Below are positions 1-64,000 of a stretch of 64,000 bases of DNA, one piece after another. The translations under genes were made by a program, and so were the position numbers. Source of the DNA: Gammaproteobacteria bacterium (lineage in GTDB: Bacteria > Pseudomonadota > Gammaproteobacteria > Pseudomonadales > Pseudomonadaceae); the NCBI GenBank assembly GCA_023475025.1, contig JAMCWB010000005.1:62001-126000 (forward strand), given 5' to 3'. Position 1 is the first letter of the stretch. Every line of letters starts with the position of its first letter. Under the pieces are notes generated by a model. That model saw only the letters and a program-made list of their open reading frames with translations. It did not search any database and had not been told where the DNA came from.

Positions 1-143
1 AGTGGGTTCGGGGTGGCCGTACTACTGGAAGAGCTGCTACTGGAAGAACCACTACTGGATAGACAGCCGGTCAAGGCGGCGCTGAGAATGATCGCGGACA
101 GGCTGGTAAGCGCAAATCCGGGCTTGTGAAAGGTTTTTTTCAT
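1..143 (-). CDS. Ser-rich lipoprotein, 5' end only (cut by window start)
   Basis: Reading the minus strand from an ATG at 143 gives 47 codons that run off the window. The start is basic (MKKTFHKPG), followed by a hydrophobic stretch and a lipobox LTGC at about residues 24-27. After the Cys comes a run of serines (SSSGSSSSSSSS) and then TATPNP. The start is supported by an AGGA sequence about 8 bases upstream. This is a lipoprotein signal peptide followed by a flexible Ser linker, the arrangement seen in secreted or surface-tethered enzymes of marine gamma-proteobacteria. The functional domain lies outside the window, so no function can be given. Confidence 0.75.
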   Translation of the reverse strand, partial: MKKTFHKPGFALTSLSAIILSAALTGCLSSSGSSSSSSSSSTATPNP

Positions 144-327
144 TGTTGTCGTCCTGAGCTGTAATACATCGGCAAAGCGTCTTGAGCCAGAAATCATGTT
201 CTGACCTGAGTGGATACACTATGGAAAAAAGCGCCATGAATCCAAGCCCAGACGGGGGATGGCCTTTTGCTGGTTAACCTGTCTACAATGACCAGTTATT
301 TGTTGTCTGCGAGGTTAGCGACTGTCC

Positions 328-1221
328 ATGCTTGACCAGCTCCCGATCAGTTATATCGAACCGGTTTTCCGCCCACCCAGTGAAGCCCATTCACTGATCT
401 TGCCCGTGACCAACGGCTGTTCCTGGAATCAATGTACCTTTTGTGAAATGTACACAGCGCCGCAGAAGAAATTCCGTGCGCGCAAGGAAGAAGAGGTACT
501 GGACGAAATTCGCCGTACTGGCGAGCAGATGATCGTGCAGCGCGTCTTTCTGGCCGACGGCGATGCCATGGTGCTGCCGACCAAGCGCCTGTTGACCATC
601 CTTGAAGCTATTCGTGAGCATATGCCCGAAGTGAATCGGGTGACTTCCTATTGCTTGCCGCGCAACCTCAAGCGCAAATCAGTTGCCGAGTTGCAGGAGC
701 TGCGTGAAGCGGGCCTGGCCATGCTCTATGTAGGCGCCGAATCCGGGGATGATGAGGTGCTGGAGCGGGTCAACAAGGGCGAGACGGCGGCATCGACCAT
801 TGATGCGCTGAACAAGGCTGGTGATGCCGGCATGCTGCGCTCGGTAATGATTCTCAATGGCCTTGGCGGTCGCAGCCTGAGCCGCCAGCACGCACTTAAC
901 TCGGCGGCATTGGCCAACGCCACCCAGCCAGAATACCTGTCTACCCTGGTGGTGAGTTTTCCGCAGGGTATGGAACGCTTTCAGGCCCGTTACCCCGATT
1001 TTGAACCCCTGGCGCAGGACGAGCTCTTTACCGAGATGGCCTGGCTGCTGGACGCACTGGAACTGGACAATACCGTGTTTCGCAGCGACCATGCGTCTAA
1101 CTACCTGGTGCTCAAAGGTGTGCTGGGTGCGGACAAGGCGCGTATGCAGCAGCAGGTGCAAGCCGCACTGGAGTCGCCGTCACGCGCCGGTTTGCGCCCG
1201 GAGTGGATGCGCGGCCTGTAA
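328..1221 (+). CDS. Radical SAM protein (COG1032-like)
   Basis: A 297-residue protein with an N-terminal cysteine cluster GCSWNQCTFC at about residues 31-40, followed by EMY, the expected [4Fe-4S]/S-adenosylmethionine site. The spacing is C-x4-C-x2-C rather than the textbook C-x3-C-x2-C. Later blocks fit a radical SAM barrel: VFLADGDAMVLP (about 73-84), LYVGAESGDDEVL (about 133-145) and ILNGLGG (about 175-181). I recognise the family as the widespread stand-alone radical SAM proteins of Pseudomonas. The substrate is unknown to me. It is followed 21 bases later by a lipoprotein gene, so the two may be cotranscribed. ATG at 328 has GAGG about 13 bases upstream, which is a weak arrangement. Confidence 0.85.
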   Translation: MLDQLPISYIEPVFRPPSEAHSLILPVTNGCSWNQCTFCEMYTAPQKKFRARKEEEVLDEIRRTGEQMIVQRVFLADGDAMVLPTKRLLTILEAIREHMPEVNRVTSYCLPRNLKRKSVAELQELREAGLAMLYVGAESGDDEVLERVNKGETAASTIDALNKAGDAGMLRSVMILNGLGGRSLSRQHALNSAALANATQPEYLSTLVVSFPQGMERFQARYPDFEPLAQDELFTEMAWLLDALELDNTVFRSDHASNYLVLKGVLGADKARMQQQVQAALESPSRAGLRPEWMRGL

Positions 1222-1242
1222 CCTGTAAAGCGAGGAAGGAAG

Positions 1243-1845
1243 ATGAAGCATTGTGCCGTCTTGCTGGTGCTGGTCACCGGACTGCTGCAGGCCTGTGTCA
1301 GTCCGTCTGATATGCAGAAAACCTCGCGCTATTACCTGGGCGATGTCGGCGCGCTTAATCATTACACCATCCATCGGCCGGCCAACTGGACGGTACAGCC
1401 GGATTCCCGGATGTATATTGCCCAAGGGCACTTCCTGCCAGTGGATCACGCCTATGCGCGACCCAATGTGGTCGCAGAAGAAGCCTTTCATGCAGCGGTG
1501 AATGTATTCCCCCGGGTGCGCCGTGCCGCGCAGCCGCTAGGGCTGGAAGAGGCGCTGACCGAGGCGCGTAGCCATCATGCTGATTATCTGCTGTACACGC
1601 GCTTTGCCCGTGCCCGGGATGGCGTCGGCAGTCGTGAGCACTGGGAGGAGTCCGGATCATTCAGGGAGCTGGGTATCGATCGCGCCGTGTTACAAATGAC
1701 CTTGTTTGAAGTCAGCAGCCAACGGCAGGTTGACTATGCTGTGATAGAGGCCCGCGGCGGCTTTTTGCAGTTCTATCGCCAGGCCCCGGAAGATCTGCTG
1801 CGCCGTCCGCTGGATGATTACATGCAGCGCCTGATTGCCCGTTGA
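1243..1845 (+). CDS. DUF4823 family lipoprotein
   Basis: A 200-residue protein with a lipoprotein signal peptide: MKHC start, hydrophobic core, and lipobox LQAC with the modified Cys at residue 18. The residue after Cys is Val, not Asp, so outer-membrane sorting is expected. The rest (YLLYTRFARARD, ALTEARSHHADYLL, RPLDDYMQRL) matches the DUF4823 lipoproteins found upstream of fadBA in Pseudomonas. The blocks around 'EALTEARSHHADYLLY' resemble the way TolB-like or DUF4136-type lipoproteins combine subunits, but the function is unknown. The ribosome site AGGAAGGA sits directly before the ATG. Confidence 0.8.
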   Translation: MKHCAVLLVLVTGLLQACVSPSDMQKTSRYYLGDVGALNHYTIHRPANWTVQPDSRMYIAQGHFLPVDHAYARPNVVAEEAFHAAVNVFPRVRRAAQPLGLEEALTEARSHHADYLLYTRFARARDGVGSREHWEESGSFRELGIDRAVLQMTLFEVSSQRQVDYAVIEARGGFLQFYRQAPEDLLRRPLDDYMQRLIAR

Positions 1846-1872
1846 ACAGCGCTGCCGCAACAAGGAATTTGT

Positions 1873-2454
1873 ATGAAGCGATCACCACCGCATCAGTCCC
1901 TGCTGGACAGCCTCCCGCAGGGTGAAAGTGACACGCGCCGCGAGCCATCCCCGGTACATCTGTGGAATCCGCCGCTGAGCGGAGAAATGGATATGCAGAT
2001 CACACGGGATGGTACCTGGTATCACGAAGGTGATCTGATCAAGCGTAAACCCCTGGTCCAATTGTTTGCCGGTATCCTCAAGTATGACGCCGAGGAGCAG
2101 CGCTACTATCTGGTAACTCCGGTCGAGCGTTGGGGTATCAGGGTGGACGATGCTCCCTTTGTGGCAACCCGGTTGCAGACATTAGGTACCGGTAAAGAGC
2201 AGCGTCTGACCTTCATCACCAATCTGGATGACGAAGTGGTGGCGGATGCGCAGCACCCAATCCGGGTTCTGGTAGACGCTGACACCGAGGAGCCGTCACC
2301 CTATGTTTTGCTGCGCGGCAACCTTGAGGCCCTGATTCACCGCAACGTGTTTTACCAGCTGGTGGAGTTGGCCGTCACTGATACAGTAGATGGCATTGAA
2401 CGTACCGGTGTATGGAGTTGCGGGCAGTTCTTCCCGATTGATGGCGAGGGCTGA
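1873..2454 (+). CDS. DUF1285 domain protein
   Basis: A 193-residue soluble protein with no signal peptide. The central part (ITRDGTWYHEGDLIKRKPLVQLF, then LKYDAEEQRYYLVTPVERWGI) is the diagnostic start of the DUF1285 fold, whose known structures are small beta-rich domains of unknown role. The C-terminus (YVLLRGNLEALIHRNVFYQLVE) is also typical of the family. The gene starts 28 bases after the DUF4823 gene, with AAGGAA before the ATG, and probably shares its transcript. The order DUF1285-DUF4823 region-fadB is conserved in Pseudomonas. No function can be assigned. Confidence 0.85.
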   Translation: MKRSPPHQSLLDSLPQGESDTRREPSPVHLWNPPLSGEMDMQITRDGTWYHEGDLIKRKPLVQLFAGILKYDAEEQRYYLVTPVERWGIRVDDAPFVATRLQTLGTGKEQRLTFITNLDDEVVADAQHPIRVLVDADTEEPSPYVLLRGNLEALIHRNVFYQLVELAVTDTVDGIERTGVWSCGQFFPIDGEG

Positions 2455-2462
2455 CAGCCTGC

Positions 2463-2915
2463 TCACTTTTTCGACGGCTTGTCCTTTTTGCCCAGGCGCA
2501 CCGCAATCACATCACAGGGTGCGCCGTGCAGGACATCGTTGGCGGTAGAGCCAAGCAGCAGTGCCAGGCCATGTCGGCCATGACTTCCCACTACAATCAG
2601 ATCACAGGCTCGCTCTTCGGCAACCCGGTGAATTTCCTGTCGCGGGTGACCAAAGGCGATCTGAAGCTGGTCGTCAGGCAGTGCATAGTCAGCAGCAAAG
2701 AGCTGCATCTTTTCTCTTGCCTGCTCGAATTGTTGCTGCTGCAACATCGACAGGTCCATAGGTACATCCCCGCCATAGGCCATGGCCAGCGGCTCGACAA
2801 CATGTAGCAAAGTGAGCTTGGCGTCGAGTGCCTTGGCCAGCGCGACCGCGTGATCGGCAACACCACGGCACTCCTCGATCAGGTCAACGGCCACGAGTAC
2901 ATGGTTATAGAGCAT
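2463..2915 (-). CDS. Universal stress protein (UspA family)
   Basis: A 150-residue single-domain Usp protein. It opens with YNHVLVAVDLIEEC, the first beta strand with the nucleotide-contacting Asp. It ends with the ATP-binding signature GSHGRHGLALLLGSTANDVLHGAPCDVIAVR, close to the family pattern G-2x-G-9x-G(S/T), so it is probably of the ATP-binding type. Family members act in the cytoplasm during growth arrest and stress. It is convergent with the DUF1285 gene (8 bases between stops) and divergent from fadB, across a 438-base gap. ATG at 2915 has AGGGG shortly upstream. Confidence 0.9.
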   Translation of the reverse strand: MLYNHVLVAVDLIEECRGVADHAVALAKALDAKLTLLHVVEPLAMAYGGDVPMDLSMLQQQQFEQAREKMQLFAADYALPDDQLQIAFGHPRQEIHRVAEERACDLIVVGSHGRHGLALLLGSTANDVLHGAPCDVIAVRLGKKDKPSKK

Positions 2916-3353
2916 GGGATCCCCTGGATACTATTGTTTTGCTCGATAGTAGCAGTAACCTTGCTGTCGTCCAGCGCTTTTTCGCGGCATGCTGCCCTGC
3001 GAAACTGTAGGGTCACTTTTCGTCGAAAAGGTTTTTTGTTGTTGCTGTTTTACTCCTTCATGGTCAGGTATGACCTTTTAATTGTTTTATAACTTATTGA
3101 TATTTAAAGATAGGCCCTCTTGTGCCGTTAATGGTCTAGACTGGCTGATCACATTGCTTACACCTGCGCAGATTGACAAGTTAGGCGTTTTCGCAGAAGG
3201 TGTGCGCACCCGAATCAAACAAGTGTATGAATTGCGTCGGTAAAAACCGCGCAATCCCTAACTCGGGACGTTCATGACACTGGCGGTAATGCCTGAACAA
3301 GGGCAGGCCACCAGATGTTTTCTCATGTGCTTTCACAGCGTGGAGATCAGTTG
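2916..3353. promoter_or_regulatory. Divergent intergenic region usp/fadB
   Basis: This 438-base gap holds no credible gene. It contains an AT-rich stretch at about 3077-3112, an inverted repeat GGTCA-N4-TGACC at 3062-3075, a near-palindrome CTTTTCG-T-CGAAAAG at 3016-3030, and a PsrA-like site (listed separately). A TTGACA hexamer at 3173-3178 could be a -35 box, but I see no good -10 at 16-18 bases. Promoters for both genes must lie here, though I cannot place them. Confidence 0.5.
3216..3229. promoter_or_regulatory. Candidate PsrA operator upstream of fadBA
   Basis: The sequence CAAAC-AAGT-GTATG fits the published PsrA motif (G/C)AAAC-N2-4-GTTT(G/C) with one mismatch in the right half. It lies about 125 bases before the fadB start. 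PsrA is known to control fadBA5 in P. aeruginosa, and psrA itself is encoded 9 kb away in this window with a perfect operator. Binding here is inferred from sequence only. Confidence 0.4.
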
Positions 3354-5501
3354 ATGATTTACGAAGGTAAAGCCATCACGGTTCAGGCCCTCGAAGACGG
3401 CATCGTCGAACTCAAGTTCGACCTGCAGGGCGAGTCGGTCAACAAGTTCAACCGGGCCACTATGGCCGAATTTCAGGCAGCCGTTGAAGCCATTCAGGGC
3501 GACAGCAGCATCAAGGGCGTCGTAGTCACTTCCGGTAAGGATGTGTTCATCGTCGGCGCTGACATCACCGAATTCGTTGGCACCTTCCAACTGCCAGAGG
3601 AAGACCTGGTTGCCGGTAACCTCGAAGCCAACAAGGTGTTCAACGCCTTTGAAGACCTGAAGGTCCCCACGGTTGCCGCCATCAATGGCATGGCACTGGG
3701 CGGTGGTTTTGAAATGTGTCTGGCCTGTGACTACCGTGTCATGTCCAGCGCTGCCAAGGTCGGTCTGCCGGAAGTCAAGCTGGGTATCTACCCGGGCTTC
3801 GGCGGTACCGTACGTATGCCGCGTGTGATCGGTGTCGATAACGCCATCGAGTGGATCTGTGCCGGTGCCGAACAGCGTGCCGACAAGGCGCTGAAAGTCG
3901 GTGCTGTGGATGCTGTGGTCGAGCCGGCCAAGCTGAAAGACGCTGCTGTGGCGACCGTCAAACGCGCCATCGCCGGTGAGCTGGACTTCCTGGCCAAGCG
4001 TCAGCCTAAGCTGGAAAAGGTCAAGCTGAACACCATCGAGCAGATGATGGCCTTCGAAACCTCCAAGGGTTTCATCGCCGGTCAGGCGGGCCCGAACTAC
4101 CCGGCGCCGCTGGAAGCCGTCAAGACCATCCAGAAAGCCGCCAACCATGGCCGTGAAAAAGCCCTGGAAGTGGAAGCTGCCGGTTTTGCCAAGCTGGCGA
4201 AGACCACTGTAGCGCAGGCGCTGGTCGGTCTGTTCCTGAACGATACCGAGCTCAAGCGCAAGGCCAAGCAGTATGACAAGCAGGCCGCTGACGTGAATCT
4301 GTCAGCTGTTCTGGGTGCCGGCATCATGGGTGGTGGTATCGCCTATCAGTCTGCGGTCAAGGGCACGCCTATCCTGATGAAGGATATCCGTGAAGAGGGT
4401 ATCCAGCTGGGTCTGGATGAAGCCTCCAAGCTGCTCGGCAAGCGCGTGGCCAAGGGCCGCATGAAGCCGGAGCAGATGGCGCAGGCGCTGAATGCCATTC
4501 GCCCGACCATGTCCTACGGTGATTTCGGCAACGTTGATATCGTGGTTGAAGCCGTCGTCGAGAACCCCAAGGTCAAGCACGCGGTGCTGGCTGAAGTGGA
4601 AGGTCACGTGAAGGACGATGCCATCATCGCTTCCAACACCTCGACCATCTCCATCACCTATCTGGCCCAGGCGCTCAAGCGTCCGGAAAACTTCGTCGGC
4701 ATGCACTTCTTCAACCCGGTACACATGATGCCGCTGGTGGAAGTCATCCGTGGTGAGAAGTCCAGCGAGAAAGCCGTTGCTACTACCGTTGCCTACGCGA
4801 AGAAAATGGGCAAGACGCCGATCGTGGTCAATGACTGCCCCGGCTTCCTGGTCAACCGCGTGCTGTTCCCGTACTTCGGTGGCTTTGCTCGCCTGTTGGG
4901 CATGGGTGCTGACTTCCAGCGTGTTGACAAGCTGATGGAAAAATTCGGCTGGCCGATGGGTCCGGCGTACCTGATGGATGTCGTCGGTATGGACACTGGC
5001 CACCATGGCCGTGACGTCATGGCTGAAGGTTACCCCGACCGTATGGCGGACAAGACCCGTACTGCTGTTGACGTTATGTATGACGCTAACCGTCTGGGTC
5101 AGAAGACCGGCAAGGGCTTCTACGCCTACGAGATGGACAAGAAGGGCAAGCCGAAGAAAGTGGTTGATCCCGAGGCTTACGAACTGCTGAAGCCGATCGT
5201 GCTCGAGCAGCGTGAGTTCACCGATGAGGAAATCGTCGAGATCATGATGGTGCCGCTGTGCCTGGAAACTGTACGTTGCCTGGAAGATGGCATCGTTGAG
5301 TCCGCCGCCGACGCTGACATGGGTCTGATCTACGGTATCGGCTTCCCGCCCTTCCGTGGTGGTGCCCTGCGCTACATCGACACCCTGGGTGTGGCTGAAT
5401 TCGTCGCCATGGCCGACAAGTACGCTGAGTTCGGCGCCATGTACCACCCAACCGACAAGTTGCGTGAAATGGCCAAGAACGGTCAGAAATTCTTCGGTTA
5501 A
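3354..5501 (+). CDS. fadB: Fatty acid oxidation complex alpha subunit
   Basis: A 715-residue multifunctional enzyme: enoyl-CoA hydratase/isomerase in the N-terminal third and 3-hydroxyacyl-CoA dehydrogenase in the rest. The crotonase part shows GADITEF (about 68-74), the oxyanion-hole region [10 protein letters not shown] (111-120) and a second glutamate in GLPE (E140), matching the two catalytic Glu of the family. The dehydrogenase part has the NAD site LGAGIMGGG (about 319-327) and the catalytic His in HFFNP (H451). With FadA it forms the cytoplasmic alpha2beta2 beta-oxidation complex. ATG at 3354 was preferred over an in-frame ATG at 3315 because GGAGA lies 7 bases upstream and family members begin MIYEGKAIT. 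Gene order fadB-fadA is an operon with a 30-base gap. Confidence 0.97.
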
Positions 5502-6707
<1,206 letters not shown>

Positions 6708-6721
6708 AGCAGTAGTGGTTG

Positions 6722-6752
6722 AAAAAAGCCGGGGCTGAGCCCCGGCTTTTTT
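6722..6752 (+). terminator. Rho-independent terminator after fadA
   Basis: A GC-rich perfect stem, AAGCCGGGG then loop CTGAG then CCCCGGCTT, ends in a run of T residues. It starts about 15 bases after the fadA stop and ends the fadBA transcript. The A-run on its left side could let it work on both strands. Confidence 0.92.
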
Positions 6753-6829
6753 ATGCTTGATAGCTGACAAGTGCAGCGCTTATCAAAACAGTCATCTAGA
6801 GTGTGGACACAAGCCACTGAGGAATTGAC

Positions 6830-7066
6830 ATGCGCAGTAATGATGCCAGCTTGTTGCGTCCAGGATTGTACCGGCACTATAAAGGGCAGGATTATGCAGT
6901 AATCGGCGTCGCACGCCATTCCGAAACCGAAGAACAACTGGTGGTCTATCGTACCCTGTATGGCAATTTTGACCTCTGGGTACGGCCACTGAGCATGTTC
7001 ACCGAACAGGTTGAAGTGGACGGTGAATGGTTGTCACGCTTTACCTTTGTCCGCGAAGACGTGTAG
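6830..7066 (+). CDS. DUF1653 domain protein
   Basis: A 78-residue protein with the compact DUF1653 pattern: LRPGLYRHYKGQDYAVIGVARHSETEE, then LVVYRTLYGN, then LWVRPLSMFTEQV. These are small beta-barrel proteins, standing alone here, with no signal peptide and unknown function. GAGGAATTGAC precedes the ATG. It lies between the fadA terminator and topA as in other Pseudomonas genomes. Confidence 0.9.
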   Translation: MRSNDASLLRPGLYRHYKGQDYAVIGVARHSETEEQLVVYRTLYGNFDLWVRPLSMFTEQVEVDGEWLSRFTFVREDV

Positions 7067-7163
7067 GCTCTGGCCCTTCTGCCTTGCTGCACACGCTTGT
7101 AGCGCGGGTCTTCTGGCCTGAACCGGCCACTTCGAATTGATTGCGTCAGGAAAATAGTTACTC

Positions 7164-9830
7164 ATGGGAAAAGCACTGGTCATTGTGGAGTCACCGGCCA
7201 AGGCCAAGACGATCAACAAGTATCTTGGTAACGATTTTGTGGTCAAATCCAGTATCGGCCACATCCGCGATCTGCCCACCAGCGGCAGCAGCAAGACCGA
7301 GAGGAAGCCCAAGGGTGGCCGTAAGGCCGCATCAGCGCCTGAGGTCGACAAGAAGACCAAGGCACGCATGCAACTGGTCAACCGCATGGGCGTGGACCCT
7401 GAGAACGGTTGGGTGGCACGTTACGAAATCCTGCCGGGCAAGGAAAAGGTGATCGACGAGCTGCGCCGCCTGGCCAAGGATGCCGACACCGTTTATCTGG
7501 CGACGGATTTGGACCGCGAAGGGGAAGCCATTGCCTGGCACCTGCGCGAATCCATTGGTGGCGATGAAAGCCGCTACAAGCGGGTGGTGTTCAACGAAAT
7601 TACCAAGAAAGCCATTCAGGAGGCCTTCTCCAGACCGGGCGAGCTGGATCTTAATCGCGTTAATGCCCAGCAGGCCCGGCGTTTTCTCGACCGCGTTGTC
7701 GGCTATATGGTCTCGCCCTTGCTGTGGCAAAAAATCGCCCGTGGCCTGTCCGCTGGCCGGGTGCAGTCTGTGGCGGTCAAGCTGATTGTTGATCGTGAGC
7801 GCGAAATCCGTGCCTTTATTCCGGAAGAGTTCTGGGAAGTGCATGCCGGCCTGAGTACGCCCAAGGGTGAGGCAGTTCGTTTTCAGGTGGTCAAGCAGCA
7901 GGGCGAGAACTTCCGTCCGGTCAGCAAGGCGCAGACTGATGCTGCCCTGTCGCTGCTGGAGCAGGCGCGCTATGACGTCATCAAGCGCGAGGACAAACCA
8001 ACCAGCAGTCGTCCCAACGCACCCTTTATCACCTCGACCCTGCAGCAGGCTGCCAGTACCCGCCTGGGTTTCAGTGTGAAAAAAACCATGATGATAGCCC
8101 AGCGTCTGTATGAGGCTGGTTACATCACCTACATGCGGACTGACTCGACCAACCTGTCGGCCGATGCCATCGAGATGGCGCGTACCTACATTGAAAAGAA
8201 CTACGGGCCCAGGTATCTGCCCGAGAAGCCCAACTTTTACAGTAGCAAGGAAGGCGCCCAGGAAGCTCACGAGGCGATTCGCCCGTCGGATGCCAAGATA
8301 CGTACCGCTGACCTGAAAGGTATGGAACGTGATGCTGAGCGTCTCTACGAGTTGATCTGGCGACAGTTCCTGGCCTGTCAGATGACCCCGGCCAAGTATT
8401 TGTCGACCCTGATCACCGTTCAGGCCGGTGATTTCGAGCTGCGTGCCAAAGGGCGTATCCTGCAGTTTGACGGTTACACCAAGGCCATGCCCCCACAAGG
8501 CAAGGGTGGCGAAGACGAGGTGCTGCCAGACATTCAGGTCAAAGACAAACTGGGTCTGGAAAAACTCGATCCCAAACAGCACTTTACCAAGCCACCGGCC
8601 CGTTACTCCGAGGCCAGCCTGGTCAAAGAGCTGGAAAAGCGCGGCATTGGCCGCCCGTCGACCTATGCGTCCATTATTTCAACCATTCAGGATCGTGGTT
8701 ATGTGACCCTCAACAGTCGGCGTTTCTACGCCGAGAAAATGGGTGACATCGTTACCGACCGCCTGAGTGAAAGCTTCCCCAATCTGATGGACTACAGCTT
8801 TACCGCCACCATGGAGGAATCACTCGATGAAGTGGCTGAAGGGCAGGTGGTCTGGAAACGGGTACTGGATGATTTTTACCAGGACTTCAGCAAGAAACTG
8901 GCTATTGCCGAATCGTCCAATGACGAGCAGGGCATGCGGGCCAATCAGCCAACTCTGACTGATATTGCCTGCCATGAGTGTGGCCGTCCAATGATGATCC
9001 GTACCGCCTCGACCGGGGTATTCCTCGGTTGTTCCGGGTATCAGTTGCCGCCCAAGGAACGCTGCAAGGCAACCGTTAACCTGGTGCCGGGCAATGAGGT
9101 GGCGGATGACGACGAAGAAGGCGAGTCCCGCGTGCTGCGTAGCCGCCGTCGTTGCCCGATCTGCGATACCGCGATGGACAGCTACCTGGTTGACGAGAAG
9201 CGCAAATTGCACGTGTGTGGTAACAACCCGGACTGCAACGGTTTCGAAATCGAAAGCGGCCAGTTCAAGATCAAGGGTTATGATGGTCCGGTACTGGAAT
9301 GCGACAAGTGCGGCAGTGAAATGCAGCTCAAGACCGGTCGTTTCGGCAAGTATTTCGGCTGCACCAACAGCAGCTGTAAAAATACCCGCAAACTGCTGAA
9401 AAGTGGAGAGGCTGCACCGCCAAAAATGGACCCTGTGCTGATGCCCGAGCTCAAGTGTGAAAAGGTGGATGATGTCTACGTACTGCGTGATGGTGCTTCC
9501 GGTATGTTTCTGGCGGCCAGTCAGTTCCCGAAAAACCGTGAGACCCGTGCGCCGCTGGTGAGTGAGCTGATTCCGCATCAGGGCGAGATTGATCCCAAGT
9601 ATCACTACTTGCTTGATGCACCGCGCAAGGATCCGGAGGGTAATCCTAGTGTGATCCGCTTCAGTCGCAAGACCAAAGAGCAGTACGTGCAAAGCGAGAT
9701 TGAAGGCAAGCCAACTGGCTGGAAGGCTTTCTTTGACGGCAAGCGCTGGGTTGAAGATGGCAGCCCCAAAGGCAGTGCGAAAGCGCCTGCGAAGGGCAAA
9801 AAACCGGCCGCCAAGAAAGCCAGGAGCTGA
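7164..9830 (+). CDS. topA: DNA topoisomerase I
   Basis: An 888-residue type IA topoisomerase that relaxes negative supercoils. The TOPRIM domain opens with [15 protein letters not shown] and contains the acidic triad [16 protein letters not shown] near residues 112-127. The nucleophilic Tyr is Y323 in [10 protein letters not shown]. Three C-terminal zinc ribbons are visible, starting with CHECGRP, CPICDTA and CDKCGSE, followed by zinc-free repeats and a Lys/Ala-rich tail ending [10 protein letters not shown]. The length is close to that of E. coli TopA (865). CAGGAAAA lies before the ATG. A DUF6586 gene begins 8 bases after the stop. Confidence 0.98.
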
Positions 9831-9838
9831 TTGCGGCC

Positions 9839-10342
9839 ATGGCCAATGAAGCCTATACCCGCACTAATCAGTCGCTGCACTTTGCTGCGACTGCCCTGGC
9901 GGGCTGGCATCAGGCAGAGGCTTCGGCTGCATTGGATGCGCGCACTCAGGCGCGCTATCAGTCTGAGACCTGCCTGTTTCATCTGTATCGTGGCGTACTG
10001 GCGCTGATCCATGAGGTGGCGGATTTTTATCGCTGGCCGCTGCTGGACACCCGTGATGTCGGGACGCTGCTGAGGGATGAACGCCTGGCCGGTTTTCCCG
10101 GTCCGGAATTGGGCGAGTTGCAGCAACTGGCAAAGCGTCCGGATGACTGGCTGGTGCCGCTGCTGCAGGCCTGGCAGAGCTTGTTGTCACCCCCGGTTGT
10201 GGATAGCCAGCAAGCAGCTGCCGAACTGATAGTGCGTGTCGGTGGCCAGCCGGCGGTATGGTCAGTTGAGCGTGCGGAAGCGGCACTGCAGGGGCTCAGG
10301 GGGCTGATTGAGCGTCAGCGAGGGCTGATGCAGGAGTGGTAA
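9839..10342 (+). CDS. DUF6586 family protein downstream of topA
   Basis: A 167-residue, probably all-alpha cytoplasmic protein. It has no signal peptide and no recognised catalytic motif. The sequence YTRTNQSLHFAATAL at the N-terminus and YQSETCLFHLYRGVLALIHEVADFY in the middle match the protein conserved between topA and sulA in Pseudomonas (PA3010-like). It follows topA by 8 bases and probably shares its transcript, using the AGGAG located inside the topA stop region. Function unknown. Confidence 0.8.
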   Translation: MANEAYTRTNQSLHFAATALAGWHQAEASAALDARTQARYQSETCLFHLYRGVLALIHEVADFYRWPLLDTRDVGTLLRDERLAGFPGPELGELQQLAKRPDDWLVPLLQAWQSLLSPPVVDSQQAAAELIVRVGGQPAVWSVERAEAALQGLRGLIERQRGLMQEW

Positions 10343-10402
10343 GCGTCTGCGGGGCGGTAGTGGCTGTGTTACAATGCCCGCGAACTGCTCGGAGACCACG
10401 CA

Positions 10403-10636
10403 ATGCCTTCACCTTTTCTCGAAATAGTCGAACTGTCCGACGGCCGCGTAGCCTTGCGTCGCTCCGATGACGATGGCGAGCCTTTGCTGGTCATCGAGTT
10501 TTCGGTTGATGCGCAGGATTATCTGCAAGGCCAATACATTGAGGTGGCCAAAGCCATGATCAGCGCCGGCATGCAAATGGCTGGTCAGGTCATCGAAGAA
10601 GATGAGCTGCTGCCCGAAGAGCGTGTTTTGCACTGA
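10403..10636 (+). CDS. Conserved small acidic protein
   Basis: A 77-residue acidic protein (VELSDGRVALRRSDDDGEPLLVIEFS ... VAKAMISAGMQMAGQVIEEDE). It is conserved at this locus in Pseudomonas (PA3009-like) and has no known function. GGAGA lies before the ATG and a hairpin follows the stop. No membrane segment or signal is present. A mixed beta then alpha pattern is likely. Confidence 0.8.
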   Translation: MPSPFLEIVELSDGRVALRRSDDDGEPLLVIEFSVDAQDYLQGQYIEVAKAMISAGMQMAGQVIEEDELLPEERVLH

Positions 10637-10647
10637 TCACCGAGATT

Positions 10648-10670
10648 AACGCCGGCGCTCTGCCGGCGTT
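10648..10670. terminator. Hairpin terminator between convergent genes
   Basis: A perfect nine-base stem, AACGCCGGC-GCTCT-GCCGGCGTT, follows the small acidic protein gene and precedes the 3' end of sulA on the other strand. The T-tract is weak (CATTTATT), but the position between two converging genes supports a terminator role for both. Confidence 0.75.
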
Positions 10671-10691
10671 CATTTATTACTGCTGCCCGTT

Positions 10692-11177
10692 TCAGGGCAT
10701 GCGGATATTCAGACTTTTACACTGCCCCTGGCGTGCAGCCTGGTCCAGCCGGGCACAGGCTTGAGCGTCGGTTGCCAGCCAGCTGATAACCGTATGGCTG
10801 CAGCCCAGTGCCAGCAATTCCTGACACAGCTGTTGACCTTGCATGCGGCCGTTGCTGCGCACTATCAGGATTCGCTGCGGATCAAGGCCGGTGGCGCGTA
10901 ACCAGGCATGACTGACCAGTTGTGGTGGGTTGAGCAGTGTCAGCCAGCGCGTACCCGGGGAATTAGCCAGGTCGCGCAACACCGGTGCCAGCCATTGCAG
11001 GCACTGTTCCGGCTGGCCACTGAGAGCCATTTCGCTGTAACCACTGTCCTTGGTGCTGTTGATATTGGTTGGCTGCTCTTTAGCGGCTTGCGGTCGGGCA
11101 GGGTAGCCAGATGCCATCAGCGCGTTGTGAAACAGGTCGGCCTGAGTCAGGCTCTGCTGTGGGTGACGATACTGCAT
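10692..11177 (-). CDS. sulA: SOS cell division inhibitor SulA
   Basis: A 161-residue protein of the SulA/RecA-like fold. The block SGYSEMALSGQPEQCLQWLAPVLRDL, then RWLTLLNPPQLVSHAWLRATGLDPQRILIV, matches Pseudomonas SulA (PA3008). SulA binds FtsZ and blocks septation during DNA damage. The start at 11177 (MQYRHPQQ) is preferred over the upstream in-frame start at 11207, because GAGGAGA lies just before it and 11207 would sit inside lexA. It begins 10 bases after the lexA stop, so induction depends on the lexA promoter and its two LexA boxes. Confidence 0.9.
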   Translation of the reverse strand: MQYRHPQQSLTQADLFHNALMASGYPARPQAAKEQPTNINSTKDSGYSEMALSGQPEQCLQWLAPVLRDLANSPGTRWLTLLNPPQLVSHAWLRATGLDPQRILIVRSNGRMQGQQLCQELLALGCSHTVISWLATDAQACARLDQAARQGQCKSLNIRMP

Positions 11178-11187
11178 GATTCTCTCC

Positions 11188-11796
11188 TCAGCGGCGAATG
11201 ACGCCAACGCTCAAACCTTCAATAGCCAGTTCTTCTTCACTCAGATCGACTTCAATCGGACTGAAGTCTGGATTTTCAGCTAACAGGGAAACTTTGCGTC
11301 CTTTCTTCTGGAAGCGTTTGACAGTGACTTCATCGCCAATGCGGGCGACCACTATCTGCCCGTTGCGGGCTTCGCTGGTGCGATGCACGGCGAGCAGGTC
11401 ACCATCCAGAATACCGACATCGCGCATGCTCATACCCTTGACCCGCAGCAGGTAATCGGCGCGCGGTGAGAAAAACGCCGGATCGATTCGGCAGTGGTCT
11501 TCGATATTTTCCATGGCGAGAATGGGTGCGCCGGCGGCAACCTGGCCGACAACCGGAAGCTGGTTTTCATCGTTCTCTGCTCCGCTGTCCGGCAGGCGGA
11601 TGCCGCGTGAGGCGCCAGGTATCATCTCGATAGCACCTTTTCTGGCCAGGGCGCGCAAATGATCTTCAGCCGCGTTGGGTGAACGAAAACCCAGCTCGCG
11701 GGCAATATCGACGCGGGTAGGTGGATAGCCGTTGGTATCCATGTATTCGCGAATAAAGGCGAGAATCTGTTGTTGCCGTGCGGTGAGTTTTTGCAT
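11188..11796 (-). CDS. lexA: LexA repressor
   Basis: A 202-residue SOS master repressor. The N-terminal winged helix starts [15 protein letters not shown] and has [17 protein letters not shown]. The self-cleavage site is Ala88-Gly89 in QVAAGAP, and the Ser-Lys dyad is S123 (GMSMRD) and K160 (VTVKRF). When RecA filaments form, LexA cleaves itself and the operon with sulA is derepressed. Two perfect LexA boxes precede the gene, consistent with autoregulation. Confidence 0.98.
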
Positions 11797-11808
11797 GATC
11801 CTGCTTCC

Positions 11809-11824
11809 CTGTTTTTATATACAG
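11809..11824. promoter_or_regulatory. LexA box 1
   Basis: The sequence CTGT-TTTTATAT-ACAG matches the SOS box consensus CTGT-N8-ACAG exactly. It lies 13 bases upstream of the lexA start codon, so bound LexA would cover the translation start region or transcript start. Confidence 0.92.
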
Positions 11825-11827
11825 TAA

Positions 11828-11843
11828 CTGTGATTATATACAG
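11828..11843. promoter_or_regulatory. LexA box 2
   Basis: The sequence CTGT-GATTATAT-ACAG is a second perfect SOS box. It begins three bases beyond box 1, a centre-to-centre distance of 19 bases. Tandem boxes at lexA are known in E. coli and suggest cooperative or graded autorepression of lexA-sulA. Confidence 0.92.
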
Positions 11844-11972
11844 CTATTGTCGTTGTGCAAGTGACATTGCACTCATCTGTTTGAACGCCTTCACAGCTAT
11901 CTGCCGACATGCCGGCATGGCTGTATCACGGCTTGCCTCGACGGCCAGCTTTTATTAACGTCTTGGCCAAGC

Positions 11973-12009
11973 TTGACACTGCAATGTTTGAAACGTATGT
12001 TTCAAACAT
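11973..12009 (+). promoter_or_regulatory. psrA promoter with overlapping PsrA operator
   Basis: A -35 box TTGACA (11973-11978) and a -10 box TATGTT (11996-12001) are 17 bases apart. A 26-base perfect inverted repeat, ATGTTTGAAAC-GTAT-GTTTCAAACAT, covers 11984-12009 and so overlaps the spacer and -10. Its core fits the PsrA motif of GAAAC/GTTTC half sites. Bound PsrA would block RNA polymerase, consistent with the known negative autoregulation of psrA. Confidence 0.85.
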
Positions 12010-12032
12010 CTGTTTATTTTGTGGAGTCTGGC

Positions 12033-12716
12033 ATGGCCCAGTCGGAAACGGTTGAACGTATTCTTGATGCTGCCGAGCAGTTGTTTGCGGAAAAGGGCTT
12101 TGCCGAGACCTCTTTGCGGCTGATTACCAGCAAGGCAGGAGTCAATCTTGCCGCAGTCAACTACCATTTCGGCTCCAAGAAAGCCTTGATTCAGGCCGTC
12201 TTTGTACGCTTTCTCAACCCCTTCGTCAGCAGCCTGGAGCAGGAGCTCAATCGTCGCGAGCAGGTACACGAGCAGCCTCCGAGTCTTGAGGAATTGCTGG
12301 AAATGCTGGTACGGCAGGCGCTATTGGTCAAACCGCGTAGCGGCAATGACCTGTCGATTTTCATGCGCTTGCTCGGTCTCGCATTCAGCCAGAGTCAGGG
12401 CCACTTGCGTAAATACCTCAACGAGGTCTATGGCGGCGTGTTCTTGCGCTATATGCGTCTGGTGCATCTGGCAGCTCCGGATCTGCCCGCTCAGGAACTG
12501 TTCTGGCGCATTCATTTCATGTTGGGCAGTGCCGCCTTCACCATGTCCAGCATGAAAGCGCTGCGTGCCATTGCCGAGGCCGAACTGGGTTCCCACACTG
12601 GCATTGATCAGGTACTGCAATTGATGGTGCCATTCCTGGCGGCGGGCATGCGTGCTGACAGTGCGCTTAATCGTGTTGAAAACTCCGCTGCGCGTGAAGA
12701 AGCGATCGAAGCCTGA
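12033..12716 (+). CDS. psrA: TetR-family regulator PsrA
   Basis: A 227-residue TetR-type regulator. The N-terminal helix-turn-helix (ERILDAAEQLFAEKGFAETSLR, then AGVNLAAVNYHFGSKKAL) and the ligand domain (AVKPRSGNDLS-like block, FMRLLGLAFSQSQGHLRKYL) match Pseudomonas PsrA nearly residue for residue in the first 60 positions. PsrA responds to long-chain fatty acids, derepresses fadBA, and activates rpoS in several species. ATG at 12033 has GTGGAG upstream. A longer reading frame extends into the promoter and is not used. The last 20 residues diverge from P. aeruginosa. Confidence 0.95.
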   Translation: MAQSETVERILDAAEQLFAEKGFAETSLRLITSKAGVNLAAVNYHFGSKKALIQAVFVRFLNPFVSSLEQELNRREQVHEQPPSLEELLEMLVRQALLVKPRSGNDLSIFMRLLGLAFSQSQGHLRKYLNEVYGGVFLRYMRLVHLAAPDLPAQELFWRIHFMLGSAAFTMSSMKALRAIAEAELGSHTGIDQVLQLMVPFLAAGMRADSALNRVENSAAREEAIEA

Positions 12717-12786
12717 ATCACGTTACCAGACCCTTACCTGAAGCTCGCTGATCCGTTATCGTGTGCACTTTCCACTGGAGTGTGCA

Positions 12787-13290
12787 ATGTCCCTGGATCT
12801 GATCCATATCTCGTTGGCGGAACAGTCCTTGCGAGGCCTTCAGGCTGGGCAGGAAGTCTGTCGCTACGCTGTTTCTACTGCACTTAACGGGGCTGGTGAA
12901 GCCAACGGTAGCGGTTGCACGCCGCGTGGGCGGCATCGCGTACGAGCCCGTATCGGTGAGGGCCAACCCCTGGGCGCGGTATTCGTCGGCCGCCGTCCAA
13001 CCGGTGAAATCTGGACCGCGGATCTGGCTGCACAGTACCCGCAGCGGGACTGGATTCTTACCCGTATTCTCTGGTTGTGCGGCGAGCAGACGGGCTTCAA
13101 TCGCGGCGGTCAGTACGACAGTCAGCGTCGTTTCATCTACCTGCATGGCACTCCGGATGACCAGCCCATGGGGCAGCCCTTGTCACATGGCTGCATCCGT
13201 TTGCGCAATCAGGACATGCTGGAACTCTTTGCCCTGACGCCGGTCGGTTGTCGGGTGATTATCAGTGAACACGGGGAAGACATGCTTTGA
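12787..13290 (+). CDS. YkuD-domain L,D-transpeptidase/carboxypeptidase without export signal
   Basis: A 167-residue enzyme with the YkuD catalytic signature: His in IYLHGTPDD (H120) and SHGCIRL (H134, nucleophile C136, R138). Typical YkuD enzymes cross-link or trim peptidoglycan in the periplasm. Here the N-terminus MSLDLIHISLAEQSL has no signal peptide, no lipobox and no membrane anchor, which points to the cytosol. It overlaps the start of nagZ, a cytosolic muropeptide-recycling enzyme. A role as an L,D-carboxypeptidase on recycled muropeptides is therefore plausible. ATG at 12787 has GGAG 8 bases upstream. Confidence 0.85.
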   Translation: MSLDLIHISLAEQSLRGLQAGQEVCRYAVSTALNGAGEANGSGCTPRGRHRVRARIGEGQPLGAVFVGRRPTGEIWTADLAAQYPQRDWILTRILWLCGEQTGFNRGGQYDSQRRFIYLHGTPDDQPMGQPLSHGCIRLRNQDMLELFALTPVGCRVIISEHGEDML

Positions 13291-14309
13291 GTGCGGATAC
13301 TGTGCGGCAGGCCTCTTTGATGCTGGATGTCGAGGGGCCCTGGTTGACCCATGAAGACCGGCAGTTGTTACGCCAGCCCGAGGTGGGTGGGTTGATCCTG
13401 TTTGCGCGCAACTGCGCCCATCCGGCGCAGGTGCGGGAGCTGGTCCGCAGCATCCGCCAGGTTCGGCCTGATATGTTGGTGGCGATTGATCAAGAAGGGG
13501 GACGTGTGCAGCGCCTGCGCCAAGGGGTTCTGCGATTACCCGCGTTGGCGCGGATTGCCACGGCAGGCGATAAGGCTGAGCAGGTTGCCGAAGCGGCTGC
13601 CTGGTTGATGGCGACCGAAATGCTGGCCTGTGGCGTCGATATCAGTTTTGCCCCGGTGCTGGATCTCGAGCGTGGTCGTAGTCAGGTTATCGGCGATCGC
13701 TCGCTGGGCGCCGATCCGGTCGTGGTTACCCGTCTCGCCAGGGCCTATATTCGCGGCCTGAACAGCGCCGGAATGGCGGCTACCGGCAAGCATTTTCCGG
13801 GTCATGGCTGGGCCGAAGCTGACTCCCATGTTGCCATTCCTGTCGATGACCGCACGCTGGACGTGATCAAGCGCTGCGATATGCAGCCTTTTGCCGCACT
13901 GGCCAGTCAACTGGCTGGTATCATGCCGGCGCATGTCATTTACCCTGCAGTGGATAATCGGCCTGCAGGCTTTTCGTCGTTTTGGCTGCAGCAGATCCTG
14001 CGCGCTGAGTTGAAGTTCGCAGGGGTTATTTTCAGCGATGATCTCAGCATGGCTGGTGCTCACGTAGCCGGCGATGTGCCGCAACGTATTGATGCCGCTG
14101 CCAGTGCTGGCTGCGACATGCTGTTGGTCTGCAATGATCGTTCTGGCGCCGAGCAAGCGCTGGTGCATATGCAGCAGCAGGACTATATTCCGAGCACGCG
14201 TGCGTTGGCACTCTGCAGTCCAGCAGCGCGCGCGGCTAACAGCGAATACCGTGGCCAGCCACGCTGGCAGCGCGCGGCTCAGCTATTGAAAAACCATCAT
14301 CTATTATGA
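13287..14309 (+). CDS. nagZ: Beta-N-acetylhexosaminidase NagZ
   Basis: A 340-residue glycoside hydrolase family 3 enzyme. It removes GlcNAc from anhydro-muropeptides in the cytoplasm during cell-wall recycling, and so shapes the signal for AmpC beta-lactamase induction. Visible motifs are AIDQEGGRVQRL (about 68-79), the hallmark KHFPGHG with the following DSH loop (about residues 168-184), and IFSDDLSMAGA near residue 250 carrying the nucleophilic Asp. The start is TTG at 13287, with GGGGAAG 8 bases before it, overlapping the stop of the YkuD gene. A GTG at 13302 is an alternative. The length is near the usual 330-340. Confidence 0.93.
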   Translation: MSADTVRQASLMLDVEGPWLTHEDRQLLRQPEVGGLILFARNCAHPAQVRELVRSIRQVRPDMLVAIDQEGGRVQRLRQGVLRLPALARIATAGDKAEQVAEAAAWLMATEMLACGVDISFAPVLDLERGRSQVIGDRSLGADPVVVTRLARAYIRGLNSAGMAATGKHFPGHGWAEADSHVAIPVDDRTLDVIKRCDMQPFAALASQLAGIMPAHVIYPAVDNRPAGFSSFWLQQILRAELKFAGVIFSDDLSMAGAHVAGDVPQRIDAAASAGCDMLLVCNDRSGAEQALVHMQQQDYIPSTRALALCSPAARAANSEYRGQPRWQRAAQLLKNHHLL

Positions 14310-14316
14310 GTGCCGC

Positions 14317-16728
<2,412 letters not shown>

Positions 16729-19700
16729 CTAGGCGTTTTCCTTTGCCGTGTGCTTATCGGGTTCCGGTTGCAGGCGATCCATCAGCGCCTCAACTGTGTT
16801 CAGGCGCAATTCAGCCTTGGCCATGGGGGCATTGAAGCGGAATATGCTGGCCCCTTCAAGCCGGTAGCGCTGCGGATTGTCCTGAATCAGTCGCACCAGG
16901 GTCAAGGGATCAACACGGGTTTCACTGGCAAACTCGACGCGGCCGTGCTCGGCACCGACATCCAGTTTGCTGACGCCCAGGGGTTCACAGCGCAGTTTCA
17001 GCGCAGTGATGCGGAACAGGGTTTTGACCGGCTCCGGCAGCAAGCCGAAACGATCGATCATTTCAACCTGCAGGTCTTTCAGTGCCTCATCGTCAGCGGC
17101 GTTGGCAATGCGCTTATACATGATCAGGCGGGCGTGCACATCCGGTAGATAGTCTTCCGGGATCAGCGCCGGCAGGCGCAGGTTGATATCCGGGCCACCA
17201 CCAAGCGGCTGCGCCAGTTCGGGCTGTTTACCCTGTTTGATCGCCTTGATCGCGCGTTCCAGCATATCCATATACAGGGTAAAACCAACGGCCTGGATCT
17301 GGCCGCTCTGTCCGTCGCCGAGCAATTCACCGGCACCGCGGATTTCCAGGTCATGGGTGGCCAGGGTAAAGCCGGCGCCCAGGTCCTGTGCTGCGGCAAT
17401 GGCTTCCAGGCGTTTTTCCGCATCACCGGTCAGCTTGCGCCCGGGCGGGGTCAGCAGGTAGGCGTAGGCCTGGTGGTGGCTACGACCCACGCGGCCGCGC
17501 AACTGATGCAACTGGGCCAGGCCGAACTTGTCGGCGCGCTCGATGATGATGGTGTTGGCGCTGGGTACGTCAATCCCGGTTTCAATGATGGTGGTGGTCA
17601 CCAGGATATTGAAGCGACGGTGATAGAAGTCACGCATGACTTGTTCCAGTGCCCGCTCCGGCATCTGGCCGTGACTGATGGCAATACGCGCTTCGGGCAC
17701 CAGTTCGGCCAGGTCGGCTGCACACTTGTCGATGGTCTGCACTTCATTGTGCAGATAATAAATCTGCCCGCCGCGCAGCAGTTCACGCAGGATGGCTTCT
17801 TTTACCACCGGCCCTTGCTGGGGCATGACAAAAGTTTTAACGGACAGGCGCCGTGCCGGCGGCGTGGCGATAATGGACAGCTCACGCATGCCTGACATGG
17901 CCATGTTCAGGGTGCGTGGAATCGGGGTGGCGGTCAGGGTCAGGATGTCGACCTCACTGCGCAGGGCCTTGAGCCGCTCTTTCTGGCGCACGCCAAAGCG
18001 GTGCTCCTCATCAATGATCACCAGACCGAGGTCCTTGAACTGGATATCACCCTGCAGCAGCTTGTGGGTGCCGATCATGATATCCACTTTGCCCTCGGCC
18101 AGCTCCTGGGCTGCGGCCTTGATATCCTTGGCTGACTTGAAGCGCGACATCACTTCGACCTTGACCGGCCAGTCGGCAAAGCGGTCCTTGAAGCTGTTGT
18201 AATGCTGCTGGGCGAGCAGGGTAGTGGGCACCAGCACCGCTACCTGTCGCCCGCCATGCACGGCGAGGAAGGCAGCGCGCATAGCCACTTCAGTCTTGCC
18301 AAAACCCACATCACCACAGACCAATCGATCCATGGGTTGCTTGCTGACCATGTCTTTGATCACCGCATTGATGGCGGCTTCCTGGTCGGCAGTTTCCTCG
18401 AAGGGGAAAGCGTCGGCAAAAGCCTGATAGTCGCGTTCCGGATGACTGAAGGCGTGACCGGCACGGGCTGCGCGGCGGGCATAGACATCAAGCAGTTCAG
18501 CCGCAACATCACAGACCTGCTCGGCGGCCTTGCGCTTGGCTTTCTGCCATTGCTCTGAGCCCATGCGGTGCAGCGGGGCATTGTCATCGTCGGCACCGGT
18601 ATAGCGGGCAATCAGGTGCAGGTTGGCGACCGGTACATACAGCTTGGCCTCATCGGCATATTCGAGGCTGAGAAACTCCGCCTGCTGATCTTCGATGGTC
18701 AGATTGACCAGGCCACGGTAGCGCCCGACACCGTGATCAATATGCACTACGGGGGCGCCTTCGCGCAGTTCGGTCAGGTTGCGTACCACGGCGTCGCCGA
18801 GGTCGGTTGCCTTGCCGCGGCGACGGCGCTGCATCACTCGCTGGCCAAACAGCTGGCTTTCGGCAATCAGCGCCAATGCCGGTTGCTGACACAACATGCC
18901 ACGATCCAGCGGCGCCAGCAGCAGGCTGATAGTCGCATCGCCGGCGGCAAACGCCGACCAGTCATCATAGGTGTGCGGAACGATGCCAGCCGGTGCGAGC
19001 ATGTCCAGCAGGGCTTCACGGCGCCCGGCGGTTTCGGCCAGAAAAGCAAGCCGGCCAGGAAAATCAGTGATAAAGCGTAACAGGGCGCTCAAGGGTTCCG
19101 GGCTTTTATGATCAACCGTCAGCTCCGGTGCTGGCTGGCAGTCAAACTGACCCTGGGTACCGGGTTGCTGATGTTCGTTGCAAACAATTCTGGGGTAGTG
19201 CTTGAGCAAGGCAAAGGCCTGCTCGACCGGCAGGAACAAGTCGACCGGCGGCAACAAAGGCCGGGTCGGGTCGATCCCATGCTCGTCAAAGCGATTGCGG
19301 ACGTCCTGCCAGAAGTGTTCGGCACTGGCCTCGATCTCGGGCAGGCTGAAGGTCAGGGTGTTGTCTGGCAGGTAGTCGAACAGGCTGCCGAGTTCCTCGA
19401 AAAACAGTGGCAGATAGTATTCGACACCGGGCGGAACCAGGCCCTCGCTAAGATCCTGGTAGAGTGGGCAGCGGCGGTGGTCGACGTCGAAACGCTCGCG
19501 GAATCGGGCGCGAAAGCCGGTCAGCGCCGCCTTGTCGAGCGGGAACTCCTTGGCCGGCAGCAGGTGGATGCGCTCAACCTTGTCGATCGAGCGCTGACTT
19601 TCCGGGTCAAAAGTGCGCAGGGTTTCAATTTCATCGTCAAACAGGTCGATACGGTAAGGCTGCTTGCTGCCCATCGGGAACAGGTCAAGCAGGGCGCCGC

Positions 19701-20205
19701 GCACGGCATAGTCGCCATGCTCGTAGACGGTATCGACACAACGGTAACCGCTGGCATCCAGGTCGCGTCGCATCTGCTCAATATCAATGCGTTGACCCAC
19801 CTCCATCAGCAGGACCGAACCGCCGAGGAAGCTGCGAGGCGGCGTGCGTTGCAGCAAGGTGGTCATGGGTACGACCAGAATACCCTGAGTCACGGCGGGC
19901 AGTTGATGCAGGGTGCGCAGGCGCTGGGAAATGATGTCCTGGTGCGGCGAGAAGCGGTCGTAGGGCAGGGTTTCCCAGTCCGGGAAGCTCAACACCGGCA
20001 TGTGCGGGGCAAAAAATCGCAGTTCGCGTTCGAGCTGGTCAGCTTCGGCACTGTCGCGGCTGATGACTAGGCTCAGGCCCTGGTGCCGGGCGGCCGCCTC
20101 GGCAATGCTCAGGGCGCGCGCGGCATCGGCCAGTCCGGACCAGGTCTGCTTGCCAGAGGTCGGTAGTGGGCTATCGACGGGAAGGAGGCTGATGGTGCCT
20201 GACAT
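16729..20205 (-). CDS. mfd: Transcription-repair coupling factor
   Basis: A 1158-residue DNA translocase that removes stalled RNA polymerase and recruits UvrA. The N-terminal UvrB-like part includes LPDWETLPYDRF-type text (FPDWETLPYDRFSPHQDI). The RNA polymerase interaction domain includes VHIDHGVGRYRGL. The helicase core has Walker A GDVGFGKTE, DEEH in VIIDEEHRFGVRQ, and TATPIPRTLNMAMSG. The TRCF domain is at the C-terminus. The start at 20205 (MSGTISLLPVD) has AAGGAA about 10 bases upstream. A longer in-frame extension to 20292 is not supported. Together with uvrB and uvrC in this window it serves nucleotide excision repair. Confidence 0.97.
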   Translation of the reverse strand: MSGTISLLPVDSPLPTSGKQTWSGLADAARALSIAEAAARHQGLSLVISRDSAEADQLERELRFFAPHMPVLSFPDWETLPYDRFSPHQDIISQRLRTLHQLPAVTQGILVVPMTTLLQRTPPRSFLGGSVLLMEVGQRIDIEQMRRDLDASGYRCVDTVYEHGDYAVRGALLDLFPMGSKQPYRIDLFDDEIETLRTFDPESQRSIDKVERIHLLPAKEFPLDKAALTGFRARFRERFDVDHRRCPLYQDLSEGLVPPGVEYYLPLFFEELGSLFDYLPDNTLTFSLPEIEASAEHFWQDVRNRFDEHGIDPTRPLLPPVDLFLPVEQAFALLKHYPRIVCNEHQQPGTQGQFDCQPAPELTVDHKSPEPLSALLRFITDFPGRLAFLAETAGRREALLDMLAPAGIVPHTYDDWSAFAAGDATISLLLAPLDRGMLCQQPALALIAESQLFGQRVMQRRRRGKATDLGDAVVRNLTELREGAPVVHIDHGVGRYRGLVNLTIEDQQAEFLSLEYADEAKLYVPVANLHLIARYTGADDDNAPLHRMGSEQWQKAKRKAAEQVCDVAAELLDVYARRAARAGHAFSHPERDYQAFADAFPFEETADQEAAINAVIKDMVSKQPMDRLVCGDVGFGKTEVAMRAAFLAVHGGRQVAVLVPTTLLAQQHYNSFKDRFADWPVKVEVMSRFKSAKDIKAAAQELAEGKVDIMIGTHKLLQGDIQFKDLGLVIIDEEHRFGVRQKERLKALRSEVDILTLTATPIPRTLNMAMSGMRELSIIATPPARRLSVKTFVMPQQGPVVKEAILRELLRGGQIYYLHNEVQTIDKCAADLAELVPEARIAISHGQMPERALEQVMRDFYHRRFNILVTTTIIETGIDVPSANTIIIERADKFGLAQLHQLRGRVGRSHHQAYAYLLTPPGRKLTGDAEKRLEAIAAAQDLGAGFTLATHDLEIRGAGELLGDGQSGQIQAVGFTLYMDMLERAIKAIKQGKQPELAQPLGGGPDINLRLPALIPEDYLPDVHARLIMYKRIANAADDEALKDLQVEMIDRFGLLPEPVKTLFRITALKLRCEPLGVSKLDVGAEHGRVEFASETRVDPLTLVRLIQDNPQRYRLEGASIFRFNAPMAKAELRLNTVEALMDRLQPEPDKHTAKENA

Positions 20206-20364
20206 GCGGCAGGTTTCCTTGCTGATAAAAACGCTGAGTTTACCTCTTTGTGTCGTCAATGGGGAAAGGCAGGGTGCTATGGCGGGCAGCATTTATTGCC
20301 TAATGCCCGTTGAAAACGCATAATATTGCCCCCTTTGGACTCCCACGACTTGGAAGGATGTGCC

Positions 20365-21804
20365 GTGACTGATTCTCAATTCGAGCAATGTCTGGAAAAC
20401 TGGACTGACCGTGAAGCCACTGCTGAGGCGATGATTCCGCTGATTGGCAAGCTGTACCGTGAACACAACGTAGTGACCTCTATCTATGGTCGCGGTCTGG
20501 TTAACCGGTCGGTGATCAGCATTCTCAAGTCGCACCGCTTCGCTCGTCAGATCGACGACACCGAGCTGTCCGTGCACGACACCTACCCGGTTATCCAGGC
20601 GTTGCTGGCGCTGAACCTGGGGCCTGCTTCGATTGATATTGCCCGCCTGGTCGATAAATACCGCAAGTCCGGTAGCAGTGACCTGGTCGGCTTCCTGCGT
20701 CTTGAGCTGGCCGACGTGATCGACAAGAAGGGTGACCGTGGCCAGGGTCGTGATGTGGTGCTTTACGGTTTCGGTCGCATCGGTCGCTTGCTGGCCCGTA
20801 TTCTGGTCGAGAAGACCGGTGGCGGTGATGGCTTGCGCCTGCGCGCTGTGGTGGTTCGCAAAGGGGCCGAAAATGATCTGGCCAAGCGCGCCAGTCTGCT
20901 GCGTCGCGATTCCGTGCATGGCTCCTTCCAGGGCACTATCACTATCGACGAAGAAGCCAGCACCCTGACTGCCAACGGTGTGCAGATCCAGTTTATCTAC
21001 GCCAAGGATCCGTCAGCGGTGGATTACACCCAGTACGGCATCAAGGACGCTATCGTGGTCGACAATACCGGCGCCTGGCGTGACGAAGCTGGCCTGTCCC
21101 AGCACCTGCAGTGCCAGGGCGCCAGCCAGGTTGTACTGACGGCACCGGGCAAGGGCGATATCAAGAATATCGTGCACGGCATCAACCATGCTGCCATTAC
21201 CCCGGAAGACAAGATCGTTTCAGCCGCCTCCTGTACCACCAACGCCATCGTGCCGGTACTCAAGGCGATCAACGACAAGTACGGTATCGTCAATGGTCAC
21301 GTGGAAACCGTGCATTCCTACACCAACGACCAGAACCTGATCGACAACTTCCACAAGGGTAACCGTCGCGGGCGCAGTGCGGCGCTTAACATGGTGATCA
21401 CCGAAACGGGTGCTGCCAAGGCTGTAGCCAAGGCATTGCCGGAGTTGGGTGGCAAGCTGTCAGGTAATGCTATCCGCGTCCCGACCCCGAACGTTTCCAT
21501 GGCAATCCTTAACCTGAACCTGGAAAAGTCGACTGATCGCGATGAAGTGAATGACTACCTGCGTTATATGGCGCTGCATTCTGACTTGCACAAGCAGATC
21601 GATTTCACCAACTCGCAGGAAGTGGTATCCACCGACTTCGTTGGTTCGCGCCATGCCGGTGTGGTAGATGCCGAGGCGACCATCTGTAACGACAATCGCG
21701 TCATCCTCTACGTCTGGTATGACAACGAGTTTGGCTACAGCTGTCAGGTAGTGCGTATTCTGGAAGATATGGCTGAGGTCAACCCGCCAGCCTTTCCCAA
21801 GTAA
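20365..21804 (+). CDS. Glyceraldehyde-3-phosphate dehydrogenase, long type
   Basis: A 479-residue dehydrogenase with about 130 extra N-terminal residues before the NAD domain (VVLYGFGRIGRLLARIL). The catalytic Cys is in SAASCTTNAIVPVLK, with the active-site His in ETVHSYTNDQN. The C-terminus YDNEFGYSCQVVRILE is typical. Ordinary GAPDH has about 335 residues. This long type is the PA3001-like enzyme of Pseudomonas. The start is GTG at 20365 with GGAAGGA upstream, giving MTDSQFEQCLENW. It probably works in gluconeogenic or alternative carbon flux, but the direction is inferred. A terminator follows. Confidence 0.92.
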   Translation: MTDSQFEQCLENWTDREATAEAMIPLIGKLYREHNVVTSIYGRGLVNRSVISILKSHRFARQIDDTELSVHDTYPVIQALLALNLGPASIDIARLVDKYRKSGSSDLVGFLRLELADVIDKKGDRGQGRDVVLYGFGRIGRLLARILVEKTGGGDGLRLRAVVVRKGAENDLAKRASLLRRDSVHGSFQGTITIDEEASTLTANGVQIQFIYAKDPSAVDYTQYGIKDAIVVDNTGAWRDEAGLSQHLQCQGASQVVLTAPGKGDIKNIVHGINHAAITPEDKIVSAASCTTNAIVPVLKAINDKYGIVNGHVETVHSYTNDQNLIDNFHKGNRRGRSAALNMVITETGAAKAVAKALPELGGKLSGNAIRVPTPNVSMAILNLNLEKSTDRDEVNDYLRYMALHSDLHKQIDFTNSQEVVSTDFVGSRHAGVVDAEATICNDNRVILYVWYDNEFGYSCQVVRILEDMAEVNPPAFPK

Positions 21805-21821
21805 GCAGTAACTGGCAAGAC

Positions 21822-21851
21822 AAAAGGCGCTCGATGTGAGCGCCTTTTTTG
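21822..21851. terminator. Terminator after gap gene
   Basis: The stem AAAAGGCGCTC-GATGT-GAGCGCCTTTTTT ends in six or more T residues, 18 bases after the stop. It sits between convergent genes, and the A/T arms allow use in both directions. Confidence 0.92.
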
Positions 21852-21863
21852 TTGGCCTTTTTC

Positions 21864-22409
21864 TTAGCGCTCGGCCAATAAGCGCTGGCGCAAGCGATCC
21901 GACAGGCCGTTCTCTTCCAGCCAGATACCGACGTAGGCACGGGCCAGCTCCTCATTGTCGCTGGTAAAGACCACCTCGCCGTTATAGCGCAGCTCCAGGG
22001 GTTGGCGCTCACTCAGGGTCAAGCTGTATCTGTCACCGGCCTGGATGTCGGCAAAGGTCGCATGCAGTTCATCGATCCTGGGTCGCAGGCGCTCAAGGGT
22101 GGCGCTGTCATGCTGCCGCTCGAGAGCAACCCAGGCGGCCTTGATGACATCGTCTCGATCGATGTTGCGGTAGTAATAGAGTTCCAGATGCAGCGGACTG
22201 CGCTCGCTGACAGCGGTGGCCGGACTGACGCCGGCAGGTGTCAGCAGGGCAGCGCTGTAGACATCGACAAACAGGTAGCGCAGTAAGGATTCATTGCGCA
22301 GCACCAGGGTTTGCTCGTCAACATCAATCTGCCGGGGGAAGTCGGGCTGACTGGCCAGCAGCAAGGGGCTGAAAAGTATCGCAGTGAGGTAGATCAGGGC
22401 GCGGTGCAT
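21864..22409 (-). CDS. Chalcone-isomerase-like exported protein
   Basis: A 181-residue protein with a signal peptide (MHRALIYLTAILFSPLLLA). The mature part (RYLFVDVYSAALLTP, then LHLELYYYRNIDRDDVIKAAW, then YVGIWLEENGLSDRLRQRLL) is the bacterial chalcone isomerase-like pattern. These proteins are periplasmic and not expected to act on flavonoids. Their ligand is unknown, and a fatty-acid-like ligand is possible by fold analogy. ATG at 22409 has GGAG 8 bases upstream. It converges with the GAPDH gene. Confidence 0.8.
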   Translation of the reverse strand: MHRALIYLTAILFSPLLLASQPDFPRQIDVDEQTLVLRNESLLRYLFVDVYSAALLTPAGVSPATAVSERSPLHLELYYYRNIDRDDVIKAAWVALERQHDSATLERLRPRIDELHATFADIQAGDRYSLTLSERQPLELRYNGEVVFTSDNEELARAYVGIWLEENGLSDRLRQRLLAER

Positions 22410-22699
22410 GCTGAAATCTCCGGTTTGCATTTGCGATCAATTTACAGTCGCAACGGGTGTTCGCGTCAAGCGACCTGCCGAGGCAATGTGTAACAGAAAA
22501 ACCGGGAAAACCCGAAAAAACCAACGGGTTGAGTAGCCATCATAGTCCTTGATCTTTATACTTAGCGGGATTTTTCGTGGGGGTCTGTGGTCACCTCACC
22601 CTGATTCCGTATTCGCCTCGCGCTGCGATATCGGGGTTCCCGCTTTGTTGCATTGGCCACCAGCCGCCGAAGTCTTCAACCAGTGATTAGGCTATTCGT
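22410..22699. promoter_or_regulatory. Region between chalcone-isomerase-like gene and nqrA
   Basis: This 290-base gap must hold the nqr operon promoter and the promoter of the divergent gene. I see a short inverted repeat CGGG-AAAA-CCCG near 22502-22515 and an AT-rich patch near 22543-22562, but no confident -35/-10 pair. No open frame of interest was found. Confidence 0.4.
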
Positions 22700-24037
22700 A
22701 TGATAAAAATCAAACGGGGCTTGGATCTGCCAATCACCGGCTCACCCGAGCAGCGTATCGAGAACGGCCGTTCTGTACGCAGCGTCGCCGTAATCGGCTA
22801 CGACTACCATGGCATGAAACCAACCATGGAAGTGCAAGAGGGTGACCGGGTCAAATTGGGTCAGATCCTGTTCAGTGACAAGAAAACTGACGGTGTGATC
22901 TATACAGCACCGGCCAGTGGCGTTATCAGCGCGATCAACCGTGGTGATAAACGTGTTCTGCAGTCGGTAGTGATTGATATCGACGGCGATGACGCGATCA
23001 CCTTCGATGCGCATGATGCCGGCCAGCTGAGTTCGCTTGATCCGCAGAAGATCCGCGACCAACTGGTACAGTCGGGTGCCTGGACGTCCTTGCGCACTCG
23101 CCCCTACAGCAAGGTGCCGGCACTGGACAGCAAACCCAGTTCGATTTTTGTCACAGCAGTGGATACGCATCCGCTGGCCGCTGACCCTGCGGTAGTGATC
23201 CAGGAGTACGCCAGCGACTTCGAGAATGGCCTCAAGGTACTGGCGCGCCTGGCACCAATCTGGCTGTGCAAGGCCGAAGGTGTCAACCTGCCTGGCGAAG
23301 GCCTCGAGGGCGTTCGCACTGAAAGCTTTACTGGCCCACACCCCGCCGGTCTGCCGGGTACCCACATCCATCATCTGGATCCGGTCAGTACGACCAAGCA
23401 GGTCTGGCAAATTTTCCCGCAGGACGTGATTGCCATCGGCAAGCTGTTTACCGAAGGCAAGATCTGGACGGATCGCATTGTTGCCCTGGCTGGCCCGCGT
23501 GTTGAGCAGCCACGCCTGGTGCGCACTCGCGTTGGTGCCAGCCTGGAAGAGCTGACTGCCGGTGAGTTGAAACCGGGCAACAATCGCCTGATTTCCGGCT
23601 CTGTATTCGGTGGCCGTCATGCGCGAGGCGCAGTGGCTTACCTGGGGCGTTTCCATCAGCAGGTATCAGTGCTGGCGGAAGGTGATGATCGCGAAATGAT
23701 GCATTACCTGCGCGCCGGGGTGAACAAGCACTCGGTACTCAATATCTTCGTCTCCAAGCTGACGTCGGGCAAATTGTTCGATTTCACCACGACCACTAAC
23801 GGTAGTCCGCGTGCCATGGTGCCGCTGGGTAACTATGAAATGGTCATGCCGCTGGACATCCTGCCAACACAGCTGTTGCGTGCACTGATCGTCGGTGACA
23901 CTGACATCGCCCAGAAGCTGGGCTGCATGGAGCTGGATGAAGAGGATCTGGCCTTGTGTACCTATGTGTGCGCCGGCAAGTACGAATACGGCCCGATTCT
24001 GCGGGACAACCTTACCCTTATTGAAAAGGAGGGTTAA
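22700..24037 (+). CDS. nqrA: Na+-translocating NADH:quinone reductase subunit A
   Basis: A 445-residue subunit of the sodium pump, facing the cytoplasm. The start [20 protein letters not shown] is highly typical, and the length matches the family (about 445). It interacts with quinone at the membrane side together with NqrB. It is the first gene of nqrABCDEF, each gene being separated by 3-20 bases or overlapping. A weak TAGG precedes the ATG. Confidence 0.97.
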
Positions 24038-24040
24038 GTC

Positions 24041-25255
24041 ATGGGTTTGCGTAGCTACCTCGACAAGATCGAGCACAACTTCGAAAAGGGCGGCAAGCAC
24101 GAGAAGTGGTATGCCCTGTATGAAGCGGTCGATACTTTTTTCTATCGCCCCAAAAGCGTCACCAAGACCACCGCACACGTGCGCGACGGCCTTGACCTGA
24201 AACGCATGATGATCACTGTCTGGCTGTGTACTTTCCCGGTGATGTTCTACGGGATGTATAACATCGGTTTCCAGGCCAACAGCATCTATGCGGGTAACCC
24301 GGATCTGCTGGCGGCCCAGGAAAACTGGCGCATCGCCCTGATCAGCATGTTTGCCGGCTTTGACCCGGGCAGCGTGTGGGATAACTTCATTCACGGTGCA
24401 GCTTACTTTCTGCCTATCTATGCGGTGACCTTCATTGTTGGTGGTTTCTGGGAAGTGCTGTTTGCTTCCATCCGCAAGCATGAAGTCAACGAAGGCTTCT
24501 TCGTTACCTCGGTACTCTTCGCGCTGATCCTGCCAGCAAGCATTCCGCTGTGGCAGGTCGCTCTGGGGATTACCTTCGGTATCGTTGTCGGCAAGGAAGT
24601 CTTTGGCGGTACTGGCAAGAACTTCCTCAATCCGGCGCTGACCGGCCGTGCCTTCCTGTTCTTCGCCTATCCGGCGCAGATTTCCGGTGATTCGGTATGG
24701 ACATCGGTAGACGGCTACTCCGGTGCTACCGCGCTGAGCATGGCCGCTGAAGGTGGTGTTCAGGCCATCGTTGATGGCGGCATTACCTGGTGGAATGCCT
24801 TCGCCGGCAGCATCCATGGTTCCATGGGTGAAGTGTCGACCCTGGCGATATTTATCGGTGGCGCGGTGTTGTTGATTGCCAAGATTGCCAACTGGCGAAT
24901 TGTCGCCGGGGTCATGCTCGGCATGATCGCCATGAGCCTGCTGTTCAACATGATCGGTTCGGACACCAACCCGATGTTTTCCATGCCCTGGTACTGGCAT
25001 ATGGTGGTGGGTGGTTTTGCTTTCGGTATGATTTTCATGGCAACGGACCCGGTGTCTGCGTCCATGACCAACCAGGGTAAATGGTTTTTCGGTATTCTGA
25101 TCGGTGTCATGGTGATGCTGATTCGGGTCATCAACCCGGCCTTCCCGGAAGGCATGATGCTGGCAATTCTGTTTGCCAACCTGTTTGCTCCGCTGATTGA
25201 CCACTTTGTTGTTCAGGCCAACATCAAACGGAGGGTTGCACGCCATGTCAGCTAA
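24041..25255 (+). CDS. nqrB: Na+-NQR subunit B
   Basis: A 404-residue integral membrane subunit with about ten hydrophobic segments. It carries the covalent FMN site in DGYSGATAL, with the acceptor Thr at about T230. It also binds riboflavin and lines the sodium path. The [17 protein letters not shown] block near the C-terminus is conserved. AAGGAGG lies before the ATG, and the 3' end overlaps nqrC by 11 bases. Confidence 0.97.
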
Positions 25256-26024
25256 GAAAGAATCCATCGGGCGTACGATCACCGTCGCCTTCCTGGTCTG
25301 CCTGGTCTGCTCCGTCGTGGTATCGACCGCTGCAGTGTCCTTGCGACCGGCACAGATCCAGAATCAGTTGATCGACAAGCAGCGCAACATTCTGTCGATT
25401 GCAGGTTTGTTGCAGCCGGGTCTGAGTATTGAAGAGCAGTTTGCTGGCATCACCCCGCGCCTGGTCGATCTGCGTACCGGTCAGTTCAGTGATGAGCATG
25501 ATGCGCTGACCTTTGATGCCCGGCGTGCGGCGGGCGATCCTGCCCTGTCCAAGCGTCTGGACAGCAGCGATGATATTGCCGGCATTCGCCGTCGTGAGAA
25601 TTTTGCGACCGTTTATATGGTGGAAAACGATGCCGGTGACATCGAAACCCTGATTCTGCCGGTTTACGGTGCAGGTCTGTGGTCGACCCTCTATGGCTTT
25701 ATTGCCCTGGAAGGTGATCTCAACACCATCGTCGGTCTGGGCTTTTACCAGCACGCCGAAACACCCGGTCTGGGTGGCGAGGTTGATAACCCGAACTGGC
25801 AGCGTCAGTGGGAAGGCAATCGGGTTTTTGACGATGACGGCAATGTTGCTACCCGCGTCGTCAAGGGCGGGGTGGATCGCAACAGCCCGCAAGCAGACTA
25901 CGCGGTAGACGGCCTGGCCGGTGCTACCTTGACCGCACGCGGGGTTGAAAACCTGGTGCGTTTCTGGATGGGTGAGCAAGGCTTCCGTCCGTTCCTGAGC
26001 AACCTCAGTGCAGGGGAGGCATAA
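25245..26024 (+). CDS. nqrC: Na+-NQR subunit C
   Basis: A 259-residue subunit with one N-terminal membrane helix ([21 protein letters not shown]) and a periplasmic FMN-binding domain. The flavinylation site is [10 protein letters not shown], with the acceptor at about T228. The position before GAT is Ala where many homologues have Ser. The start at 25245 (MSAKKESIG, with GGAGG about 10 bases upstream) is preferred over a longer frame that reads through nqrB. Confidence 0.96.
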
Positions 26025-26026
26025 TC

Positions 26027-26698
26027 ATGGCTAAAGCAAGCGCCAAGCAGGTGCTCTTCGAACCTATTTTCAGTAATAACCCGATCGCGCTTCAGGTCCT
26101 GGGTATCTGTTCTGCTCTGGCGGTAACCACCAGCCTGAGCGTAACCCTGGTCATGTGTGTGGCTCTGACCGCCGTATGCGCCTTGTCCAACCTGTTTATC
26201 TCGATTATCCGTAATCAGATTCCTAGTGCGATCCGTATGATTGTGCAAATGGTGATCATTGCTTCGCTGGTAATTCTGGTCGACCAGATCCTCAAGGCTT
26301 ACGCCTATGAGACCAGTCGTCAGTTGTCGGTATTCGTTGGTCTGATTATCACCAACTGTATCGTCATGGGGCGTGCTGAAGCCTTTGCCATGCAGAACCC
26401 GCCGCACATGAGTTTCCTTGATGGCGTCGGTAACGGTCTGGGTTACAGCTTTATTCTGATTGTGGTCGCGGTTATCCGTGAGTTGTTCGGTGCCGGTACC
26501 CTGCTGGGCTTCGAAATCCTGCAGTCGGTCAACAATGGTGGCTGGTATCAGCCCAACGGTATGCTGTTGTTGCCGCCGTCCGCCTTCTTCATCATTGGTT
26601 TCACCATCTGGATTCTGCGTACCTGGGACAAGGGCCAGATTGAGGAAGAAGAATTCAAGATGAAGCCGCAGACCCGGTCCCTCAAGGAGGCCATGTAA
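26027..26698 (+). CDS. nqrD: Na+-NQR subunit D
   Basis: A 223-residue membrane protein with six hydrophobic segments, opening with [29 protein letters not shown]. It contains the Cys-bearing half-helix ([17 protein letters not shown]) that, with NqrE, holds an intramembrane iron centre. It is paralogous to NqrE and homologous to RnfE. ATG at 26027 is 2 bases after the nqrC stop. Confidence 0.97.
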
Positions 26699-26700
26699 TC

Positions 26701-27312
26701 ATGATTGAACATTACATCAGCCTGATGGTCAGGGCGATTTTTGTCGAGAACATGGCTTTGGCCTTCTTCCTCGGCATGTGTACCTTCCTGGCTATCTCGA
26801 AAAAAGTGCAGACCTCTTTGGGTCTGGGTATTGCGGTTGTGGTGGTACTGACCATCACAGTGCCGGCCAACAACCTGATCTTTAACTATCTGCTGCGTGA
26901 CGGCGCGCTGGCCTGGGCCGGTATGCCGAATGTCGACCTGAGCTTCCTTGGTCTGCTCAGTTACATCGGTGTGATTGCAGCCATGGTGCAGATCCTGGAA
27001 ATGACGCTGGATAAATACCTGCCGGCGCTTTACAACGCCCTCGGTGTGTTCCTGCCACTGATTACGGTGAACTGCGCCATTCTGGGTGCGTCACTGTTCA
27101 TGGTTGAGCGTGATTATGCCTTTGGTGAAAGCGTGGTTTACGGCTTTGGTGCTGGCGTGGGCTGGGCTCTGGCAATTGTTGCACTTGCCGGGATCCGGGA
27201 GAAACTCAAGTACAGTGACGTCCCTGCGGGTCTGCGTGGCCTTGGCATCACCTTCATTATTGTTGGTCTGATGTCGCTTGGCTTTATGTCTTTCTCCGGC
27301 GTCCAACTGTAA
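26701..27312 (+). CDS. nqrE: Na+-NQR subunit E
   Basis: A 203-residue membrane subunit with six hydrophobic segments, homologous to RnfA. It has Cys in [12 protein letters not shown] and in [15 protein letters not shown], positions known to bind the iron between NqrD and NqrE. It starts 2 bases after nqrD, with AAGGAGG overlapping the nqrD end. Confidence 0.97.
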
Positions 27313-27330
27313 AGAGGAGCTGTACCCGAC

Positions 27331-28557
27331 ATGAATACTGAAATTATCCTTGGCGTCGGGATGTTCACCGCGGTCGTTTTGACCCTGGTGGGCGTTATCC
27401 TGGCAGCCCGTTCCAAGCTGGTCGCCAGCGGCGATATCACCATTGAAATCAATGGCGAGCGCACCATTACCGTGCCCGCCGGTGGCAAGCTGCTGAATAC
27501 CTTGTCCGATAACGGTATCTTCCTGTCTTCGGCCTGTGGTGGCGGTGGTACCTGCGCGCAGTGCAAATGTATTGTCGAAGAGGGCGGTGGCTCCATGCTG
27601 CCGACTGAAGAGACGCATTTCACCAAGCGTGAAGCGCGTGAAGGCTGGCGCCTGTCCTGTCAGGCACCGGTCAAGGCCGACATGAAAATCGAAGTGCCGG
27701 AAGAAGTCTTTGGCGTGAAGAAGTGGGAATGCACCGTTGAGTCAAATCCCAACGTGGCTACCTTCATCAAAGAGCTCACGCTTAAGCTACCAGAAGGCGA
27801 GAATGTTGATTTCCGTGCTGGTGGCTATGTGCAGCTGGAGTGTCCGCCGCACACGGTTCATTACAAGGATTTTGACATCCAGGAAGAATTCCACGGTGAC
27901 TGGGACAAGTTCGATGTCTGGCGTTATGTCTCCAAGGTCGATGAAACCGTTATCCGTGCTTATTCGATGGCCAACTACCCGGAAGAACGTGGTGTGGTGA
28001 AGTTCAACATCCGTGTTGCAACGCCGCCGCCAGGTCGTGACGATCTGCCGCCAGGCAAGATGTCATCCTGGGTGTTTGGTCTCAAGCCGGGTGACAAGGG
28101 CGTAGTCGTCTATGGTCCCTTTGGTGAGTTCTTTGCCAAGGAAACCGATGCCGAGATGGTCTTCGTTGGCGGTGGTGCCGGTATGGCGCCCATGCGCTCG
28201 CACATCTTTGACCAGCTCAAGCGCCTGAACTCCAAGCGCAAGATCAGCTTCTGGTACGGCGCCCGTTCATTGCGTGAAGCCTTCTACGTGGAAGAGTTCG
28301 ACAAGCTGGCAGAAGAGAATGAAAATTTCTCCTGGCACCTGGCCCTGTCAGAGCCACTGCCGGAAGACAACTGGGAAGGCCCGACCGGCTTTATTCACAA
28401 CGTGCTGTATGACAACTATCTGAAAGATCATCCGGCACCGGAAGACTGCGAGTTCTACATGTGCGGTCCGCCGATGATGAATGCCTCGGTCATCAAGCTG
28501 CTTGAAGACCTGGGGGTTGAGCCGGAGAACGTCCTGCTCGACGACTTCGGCGGCTAG
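27331..28557 (+). CDS. nqrF: Na+-NQR subunit F (NADH-oxidising)
   Basis: A 408-residue subunit where NADH is oxidised. It has an N-terminal membrane helix, then a 2Fe-2S ferredoxin domain with C69, C75, C78 and C110 ([11 protein letters not shown] ... LSCQA). The FAD domain has RAYSMANYP, and the NAD(P) domain has [14 protein letters not shown] and [11 protein letters not shown]. The C-terminus LLDDFGG is canonical. AAGAGGAG precedes the ATG. Confidence 0.98.
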
Positions 28558-28558
28558 C

Positions 28559-29542
28559 ATGCCCCGCTGGTTGTTCCAGCCCGTCATGGTCGCTGCTATA
28601 GCAGTGTTCCTGACGGGCTGTTTCATTTCTGCCGACCCGATCAGTGAAGTCGAGGGTGACACTCAACTGGGCAGTTATAGCCTGAAGTGGCTGGCCAGTC
28701 GCGGGACTCCCGAGCCGACTGCGTTGCAGCAACAGTTGGAAGCGCATATTGATCAACTGGGGCATGAATTGTTGCCGTTGACAGCAGATAGCCCGTTAGC
28801 GGTTTTCAATCGTTTGCCGCCAGGCGCTTGCATGTCGCTGCCTGAGTCGGTGCGGCAGTTGCTGCAGTACTTGCAGTCGTTCCATGTGTTCAGTGATACA
28901 CATACCCCTGAGCAGACCTTGTTACCCTGGTGGCTGGTGTCGTCGGCCGGCACCAAACAGCTGTCCAGCGAGCACTCATCGATGCTGTCGCTGGAGTCGG
29001 ATGAAGTGTGCCGGCATGCCAGCGTGCAACTTGATCTTTCCAGTCTGGTCAACAGCTATGTGGTTGATACCCTGGACAGCTGGCTGCAGCAGCAGGGGAT
29101 CCAGAATTACATGCTAGAGCTGGCCGGGGATGTTAGGGTAAGGGGTAAACGCGCTGCGGGCCGCCCCTGGAAGGTGGTCGTCGAGGCGCCGCGCGATCAT
29201 GCCCGGCTGGCTTATCGTTTGCTTGAACTGGATGATCACGCAGTGGCGCGCGCTGGTGATTACCGTGACTATGTAGCCCGTTCACGCAATCAGTCGACCT
29301 GGCTGCAAGGTCAGGTTGCTGACAGCGGGCAGCCGGGTCTACGTTGCGTCACCGTATTGGCCGAATCAGCAACCGAGGCTGATTCCCTGGCGCACCTGTT
29401 GATGTTCATGGGCGCTGAGCAGGGCTGGTTATTTGCTGAAGAGCAGGGGATCTCGGCGTTTTTTGTCGAGCAGCATGCGGAGAATAGCTTTGTTTCCCGC
29501 GGTACCCAGGCTTTTATGGCGCTGAAAAACAGCGAGGAGTAA
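28559..29542 (+). CDS. Divergent ApbE-like lipoprotein in nqr operon
   Basis: A 327-residue protein with lipobox LTGC near residues 18-21 (MPRWLFQPVMVAAIAVFLTGC). ApbE proteins transfer FMN onto threonines of NqrB and NqrC. Family blocks remain recognisable: DLSSLVNSYVVD for the usual DLSxIAKGYAVD, ELAGDVRVRG for (D/E)IGGDVRARG, RPWKVVVEAP, and GDYRDYV. However, the usual HxxDPxTG after that block is replaced by TWLQGQVADSGQPG. The GAFDPTVxPLVNLWGFG region is also replaced by unrelated sequence, and the late ADALATA block reads ADSLAHL. It is probably a degenerate or altered flavin transferase. It starts 1 base after the nqrF stop. Confidence 0.75.
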   Translation: MPRWLFQPVMVAAIAVFLTGCFISADPISEVEGDTQLGSYSLKWLASRGTPEPTALQQQLEAHIDQLGHELLPLTADSPLAVFNRLPPGACMSLPESVRQLLQYLQSFHVFSDTHTPEQTLLPWWLVSSAGTKQLSSEHSSMLSLESDEVCRHASVQLDLSSLVNSYVVDTLDSWLQQQGIQNYMLELAGDVRVRGKRAAGRPWKVVVEAPRDHARLAYRLLELDDHAVARAGDYRDYVARSRNQSTWLQGQVADSGQPGLRCVTVLAESATEADSLAHLLMFMGAEQGWLFAEEQGISAFFVEQHAENSFVSRGTQAFMALKNSEE

Positions 29543-29545
29543 GAA

Positions 29546-29788
29546 ATGATTTATGTATTGGCGTTTGTAGTGATGGCGGTCATTGTTATTGGTATGTCGG
29601 TGGGTGTCATGGCTGGCCGTAAGCCCATTGCCGGTTCTTGTGGTGGCATCGGCGCGACGGGTGTGACCAAGGAATGTGGTATCTGTGGTGGTGACGTGCA
29701 AAAGTGCGAAGAAGCCAACCCGACGGACAAGGCCGGTAATCTGCGCACTGACCTGGCGCGTGATGCGACCAAGACCAAGGTCGACTAG
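29546..29788 (+). CDS. nqrM: NqrM (DUF539), Na+-NQR maturation factor
   Basis: An 80-residue protein with one N-terminal membrane helix (MIYVLAFVVMAVIVIGMSVGV) and four cysteines, C32, C44, C47 and C54, in SCGG, ECGICGG and QKCEE. This is the NqrM signature. In Vibrio, NqrM is required to install iron in the NqrD-NqrE site. It starts 3 bases after the ApbE-like gene, with GAGGAG upstream, and is the last gene of the nqr operon. Confidence 0.95.
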   Translation: MIYVLAFVVMAVIVIGMSVGVMAGRKPIAGSCGGIGATGVTKECGICGGDVQKCEEANPTDKAGNLRTDLARDATKTKVD

Positions 29789-29846
29789 TCAGTCCCCTGG
29801 TGGGTTGCTTAAGCTGATGTGGATGATGGGATAAGGAAACGATTGA

Positions 29847-31244
29847 ATGGCTGTATACAATTACGATGTAGTTGTCCTGGGTTCCGGCCCGGCGGGTGAA
29901 GGGGCGGCAATGAATGCTGCCAAGCACGGCCGCAAGGTTGCCGTGGTGGAAGAGCGCGAGGTGGTTGGGGGTAACTGCACTCATCTGGGCACTATTCCGT
30001 CCAAGGCGCTGCGCTACTCAGTCAAGCAGATCATCCAGTTCAATACCAATCCCATGTTCCGTAAGATTGGCGATCCGCGCTGGTTTTCCTTTCCGGATGT
30101 GTTGCGTAGTGCGGAAAAGGTAATGAACAAACAGGTTGCTTCGCGTACCAGTTATTATGCGCGCAACCGGGTGGACGTTTTCTTTGGCAAGGGCAGTTTT
30201 GCTGATGAGCGCACTATCGAGCTGGTCAGCCCGTCCGGCGGACTGGAAAAGCTGATCGCCAAGGAAATCATTATCGCGACCGGCTCTCGTCCGTATCGCC
30301 CTGCGGACGTTAATTTCAGCCACCCGCGTATTTACGACAGCGACACCATTCTCAAGCTTAACCATACGCCGCGTACCTTGATTATCTATGGTGCGGGGGT
30401 TATCGGCTGCGAGTATGCGTCGATCTTCTGTGGTCTTGGCGTCAAGGTCGATCTGATTGATACCCGCGACCGTTTGCTCAGCTTTCTCGATGACGAGATT
30501 TCCGATGCCCTCAGTTACCACCTGCGTAACAGCAGTGTGTTGATCCGGCATAATGAGGAATACGAGAAGATCGAGGGTACGGACAAGTCAGGTGTTGTTC
30601 TGCATCTGAAGTCCGGCAAGAAGCTCAAGGCAGACGCCTTGCTCTGGTGTAACGGGCGCACCGGCAATACCGATGGCCTGGGGCTGGAGAATATTGGTCT
30701 GCAGGCCAACGGTCGCGGCCAGCTGGAAGTGGACGAGAATTACCGCACTGAAATCCCGAATATCTATGCCGTGGGTGATGTTATCGGCTGGCCGAGCCTG
30801 GCCAGTGCCGCTTTTGACCAGGGCCGCTCGGCAGCAGGTAATATTGTCAGCAATGATGCCTGGCGTTTTGTTGATGATGTGCCGACCGGAATTTACACCA
30901 TTCCTGAAATCAGCTCCTTGGGCAAAACCGAGCGGGAATTGACCGAGGCACAGGTGCCTTATGAAATCGGCCAGGCCTTCTTCAAGAGCATTGCTCGTGC
31001 CCAGATCAGTGGTGAGCCAGTCGGCTTGCTCAAGATCCTGTTCCATCGCGATACGCTTGAGGTGCTGGGCATTCACTGCTTTGGTGACCAGGCGGCCGAG
31101 ATTGTGCACATTGGCCAGGCGGTGATGAATCAGAAAGGCGAAGCAAACAGCATCAAGTACTTCGTCAATACCACCTTCAACTACCCGACCATGGCCGAAG
31201 CCTACCGGATTGCCGCACTGGATGGGCTGAACCGGCTCTTTTGA
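29847..31244 (+). CDS. sthA: Soluble pyridine nucleotide transhydrogenase
   Basis: A 465-residue FAD flavoprotein that exchanges reducing equivalents between NADPH and NAD+. The FAD site is [20 protein letters not shown]. The position of the disulfide in related reductases reads [16 protein letters not shown], where the first Cys (C44) stays and the second is Thr49. This is normal for SthA and not a defect. The C-terminal dimer domain includes [31 protein letters not shown] precedes the ATG. Together with NQR it balances NADH and NADPH. Confidence 0.97.
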
Positions 31245-31253
31245 GCCAGCTAT

Positions 31254-31331
31254 CAGCGGCAAGCGGCAAGCAAACACCGGATCAAGGGTTTTGTTTGTCG
31301 CTTGCCGCTGGTTTAGCCGCCAGCGGCAAGC
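31254..31331. repeat. Inverted repeat with third copy between sthA and glpQ-like gene
   Basis: The 12-base arm CAGCGGCAAGCG (31254-31265) has its exact reverse complement at 31299-31310, and AAAC/GTTT pairing extends the stem. A third copy of CAGCGGCAAGC lies at 31321-31331 inside the last codons of the minus-strand gene. The hairpin lies between convergent genes and could end both transcripts. The repeated unit resembles the REP-like elements of Pseudomonas 3' regions. Confidence 0.7.
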
Positions 31332-32041
31332 AGTTGGACTGCCCGTTGTGGATAGTCAGTGATGATGCTGTCGACGCCCATGTCGATCAGGCGCTGCATC
31401 AACTCAATCTCGTTTACCGTCCAGACTGATACATGCAGCCCTTGCGCCTGTGCCTGACGGATGCGGGCAGGCCGGCACAGGGTCCATTTCAGCACCAGAT
31501 AACTGCATCCATAGCGGCGGGCGCTTTTCAGTGGATTGAGCAAGCCATATTCCTCGACCAGTCCGGTGGGCAAGGGATAGTTGCTATCGCGGGCGGTAGC
31601 TAACAGCGTTCGACTGCTGGAGGTCACCACAACGCGCTCTTGCAGATCAAAACGCTCGACCAGCGACAGTATGGCTGCCAGCACGACACGCGACTGCGCG
31701 GCTGATCCGCTTTTGACTTCCAGCTGATAATGCTCAATCTGCGGAAAGCTGCTGAATACCTGCTCAAGCGTCGGGATGGGGCAAGGGTCAGGCCATCCGG
31801 GCAAGCCAAAACGGGCATCCATACGCTGTAAATCAGCAGCGTCGTGTTGGACTACCTTGCCGTGAAGTCCGGTGGTGCGCTTGAGCGTCGGGTCATGGAT
31901 GACCATCAACTGCTGATCAGCAGACAGGTGCAGGTCGAGTTCAACCCGTGTCACCCCGGCTTGCAACGCTTTGGCAAAGCTGGGCAGGGTGTTTTCCGGG
32001 GCTTCACCGCGGGCACCGCGGTGCCCGACAATCTGCGTCAT
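31313..32041 (-). CDS. Glycerophosphodiester phosphodiesterase (UgpQ/GlpQ type)
   Basis: A 242-residue cytosolic GDPD. It opens with QIVGHRGARGEAPENTLPSF, the HR(G)..PENT motif, then VELDLHLSADQQLMVIHDPTLKRTT, giving the two acidic metal ligands and the second His. It hydrolyses glycerophosphodiesters to glycerol-3-phosphate and an alcohol. No signal peptide is present, so it is a UgpQ-like cytoplasmic type. Its ATG overlaps the stop of the upstream small gene (ATGA). The last codons are made of the repeat element described separately. Confidence 0.93.
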   Translation of the reverse strand: MTQIVGHRGARGEAPENTLPSFAKALQAGVTRVELDLHLSADQQLMVIHDPTLKRTTGLHGKVVQHDAADLQRMDARFGLPGWPDPCPIPTLEQVFSSFPQIEHYQLEVKSGSAAQSRVVLAAILSLVERFDLQERVVVTSSSRTLLATARDSNYPLPTGLVEEYGLLNPLKSARRYGCSYLVLKWTLCRPARIRQAQAQGLHVSVWTVNEIELMQRLIDMGVDSIITDYPQRAVQLLAAGG

Positions 32042-32340
32042 TCGGCGGACTGGGTCGGGCGGTGGTGGCGAACGCTGTGCACCACATGGTTATGCTCGAA
32101 ATAGACACTGAAATCCGCATAGTCCCAGCGCGTGATCGGCGGTTGGCCTACAGCGGGATGGCGAGTCTGCGGCTCTCCGTGGCGTTGCAATACATGTTGC
32201 GTGCTGGTGCCGCGAGAGGGCAAGCTGAGGCTGGATGCACCCGCTTGGGCTCCCACGGGAATTTTCAGGGTGTCGGCCTGCACCAGGTTGACGGAAAACA
32301 GCAGGCCGATGCTGGCAAAAAGTGCGATCAGGTATTTCAT
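32038..32340 (-). CDS. Small exported protein
   Basis: A 100-residue protein with a signal peptide (MKYLIALFASIGLLFSVNLVQA, cut before D). The mature part has VLQRHGEPQTRHPAVGQPPITRWDYADFSVYFEHNHVVHSV. This G-P...W-Y-x-F-x-VYFE...V.HSV pattern is the one I know from short periplasmic proteins beside the diesterase gene in Pseudomonas, and it resembles SmpA/OmlA-type small beta proteins. Function unknown. It overlaps both neighbours (TGATG with the PilZ gene, ATGA with the diesterase gene), so the three genes form a tight operon. Confidence 0.78.
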   Translation of the reverse strand: MKYLIALFASIGLLFSVNLVQADTLKIPVGAQAGASSLSLPSRGTSTQHVLQRHGEPQTRHPAVGQPPITRWDYADFSVYFEHNHVVHSVRHHRPTQSAE

Positions 32341-32939
32341 CAGGGCGTCCCTTCTGAGCTTTTGGCGGCACGAATGTCCTGTGCCTGTTTTTGCAGTATA
32401 TGCCGCGCCAGCATCTGCCGCTGGGCGTCAGCCAACTGCTCAAAGCTTACTGCGATTGACCAGGTGTTGGAAGATCCGGCAACAGGCTCGCAACGGATCA
32501 CCTTGCCGGCCAGCAACATGCACAAGGGGGAGGGTAGCAGTACCAGACGCAATGCCAGCAATTGATCCAGCTGCAGGGCTTCGTTGGCCACAAAGGACAT
32601 GCCGCCCTCACTGATGGTGACCTCAACCGGGGTACCCAGGTCATCGGTCAGCTGCATGGCCAGTGCCTGGCCAACCAGGTCGATGCGCTTGTTGACTACC
32701 TTGAGATAGTGAGCCAGTGCGCGATCACGCTCGCTGATCTGCCGCAGCAGGTGCTGGGATTCATACTCCAGCACATGCAGGTCAGTAAGCAGGTCAAACA
32801 TGGGCGCCTGACGGGAGAAGGCCCGGCTCAGGTCATCCAGGCTGTCGAGTAGCCGATACTCGAGCGCCAGCTCATCATTGATACGAAAAAAATCACGCTG
32901 ATCGATAAATTCGTCGTCGGTGCTCATGCTGCGTTCCAT
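32340..32939 (-). CDS. PilZ-domain protein (candidate c-di-GMP receptor)
   Basis: A 199-residue protein with a PilZ-like architecture. An RxxxR-type motif RDFFR lies near residues 15-19, followed by a helical stretch with heptad-like leucines. A C-terminal beta domain follows (VEVTISEGGMSFVAN, standing for the D/NxSxxG motif, here TISEGG). PilZ domains bind cyclic di-GMP. The missing Asp/Asn and unusual domain spacing leave binding uncertain. ATG at 32939 or the in-frame ATG at 32927 (with GGAA upstream) could be the start. It heads a three-gene operon. Confidence 0.78.
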   Translation of the reverse strand: MERSMSTDDEFIDQRDFFRINDELALEYRLLDSLDDLSRAFSRQAPMFDLLTDLHVLEYESQHLLRQISERDRALAHYLKVVNKRIDLVGQALAMQLTDDLGTPVEVTISEGGMSFVANEALQLDQLLALRLVLLPSPLCMLLAGKVIRCEPVAGSSNTWSIAVSFEQLADAQRQMLARHILQKQAQDIRAAKSSEGTP

Positions 32940-33071
32940 GACCTGAGGGTGGCTGTAACCGCCTTGAATTCAGTGTAACATGCCTTATTCGACTGCTAGC
33001 CAGCAAGCACTGCGTTCACACACGCTGGCCCGGCGGTCACGGACTCACCTGTGCTTTTTTAAGGGCTATAC

Positions 33072-34316
33072 ATGTTCCGACCCCTGCCGTTCTTTATCGG
33101 CTTGCGTTACACGCGGGCCAAGCGCCGCAATCACTTTATTTCCTTTATCTCACTGATCTCCATGCTTGGGCTGACGCTGGGCGTTATGGTCATGATTCTG
33201 GTGCTGTCGGTGATGAACGGTTTCGACCGTGAGTTGCGCACACGCATCCTCGGCATGGTGCCCCATGCCACCATTAATGGCTACGATCCAATCGAGAACT
33301 GGCAAGCCTTGAGCGAACGGGTACAAGAGCACCCCCGGGTGATCGGTGCCGCGCCTTTCATTCAGCTGCAAGGCATGTTGACCCATGACGGTAACGTGGC
33401 GCCGGTGTTGGTCAACGGGATTATCCCAGAGGCTGAATCGGCGGTGTCCATCATTGATCAGCACATGCAGGCCGGCAGCCTGGACGCACTGGAGGATGGT
33501 GGCTTTGGTATCGTGATTGGCGAGCTGGTGGCGCGGCGCTTTGGGGTTGGCATCGGCGATCGGCTGACCTTTGTATTGCCGGAGGCGTCAGTCACGCCGG
33601 CTGGCGTGTTCCCGCGGCTCAAGCGTTTTGAAGTGCAGGGCATTTTCAAGGTCGGCGCCGAGCTCGATGGTTCACTGGCATTGATCCATGCCCATGATGC
33701 AGCCAGGCTGACACGCTGGATACCAGGGCAGATGCAGGGGCTGCGCATTCAACTGGATGATCTGTTCCTTGCCCCGCAGGTGTCCTGGGAACTGACCGGT
33801 CAATTGCCCGGTGAATATTATGCGCAGGATTGGACGCGCACCCACGGCAACCTGTTTGCAGCCATCCGTATGGAAAAGACCATGATCAGCCTGTTGTTGG
33901 TGCTGATTGTCGCGGTGGCGGCATTCAATATTATCTCTACCCTGGTGATGGTGGTTACCGACAAGAAGGCGGATATTGCCATTTTGCGCACCCTGGGCGC
34001 TTCACCGTTGAAAATCATGGGTATTTTCATGGTGCAGGGCTCGGTAATTGGCGTGATAGGTACTGTGGCCGGCTGTGTCCTCGGGGTGCTGGCGGCCTGG
34101 AATGTCTCCGACCTGGTGGCTTTCCTTGAGCGGTTGTTTGGCGTCCAGTTCCTCAGTTCAGATGTGTACTTCATCAGCTATTTACCCTCGCAGCTGATAT
34201 GGTCTGACGTGGTGACCATATGTTTGACGGCGCTTGGCCTGAGTTTCCTCGCCACCCTGTATCCAGCCTGGCGCGCATCACGTACTGACCCGGCAGAGGC
34301 TTTGCGTTATGACTGA
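33072..34316 (+). CDS. lolC: Lipoprotein-releasing ABC permease (LolC/LolE family)
   Basis: A 414-residue inner-membrane protein with one N-terminal helix, a large periplasmic domain and three C-terminal helices. The family start [20 protein letters not shown] is clear. The segment [23 protein letters not shown] matches the LolC 'Hook' region, which docks the carrier LolA. The end [21 protein letters not shown] is typical. It overlaps lolD by 8 bases. In P. aeruginosa two such permeases flank lolD, but here only one is present at the locus. Confidence 0.93.
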
Positions 34317-35010
34317 AGCAGTTTTGCAGTGCCGTGCACTGTGCAAGGATTATGCAATTGGCCCGCAACAGTTGCGTGTGCTGGATAACGTCAACCTCAG
34401 CCTGCTGGCGGGCGAACGGATCGCTATTGTCGGTACCTCGGGGTCGGGGAAAACCACTCTGCTCAACCTGTTGGGGGGGCTGGATACGCCGACCAGTGGT
34501 GAAGTCCACCTGGCCGGTAAACAGATGTCTGCTCTGCGTGAGGCTGAGCGCGGTCGTTTGCGCAATACCCAGCTGGGCTTTGTCTACCAGTTCCATCATT
34601 TGCTGGATGAGTTCAGCGCGCTGGAAAATGTCTGTATGCCGCTGCTGATCGGGCGCACGCCGGTTGCTGAGGCACGTGATCGCGCCGTTGCCATGTTGGC
34701 TCGCGTAGGCCTGGAGCAGCGCATGGCGCACAAGCCTGCCGAATTATCGGGGGGCGAGCGCCAGCGTGTGGCTATCGCCCGCGCCCTGATCGCGGAGCCG
34801 GCCTGTGTGTTACTGGATGAGCCGACCGGTAATCTGGATCAGCATACCGCCGCCACGGTGCAGGCCTTGATGCTGGAGTTGAGCACCACGCTGAATACCG
34901 CTTTTATGGTAGTAACCCATGACCAGCGTCTGGCGGCAAAAATGGATCGGGTGTTGAGTCTGAATCAGGGTCGGCTGGAAAATCTGGAGCCTGAGCAGCT
35001 GGCTATCTGA
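34309..35010 (+). CDS. lolD: Lipoprotein-releasing ABC ATPase LolD
   Basis: A 233-residue ATPase with Walker [11 protein letters not shown]-loop [12 protein letters not shown], signature LSGGERQR, and Walker [13 protein letters not shown] followed by the His switch VVTHD. It powers extraction of lipoproteins from the inner membrane to LolA. The ATG overlaps lolC. The FHHLLDEF sequence is a LolD hallmark. It converges with a DUF2062 gene 6 bases later. Confidence 0.97.
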
Positions 35011-35016
35011 TGCGTT

Positions 35017-35541
35017 TTAGCGCAGGCGTCTGCGCCGCAGCTTGCGACGATGCCAGCTGCGGCTGACCCAGAAGCGCCAATAGAGCATGGTGCCAGCATA
35101 GGCGGTAAAGGCCAGTACAGTGCCCATCAGCAGGGCGCCGGTCAGCAGTGGCTGCCAGATATGCTGGATTTCCGCTGTCACCCAGCTCAGCGAGAGTTGC
35201 ATGGGTATGCTGCGCTCCGGTGTACCCAACAGCAGAGTGCCCAGCTTATATTGGAAAAAGAACAGAGCGGGCATGGTTACCGGGTTGGATACCCAGACCA
35301 GAGCCACAGAAATCGGCAGGTTCGCCCGCAGTGGAATGGCCAGGAAAGCGGACACCAGCATCTGCATGGGAATCGGCAGCATGGCATTGAACAGTCCAAG
35401 TGCCATGCCCCGTGCCACACTGTGCCGGTTGAGGTGCCATAGATTGGGATCGTGAAGGACAGTGCCAAGAAAACGCAGGGATTTGTGCCCGGTGATTTTC
35501 TCGGGTGCGGGCAGGTAGCGTTTGATCAGATTGCGCGGCAT
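35017..35541 (-). CDS. DUF2062 membrane protein
   Basis: A 174-residue membrane protein. LWHLNRHSVARGMALGLFNAMLPIPMQM and LPISVALVWVSNPVTMPALFFFQYKLG are the two diagnostic blocks of DUF2062. About three hydrophobic segments are visible. The C-terminus is very basic (RRKLRRRRLR). Function unknown. The gene stands between lolD and comEC in Pseudomonas (PA2985-like). No clear ribosome site was seen. Confidence 0.88.
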   Translation of the reverse strand: MPRNLIKRYLPAPEKITGHKSLRFLGTVLHDPNLWHLNRHSVARGMALGLFNAMLPIPMQMLVSAFLAIPLRANLPISVALVWVSNPVTMPALFFFQYKLGTLLLGTPERSIPMQLSLSWVTAEIQHIWQPLLTGALLMGTVLAFTAYAGTMLYWRFWVSRSWHRRKLRRRRLR

Positions 35542-35704
35542 CGCTGTCCGGTCGACGACAGTTGAATGATGGTTTGATTATGCCCGTTATACGCCTCAGT
35601 CTCTAGCCGCCGAGGCAAAATCAGCGCGCTGATATCGCTTGTTATGAGGTATGTTTATTTCATGCTGTGACCAGGACGGTTACACCTGCGACAGGATGTC
35701 GATC

Positions 35705-37978
35705 ATGCATTTACCCAGTCACTTACTGGCCCTGACCTGCGGCCTGCTTCTGCCCCTTCTGTTCAGCCAGCTGTGGTCACCCTGGTGGGTGTCAGTGCCT
35801 GTGCTGGTTGTCAGCTTGTTATGGCTGCGATTTAAGGCGCTGCGCTCAAAACTCGGTCTGTTGCTGTGTTGTCTGCTGGGTGTGTTCTGGGCCATCTTCT
35901 GGCATAGCTACCAACTGGACAAGCGACTACCACTGGCGCTGGATAATCAGCGCGTCACCATCGAAGCGCGGGTCGCCGGATTACCCGAGCCGACACTGCA
36001 AGGCTGGCGTTTTTTGCTGACCGATGCGCGTCTGGCAGACACGGGTGATCGCTTGCCTTCTATACGTGCCAACTGGTTTCGTGGTGAACCGGTTGTGCAC
36101 GGGGAGTGGTGGCGCTTTGAGGCGACCCTGCGGCGTCCGCGTGGCATGTCCAATCCTGGCAGTTTTGATTACGAGGCCTGGCTGTTTGCCCAGCAGATTG
36201 GTGGTCTGGCGAGTATTCGCGCGGGTGAGCGGCTGGCCGATGCCGAGCCGCGCCTGTTTGATGGCTGGCGTTCGGACCTGCGTCAACGTCTGCTTGGTGT
36301 GATTGCTGCCAGTGGGCAGAATCCGCGGGTGCTGGCCTTGATTACCGGCGATCGCAGTGTGCTGACACGCGATGACTGGCAGATACTGCAGGCAACCGGT
36401 ACCAGCCATTTGATGGTGATTTCCGGATTACACGTCGGCACCCTGGCCGCCAGTGTGTTTGCTCTATTTACGCTGCTATGCCGCTGGGGGCGCCTACCCT
36501 GGCCCTGGCCAAGATTCTGGTTGGCCGCGCCGGTGGCCTTGCTCGTGGCGGCGTTGTACAGCGCATTGGCCGGCTTTGCCGTGCCAACCCAGCGCGCGGT
36601 GCTGATGGTTGGGCTGGTGTTGCTCAGTCAGCTGCTCTATCGGCGTCCAGGCGCCTGGACTCTCTGGTTGGCCGCTTTTTGTCTGGTCATCCTGATGAAC
36701 CCGGCGGCACCTCTGCGTGCCGGCTTCTGGTTGTCTTTCATGGCCGTGGCTATCTTGCTCTATAGCCTCAGCGGGCGGCTGAATCTTCGTTCCTGGTGGG
36801 CGCGGCTAGGCTTGCCGCAGTGGGTGATCTTTATCGGGTTGTGGCCCTGGCTGATCCTGTGGGGTATGCCGGGCAGCTTGAGTGCACCGCTGGTCAACCT
36901 GTTCGCCATTCCCTGGGTCGGGCTGCTGGTGGTGCCACTGGCGCTGACAGGCACCTTGATAGAGCTGCTCACTGGCTATGGACAGGTGCTCTGGCTCGCT
37001 GCCTGGGCGTTAAACCTGTTGTTCGAGCTATTGCAATGGATTGCCGACTGGCAAGGACCACGGCTGCTGGCTTTTGCTGGCTGGCTGACCTGGCTGCTGG
37101 GTTTGGCAGGGGTGTTGATGTTGTTGAGTCCTCTGCGCAGGCAGCTCTGGCCCGCTGCCCTGGCCTGCTGTCTGGTGCTGTTTTTTCCGTTGCAGCCGCG
37201 CCCGGCGTCAGGCCAGTTCTGGTTGACGGTTCTGGACGTGGGCCAGGGAAGCGCGGTTGTGGTGCAAACCCGTCAGCATGCGCTGCTGTACGATGCCGGT
37301 GCACGTTTTGTCACCGGCTTTGATCTTGGCGAGGCGGTTGTTCATCCTGCCCTGTTGGCCATGGGTGTCAGACGTCTGGACACCATGTTGCTCAGTCATG
37401 CGGACAATGACCACGCTGGTGGTGCGCCTGCTGTTGCACGTCTGTTGCCCGTGCAGCAAGTGCTGGCCGGGCAGCATGAGGCATTGCCAGCGGTGCTTGA
37501 TGCTGCGGCCTGTCAGGCTGGCGAACACTGGAGCTGGGACGGGGTGCGCTTTGAGGTGGTTTACAGTGCACCGGCGCCAGCGCCGCCAAATGAACGCTCC
37601 TGCGTGCTGCGGGTAGTGGCAGCCAACGGCTCGGCGGCGTTGTTACCCGGGGATCTGGGCATACGGGGTGAATACCAGATGCTGGATCGTCCGCTGCAAG
37701 CCAGTGTGCTTCTGGCGCCGCATCATGGTAGCCGTAGCTCTTCATCCTACGCGCTGATCCGTGCGGTCGCGCCGGACTGGGTGGTGTTCAATACGGGTTT
37801 TAACAACCGGTTCGGGCACCCGCATCCTCAGGTCGTTGAACGTTATCAGGAATTCGACGTTGAACCGGTTTATACTGCACGCTCTGGTGCGGTACGCTTC
37901 GAACTCGGGCAAGGTGCTGTAGCGCAACCACAATGGCTGTGGCGAGATCGAGCCAGACGCTTCTGGCATGAACCATAA
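35705..37978 (+). CDS. comEC: ComEC/Rec2 DNA uptake channel protein
   Basis: A 757-residue inner-membrane protein. The N-terminal membrane and OB-like part (DUF4131) is followed by the Competence domain, starting around QATGTSHLMVISGLHVGTLAA and containing many helices. The C-terminal metallo-beta-lactamase-like domain has LDVGQGSAVVV and the metal motif HADNDHAGG, later APHHGSRSSSSY. ComEC carries single-stranded DNA across the inner membrane in natural transformation. The start at 35705 (MHLPSHLLAL) has AGGA about 8 bases upstream; ATG at 35696 is an alternative. Confidence 0.94.
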   Translation: MHLPSHLLALTCGLLLPLLFSQLWSPWWVSVPVLVVSLLWLRFKALRSKLGLLLCCLLGVFWAIFWHSYQLDKRLPLALDNQRVTIEARVAGLPEPTLQGWRFLLTDARLADTGDRLPSIRANWFRGEPVVHGEWWRFEATLRRPRGMSNPGSFDYEAWLFAQQIGGLASIRAGERLADAEPRLFDGWRSDLRQRLLGVIAASGQNPRVLALITGDRSVLTRDDWQILQATGTSHLMVISGLHVGTLAASVFALFTLLCRWGRLPWPWPRFWLAAPVALLVAALYSALAGFAVPTQRAVLMVGLVLLSQLLYRRPGAWTLWLAAFCLVILMNPAAPLRAGFWLSFMAVAILLYSLSGRLNLRSWWARLGLPQWVIFIGLWPWLILWGMPGSLSAPLVNLFAIPWVGLLVVPLALTGTLIELLTGYGQVLWLAAWALNLLFELLQWIADWQGPRLLAFAGWLTWLLGLAGVLMLLSPLRRQLWPAALACCLVLFFPLQPRPASGQFWLTVLDVGQGSAVVVQTRQHALLYDAGARFVTGFDLGEAVVHPALLAMGVRRLDTMLLSHADNDHAGGAPAVARLLPVQQVLAGQHEALPAVLDAAACQAGEHWSWDGVRFEVVYSAPAPAPPNERSCVLRVVAANGSAALLPGDLGIRGEYQMLDRPLQASVLLAPHHGSRSSSSYALIRAVAPDWVVFNTGFNNRFGHPHPQVVERYQEFDVEPVYTARSGAVRFELGQGAVAQPQWLWRDRARRFWHEP

Positions 37979-38070
37979 GCGCGGTGACGGTAATTGCCGA
38001 CATCCGCGACAAGGTCGACAATGAAAAACGTGATGGACAACAAGACAGTAAACCGGGGGAGGGAACGCGT

Positions 38071-38763
38071 GTGTGGGAACTGATCAGTGCGGGCGGCTGG
38101 CTGATGCTGCCGATCATCCTGTCGTCAATCATTGCATTGGCAATCATTATCGAGCGCTTGTGGACCTTGCGTTCCAGCCGTATTGCACCAGCCAACCTGT
38201 TAAGTCAGGTCTGGCGATGGATCAAGGACGGCCAGCTGGATGCGATGAAGCTGAAGACTCTGCGTGCCGACTCCCCGCTGGGTGAGATTCTTGCCGCCGG
38301 ACTGGCCAATTCACGCCATGGCCGTGAAGTCATGAAAGAGTGCATCCAGGAAGCCGCCAGCAAGGTGATCCATGACATGGAGCGCTACCTGAGCACCCTG
38401 GGTACCATCGCCGCCATTACGCCCTTGCTCGGTTTGCTGGGTACCGTGATCGGTATGATTGATGTGTTTACCGCCATCATGGTGCAGGGTAGCGGCAACA
38501 CGGCCGTGCTTGCAGGAGGTATTTCCAAGGCACTGATCACCACCGCTGCTGGTCTTACCATTGCCATCCCGGCACTGGTCTTCCACCGTTTTCTGGTGCG
38601 CCGCGTCGATGAACTGGTGATTGCCATGGAGCAGGAAGCAACCAAGCTGGTTGAAGTGGTGCAAGGTCAGCGTGACCCTGAAGCCAGTGGCCTGAGCGCC
38701 AACGGTAATGGCAAGGCGCGGGGCAAACCCGCAGCGCCAGCACCGGCCGGCAAGGGAGCCTGA
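38071..38763 (+). CDS. exbB: MotA/TolQ/ExbB proton channel protein
   Basis: A 230-residue inner-membrane protein with three hydrophobic segments: LPIILSSIIALAIIIERLWTL at the N-terminus, and GTIAAITPLLGLLGTVIGMIDVF and ALITTAAGLTIAIPALVFHRF in the second half. These are TolQ/ExbB signatures. It works with the following ExbD to convert proton flow into force. GTG at 38071 is preferred over an in-frame upstream start because GGGGAGGGAA sits just before it and homologues begin MWEL. The C-terminus is Lys/Ala/Pro-rich. No tonB lies nearby. Confidence 0.92.
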   Translation: MWELISAGGWLMLPIILSSIIALAIIIERLWTLRSSRIAPANLLSQVWRWIKDGQLDAMKLKTLRADSPLGEILAAGLANSRHGREVMKECIQEAASKVIHDMERYLSTLGTIAAITPLLGLLGTVIGMIDVFTAIMVQGSGNTAVLAGGISKALITTAAGLTIAIPALVFHRFLVRRVDELVIAMEQEATKLVEVVQGQRDPEASGLSANGNGKARGKPAAPAPAGKGA

Positions 38764-38765
38764 GC

Positions 38766-39200
38766 GTGAACTTCCGGCGCCAACGAGCGGAAGAGGTCAG
38801 CGTCAACCTGACGCCACTGATTGATGTGGTGTTCCTGCTGCTGATCTTTTTCATGGTCTCGACCACCTTTACCCGTGAAACCCAGTTGCAACTTGATTTG
38901 CCCCAGGCCGAGTCTGGTCAGCCGGTCGAGCAGGCTGAGGTTGAACGTATCGAGCTGCTGATCGCGGCCAATGGCGACATCGCGATCAACGATCGCGCTC
39001 TGGTAGATAACCGCATTGCTACCTTGAAAACCGCATTGCAGCGCGAGTCTGGCGGCAATACCGAGTTGCCAGTCGTGATCACGGCTGATGCCAATACCCC
39101 GCATCAGGCGGTGATTACTGCCATGGATGCTGCTGGCCAGCTGGGCTTCAATCGACTGCGCCTGACCACCATGGAAGCTGAGGCCGACGTTAATCCGTGA
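38766..39200 (+). CDS. exbD: ExbD/TolR proton channel partner
   Basis: A 144-residue protein with a short cytoplasmic N-terminus (MNFRRQRAEEVSVNLTPLIDVVFLLLIFFMVSTTF). It has the proton-carrying Asp in LIDVVFLLLIFF, then a periplasmic TolR-like domain with ITADANTPHQAVITAMDAAGQLGFNRLRLTT. The start is GTG at 38766, 2 bases after the exbB stop, with GGGAGCC upstream. The 3' end overlaps lpxK (GTGA). Confidence 0.94.
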   Translation: MNFRRQRAEEVSVNLTPLIDVVFLLLIFFMVSTTFTRETQLQLDLPQAESGQPVEQAEVERIELLIAANGDIAINDRALVDNRIATLKTALQRESGGNTELPVVITADANTPHQAVITAMDAAGQLGFNRLRLTTMEAEADVNP

Positions 39201-40216
39201 GCGTATCCGCCTGGCAACAGCGTTTGTTGAACGCCTGGTATCAGGGCGCACCGGCGCTGTGCCTGCTACGCCCGCTGTCGCTCTTGTACCGGCGGGTTGC
39301 GCGCCAACGCCGGCATAATTACCTGTCAGCCCCTGAGCGTATCTGGCAACCACCGGTGCCCTTGATTGTGGTGGGCAATATTACCCTGGGGGGGACCGGT
39401 AAGACGCCGATGACCCTGTGGTTGATCGATTGGTTGCAGGCACGTGGATTGCGGGTGGGTGTTGTCAGTCGTGGCTATGGTGGCAAGCCTCCCAGCCTGC
39501 CCTGGCAGGTTGATCCAGCGCGGGACGGTCCGGAGTTGGTGGGCGACGAGCCACTGCTGATTGCCCGTCGTTGTGGTATTCCGGTGGTGATTGACCCCGA
39601 TCGGCCACGCGCCTGTCGACATTTGCTGGCCCGCGAGCCGGTCGATATCCTGATCAGTGACGACGGCTTGCAGCACTATGCCTTGGGCCGCGATATCGAA
39701 CTGGCCATGCTTGATCATCAGCGCGGAGTGGGCAATGCCCGTTGTTTGCCAGAGGGGCCGCTGCGTGAGCCGGTTGAACGCTTGCAATCGGTAGATCTGG
39801 TGGTGCGTACCGGCGCCGACCAGGACAGCGAGCAGGGCTTTGCCATGACCCTGCAGCCAACCCGGCTGGTCAATGTAAAAACTGGCGAGCTGCGTGATAT
39901 CGCTGACTGGAATCGTAATCAGCCTGTCGTGGCCATGGCCGGGATCGGTAACCCGCAACGGTTCTTTGCCAGCTTGCAGGCGCTGGGCTTTAGTCCCGAG
40001 TGTCATGCCTTTACCGATCATGCCGTCTATACACCGGAGCAGCTGAACGCGCTGGCTGCCAGCCGGCCGCTGCTGATGACAGAAAAAGATGCGGTAAAGT
40101 GTAGCCCCTTTGCTGCAGAGAATTGGTGGTACCTGCGTGTAGACGCGCAGCTCAGCGAGGCGTTTGCCGCGCGCTTGAATACTTTGCTGGCTGCGGTGAT
40201 GGCGCAGCCCCGATAA
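39197..40216 (+). CDS. lpxK: Tetraacyldisaccharide 4'-kinase
   Basis: A 339-residue enzyme that phosphorylates the lipid A disaccharide at the 4' position on the inner face of the inner membrane. It has an N-terminal amphipathic/hydrophobic segment, Walker A GNITLGGTGKTP, SRGYGGK, GDEPLLIARR and SDDGLQHY, all LpxK hallmarks. The start is GTG at 39197, overlapping the exbD stop by 4 bases. With kdsB downstream it links this operon to lipopolysaccharide synthesis. Confidence 0.96.
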   Translation: MSVSAWQQRLLNAWYQGAPALCLLRPLSLLYRRVARQRRHNYLSAPERIWQPPVPLIVVGNITLGGTGKTPMTLWLIDWLQARGLRVGVVSRGYGGKPPSLPWQVDPARDGPELVGDEPLLIARRCGIPVVIDPDRPRACRHLLAREPVDILISDDGLQHYALGRDIELAMLDHQRGVGNARCLPEGPLREPVERLQSVDLVVRTGADQDSEQGFAMTLQPTRLVNVKTGELRDIADWNRNQPVVAMAGIGNPQRFFASLQALGFSPECHAFTDHAVYTPEQLNALAASRPLLMTEKDAVKCSPFAAENWWYLRVDAQLSEAFAARLNTLLAAVMAQPR

Positions 40217-40236
40217 CCTGAACAGCAGGAAGAGTC

Positions 40237-40422
40237 ATGGACCCGAAATTGCTCGATATTCTCGCTTGCCCGATCTGCAAGGGCCCCCTGGTACTGAACA
40301 GTGACAAGACCGAACTCTGGTGCCGTGCCGATGGTCTGGCCTTCCCCATACGCGACGGCATCCCGGTGATGCTGGAGAGTGAAGCGCGTGCTCTGGATGC
40401 TGACGAAAAGCTGGACCGCTGA
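40237..40422 (+). CDS. Trm112/YcaR-family zinc-ribbon-like small protein
   Basis: A 61-residue protein, [46 protein letters not shown]. Two cysteines of a half zinc finger (CPIC) and one later Cys (LWC) are visible. Trm112-like proteins stabilise methyltransferases in eukaryotes. The bacterial YcaR form lies between lpxK and kdsB in many gamma-proteobacteria, and its partner is not known to me. It is 20 bases after lpxK, with AGGAAGAG before the ATG. Confidence 0.93.
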
Positions 40423-40425
40423 GCC

Positions 40426-41187
40426 ATGTTTCACGTCATCATTCCCGCCCGCTACGCATCCTCACGCCTGCCAGGTAAACCGCTGGAACTGCTGGCCGGA
40501 AAACCCATGATCCAGCATGTCTGGGAGCAGGCGCAGCGCAGCCAGGCGGCAAGCGTCACTGTAGCCACTGATGATGCGCGCATTGAACAGGCCTGCCATG
40601 CCTTTGGTGCCCGTGTCGTCATGACCCGGGCCGATCACCCGTCGGGCACCGACCGTTTGCAGGAAGTAGCCAGCCTGCTGGGGCTGGAAGACGATGCTGC
40701 GGTGGTCAATGTGCAGGGCGACGAACCCTTGATTCCGCCGGCCTTGATTGATCAGGTGGCGGGCAATCTGTTGGGGTTTCCGGCAGCCAGTATCGCCACT
40801 TTGGCAGAGCCACTGCATGATGCGGCCGCCTTGTTCAACCCCAACGTGGTCAAGGTGGTCTGTGACCGTGAGGGCTTTGCGCTCTATTTCAGCCGTGCGC
40901 CCATGCCCTGGTGCCGCGATGACTTTGCGCAGAATCGCGAACAACTGCCATCTGGCGTGCCATTTCGCCGACATATCGGCCTGTACGCCTACAAGGTCAG
41001 TTTTCTGCATGACTACGTGCGCTGGCCGGCCAGCCCGCTGGAGCAGGCTGAGTCGCTCGAGCAATTGCGTGCGCTCTGGTTCGGTTGCCGTATCCATGTC
41101 GCTGATGCCTGTGAACCACCTCCCGCCGGTGTTGATACCGCAGAAGATCTCGCACGCCTGCGGCAGTTGATGGAGGCAAAGGGATGA
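40426..41187 (+). CDS. kdsB: CMP-KDO synthetase
   Basis: A 253-residue cytidylyltransferase that activates KDO for LPS core. It begins [35 protein letters not shown]. The nucleotide region has VATDD and [12 protein letters not shown], then the substrate loop [18 protein letters not shown], all typical. It is 3 bases after the YcaR-like gene and overlaps the phosphatase gene by 4 bases (ATGA). Confidence 0.97.
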
Positions 41188-41642
41188 AGGTGCTTTTTGT
41201 CTGTCTCGGCAACATTTGCCGCTCACCGAGTGCCGAAGGGGTATTCAGCCAGCGTCTGGCGCAACGTCCGCAACTGCAGGTGGCGATGGATTCGGCCGGT
41301 ACGGCCGGCTATCACATCGGCAAGGCTCCGGATGCCCGTGCGGTGGCTGCAGCACGCAAGCGCGGGGTGGATATCGGTGGCTTGCGCGCACGTCAGGTAT
41401 CGGCTGAGGACTTTCACCGCTTTGACCTGATTCTGGCCATGGATCGCAGCAACCTTGCCGATTTGCGTCGACTGGATCCGGGTAATGGTGCTGAGCTGCA
41501 CCTGTTCATGGAGTATGCGCCTGACCAGCCACTGGAGGTGCCTGATCCCTATTACGGCGGTGATCAAGGCTTTGAGCAGGTGCTGGATATGCTGGAGGCG
41601 GCATCAGATGCCTTGCTGGACGAGCTGCAATCGCGATGCTGA
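41184..41642 (+). CDS. Low-molecular-weight protein tyrosine phosphatase
   Basis: A 152-residue phosphatase. The catalytic loop CLGNICRS at residues 7-14 (C7, R13) follows the initial strand MKVLFV. The general acid is in VPDPYYGG near the end. Substrates in Pseudomonas are not settled; such enzymes often dephosphorylate bacterial tyrosine kinases or exopolysaccharide proteins. It overlaps kdsB and murB, so it is translated within the LPS/peptidoglycan operon. Confidence 0.94.
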
Positions 41643-42673
41643 ACCTGCGTCATCAGGTATCCCTGCGCGCCTGCAACAGTCTGGCGATTGATGAACTGGC
41701 CGAGCACTGGGTCGAAGTAGACTCCGTCCCCCAATTGCAGGCTGCTCTGGCGTTGGCGGCGCAGAATAACTGGCCGGTTACCTTGCTCGGCGGTGGTAGC
41801 AACCTGTTGATCTGTGGTCCGGTTTCCGGTTTGGTTATCAGGCTGTCACTGCGCGGCCGGCGCGTGCTGCAGCGCACCCCGAGCGAGGTATTGATTGAAG
41901 CCGAAGCCGGGGAGAACTGGCATCAGCTGGTCAATTGGACCCTGGACCTGGGGCTGGCCGGGCTGGAAAACCTGTCACTGATCCCGGGTACCCTGGGCGC
42001 AGCGCCGGTACAGAATATCGGTGCCTACGGTGTCGAGCTGGAGCAATGCCTGCACAGTCTGGATGCCTATGATCGTACTCAGGGCAAGGTGGTCACTTTG
42101 CAGGCCGCCGAGTGCCAGTTTGCCTACCGCGATAGTCTGTTCAAGCGCAGTCCAGGGCGCTATGTGATTCTGCGTGTGCGCTTGCGCCTGTGGCCTCAGC
42201 GTCTAGCGCCGGTTCAGGTTGACTATGCCCCTCTGGCCCGAGCCTGGGCAGCCACCGGCTTGAATCAGCCGGATGCGCGAGTGGTCAGTGAGCTGGTATG
42301 CCAGATCCGCCGCAGCCGCTTGCCGGACCCCGCCGTGCTGCCCAATGCGGGCAGCTTTTTTCATAACCCCATTGTTGATCGTACCCAGGCCGCGGCGCTT
42401 CAGGCGCAGTACCCGGATTTGCCGTGCTACCCGCAAGCGGATGGAAGGGTCAAGCTGGCTGCCGGCTGGTTGATTGATCAGGCCGGCTGGAAGGGCCATC
42501 GGGATGGCCCGGTGGGGGTGCATGCCGAGCAAGCACTGGTACTGGTCAATCATGGTGGCGCCAAAGGGCAGGATATCCTGCGGCTGGCAGGCCAGATTCA
42601 GGCTGATATCCTGCAGCGCTATGGCCTGAGATTACAGATAGAGCCACAGCAGGTCGGTACTGTACAGGGCTGA
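41636..42673 (+). CDS. murB: UDP-N-acetylenolpyruvoylglucosamine reductase
   Basis: A 345-residue FAD enzyme of peptidoglycan precursor synthesis, type I. LLGGGSNLLICG binds FAD, IPGTLGAAPVQNIGAYGVE is the substrate loop, and CQIRRSRLPDPAVLPNAGSFFHNP carries the catalytic Ser. The C-terminus has the Glu-bearing HAEQALVLVNHG. It overlaps the phosphatase gene by 7 bases and abuts the convergent LysR gene with no gap. Confidence 0.96.
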   Translation: MLNLRHQVSLRACNSLAIDELAEHWVEVDSVPQLQAALALAAQNNWPVTLLGGGSNLLICGPVSGLVIRLSLRGRRVLQRTPSEVLIEAEAGENWHQLVNWTLDLGLAGLENLSLIPGTLGAAPVQNIGAYGVELEQCLHSLDAYDRTQGKVVTLQAAECQFAYRDSLFKRSPGRYVILRVRLRLWPQRLAPVQVDYAPLARAWAATGLNQPDARVVSELVCQIRRSRLPDPAVLPNAGSFFHNPIVDRTQAAALQAQYPDLPCYPQADGRVKLAAGWLIDQAGWKGHRDGPVGVHAEQALVLVNHGGAKGQDILRLAGQIQADILQRYGLRLQIEPQQVGTVQG

Positions 42674-43564
42674 TCAGGTCTTGCTGGAATGTTGCACAAT
42701 CAGTTGCGCAAGGATTTCGGTCGCAGGACCAGCAGGCTTGTCCTTGTTCAGATAGAGGTATAGCGGATGCGCACGCGTCGCGCCCTGCTGCAAGGGCAGG
42801 GGTTTGAGTCGACCATCGACCATAAACTGGCGTATCTCGTGCACCGGTAGCCAGGCAAAGCCCAGGCCGCTGGCTACCAGTTCAGCGGCCGTGCCCAGGC
42901 TGGCTACCGTCCAGCGTTGTTCGGCGCCCAGCCAGCCGCTGTCACGCGGTTTGCGCTCACCGGAGTCACGGATCACTACTTGCAGCTGGGTGCGCAGATC
43001 CTCATGGGTCAGTGGTCGACCGAGCTGATGCAGTGCCTGCCCTGGATGCGCCACGGCAATAAACTCGACGGCGTCCAGCTGGGTAGCCAGGTAACCGGGA
43101 ATGTTGATGCCGGCAATGGCCAGATCGGCATCACCAGTCAACAGGCAATCCTCCACGCCGGACAGCACTTCTTCACGTAATTGCACCCGGCAGCCCTGGC
43201 TCAAAGGCATAAAGGCCATCAGGGCGCGTGCCAGACGCTCGGTTGGATAAGCGGCGTCGACAACCAGGTGCACCTCGGCCTCCCAGCCCTGTTCCAGGTT
43301 GTGCGCCAGCAATTCGAGTTGCGACGCCTGCTCGGTCAGCTGACGCGAGCGATGCACCAGCACGGCGCCGGCTTCAGTCAAGACCGCCTTGCGTCCTTCA
43401 ATGGTCAGCAGCGGTACGCCCAGCTGTTCCTGCAGCCGGGACAAGGTGTAGCTGACTGATGATTGCGAGCGATGCAACGCCTCGGCAGCCTGGGCAAAGC
43501 CACCGTGATCGACGACGGCCTGCAGCGCGCGCCATTGTTCAAGGGATACCCGTGGCGCTTTCAT
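42674..43564 (-). CDS. LysR-family transcriptional regulator
   Basis: A 296-residue LysR regulator. The winged helix is at the N-terminus (LEQWRALQAVVDHGGFAQAAEALHRSQSSVSYTLSRLQEQLGVPLL), followed by an effector domain. The target and ligand are unknown. It lies tail to tail with murB, so it probably has its own promoter upstream of 43564. LysR regulators often control a divergent gene, but the upstream neighbour here is only a tRNA and the aminotransferase gene. Confidence 0.93.
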   Translation of the reverse strand: MKAPRVSLEQWRALQAVVDHGGFAQAAEALHRSQSSVSYTLSRLQEQLGVPLLTIEGRKAVLTEAGAVLVHRSRQLTEQASQLELLAHNLEQGWEAEVHLVVDAAYPTERLARALMAFMPLSQGCRVQLREEVLSGVEDCLLTGDADLAIAGINIPGYLATQLDAVEFIAVAHPGQALHQLGRPLTHEDLRTQLQVVIRDSGERKPRDSGWLGAEQRWTVASLGTAAELVASGLGFAWLPVHEIRQFMVDGRLKPLPLQQGATRAHPLYLYLNKDKPAGPATEILAQLIVQHSSKT

Positions 43565-43620
43565 CGGTTACGCTGGCCCTGAGAAGTGTGGGTTGTCATC
43601 ATGCCAGCAGAATAAAACAG

Positions 43621-43688
43621 CGCGACATGCATGGACAGACCTCTTGCTGCTTTAAATGAGGTCTGACCCTATAGTAAGTTTTGTCGCG
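43621..43688. repeat. Nested inverted repeats near tRNA-Asn
   Basis: An outer pair, CGCGACA (43621-43627) and TGTCGCG (43682-43688), encloses an inner pair, CAGACCTC (43636-43643) and GAGGTCTG (43658-43665). It could fold into a cruciform or a structured RNA. It lies just beyond the tRNA-Asn terminator. It might be a decayed mobile-element end, but no transposase is seen. Confidence 0.6.
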
Positions 43689-43693
43689 AGCAC

Positions 43694-43724
43694 AAAAAAG
43701 GCCATGCACGTGTGCATGGCCTTT
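43694..43724 (-). terminator. Terminator of tRNA-Asn
   Basis: The 13-base stem AAAGGCCATGCAC/GTGCATGGCCTTT is perfect and leads into a run of six T on the minus strand. It begins 6 bases after the tRNA 3' end. Confidence 0.93.
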
Positions 43725-43729
43725 GAATC

Positions 43730-43805
43730 TGGCTCCGCGACCAGGACTCGAACCTGGGACCCAATGATTAACAGTCATTTGCTCTACCAACTGAGCTATC
43801 GCGGA
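43730..43805 (-). tRNA. tRNA-Asn (anticodon GTT)
   Basis: A 76-base cloverleaf on the minus strand. It starts TCCGCGATAGCTCAG, has anticodon loop CTGTTAA, a T arm GGTTCGAGTCC and an encoded 3' CCA. The seven-base acceptor TCCGCGA/TCGCGGA is fully paired. A terminator follows. Confidence 0.97.
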
Positions 43806-43875
43806 ACGACGGAGCGTACTCTAACAAAATAATCATCCAAGTCAATAGCTTGGATGATTATCATCAGCGGGACTT

Positions 43876-45075
43876 TTACTTCAGTACCGCGGCCATGGCG
43901 TTGGCGACGGCATCGATGTTGCTGGTGTTCAGGGCGGCCACGCAGATGCGTCCGCTGCTCACTGCGTAGATGCCAAATTCATCCGCCAGGCGAGCTACCT
44001 GTTCGGCGGTCAGGCCCGAATAGGAGAACATGCCGCGTTGCTGCTGGATAAAGCTCATATCTGTCGTCACGCCCGCGGCTGCCAGTTTGGCGACCAGGCT
44101 GCTGCGCATGTCGCGGATGCGGTCGCGCATTTCACCCAGCTCCACTTCCCACTGCTGGTACAGATCCGGAGTGGTCAGTACCGCAGCGACAACCTTGGCG
44201 CCGTGGGTCGGCGGGTTGGAGTAGTTGGTGCGGATCACGCGCTTGAGCTGTGACAGCACGGGGGCGGTTTCTTCCTGGCTGGCGGTGACCATGGTCAGGG
44301 CGCCAACACGCTCGCCGTAGAGCGAGAAGGATTTGGAGAAGGAACTGGCGACCAGAAAGGCCAGACCAGATTCGGCGAACAGGCGCACTGCAGCGGCGTC
44401 ATCTTCCAGGTTGGAGCCGAAGCCCTGATAGGCGATATCAAGGAAGGGAACGTGGCCTTTCTGCTGGATCACGTCGATGACCTTGACCCAGTCGGCCATG
44501 GCAATATCTACCCCGGTCGGGTTGTGACAGCAGGCGTGCAGGATTACGACAGTGCCATCCGGCAGGTCACGCAGGCCCTGCAGCATACCGTCAAGGTCCA
44601 GACCGTGGGTCTTGGGGTCATAATAGGGGTAAGCGACAACGTCGTAGCCTGCCGCTTCGAAAATGGCCCGGTGGTTTTCCCAGCTCGGGTTGCTGATCGC
44701 AACCATGCGCTTGCCGGCCTGACGCTGCAGGAAGTCGGCACCCAGTTTGAGCGCGCCGGTACCACCGAGTGACTGTGCGGTGATCAGGCGGCCGGAGTCG
44801 AGCAGTGGTGAGTCGGCACCAAACAACAGGCGCTGGACGGCTGCATCATAGCTGGCCAGCCCTTCCATCGGCTGATAGGGCCGGGGAGCGTGTTCGGCAA
44901 CCCGTGCTTCTTCAGCGGCCTGGACCGCGCGCAGCAGCGGCACCTTGCCAGCTTCGTCGTAGTACACACCAACGCCGAGATTGACCTTGCCGGTGCGCTG
45001 GTCGGCAGCAAAGGCTTCATTGAGGCCAAGAATGGGATCGCGGGGGGCCATTTCAACAGGGGAGAACACGCTCAT
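43876..45075 (-). CDS. Aspartate/aromatic amino acid aminotransferase
   Basis: A 399-residue class I PLP aminotransferase. It starts MSVFSPVEMAPRDPILGLNEAF, with NLGVGVYYDEAGKVPLLRAV, the HACCHNPTGVD motif and the PLP lysine in ASSFSKSFSLYGERVGAL. The C-terminal RICVAALNTSNIDAVANAM has the Arg that binds the substrate carboxylate. The aspartate and aromatic subtypes cannot be separated by eye. It matches the enzyme next to uvrB in Pseudomonas (PA3139-like). It is divergent from uvrB across 162 bases. Confidence 0.93.
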   Translation of the reverse strand: MSVFSPVEMAPRDPILGLNEAFAADQRTGKVNLGVGVYYDEAGKVPLLRAVQAAEEARVAEHAPRPYQPMEGLASYDAAVQRLLFGADSPLLDSGRLITAQSLGGTGALKLGADFLQRQAGKRMVAISNPSWENHRAIFEAAGYDVVAYPYYDPKTHGLDLDGMLQGLRDLPDGTVVILHACCHNPTGVDIAMADWVKVIDVIQQKGHVPFLDIAYQGFGSNLEDDAAAVRLFAESGLAFLVASSFSKSFSLYGERVGALTMVTASQEETAPVLSQLKRVIRTNYSNPPTHGAKVVAAVLTTPDLYQQWEVELGEMRDRIRDMRSSLVAKLAAAGVTTDMSFIQQQRGMFSYSGLTAEQVARLADEFGIYAVSSGRICVAALNTSNIDAVANAMAAVLK

Positions 45076-45237
45076 GATAGTGGCAAACTCGATACGTTAG
45101 GTGAATGGTGGGTGTCGGGCCGTGCCTTAAGGCTACTCATTATAAACGTACTCTGTTACCGGATGCGAGCCGCTGGGGGCAGGTGTTGGCGGTCGATGTT
45201 ATGCTAGACGGCTGATTCTTTGCTGTCGGAGCCACCC

Positions 45238-47247
<2,010 letters not shown>

Positions 47248-47253
47248 GCGGAT

Positions 47254-47961
47254 TCAGACTGCGCGGGACTGCTGTAGCCTGCGCCAATGGCCGAGCCGGG
47301 TTTGCAGTTCGCCCAGGGTCTGAATGCCTTGCTGGCGCGCCTTGCTGAGCAGAATCAATAGCAGCTCAGCGGTAGCCTGCGCATCGGCGGCGGCATTGTG
47401 CCGTTCGCTGTTGTTCAGATTGAAATGGCGCAGCCAGTCGTCCAGCCCGCCGCGGCCGACCTTCACCTGCGGGCAGAGCATGGGCGCCATCTCGGCGACA
47501 TCAATAAAACTGTGCTGCAAACGATAGCCCAGATCGCGTTTCAGGCTGCGCCCGAGCATGCGTTGATCAAAGGGTGCATGGAAGGCAAACAGCACAGCGC
47601 CATCGACAAACGTCAGAAAATCCAGCAAGGCATCGGCTGCGGCGCAGCCCTGGGCGATCTCGCTGGGGGCCAGCCCATGCAACAGGACGGCTTCAGTCAC
47701 CTTGTGGCCAGGGCGGAACAGCGTACGTTCAAATTGCTGGCCCATGTCGATGGCAGACTGTTCGATAGCGACAGCGCCGATTGACAGCACCTCGTCACGG
47801 TAAAGATTCAGGCCGCTGGTTTCCAGATCCAGTACCACCAGGCGGCTGTCCCCGAGCAATGCCTGGTCTGCCAGCGGCGGTAGCGGCAGTTGCTCACGTT
47901 GTTGCCGTTGACGAGTGCTCAGCAAAGGGCGGCGGCGGGGTAGCCAGGTAGGTATCTTCAC
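47254..47961 (-). CDS. DnaQ-type 3'-5' exonuclease
   Basis: A 235-residue DEDDh exonuclease. Motif I is VVLDLETSGLN, motif II is in VLFAFHAPFDQRML, and motif III is HNAAADAQATAEL with the His and Asp. It resembles the epsilon subunit of DNA polymerase III but is a stand-alone, shorter paralogue (PA3232-like). The start is GTG at 47961, overlapping the stop of the upstream gene (GTGA), so both are translated together. The stop is 6 bases from the convergent uvrB stop. Confidence 0.9.
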   Translation of the reverse strand: MKIPTWLPRRRPLLSTRQRQQREQLPLPPLADQALLGDSRLVVLDLETSGLNLYRDEVLSIGAVAIEQSAIDMGQQFERTLFRPGHKVTEAVLLHGLAPSEIAQGCAAADALLDFLTFVDGAVLFAFHAPFDQRMLGRSLKRDLGYRLQHSFIDVAEMAPMLCPQVKVGRGGLDDWLRHFNLNNSERHNAAADAQATAELLLILLSKARQQGIQTLGELQTRLGHWRRLQQSRAV

Positions 47962-49889
47962 AGGTTGTACCTCAGGGCCAGGCTGGACTGCAGGCGTTTC
48001 GCCTGGCGGAAGGATTCGCGCAGAATGCGCCGGTCCAGGTGGTTCAGGTTGTCAGGGTCTATGCGATTGCTGAAGGCTTTGCCTGCACGGTCCTGACGCT
48101 GGTGTTGCTGCATGCGGATCAACTGGATGAAGTGATAGGCCTCTTCATAGGCGGCAGCGTCCTTGCTGTCGATCACGCCCTGTTCACTGAGCAGACGAAA
48201 GCGTTCCAGCGTATTGTTTTCACGAATGCCGTTGGCCAGGCTGAGCAGTCGAGCAGCATCGACAAAGGGCGTCAGGCCCTGGGTTTTCAGGTCCAGGGTA
48301 TCTTTGTTGTCTCCGCTACGAGCAACAACAAAATCACGGAAGCGGCCAATCGGCGGACGCTGGCGTAAGGCGTTCTGCGCCAGCAAGTGCTGGAATACGC
48401 TGTTGCGTTGAATGCTCTGCATGACCTCGGTAAACAGGGCTTCGGCTGCCTGCTCATTACCCCAGACCACGCGGAAATCAAAATAGATCGACGATGCCAG
48501 CAAGTTGTCTGGCGTGGCTTCGCTGATCATGCGCTGGAACCTGTCACGCCATTCGTGCTGTGACAGGCAGAGCGACGGGTTGCCGGCCATGATATTGCCC
48601 TTGCACAGGGTAAAGCCGCATTCCGCCAGCGCCTGATTGATCCTCTGTGCCAGTGGCAGCAGTTGCTCGCGTATGTTCTTTGCGTCATCGGAACAGCTGG
48701 CATGGAACAGGATGCCGTTGTCCTGATCGGTATGCAGGGTCTGCTCGCGGCGACCTTCGCTGCCGAAGCAGAGCCATGAGAAGTCTATGTTTTGCACGCC
48801 GGTTTCTTGTTGGCATAGCTCGATTACCCGGCACACGGTGTGATCGTTGAGCAGGGTAATGATGTGGGTAATCTGGGTGCTGGAAGCGCCATGCGCCAGC
48901 ATGTTGTCAACCAGATGGCGGATGTCACTGCGCAGCGCCGCCAGCGTGCTTATCTTGCCGGCCTGGCGGATGGTACGGGCCAGATGCACCAGGTCTACCC
49001 GCTGCAGCGAGAACAGATCCCGCTCGGATACCATGCCACGCAGCTTGCCCTGGTCGACCACACAGATATGGGCGATGTGGTGGGTCGTCATGGCAATGGC
49101 CGCGTCAAAGGCGCTATGGCTGCTACTGAGATGGAAAGGATTGGCGGTCATGGCCTCGGCAATAGGGGTCGCAACCTTGATCTGGTCGTCCGCGACGACC
49201 CGACGCAGGTCGCGCAGGGTAAAAATGCCCGCCAGTCGCTCACCCTGCATGACGGCAATACTGCCAACGCTGTGCTCATGCATGCGCCGCACCGCCTGAT
49301 TGATCGGCAATTCCGGTGTGCAGGTTACCGGTTGACGCATGATCAGCTCACCCAGGCGGGTGTCCAGTGAATACTGGGCGCCGAGATTTTCCGCGGCCTG
49401 AAGTTGTGCTTGCTGGTTGACCTGATCAAGCAGGCTGCTGACACCGCGCAAGGCATAGTCACGAAAGGGCGGCGAGAGCGAGAACAGCCGGACAAAGTGC
49501 TCTTTCGGCAGGCACAGGCAAAAAGTGTCTTCACCAGCCATATGGGCTGTGCGGGTCGCCCGCTCACCAATCAGTGCGGCCAGCGGAAAGCATTCACCAA
49601 CACTGATCTCGAAGGTGGTATCCGGTTCGGTCTGGCCGCTCAACAGGCGCTGACCGCTGATCAGACCCTGCTTGACGATATAGAACTGATCCACGGGGCC
49701 ATCGCTGGGCTGGATAATGCAGTCGCCTTCAGCATAGAAGCGCAGCTGGCAATGCTCCACCATAAAGGCCAGGTGATTAGCCTCCATCTGGTTGAAGGGC
49801 GGGTAATTGAGCAAAAAGCTCATGGTGCCGTGCACATTCTGTTGCACAGCGGTTTTTCCCGCCTGACGGTAAAGGTCGTTTTTGCTCAT
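47958..49889 (-). CDS. cNMP-binding/CBS/DUF294 nucleotidyltransferase-like protein
   Basis: A 643-residue soluble protein with four parts. A cyclic-nucleotide-binding-like domain comes first (FYAEGDCIIQPSDGPVDQFYIVKQGLISG, about 50-140). A tandem CBS pair follows (LPINQAVRRMHEHSVGSIAVMQG to MVSERDLFSL, about 195-310). Next is a nucleotidyltransferase domain (CFGSEGRREQTLHTDQDNG, about 375-395, keeping GS...R and DxD), and last a DUF294 C-terminal domain. The same architecture occurs next to acetate uptake genes in Pseudomonas (PA3233-like). It resembles GlnD/PII-uridylyltransferase-like regulators, but the target is unknown. Confidence 0.88.
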   Translation of the reverse strand: MSKNDLYRQAGKTAVQQNVHGTMSFLLNYPPFNQMEANHLAFMVEHCQLRFYAEGDCIIQPSDGPVDQFYIVKQGLISGQRLLSGQTEPDTTFEISVGECFPLAALIGERATRTAHMAGEDTFCLCLPKEHFVRLFSLSPPFRDYALRGVSSLLDQVNQQAQLQAAENLGAQYSLDTRLGELIMRQPVTCTPELPINQAVRRMHEHSVGSIAVMQGERLAGIFTLRDLRRVVADDQIKVATPIAEAMTANPFHLSSSHSAFDAAIAMTTHHIAHICVVDQGKLRGMVSERDLFSLQRVDLVHLARTIRQAGKISTLAALRSDIRHLVDNMLAHGASSTQITHIITLLNDHTVCRVIELCQQETGVQNIDFSWLCFGSEGRREQTLHTDQDNGILFHASCSDDAKNIREQLLPLAQRINQALAECGFTLCKGNIMAGNPSLCLSQHEWRDRFQRMISEATPDNLLASSIYFDFRVVWGNEQAAEALFTEVMQSIQRNSVFQHLLAQNALRQRPPIGRFRDFVVARSGDNKDTLDLKTQGLTPFVDAARLLSLANGIRENNTLERFRLLSEQGVIDSKDAAAYEEAYHFIQLIRMQQHQRQDRAGKAFSNRIDPDNLNHLDRRILRESFRQAKRLQSSLALRYNL

Positions 49890-50102
49890 TGTTATTACCT
49901 ATTTATCCGTATGCAGAGTATGCGCGCTAGCCTGGCCCTGAGTCATTCGACCTTGGTCTAGGTGGCTGCTGAAAAGCGGTAAACAATTAAGCAACAGGTT
50001 GTTTTTTAATTCCCCTCCCAGATGGCATTTGCTATCGTTCGAGGTGATAAGCAAGTAAACGAAAAGCGCTGTTCTGGCGTCATGTTAGTGTCGTTTGCCG
50101 TG

Positions 50103-50124
50103 GCGGTTTTCTGCCGAAAACCGC
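50103..50124 (+). promoter_or_regulatory. Perfect hairpin in gacA leader
   Basis: GCGGTTTTC-TGCC-GAAAACCGC forms a perfect nine-base stem with a four-base loop, 27 bases upstream of the gacA start. It has no T-tract after it, so it is unlikely to be a terminator. It may affect mRNA stability, or bind a regulator as DNA. Confidence 0.6.
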
Positions 50125-50151
50125 TCACTGATTGGCACAAGGGGTCCTGAA

Positions 50152-50790
50152 TTGATCAAGGTATTGGTGGTTGATGACCACGACCTGGTGCGCACCGGTA
50201 TCAGCCGAATGTTGACCGATGTCCCCGATCTGGATGTGGTGGGCGAGGCCGATAATGGTGAGACCGCCATTACCCTGGCCCGCAAACTGCAGCCGGATGT
50301 GGTGTTGATGGATGTCCGCATGCCGGGCATCGGCGGTCTGGAAGCCACACGCAAACTGATCCAGCATGATCGCAATCTCAAGGTGATCGCGGTCACTGTC
50401 TGTCATGAAGAACCCTTTCCGACTCGCTTGATGCAGGCGGGCGCATCCGGCTATCTGACCAAGGGCGCGGGGCTGGAAGAAATGCTCATGGCTATCCGTC
50501 AGGTCAACGCCGGGCAACGCTATATCAGCCCGGATATTGCTCAGCTGCTTGCATTGAAAGCCTTTGGCAGTAACGCGGAAACGCCCTTTGATCAACTATC
50601 GGAACGGGAAATCCAGATTGCCTTGATGATCGTCAGTTGCGAGAAAGTGCAGAGCATTTCCGACAAGCTGTGCCTGAGTCCGAAAACCGTGAACACCTAC
50701 CGTTACCGCATTTTCGACAAGCTCGGTATAACCAGCGATGTCGAGTTGACCTTGCTGGCGGTGCGCCACGGTATGATCGAAGCCCGGTGA
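50152..50790 (+). CDS. gacA: Response regulator GacA
   Basis: A 212-residue response regulator of the FixJ/NarL class. The receiver domain has acidic pocket D8 D9, phospho-acceptor D54 (VVLMDVRMPG) and the K in GYLTKGAG. The LuxR helix-turn-helix is LSEREIQIALMIVSCEKVQSISDKLCLSPKTVNTYRYRIFDKLGI. GacA is activated by GacS and drives small RNAs of the Rsm pathway. The start is TTG at 50152, with AAGGGG 7 bases upstream, giving MIKVLVVDDHD. The TTG start is also known for other Pseudomonas gacA genes. uvrC follows after 3 bases. Confidence 0.95.
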   Translation: MIKVLVVDDHDLVRTGISRMLTDVPDLDVVGEADNGETAITLARKLQPDVVLMDVRMPGIGGLEATRKLIQHDRNLKVIAVTVCHEEPFPTRLMQAGASGYLTKGAGLEEMLMAIRQVNAGQRYISPDIAQLLALKAFGSNAETPFDQLSEREIQIALMIVSCEKVQSISDKLCLSPKTVNTYRYRIFDKLGITSDVELTLLAVRHGMIEAR

Positions 50791-50793
50791 AGT

Positions 50794-52623
50794 ATGCCTG
50801 CTGACACCTTTGATGCGGGTGCCTTTCTGGCCTCGGCGACCAGCAAGCCAGGCGTTTACCGCATGTACGCGGAAGATGGCCAGATACTGTACGTCGGCAA
50901 GGCAAAAAACCTTAAAAAACGCCTGTCCAGTTATTTCCGCAAGACCGGGCTGAGCCCGAAAACCGCCGCCCTGGTGGCGCGCATTCGCCAGGTCGACACC
51001 ACCATCACGGCCAATGAAACCGAAGCCTTGCTGCTGGAACAGAGCCTGATCAAGTCAGAGCGCCCGCCTTACAACATTCTGCTGCGTGACGATAAATCCT
51101 ATCCCTATGTATTTCTCTCCAGCCAGGACACCTATCCAAGGCTGGGGTTGCACCGCGGCACCAAGCGGATAAAAGGACGCTACTTCGGGCCATATCCCAG
51201 CGCAGGGGCCATTCGCGAGAGCCTTGGCCTGCTGCAGAAGGCCTTTCAGGTGCGTCAGTGCGAAGACAGCTACTTTCGCAATCGCACGCGCCCCTGCCTG
51301 CAATACCAGATCAAGCGTTGCAAGGGGCCCTGTGTTGGCCTGGTCGATGAGCAGGAATATGCCGAGGATGTCCGCCATTCGGTGATGTTCCTCGAAGGGC
51401 GCAGCAATGCCTTGAATGCAGAGCTGAGCGATGCCATGGACAAGGCCGCCGCCGCGCTGGACTTTGAGCGGGCCGCTGAGCTGCGTGACCAGATAGCCCT
51501 GCTGCGCCGGGTTCAGGATCAGCAGGCCATAGATACTGAACAAGGCAACGTCGATGTGCTGGCCGCGGCGGTGATGCCTGGCGGAGCCTGTGTGCACGTG
51601 GTCATGGTGCGCCAGGGCAGGGTATTGGGCACGCGCAACCATTTCCCCCGGGTACCTATCGAACAAAGCCCGGGGCAAGTACTGGCGGCCTTTCTGCCGC
51701 AGTATTATCTGGGTGCCAGTGATCGCGAGGTGCCGGGGCAAATCATTGTCAATGCACTGGATGACGATATGTCGGTGGTGGCCGAGGCGCTGGCAACGGC
51801 GCGTGGCTACAACGTGAGCATCAGTCACCGGGTGCGTGGTACCCGTGCACGCTGGCAACAGATGGCGGCGAACAACGCCGAGCAGGCCCTGGCCGGGCAA
51901 CTGGCCAACAAGCAGCACGTCCAGCAGCGTTTTGTTGCTTTGCAGGAAGCGCTGGGGCTGGAAGAGTTACCTGCCCGGCTTGAGTGCTATGACATCAGTC
52001 ATTCCAGTGGTGAAGCTACCGTTGCTTCCTGTGTGGTCTTTGGTCCAGAAGGGCCGCTGAAAAGTGACTACCGTCGCTTCAATATTGAAGGTGTGACCGC
52101 CGGGGATGACTATGCGGCCATGCGCCAGGCCCTGATGCGCCGCTTTCAGCGCATTCAGGACGGCGAAGGCAAATTGCCGGACGTACTTGTGGTAGATGGC
52201 GGCAAGGGCCAGATGGGCATGGCCAAAGAGGTACTGCAAGAACTGGCCATCCACGACCTGACCTTGCTCGGGGTAGCCAAGGGCGTCACCCGCAAGGCAG
52301 GAATGGAAACCCTGTTCCTCAACAGTATCGACAATGAGCTACGCCTGCCGGAGCATTCACCCGCGCTACACCTGATCCAGCATATCCGCGATGAAGCACA
52401 CCGTTTTGCCATCACCGGACATCGCCAACGACGGGGTAAGGCACGTAACCAGTCGCCCCTGGAAGGCATCACTGGCGTTGGCCCGAAGCGTCGGCGCGAA
52501 CTGCTCAAGCATTTTGGTGGCCTGCAGGAACTCAGTCGAGCCAGCAGTGAAGAAATCGCCAAGTCACCCGGTATCAGCAAGTCGTTGGCAGACAAGATCT
52601 ACGCTGCTCTGCACAGCGCTTGA
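50794..52623 (+). CDS. uvrC: UvrABC system protein C
   Basis: A 609-residue dual nuclease for excision repair. The GIY-YIG domain is at the N-terminus ([33 protein letters not shown]). A UVR domain is near residue 205-240, an RNase-H-like 5' nuclease domain includes [20 protein letters not shown], and a C-terminal helix-hairpin-helix follows ([18 protein letters not shown]). The gacA-uvrC pairing is conserved in gamma-proteobacteria. Confidence 0.98.
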
Positions 52624-52710
52624 GCTAATTACTCGGCTGCCCTGTGCAAGCGCCATTGCATTCCTTAGAATGGGCGCGAAATGTCAATTCCTCCGCGCGG
52701 TTGCCAGTCA

Positions 52711-53262
52711 ATGAACATACCCAACATCCTCACCTCCCTGAGGGTTGTGCTGATACCTGTTTTTATCCTGTTCTATTACCTGCCTTTTGGCTGGAGCTAC
52801 CTGGCCGCGGCGATTATTTTTACCGTCGCCAGCGTGACCGACTGGCTGGATGGCTATCTGGCGCGAAAACTGAACCAGAGCACGCCCTTTGGCGCCTTTC
52901 TGGACCCGGTCGCTGACAAGTTGATGGTCGTGGTAGCGCTGATTCTGCTGGTGCAGAGCCATGCCAACTTCTGGATGACCTTGCCAGCCATGGTGATCAT
53001 TGGTCGTGAAATCGTGATTTCGGCGTTGCGCGAGTGGATGGCCGAGCTGGGAGCACGCGCCCAGGTCGCGGTTTCCAACCTGGGAAAATACAAAACCACC
53101 GCGCAGATGGTGGCCCTGATCGTCTTGCTGGCCAATCCAGCGGTGTTCACCTGGTGGGTGCTGCTGGGTTACCTGTTGCTCGGGATCGCTGCGGTGTTGA
53201 CCCTTTGGTCAATGGTGCTTTATCTGCGCGCGGCCTGGCCGCATATGCGTACCGAAAAATAA
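52711..53262 (+). CDS. pgsA: CDP-diacylglycerol-glycerol-3-phosphate 3-phosphatidyltransferase
   Basis: A 183-residue membrane enzyme that makes phosphatidylglycerolphosphate. The CDP-alcohol phosphotransferase motif [27 protein letters not shown] gives the D-x2-DG-x2-AR-x8-G-x3-D-x3-D pattern at about residues 44-70. Four to five hydrophobic segments surround it. The start at 52711 ([16 protein letters not shown]) matches homologues; a longer in-frame start at 52681 is less likely. It follows uvrC and precedes the tRNA cluster as in P. aeruginosa. Confidence 0.96.
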
Positions 53263-53310
53263 CCTTGGCCCGCTCAAAAAGTGAGCAAAAACAAAAAGTT
53301 GAAAAAAGTG

Positions 53311-53338
53311 TTGACGTAGTCAGGCTAAGCTTTAGAAT
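53311..53338 (+). promoter_or_regulatory. Promoter of the tRNA-Gly/Cys/Leu cluster
   Basis: A -35 box TTGACG (53311-53316) and a -10 box TAGAAT (53333-53338) are 16 bases apart. A GC-rich discriminator (ACGCCCC) follows, typical of growth-rate-controlled tRNA promoters, and an A-rich upstream stretch could act as an UP element. The tRNA starts 41 bases after the -10. Confidence 0.8.
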
Positions 53339-53379
53339 ACGCCCCGTTGCAAGCGTTAAGGGTTTTGATTGCAGCATAA

Positions 53380-53455
<76 letters not shown>

Positions 53456-53505
53456 GATTTACAAAGCCTGTTGATGTCATCCCAGACAGGCTTGTCCCCT
53501 TATGA

Positions 53506-53579
53506 GGCCGGGTGGCAGAGTGGTTATGCAGCGGATTGCAAATCCGTGTACGCCGGTTCGATTCCGACCTCGGCCTCCA
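53506..53579 (+). tRNA. tRNA-Cys (anticodon GCA)
   Basis: A 74-base tRNA starting GGCCGGGTGGCAGAG. It has anticodon GCA in GATTGCAAATC, T arm CGGTTCGATTCCG and an encoded CCA. The acceptor pairs GGCCGGG/CTCGGCC with one G-T pair. Confidence 0.97.
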
Positions 53580-53596
53580 TTATTTAGTACCTGCCA

Positions 53597-53683
53597 GCCC
53601 GGATGGCGAAACTGGTAGACGCAAGGGACTTAAAATCCCTCGGGGGCAACCCCGTGCCGGTTCGATTCCGGCTCCGGGCACCA
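53597..53683 (+). tRNA. tRNA-Leu (anticodon TAA)
   Basis: An 87-base tRNA with the long variable arm expected for Leu (CTCGGGGGCAACCCCGT region). Anticodon TAA lies in GACTTAAAATCC, acceptor GCCCGGA/TCCGGGC, with encoded CCA. Last of the cluster; no clear terminator was seen after it. Confidence 0.97.
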
Positions 53684-53970
53684 TTCAAGTACTCGCTCAG
53701 AGCAGTCCCAGCTCGTCGATTTTTCCTGACTGTATTCATACTTTTCTCTGTACTTTTCCGGCAATCAGTGGCTGGGAAGTGGCAGTGGCTGAGGTCAAAT
53801 CAGAATATCCATTTCCTTGCTTACCTCGTATATGACACGTACATAGGTGCGCCTTATCACTGCGCGCTTTGGTCTGGTATAGCGGTTCCTTTTACGGCGT
53901 GACGCTTGTCAGTGACTGACCGTAAGATCATTGCCTCGAGATTATTCTGTTGTGCAAAAGGAGATTCGCG
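53684..53970. promoter_or_regulatory. Region between tRNA-Leu and nitroreductase gene
   Basis: About 290 bases without a gene. It holds an outer inverted repeat TTACGG (53892-53897) / CCGTAA (53920-53925), and a perfect palindrome GTCAGTGACTGAC at 53908-53920 inside it. This lies 45-80 bases before the nitroreductase start and could be an operator. No confident promoter boxes were found. Confidence 0.4.
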
Positions 53971-54645
53971 GTGAATTATGATGAGGTGGTAAACGGACGG
54001 CGCAGCATCCGTGCATTCAAGCAGCAACAGGTTCCGCAGAGCGTGCTCGAGGAAGTCATTGCACTGGCGACACGGGCTCCCTCGTCAATGAACACCCAGC
54101 CCTGGCATTTACACGTGTTGGCGGGTGAGCCACTCGACCGTATCCGTGCCGAGAACACCGAGCGAATGCTCAAGGGTGTGCCGCCATCCAAGGAAAGCCG
54201 GGGTATCGGCAGCTATGAAGGTGATCATCGCCAGCGCCAGATCGACATTGCGGTGCAACTGTTCCAGGCCATGGGCATTGCCCGGGATGACAAGGAAAAG
54301 CGCCAGGACTGGGTGTTACGCGGTTTTCGTCAGTTCGACGCGCCGGTCTCCATCGTGGTGACCTACGACCGGGTCCTCAAGGATGGCGACATTGCCCAGT
54401 TCGATTGTGGCGCGCTGGTCAATGGCCTGGTTAATGCGGCCTGGTCCCGTGGCCTGGGCTGTGTGGTCAATAGCCAGGGCATCATGCATTCACCGGTGGT
54501 GCGCAAGCATGCCGGTATTCCGGAGGATCAGGTGATCATGATCTGTGTCGCCATGGGCTACCCGGATGAAGACTTCCCGGCCAATGCTGTAGTCTCCACC
54601 AGGCGCCCGGTGGAAGAGGTGGCTCGTTTTATCGGCTTTGAGTAA
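53971..54645 (+). CDS. Nitroreductase family FMN protein
   Basis: A 224-residue FMN-dependent nitroreductase. VVNGRRSIRAFKQQQVP near the N-terminus and ATRAPSSMNTQPWHLHVL (FMN and substrate contacts) are diagnostic, as is MICVAMGYPDEDFPANAVVSTRRPVEEVARFIGF. These enzymes reduce quinones or nitro compounds with NAD(P)H; the physiological substrate is not known. The start is GTG at 53971 with AAGGAG 7 bases upstream, preferred over an in-frame start at 53950. It converges with the TRAP transporter genes. Confidence 0.9.
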   Translation: MNYDEVVNGRRSIRAFKQQQVPQSVLEEVIALATRAPSSMNTQPWHLHVLAGEPLDRIRAENTERMLKGVPPSKESRGIGSYEGDHRQRQIDIAVQLFQAMGIARDDKEKRQDWVLRGFRQFDAPVSIVVTYDRVLKDGDIAQFDCGALVNGLVNAAWSRGLGCVVNSQGIMHSPVVRKHAGIPEDQVIMICVAMGYPDEDFPANAVVSTRRPVEEVARFIGFE

Positions 54646-54672
54646 CGCCCCAGCGCTCGAGCCGGGGCTGCT

Positions 54673-56598
54673 TCATGCCAACCCCAGCTTGCTCCGATTC
54701 TGTTGCCAGACCAGGGCAACCAGTATTGCCGATGCCAGGCCGCCGATCAGCGTGGTCATCAGCCCCGGGAAGCTGAAGGCAAAACCGGCGGCGACCATGG
54801 GTAGGCGCTGCCAGGATTTCAGCAAACCAACCCCCAGCAGATAGCCTTCCAGGCCGCCGGAAATCAGCATGATGCCGGCAATGATCGAGGGCAGCACATA
54901 AATCAGCGGTGTCAGGTCGCCCTGCAGTACCAACGCGGGCTGGAACAGGAAAAACAGTGGGACAAAGTAGATGACGATCCCCAGGCGCATGGCGGTGAAG
55001 GAGGTGCGCATCGGTTTTGCCCCGGCGATGGTGCCGGCGAGGAAGGCGGCCGCACCCACTGGTGGGGTAATAGCCGAGAGCATGGCGTAGTAAACGATAA
55101 AGAAGTGCACGGCAATCGGGTTGAGGCCGCCGACTTCGATGATCGCCGGGGCAAGGGTGACGGCCAGAAAGATATAGGCCACGATGGCCAGACCGGCCAT
55201 GCCCATGATAAAGCAGGCGATAATGCCGAACAGGATAACCAGGAAGACGTTATCACCACCCAGACCAACCAGACCCGAGGTCACCGAGCCGGTGACGCCG
55301 GTAATGGTCAAGGCGCTGACGACAAAGGCGATGGGCAGGATGATCGCAGCGGTCTGGGTAACCAGTACGCCGATCTGCCGCAGGGCCGTGTAGAGCCGGG
55401 TCGGGGTCAGCCGGGTTTCCTTGCGCAGGAAGGACAGTCCGATCATCAGGATGCAGGCATACCAGGGCGTATAGTACTCCCAGCGCATGTACAGCAGGCC
55501 CCACATCAGGAAAATCATCACAAACAGGAAAGGCCAGCCGCTCATCAGCACCTTGCGGGCCGAGGGTAGCTCCTCTTTCGGCATGCCCTTGATGCCAGTG
55601 CGAGCGGCATAGGCGTCGACTTGCAGGATCAGGCCGAAATAGAACAGCAACGACGGCAGGATGGCAGCAATCATGATGACCGCATAGTCCACACCGATGG
55701 TGATAGCCATGACAAAGGCAATGGCGCCCATCACGGGTGGCATCACAACGCCACCGGTCGACGCGCAGGCTTCGATGGCGCCGGCGTAGTGGGATGGGTA
55801 GCCGGCTTTCTTCATGGTCGGAATGGTGATCGAGCCGGTGCCGGCGATATTCGAGAAAATGGAACCCGATAGGCTGCCCATAAAGGCGCTGGCTATGACG
55901 GATACCTTGGCCGGGCCACCGCGATAGCGTCCGAAGCTGGCGTTGGCCAGGTCGATAAAGAAGGTGCCCGCCCCGGTGGCCAGCAGAATCCCGGCAAACA
56001 CCAGAAAACCGAGAATGATCTCGGCAACGATCTTGGTGGTAATCCCCATCATGCCTTCGGCGCGGAAGATGTAGGACTCGATCATATGGTCGAACTGATA
56101 GGGGACCCCCATGATCAGACCGGGGAACAGGTTGGCCGCCAGCGGATATAAACCGATCAGCAGAACCACCAGCAGGAAAGGCAGTCCACCACTGCGCCGG
56201 GCCAGCTCCATCATCAGCAACCAGACCACAATGCCCAGCACCAGATGGCTCCAGCCAGCCTGCACCATCTCCCAGGCGTTGGTGGCGAAGTAAAAGCTGA
56301 TCGCCAGGATCAGAATGGCCGCCAGCACATCGTAGAGCGGTATTCTGGCCTGCCCGGATTTGCCTGGCAGGGCGAGAAAGGCGGCGGCAGCGAAAAAGCC
56401 GATAAATATCCAGTAATACTCGCCTTCCAGCATGCGTCGCCCATCCCAGGTCAGGCCAAAGATGTAGGCGATACCGGTGGCCAGGCCACAGATGCTGAGG
56501 ATGACGAAGGCAATGCTCTGCCAGGAGAAAGCTGCACCGAGGCGGGTAATATCGTTACCCGGCGCCTGTTCTTCAGTAGTGACAGTCTTGGTGTTCAT
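54673..56598 (-). CDS. TRAP transporter fused permease (DctQ-DctM type)
   Basis: A 641-residue inner-membrane protein with more than 15 hydrophobic segments. The first 150 or so residues form a DctQ-like small permease part. The rest is the large DctM-type permease, including GTFFIDLANASFGRYRGGPAKVSVIASAFMGSLSGSIFSNIAGTGSITIPTMKKAGY and YYAMLSAITPPVGAAAFLAGTIAG. This fused form goes with TAXI-type binding proteins. It uses an ion gradient to take up a small organic acid or similar solute. The binding protein gene lies upstream, 57 bases away. Confidence 0.93.
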   Translation of the reverse strand: MNTKTVTTEEQAPGNDITRLGAAFSWQSIAFVILSICGLATGIAYIFGLTWDGRRMLEGEYYWIFIGFFAAAAFLALPGKSGQARIPLYDVLAAILILAISFYFATNAWEMVQAGWSHLVLGIVVWLLMMELARRSGGLPFLLVVLLIGLYPLAANLFPGLIMGVPYQFDHMIESYIFRAEGMMGITTKIVAEIILGFLVFAGILLATGAGTFFIDLANASFGRYRGGPAKVSVIASAFMGSLSGSIFSNIAGTGSITIPTMKKAGYPSHYAGAIEACASTGGVVMPPVMGAIAFVMAITIGVDYAVIMIAAILPSLLFYFGLILQVDAYAARTGIKGMPKEELPSARKVLMSGWPFLFVMIFLMWGLLYMRWEYYTPWYACILMIGLSFLRKETRLTPTRLYTALRQIGVLVTQTAAIILPIAFVVSALTITGVTGSVTSGLVGLGGDNVFLVILFGIIACFIMGMAGLAIVAYIFLAVTLAPAIIEVGGLNPIAVHFFIVYYAMLSAITPPVGAAAFLAGTIAGAKPMRTSFTAMRLGIVIYFVPLFFLFQPALVLQGDLTPLIYVLPSIIAGIMLISGGLEGYLLGVGLLKSWQRLPMVAAGFAFSFPGLMTTLIGGLASAILVALVWQQNRSKLGLA

Positions 56599-56655
56599 GG
56601 CGACCCTTATGTAATGGGGCTCAACCCTGGATGACGGTCGTCACCGGGTGCTCGT

Positions 56656-57855
56656 TCAAAGACGCGTGCGAAAGCCTTCCAGCCCTTGCGTGTGTTTGTG
56701 CACGATAGCCATAAAGGCTTCGTTGTTGCGGCCGGGGCGAATGCCTTTTTCTCTGGCTTCGTCCAGTGCGGCCTGTCTGGCGACCATCCAGCGATCCATT
56801 TTCTCGATAGCAACCTGGTTCAAGGCTTCGTCTTCCTCAGTCCAGGCCCCGATTTCCTGTAGATAGCGCACTGTGCCTGCGTGTACTGGCAGTGGTGAGC
56901 GGTCCAGGTAATCGCGGAATACCTCCAGGCTCATCCGCGTCGACAGGGGATGTGAGCCTTTGTAGCGGTCATAGGCCTGGTGAAACCACTTGGCCAGGGT
57001 ATAGGCCAGCTCTTCATCGAGGTCAGCCGGAGCTGCGTAGAGGAAATTTGAGGCCAAGCCATCAACGCCCCTGGCCGAGGCAACGCCCATAGTGATAGTG
57101 CCGGGCACTGCCATAGGGCTATGTTCGAGAAATCGTTCCCAGCCGGCCTGATTGTCCAGATCCATGGACAGCCAGCGAATGCCGCCGGGTGCACCTTCCA
57201 TTTCGGCCATCACGGAGCTGACGCTGGCGCAATAGGCCACATCGGCGCGACCCTCAACCACAGAGCGGCAGTTTTCCACATAGCTGCTCGCTGCTACGTA
57301 GTCGAAACGTGCAGCACCTTCTTCCGGTGTCAGGCCGAGAAAGGCGGGCAGACCATCGCGCACGGTAATCATCATCGGAGTGGAGAATTGTCCCTGGGCA
57401 ACCTTGAGACCATCTCTATTGAGGTCGTCCATGGTATGGATGCCTGAATCACCGGCGACGACGAAGGTCCAGGGGGTGTCGTTGTGATGCCAGATGACGT
57501 GTTGCGGGACCGGAGTCATGGTGGCGTAGTGGCCAATGCCCTGGATCTGAAAGCGCATTTCCGCGGCGGAGACAGAGCTCAGCACCAGGTCACGCCGTTC
57601 GGTGAGCCGTCGATGCCGTTGCACTTCACTGTCTTCCGGCACCACACGCACATGCGTGCCTAGATCCTTCTGCAGCATCGGGCCCCAGCCGTTGGTCGAG
57701 GCGAAACTGCCACTGGAAGTGCCGGGGGTGCCAATAACCAGAAGCTCCGGCAGGGCAGAGGCATTTGCCCCGAACAGGCTGGAGCTGCCGGCCGCAAGCA
57801 AGCCGCTGATAAGCAGGCGCGCAGTCAAACCATTCAGGTATGAACGGGTCTTCAC
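56656..57855 (-). CDS. TAXI-family TRAP transporter solute-binding protein
   Basis: A 399-residue exported protein. The signal peptide has a basic MKTRSYLNGLTAR start, a hydrophobic core and cleavage near ANASA. The mature part opens LLVIGTPGTSSGSF, the typical GT.G.SF beginning of TAXI proteins, and later has DDLNRDGLKVAQ and VAYCASVSSV. It captures a solute in the periplasm for the fused permease downstream. The ligand is unknown (TAXI proteins often bind glutamate-like or aromatic acids). GTG at 57855 has GGAG about 10 bases upstream. Confidence 0.9.
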   Translation of the reverse strand: MKTRSYLNGLTARLLISGLLAAGSSSLFGANASALPELLVIGTPGTSSGSFASTNGWGPMLQKDLGTHVRVVPEDSEVQRHRRLTERRDLVLSSVSAAEMRFQIQGIGHYATMTPVPQHVIWHHNDTPWTFVVAGDSGIHTMDDLNRDGLKVAQGQFSTPMMITVRDGLPAFLGLTPEEGAARFDYVAASSYVENCRSVVEGRADVAYCASVSSVMAEMEGAPGGIRWLSMDLDNQAGWERFLEHSPMAVPGTITMGVASARGVDGLASNFLYAAPADLDEELAYTLAKWFHQAYDRYKGSHPLSTRMSLEVFRDYLDRSPLPVHAGTVRYLQEIGAWTEEDEALNQVAIEKMDRWMVARQAALDEAREKGIRPGRNNEAFMAIVHKHTQGLEGFRTRL

Positions 57856-58208
57856 GGGGGCTTTCTCCGATCTTGTAATTATTGTCGTGGTGCGTTGAAA
57901 AGGGCGTCGCTGACCACTGTTAGAGGATCACGCTAAGGGGGATATTGCAGTGCTGTCAAGAAAGGCGGTCTACCATGCATTCTGAAGAAAAGGGTTGATT
58001 CACAGGATGAATGGAGTTGCAGGCAGCAGGTCTGCAAATGCTCATTTAGCAGGCAGAATATAGCACTACAGTCAGCTTTTGACCTGATGAAAAAAGCCCG
58101 TCACTGTTTTTGCCAGCTCTGTTGTTCCCATGACATTTGCAGTTAAAAACCGGACAATAGCTCTTTGTCAGCCGCGAGGCTGTTTCTTACTGCTGCGGCC
58201 GGGTGCTC
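57856..58208. other. Intergenic region before osmC-ycaO gene
   Basis: About 350 bases between the divergent TAXI and OsmC-YcaO genes. No coding frame of interest was found. A TTGACC hexamer near 58079 might be a -35 for the plus strand, without a convincing -10. A small stem CAGCCGCGAGGCTG lies near 58170. Both promoters should be here. Confidence 0.4.
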
Positions 58209-60401
58209 ATGGAAATCAAGGTTAACTTTCTCGACAATCTCAGACTTGAAGCCAAGTTTGATGATTTTACTGTCATCACAGATCAGCCGATTCGCTACAA
58301 GGGCGACGGCTCTGCACCGAGCCCTTTCGACTACTTTCTGGCCTCATCTGCCTTGTGTGCAGCGTACTTTGTCCGCGTGTACTGCCTGGCGCGGGATATC
58401 CCGACTGAGAATATTCGTCTGTCGCAGAATAATATTGTCGACCCGGAAAACCGCTACAACCAGATCTTCAAGATTCAGGTCGAGCTTCCGGAAGACATTT
58501 CGCCCAAGCACCGCGAAGGCATCCTGCGCTCGATTGATCGTTGCACCGTGAAAAAGGTGGTGCAGACGGGGCCTGATTTCCAGATTGAAACCGTTGCCAA
58601 TCTGGACGCTGATGCACAAGCCTTGCTATTGGCCAAGCCTGAGGGAGAGTGCAACACCTGGATTGAAGGCAAGGACCTGCCGCTGGAGCAGACGATTGCC
58701 AACATGAGCGGGATGCTGGCTGACCTGGGGATGAAGATCGAGATTGCCTCCTGGCGCAATATCGTGCCGCACGTGTGGTCGCTGCACATCCGCGATTCCG
58801 CCTCACCGATGTGCTTTACCAATGGCAAGGGCGCGACCAAGGAAAGCGCCTTGTGCTCGGCTCTGGGTGAATTTATCGAGCGCCTGAGCTGCAACTTCTT
58901 TTATAACGACCAGTTCTTTGGTGAGCAGATCGCCAACAGCCGTTTTGTGCATTACCCCAACGAGCAATGGTTTCAGCCGGGCCCGAATGATGAACTGCCA
59001 GCAGGCATTCTGGATGACTATACCCGTGCCATCTATGATCCGGAGGGTGAGCTGTGTGGTTCCCATCTGGTCGACACCAATTCCGGCAAGGTGGAGCGGG
59101 GCATCGTTTCTTTGCCCTTTGTGCGCCAATCCGACGGCGAGGTGGTGTACTTCCCCTCCAACCTGATCGAGAACCTGTACCTGAGCAATGGTATGAGCGC
59201 TGGTAATACCTTGCCAGAGGCGCAAGTGCAGTGCCTGTCGGAGATTTTTGAACGCGCGGTCAAAAAGCAGATCATTGAACAAGAGCTGGCGCTACCGGAT
59301 GTACCTCAGGCGGTTCTGGCCAACTACCCGGCGATAGTGGAAGGGATTGCCGCACTGGAAGCGCAGGGCTTTCCGGTGCTGGTCAAGGATGCTTCTTTGG
59401 GTGGTCAGTTTCCGGTGATGTGCGTGGCTTTGATGAACCCGAAAACCGGTGGGGTCTTCGCCTCTTTTGGCGCCCACCCGAGTTTTGAGGTGGCGCTGGA
59501 ACGCAGCCTGACCGAACTGCTGCAGGGGCGCAGTTTCGAGGGGCTGAATGATTTTCCGCAGCCAACCTTCAACAGCATGGCAGTGACCGAGCCCAACAAT
59601 TTCGTCGAGCATTTTATTGATTCATCCGGCCTGGTGTCCTGGCGCTTTTTCAGCAGCAAGGCGGATGTGGGCTTCTGTGAGTGGGACTTCTCTGGCAGCA
59701 ATGCCGAAGAGGCCGCAGCACTGTTTGGCATCCTTGAGGAGATGGGTAAGGAAGCCTATATGGCGGTCTACGAAGACCTGGGCGCACCTGTGTGCCGGAT
59801 TCTGGTACCCGATTACTCCGAGGTCTATCCGGTCGAAGATCTGATCTGGGATAACACCAATAAAGCGCTGCATTTCCGTGAAGATATCCTGAATTTGCAT
59901 CGCCTCGACGATGAGCAACTGGCTGACCTGCTGGAGCGTCTGGAAGAAAGCCAGCTGGATGAGCACATGGATATCATCACCCTGATCGGTATCGAGTTTG
60001 ACGAGAATACCGTCTGGGGGCAGCTGACCATTCTGGAGCTCAAGCTGCTGATCAATCTGGCTTTGCAGGCACATGAGACGGCGCTGGAGCAGGTACAGAT
60101 GTTTCTGCAATACAACGACAATACCGTCGAGCGTGGCCTCTTTTATCAGGCCGTGCAGGCCGTGCTGGAAATCGTGCTGGATGACGAGCTGGCGCTGGAT
60201 GATTACCTGTTTAATCTGCGCCGCATGTTTGGCGAGGCAACCATGGCGGCGGTTGTCGGTTCGGTTCAGGGCGAGGTCCGTTTTCATGGTCTGACGCCGA
60301 CCAATATGCAACTGGAAGGTCTGGATAGACATCAACGATTGATTCAGAGCTATCAGAAACTGCACCAGGCGCGAGCGGCCAGGGCGGGCGTCATGCTCTG
60401 A
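58209..60401 (+). CDS. OsmC-YcaO fusion protein
   Basis: A 730-residue protein in three parts. An OsmC-like domain spans about residues 1-150 (FDYFLASSALCAAYFVRVYC). A YcaO domain follows with Mg-ATP residues in SALGEFIERLSCNF and QVQCLSEIFERAVKKQ (about 170-570). A C-terminal helical TPR-like part spans about 590-730. YcaO enzymes phosphorylate amide backbones. E. coli YcaO assists RimO in methylthiolating ribosomal protein S12, which is the closest functional model. The start is ATG at 58209; GTG at 58203 is possible. No thiazole or peptide partner lies nearby. A terminator follows. Confidence 0.9.
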   Translation: MEIKVNFLDNLRLEAKFDDFTVITDQPIRYKGDGSAPSPFDYFLASSALCAAYFVRVYCLARDIPTENIRLSQNNIVDPENRYNQIFKIQVELPEDISPKHREGILRSIDRCTVKKVVQTGPDFQIETVANLDADAQALLLAKPEGECNTWIEGKDLPLEQTIANMSGMLADLGMKIEIASWRNIVPHVWSLHIRDSASPMCFTNGKGATKESALCSALGEFIERLSCNFFYNDQFFGEQIANSRFVHYPNEQWFQPGPNDELPAGILDDYTRAIYDPEGELCGSHLVDTNSGKVERGIVSLPFVRQSDGEVVYFPSNLIENLYLSNGMSAGNTLPEAQVQCLSEIFERAVKKQIIEQELALPDVPQAVLANYPAIVEGIAALEAQGFPVLVKDASLGGQFPVMCVALMNPKTGGVFASFGAHPSFEVALERSLTELLQGRSFEGLNDFPQPTFNSMAVTEPNNFVEHFIDSSGLVSWRFFSSKADVGFCEWDFSGSNAEEAAALFGILEEMGKEAYMAVYEDLGAPVCRILVPDYSEVYPVEDLIWDNTNKALHFREDILNLHRLDDEQLADLLERLEESQLDEHMDIITLIGIEFDENTVWGQLTILELKLLINLALQAHETALEQVQMFLQYNDNTVERGLFYQAVQAVLEIVLDDELALDDYLFNLRRMFGEATMAAVVGSVQGEVRFHGLTPTNMQLEGLDRHQRLIQSYQKLHQARAARAGVML

Positions 60402-60415
60402 CAATATATCCTGAC

Positions 60416-60452
60416 AAAAGCCCCCATGCGATTGCTCGCTGGGGGCTTTTTT
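60416..60452 (+). terminator. Terminator after osmC-ycaO gene
   Basis: AAAAGCCCCCA and TGGGGGCTTTTTT pair across a 13-base loop, followed by a T-run. It lies 15 bases after the stop. Confidence 0.93.
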
Positions 60453-60560
60453 GTACCTGCCATTACCGCGGGTGCTGTGCGCTGGGTGTCATTACCGGCG
60501 GCCAGCGCATTGATTTTCATAATTTTTTCTTTTCATGCGCGGAAAAAGGCGAACAGTCGG

Positions 60561-60593
60561 TTGATCTATGAGTATTATTGTTACATTATTACA
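60561..60593 (+). promoter_or_regulatory. Putative promoter with Zur-like box for porin gene
   Basis: A -35 box TTGATC (60561-60566) and a -10 box CATTAT (60584-60589) are 17 bases apart. The sequence TGTTACATTATTACA at 60579-60593 covers the -10 and agrees at 12 of 15 places with the Zur-type palindrome TGTTATAATATAACA. A zinc-loaded repressor here would block transcription. The match is imperfect and read by eye. Confidence 0.5.
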
Positions 60594-60630
60594 TCCGCTT
60601 TGAAACCCGGAAATCAACAGGTCAACCATT

Positions 60631-61929
60631 ATGAAATTTTCACCAACCCCTATTGCGGCAACTTTGGCTGCACTTGTGTTCAGCACCTCGGTCACGGCCC
60701 AGTCAGCGGCGACAGCACCCAGGGATCGCTCTGCCTTCAATGTCGATATGGACATTTCCCTGATCCTTGAGGGCATCTATTACAACCAGGTCTCCAAGGG
60801 CAATGATGAGCCTGCAGGCTTTGGCGGTGGACATGACCATGGGCACGATCATGGCCATGGCGATCATGGTTTCGATGAAGGCTTCAACATGGGCCACTCG
60901 GAGTTGGCTTTCCAGGCGCGTCTGGGCGACTTTATGGATGGCACCCTGGTCATCGGCTTTGATGACAGTGACTTTGAAGTTGAAGAGGCTTTTCTGACGA
61001 CCCGCTCTCTGCCGGCTGGTTTGCAGGTCAAAGCCGGTAAGTTCCTCTCGGATATCGGTTATATCAACAGTCAGCATCGTCATTCCTGGGATTTTGTTGA
61101 TCGCCCGCTGGTCAATGAATACCTGTTTGGTGATCACGGTCTGCAGGAAAAGGGCGTTCAGGTTAACTGGCTGGCGCCGACGGCAACCTTTACCCGGCTG
61201 GGCATCGAGCTGCTGCAAGGTGAAACCTCGGGTATTGCCAATTACGAAGGTGGTGCCAGTGATTTGGGCGGCACCAGCCGGATTCTGTCCGACGCCTCCG
61301 GTCCGCGCTTGATCACCGGTTTCGCGAAAGTGGCTCCTGATCTGGGCGCCAGCCACGCTGCCCAGTTCGGTGCGTCTTACGGCTATGCCCGCACGTATCA
61401 GGTAACCGATGAGCACTCCACACGTTTTGAAGACTGGGACGGTGATGCCTGGTTCGCCGGAGTGGATGCCGTTTACAAATATGATGCCGGTCGCAGCTAT
61501 GGCCATGGCGATTGGCGCCTGGCAGGTGAGTATTTCTACCGTGAAATCGACGTCGATCGCCGGGACGTGAACTTTGCAGCTGACAGCAATGGACCCGTTG
61601 GCTTTGTACGTAACGAGCAATCCTTCAAGAACAAGCAGGATGGTATCTACCTGCAAGCGGTTTACGGCATTGCCCCACGCTGGGAAACCGGTTTCCGCGC
61701 TGAAGCCTTGGGCATGCAAAACCGCCTGGGTCGCGGCAGTGGCGAGAGCCTGGACACGTCTTATCGTTACGGTGCCCAGCTGACCTTCCGCCCGATCGAG
61801 CCTGTGTTTCTGCGGGCACAGCTGAACCGCACTGACTTTGCTGAAGAGGGTCACGGCCGTGACCGCGGTCTGGAATTCATGCTGCAGCTCAACGTAGCAC
61901 TGGGTGCACACGGTGCGCATACCTTCTGA
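60631..61929 (+). CDS. His-rich outer-membrane porin, likely zinc-linked
   Basis: A 432-residue beta-barrel protein. It has a signal peptide ending TSVTA before Q, and a C-terminal Phe after GAHGAHT, the outer-membrane signature. Alternating aromatic strands occur throughout (WETGFRAEAL, YRYGAQLTFRPI, GLEFMLQLNVAL). A His-rich loop, GHDHGHDHGHGDHG, lies near residues 67-80 (H68, H70, H72, H74, H76, H79), fit to bind zinc. It is not a TonB-dependent receptor: it has no plug domain and is too short. A metal ABC transporter follows. It is probably a metal-capturing porin, by context. CAGG is 9 bases before the ATG. Confidence 0.85.
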   Translation: MKFSPTPIAATLAALVFSTSVTAQSAATAPRDRSAFNVDMDISLILEGIYYNQVSKGNDEPAGFGGGHDHGHDHGHGDHGFDEGFNMGHSELAFQARLGDFMDGTLVIGFDDSDFEVEEAFLTTRSLPAGLQVKAGKFLSDIGYINSQHRHSWDFVDRPLVNEYLFGDHGLQEKGVQVNWLAPTATFTRLGIELLQGETSGIANYEGGASDLGGTSRILSDASGPRLITGFAKVAPDLGASHAAQFGASYGYARTYQVTDEHSTRFEDWDGDAWFAGVDAVYKYDAGRSYGHGDWRLAGEYFYREIDVDRRDVNFAADSNGPVGFVRNEQSFKNKQDGIYLQAVYGIAPRWETGFRAEALGMQNRLGRGSGESLDTSYRYGAQLTFRPIEPVFLRAQLNRTDFAEEGHGRDRGLEFMLQLNVALGAHGAHTF

Positions 61930-61972
61930 TGGCTAATGCGGACAGGGATGTCTGCGATCTTTTTGTCACATT

Positions 61973-62008
61973 GCCGGTGTTGCGCTGATGGGCTACACCG
62001 GCTTTTTT
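61973..62008 (+). terminator. Attenuator-like hairpin between porin and metal ABC genes
   Basis: GCCGGTGT (61973-61980) and ACACCGGC (61995-62002) form a perfect eight-base stem with a 14-base loop, followed by T6 (62003-62008). It sits directly before GGAGG (62011-62015) and the next ATG (62021), so part of the transcript may end here and lower transporter expression relative to the porin. Confidence 0.82.
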
Positions 62009-62020
62009 CCGGAGGTTCCT

Positions 62021-62932
62021 ATGCGAACACTGCGCAAGATGATGCAATTGCCCGTCTTGATGCTGGCGCTGACCGGCTGCCTGTTGTTGGCGCAGTCCGC
62101 CAGCGCCGAGATGTGGGTGGTGGCGACCACGCCTAGCCTGGGCATGCTGGCCAATGCTGTGGGAGGTGAGCATGTCAACGTGCGTGTGTTGGCCCCGGCG
62201 GATCGGGACGTGCATTACCTAGATGCACGTCCCAGCTATATGGCCGTCATGCGCCGCGCTGATCTGCTGCTGGAAGTGGGTGCCGGTCTGGAGGAGGGCT
62301 GGTTGCCCGCTGCCTTGCGCGGTGCTGCCAATCCCGCGATCAACGAGGGTCGGCCTGGACATTTCAGGGCGGCAGACTTTCTCGAACTGCGTGAGTCCAT
62401 TACGGTCAGCGGGCCGAATATGGGCCATGTGCATGCCGACGGCAATCCGCATTTCACCATCGATCCGCTGCGGATGGGTCAGCTGGGTAAGGCGCTGGCT
62501 CAGCGCATGGGCGAACTGAACCCGGCCCAGGCGGATAATTTTGCCCGTGCGGCTGAACAGCTGGCGCAGCAGTTGGAGCAGCGAGCCGAGGAGCTGGCAA
62601 CCGAGGTTGCACCTGGTCAGCATTATGTCGCTTACCACGAAGATCTTGACTACCTGAGCGAATGGCTGCCGGTCGAGGTCATAGGTTACCTGGAGCCGGT
62701 ACCCGGCATTCCGCCAACTGCCAGACACTTGCGGGAGTTGAGCGAACGCTTGCAGGGCACGCAGGGCCGTGTACTCTATGCGCTGTTTCAGCCGGCACGC
62801 GGCGCCAATTTCCTGCGTGATCAGATCGGGTGGTCAGGCCACCCGTTACCCCTTGAGCCAGCCGAAGCCACCCTGGACAGTTATCTGGAGCTGATGGCGC
62901 AATGGGCAGGTGCATTTGCTGATAGCCAATAA
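62021..62932 (+). CDS. Metal ABC transporter substrate-binding protein (ZnuA family)
   Basis: A 303-residue cluster A-I binding protein. Metal ligands are visible: H65 in DVHYLDARPS, H144 in GNPHFTIDP (with H136 and H138 just before), and H206 in YHEDLDYL; EPVPGIPPT is also typical. The N-terminus has LTGC at residues 17-20, but the hydrophobic run continues to ASA before E30, so lipoprotein or plain signal peptide processing is unclear. The expected last Asp ligand is not obvious. The long His-rich loop of ZnuA is replaced by a short MGHVHADGNPH segment. GGAGG is 5 bases before the ATG. Confidence 0.88.
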   Translation: MRTLRKMMQLPVLMLALTGCLLLAQSASAEMWVVATTPSLGMLANAVGGEHVNVRVLAPADRDVHYLDARPSYMAVMRRADLLLEVGAGLEEGWLPAALRGAANPAINEGRPGHFRAADFLELRESITVSGPNMGHVHADGNPHFTIDPLRMGQLGKALAQRMGELNPAQADNFARAAEQLAQQLEQRAEELATEVAPGQHYVAYHEDLDYLSEWLPVEVIGYLEPVPGIPPTARHLRELSERLQGTQGRVLYALFQPARGANFLRDQIGWSGHPLPLEPAEATLDSYLELMAQWAGAFADSQ

Positions 62933-63530
62933 TGATGCTGATGGCGCAGTGCTGCTGCGTTGTACAGCGCTGACCATCGGTTTTCAGCGGCCCTTGATCG
63001 GGCCGCTGAACCTTTCCTTGCAGGTTGGTGAGCGCCTGTTGCTCACTGGCCCCAACGGTAGTGGCAAATCACTGTTGTTGCGCGCGTTGACCGGTAGTGC
63101 GCGGATTTTTTCCGGGCAGCTGGCAATCGAGTCAGCGGCCTTGGCTTATCTGGCTCAGGAACACCCACGGCCATCTCCCTGGCCCTTGAGTGGGCATGAC
63201 TGGTTTGCTGCCATGCGAACGAAAGCGCCCACTTTGCCAGCAATACAAGCTCTGCTAACCCAGCGGCTGGATCGCCTTAGTGGCGGTCAGTGGCAGTTAC
63301 TGCGTTTGGCGGCTGTCTTGAGCAGTGCGCAAGACCATACCGGCAACCCAATGATTCTGCTTGATGAGCCATCCAATCATCTGGATGCGCAGGTGCGTGC
63401 TACCGCGGTACAGTTGATCCGTGAACTGCCGCTTAGGTGCACCTTGCTGCTGACCAGTCATGATCAGGAGTTCATCCGCGAGCTGGGCTGGTCACCCACA
63501 CCCATGGAGCAACTGCTTGAGCATGCATGA
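62910..63530 (+). CDS. Metal ABC transporter ATPase (ZnuC family)
   Basis: A 206-residue ATPase, shorter than usual (about 250). Walker A is GPNGSGKS, signature LSGGQ, Walker B ILLDEPSNHLD, with the switch His in LLTSHDQ. The start used is GTG at 62910, which overlaps the binding-protein gene by 23 bases; GTG at 62949 is an alternative, and neither has a clear ribosome site. The extra C-terminal His region of classical ZnuC is absent. It overlaps the permease gene by 8 bases. Confidence 0.88.
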   Translation: MHLLIANNDADGAVLLRCTALTIGFQRPLIGPLNLSLQVGERLLLTGPNGSGKSLLLRALTGSARIFSGQLAIESAALAYLAQEHPRPSPWPLSGHDWFAAMRTKAPTLPAIQALLTQRLDRLSGGQWQLLRLAAVLSSAQDHTGNPMILLDEPSNHLDAQVRATAVQLIRELPLRCTLLLTSHDQEFIRELGWSPTPMEQLLEHA

Positions 63531-64000
63531 TTGGCTGTTGTTGCCACTTCTCAATGGCGTGTTGATGACGGCCTTGCTGGGGTTGGCTGGTGTTGGCCTG
63601 TTGCTGCGCGGCTCGGTCTGGCAAGTGTTTGCAGTCAGCCAGTGGGCTGCGGTGGGCGGGGTAATTGCCTCTGTGGCGTTGGTACCGGTTTTGCTGCCGG
63701 CGTTGCTGTTGGCGGGCCTGGCGTTGGCGATCCAGCGTCATTGGCAGGATGCAGAGCGCTTGTCCCTGACGTTGTTTCTGGCCGGTTTGGCGGTTGTCAC
63801 CCTGCTGGCCGCCAATCTGTCCCAGGCTAGCCTGGCTGCTGCTCGCTGGGTCGATGGGCAGCTCTACTTTACCGGCAGCCGAGAACTGCTCTGGATTGCT
63901 TTGCTGGCCGTGCTTTCAGTGGTCTTGTTGCCAGTATTGCGGCAGGTCTGGCTGCATGCGCAGCGCCAGCCGGATATCAGCGGGCAGCCCGGGCCAGGGC
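63523..64000 (+). CDS. Metal ABC transporter permease (ZnuB family), cut by window end
   Basis: An open frame from ATG at 63523 runs to the end of the window with no stop, giving 159 residues. It starts MHDWLLLPLLNGVLMTALLG and has at least four hydrophobic segments, including VSQWAAVGGVIASVALVPVLLPALLLAG, where the usual ABC-3 'D-A-S-H-A' region reads SQWAAVGG. A periplasmic-side segment RWVDGQLYFTGSRELLWIALLAVLSVVLLP follows. It overlaps the ATPase by 8 bases. The order binding protein-ATPase-permease supports the assignment. Confidence 0.82.
   Translation, partial: MHDWLLLPLLNGVLMTALLGLAGVGLLLRGSVWQVFAVSQWAAVGGVIASVALVPVLLPALLLAGLALAIQRHWQDAERLSLTLFLAGLAVVTLLAANLSQASLAAARWVDGQLYFTGSRELLWIALLAVLSVVLLPVLRQVWLHAQRQPDISGQPGPG

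Follow-up and report, generated by a model that had tools for sequence, protein, structure and literature searches.

The window, i.e. the whole stretch of DNA that was analyzed, comprises 64,000 nucleotides and contains an nqr operon with the gene order nqrABCDEF-apbE-nqrM-sthA. The genes of this locus and the relevant features within the apbE-like gene are given below in window coordinates.

22700..24037, forward strand: nqrA
24041..25255, forward strand: nqrB, FMN site T230 (codon 24728-24730)
25245..26024, forward strand: nqrC, FMN site T228 (codon 25926-25928)
26027..26698, forward strand: nqrD
26701..27312, forward strand: nqrE
27331..28557, forward strand: nqrF, stop codon 1 base upstream of the apbE ATG
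28559..29542, forward strand: apbE-like gene (degenerate nqr-linked ApbE), open reading frame of 327 aa, Pfam ApbE E 6.5e-31
28610..28621, forward strand: lipobox-like L-T-G-C with Cys21, read from the translation
28889..28963, forward strand: codons 111-135, stretch replacing the FD.T..PLL.LWGF region, with deletions inside and directly after it
29249..29311, forward strand: codons 231-251, active-site loop, TSGDYRN..SHTFDP changed to RAGDYRD..STWLQG, equivalents of Ser241 and His257 lost
29381..29395, forward strand: codons 275-279, Asp275 (equivalent of Asp285) kept, Thr replaced by His279 in 4/4 species
29546..29788, forward strand: nqrM (PF04400), starting 3 bases past the apbE stop
29847..31244, forward strand: sthA, Si-specific NAD(P)+ transhydrogenase

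In Vibrio cholerae, the nqr genes are co-transcribed with apbE and nqrM (PMC12174285), so the apbE-like gene of the window lies in its usual setting, and nqrF, nqrM and sthA are found beside the nqr-linked apbE in all 36 loci of the genus. The flavinylation sites that a preliminary description of this DNA had assigned to NqrB (T230) and NqrC (T228) are retained, being located within SGAT and AGAT as read from the sequence. The protein was likewise correctly assigned to the ApbE family by the blocks DLSSLVNSYVVD, ELAGDVRVRG and GDYRDYV, all of which are present. It matches Pfam-A PF02424 with an E-value of 6.5e-31 and 107.2-108.2 bits (cut-off 25.6) and is a member by descent, as its gene follows nqrF and as it groups with the nqr-linked ApbEs in the ApbE tree (support 99), although on a long branch whose exact position is unsure. 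The best relative of known structure, the ApbE in PDB 5mgy, is assigned to Pseudomonas stutzeri in PMC12052999 and was matched by phmmer over residues 26-322 (E 5.8e-47) and by profile (E 7.1e-56); it retains FDLTLEPLLNLWGFG, whereas the window protein is without it. Gly20 and Cys21 are found in all 31 canonical and all four degenerate nqr-linked copies of the alignment, and this conserved LTGC lipobox suggests that the degenerate ApbE is a predicted periplasmic lipoprotein. Cys91 and Cys151 are also common to degenerate and canonical nqr-linked copies.

The conserved catalytic residues of V. cholerae ApbE are Ser241, His257 and Asp285 (PMC12052999), which match Ser257, His273 and Asp301 in Listeria FmnB (PMC8906456). 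The V. cholerae protein (PDB 6nxi; H257G mutant 6nxj) is homologous to the window protein over profile positions 32-320, and with residue numbers hand-counted from the H257G mutant chain in the alignments, Asp285 is shared as Asp275, whereas Ser241, His257 and the Thr four past Asp285 correspond to Ala232, Thr247 and His279. Three other species of the genus carry degenerate copies, with 61, 71 and 74% identity to the window protein. In all four, the Ser and His of the triad are lost and the Asp is retained, the His257 equivalent being Thr in the window copy and Val in the other three. Aligning the nqr-linked ApbEs of relatives, as the preliminary description had proposed, revealed that Ser, His, Asp and Thr are retained in 31/31 canonical copies of the genus. 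These canonical copies are located at the same place after nqrF and have 33-41% identity to the degenerate ones.

The preliminary description was also right that HxxDPxTG is missing, since the canonical His and Asp columns are occupied by Thr/Val and Gln in 4/4 degenerate copies; in the canonical nqr-linked copies, the same columns hold His in 31/31 and Asp in 29/31 cases (Asn in 2). The region described there as FDPTVxPLVNLWGFG is indeed replaced, reading VFSDTHTPEQTLLPWWLVSS, and is shortened as well: compared with the canonical copy of genome G024, 14 alignment columns filled in G024 are empty and 1 is extra. Gly166 is changed to Ser in the degenerate form. Judged by sequence, the marks of a working transferase, i.e. 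the Ser-His-Asp triad, HxxDPxTG and the FD.T..PLL.LWGF region, are therefore not intact. The NCBIfam equivalog PRK10461 for E. coli-type ApbE scores 89 bits against a cut-off of 498, which carries little weight as canonical relatives were left unscored. All four degenerate copies retain 55 of the 125 near-invariant columns and all four lack 50 of them, although some of these losses are mild swaps, e.g. Leu for Ile or Arg for Lys. Conversely, His214, His227, Arg231, Trp248, Arg262 and His279 are invariant in the four, while the 31 canonical copies lack these residues, have them only rarely or vary at the position. A sequencing slip could be ruled out because the same changes are present in three other species. 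The AlphaFold model of the window protein, built on an alignment of 3 sequences (the protein and two relatives), has a mean pLDDT of 38.5 and is too poor for judging Mg and FAD binding in the fold.

The retained Asp275 and the His279 found in place of Thr in 4/4 copies would fit an enzyme whose active site has been rebuilt and which still works as a flavin transferase or FAD hydrolase, and other ApbEs do tolerate some single-residue mutations. The His257Gly exchange is described as lowering the activity of V. cholerae ApbE without abolishing it (PMC12052999), and in FmnB Ser257 to Ala merely lowered activity, whereas His273 to Ala was inactive (PMC8906456). The one Mg of FmnB is bound by Asp301, Ser304 and Ala187 (PMC8906456), and in Treponema pallidum Ftp Mg ligands are the sole residues found to be critical for transfer (PMC4767422). 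Because Asp275, the equivalent of a Mg ligand of FmnB, is kept, the critical residues of Ftp are Mg ligands and the His257Gly variant is still active, some residual activity of the degenerate copy is possible, which counts against the pseudoenzyme reading preferred below. However, the changes affect the triad Ser and His, the HxxD Asp, the Thr and the FD.T..LWGF region all at once, and a second ApbE is available in the genome, so an active enzyme of this kind is regarded as quite unlikely. The special case in which Asp275 and the new His279 (i, i+4), possibly with His227/Arg231, make up a metal- or phosphate-binding site of another kind is very improbable; if it were true, the protein would be an ApbE fold with another chemistry, catalyzing or carrying something new for NQR.

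The preliminary description had left three alternatives for flavin attachment, namely a second canonical ApbE, a different chemistry or a chaperone. The first was borne out by the whole-genome search, which resulted in two Pfam ApbE matches (more are possible, as the assembly is 91.43% complete): the window copy and a canonical ApbE, termed ApbE2, at G000:C25:11227-12075(-) with 299.7 bits to Pfam ApbE and with FDVTVGGLVNLWSFGP. For a different chemistry, nothing was found beyond the Asp275/His279 pair, whereas a chaperone-like role would fit the purifying selection after the loss described below. ApbE2 is present in 4/4 genomes with a degenerate copy, and its triad and lid columns are intact. 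The gene uppP (a label obtained, like mgtE and TonB receptor, from reading the proteins) adjoins ApbE2 in 7/8 ApbE2 loci, and in the eighth (G014) the contig stops at the gene; the ApbE2 site is therefore suggested to be an inherited place and not a recent insertion. The genome of the window also encodes one FMN_bind protein (70.5 bits), which together with its neighbours (G000 contig C57, L053) we take to be RnfG and RnfD, both with FMN sites, and RnfE. The organism thus seems to have both Na+-NQR and an Rnf complex in need of a flavin transferase, and RnfG and RnfD would be further clients besides NqrB and NqrC.

Within the genus, a Pfam ApbE match was obtained in 36/37 genomes, the one without a match being 75% complete, and nine of the 37 genomes contain two ApbEs. 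The nqr-linked copies separate by Pfam score into the four degenerate ones (107-117 bits), that of G019 (217 bits) and the other 31 (252-275 bits). ApbE2 is carried by the four degenerate genomes, by G019 and by G014, G018 and G028, the last three having it together with an intact nqr-linked copy. The second ApbE of G013 (L040, contig C44) is of a different, very divergent type with 38% identity to ApbE2, and no uppP is located near it within the 10.4 kb contig. In G019, the nqr-linked ApbE (L047:7588-8619) is partly degenerate: the triad is kept, GDYRN is changed to GNHRR and Thr to Ser. The same process may have begun here independently, with this copy at an early stage.

In a midpoint-rooted tree of nqrF and sthA, the four degenerate species form one clade (100/100), followed by G018 and G028 (91/70) and then by G019 (81/87). 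Because G018 and G028, the nearest neighbours in this tree, carry both copies with intact motifs, ApbE2 probably preceded the loss of the active site, the support for their position being moderate. In the ApbE tree, unlike in the nqrF and sthA tree, the degenerate copies join G019 instead of G018/G028 (support 85, with a long-branch warning), which counts against the reading preferred below. The four degenerate copies have a common origin, and since they represent one event, their association with ApbE2 is not statistically independent. For 24 of 46 lost near-invariant columns (14/26 plus 10/20), the same new residue is found in all four. With one shared new residue in half of the lost columns, much of the loss predates the split, and the motif loss in the degenerate clade is older than the divergence of the four species.

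A profile of the four sequences matched 277 genomes in an evenly drawn sample of 293 from the order, G000 being among them; the window's own copy scored 663.5 bits and the next best match 224.6 bits. The motifs were inspected in the nine same-family loci from this search, all of which keep STSGDYRN and SHT (nqrF lies beside 5/9), and independent cases beyond these nine are possible. Two scans of viral contigs yielded no further relatives.

No inner stop codons are present in the four degenerate frames. Pairwise dN/dS among the four copies is 0.10-0.24 by NG86 at dS 1.0-1.5 and 0.16-0.31 by YN00, the pairs being non-independent and dS values of about 1 or above being near saturation. As the loss had largely taken place before the split, the measured constraint applies to the degenerate form, on which purifying selection acts after the loss. 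The protein therefore satisfies the definition of a pseudoenzyme, i.e. an enzyme homologue that lacks catalytic residues and is nevertheless under purifying selection. The constraint is uneven along the sequence: identity among the four is 0.54-0.60 for residues 25-155 and 0.77-0.85 for residues 156-327, with a mean of 0.85 and a median dN/dS of 0.12 in the C-terminal part (residues 257-327), whereas the 24-residue signal region is unconstrained (median dN/dS 1.14).

A fading gene, which the presence of ApbE2 made redundant and which now decays slowly without any remaining function, would account for several of these observations. The ApbE tree gives a length of 1.8 for the branch leading to the degenerate clade, vs. 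0.076 in the nqrF and sthA tree, and G019, which belongs to another lineage, bears ApbE2 and has a partly degenerate nqr-linked copy as well. The dN/dS values overlap with those of intact nqr-linked copies (NG86 0.04-0.22 in six comparison groups) but tend to be higher, and they lie above those of ApbE2 from the same four species (0.08-0.12); like the unconstrained signal region, this also speaks against the reading preferred below. Furthermore, family-wide and nqr-type-only columns are lost equally, 26/61 and 23/52 being kept (Fisher p 1.0). A loss of the catalytic core with the nqr-specific residues spared is thus not supported; the even loss gives no sign of a spared partner-binding surface and no special support for a helper role. 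Simple decay is nevertheless unlikely, because all four frames have stayed open with a dN/dS of 0.10-0.24 even though the species split only after much of the loss. That the frame is preserved solely through polarity or translational coupling was dismissed, as neither would keep dN/dS well below 1.

Taken as a whole, the preferred reading, to which we assign a probability of about 0.5, is that the degenerate copy is an ApbE pseudoenzyme, i.e. a putative non-catalytic periplasmic lipoprotein that would help in the maturation of Na+-NQR while ApbE2 carries out the flavinylation. That the copy is not a working transferase and that ApbE2 has taken over flavinylation is likely on the basis of the motifs; a specific helper role in NQR maturation is proposed more tentatively, and both the absence of activity and this role are what we infer. 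In this reading, the nqr-linked FAD:protein FMN transferase lost the FD.T..LWGF region and two of the three residues of the triad in a single event before the four species diverged, when their lineage probably possessed ApbE2 already. Judging from the motifs, ApbE2 would flavinylate NqrB-T230, NqrC-T228 and the Rnf subunits. The degenerate copy would stay a membrane-tethered periplasmic lipoprotein, its gene remaining in one operon with those for NQR and NqrM. Most likely it would still bind a maturation partner (e.g. apo-NqrC, apo-NqrB or ApbE2) and would serve in assembly or targeting without any catalysis of its own.

The six residues that are invariant only in the degenerate copies could also point to a new function unrelated to NQR maturation, e.g. 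periplasmic binding of another metal or of a small molecule. However, the gene is still tightly positioned in the nqr operon, 1 base after nqrF and 3 bases before nqrM, so this explanation, with its putative ligand, appears improbable.

To our knowledge, ApbE is usually regarded purely as an enzyme. If the pseudoenzyme reading holds, the copy that selection keeps in the nqr operon despite the loss of most of its active site suggests that nqr-linked ApbE may have a second, non-catalytic role in the assembly of Na+-NQR. Intact ApbEs could conceal this role as well, and the natural split of the two functions over two genes would make this second role directly testable.

Paracoccus denitrificans likewise encodes several ApbE homologues, among them NosX and NirX, that serve different purposes (PMC7660919). 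NosX keeps the key flavin-binding residues of P. stutzeri ApbE, and a degenerate copy is not described in the accessible part of that paper, where "catalytically inactive" refers to a copper centre. Genomes with multiple ApbEs are noted in the flavinylation survey PMC8238504, the main text of which contains neither "degenerate" nor "inactive". No ApbE pseudoenzyme was found in the literature searched, which leaves its absence unproven as most subscription papers lie outside that search. For annotation, the Pfam score well above the cut-off means that the protein would be labelled a flavin transferase by Pfam alone.

As a minor observation from the surroundings of ApbE2 (G000 contig C25), a TonB-dependent-receptor-like gene appears to be split into two overlapping frames (L001:20-1021 and 987-1400), by a frameshift or an assembly error.
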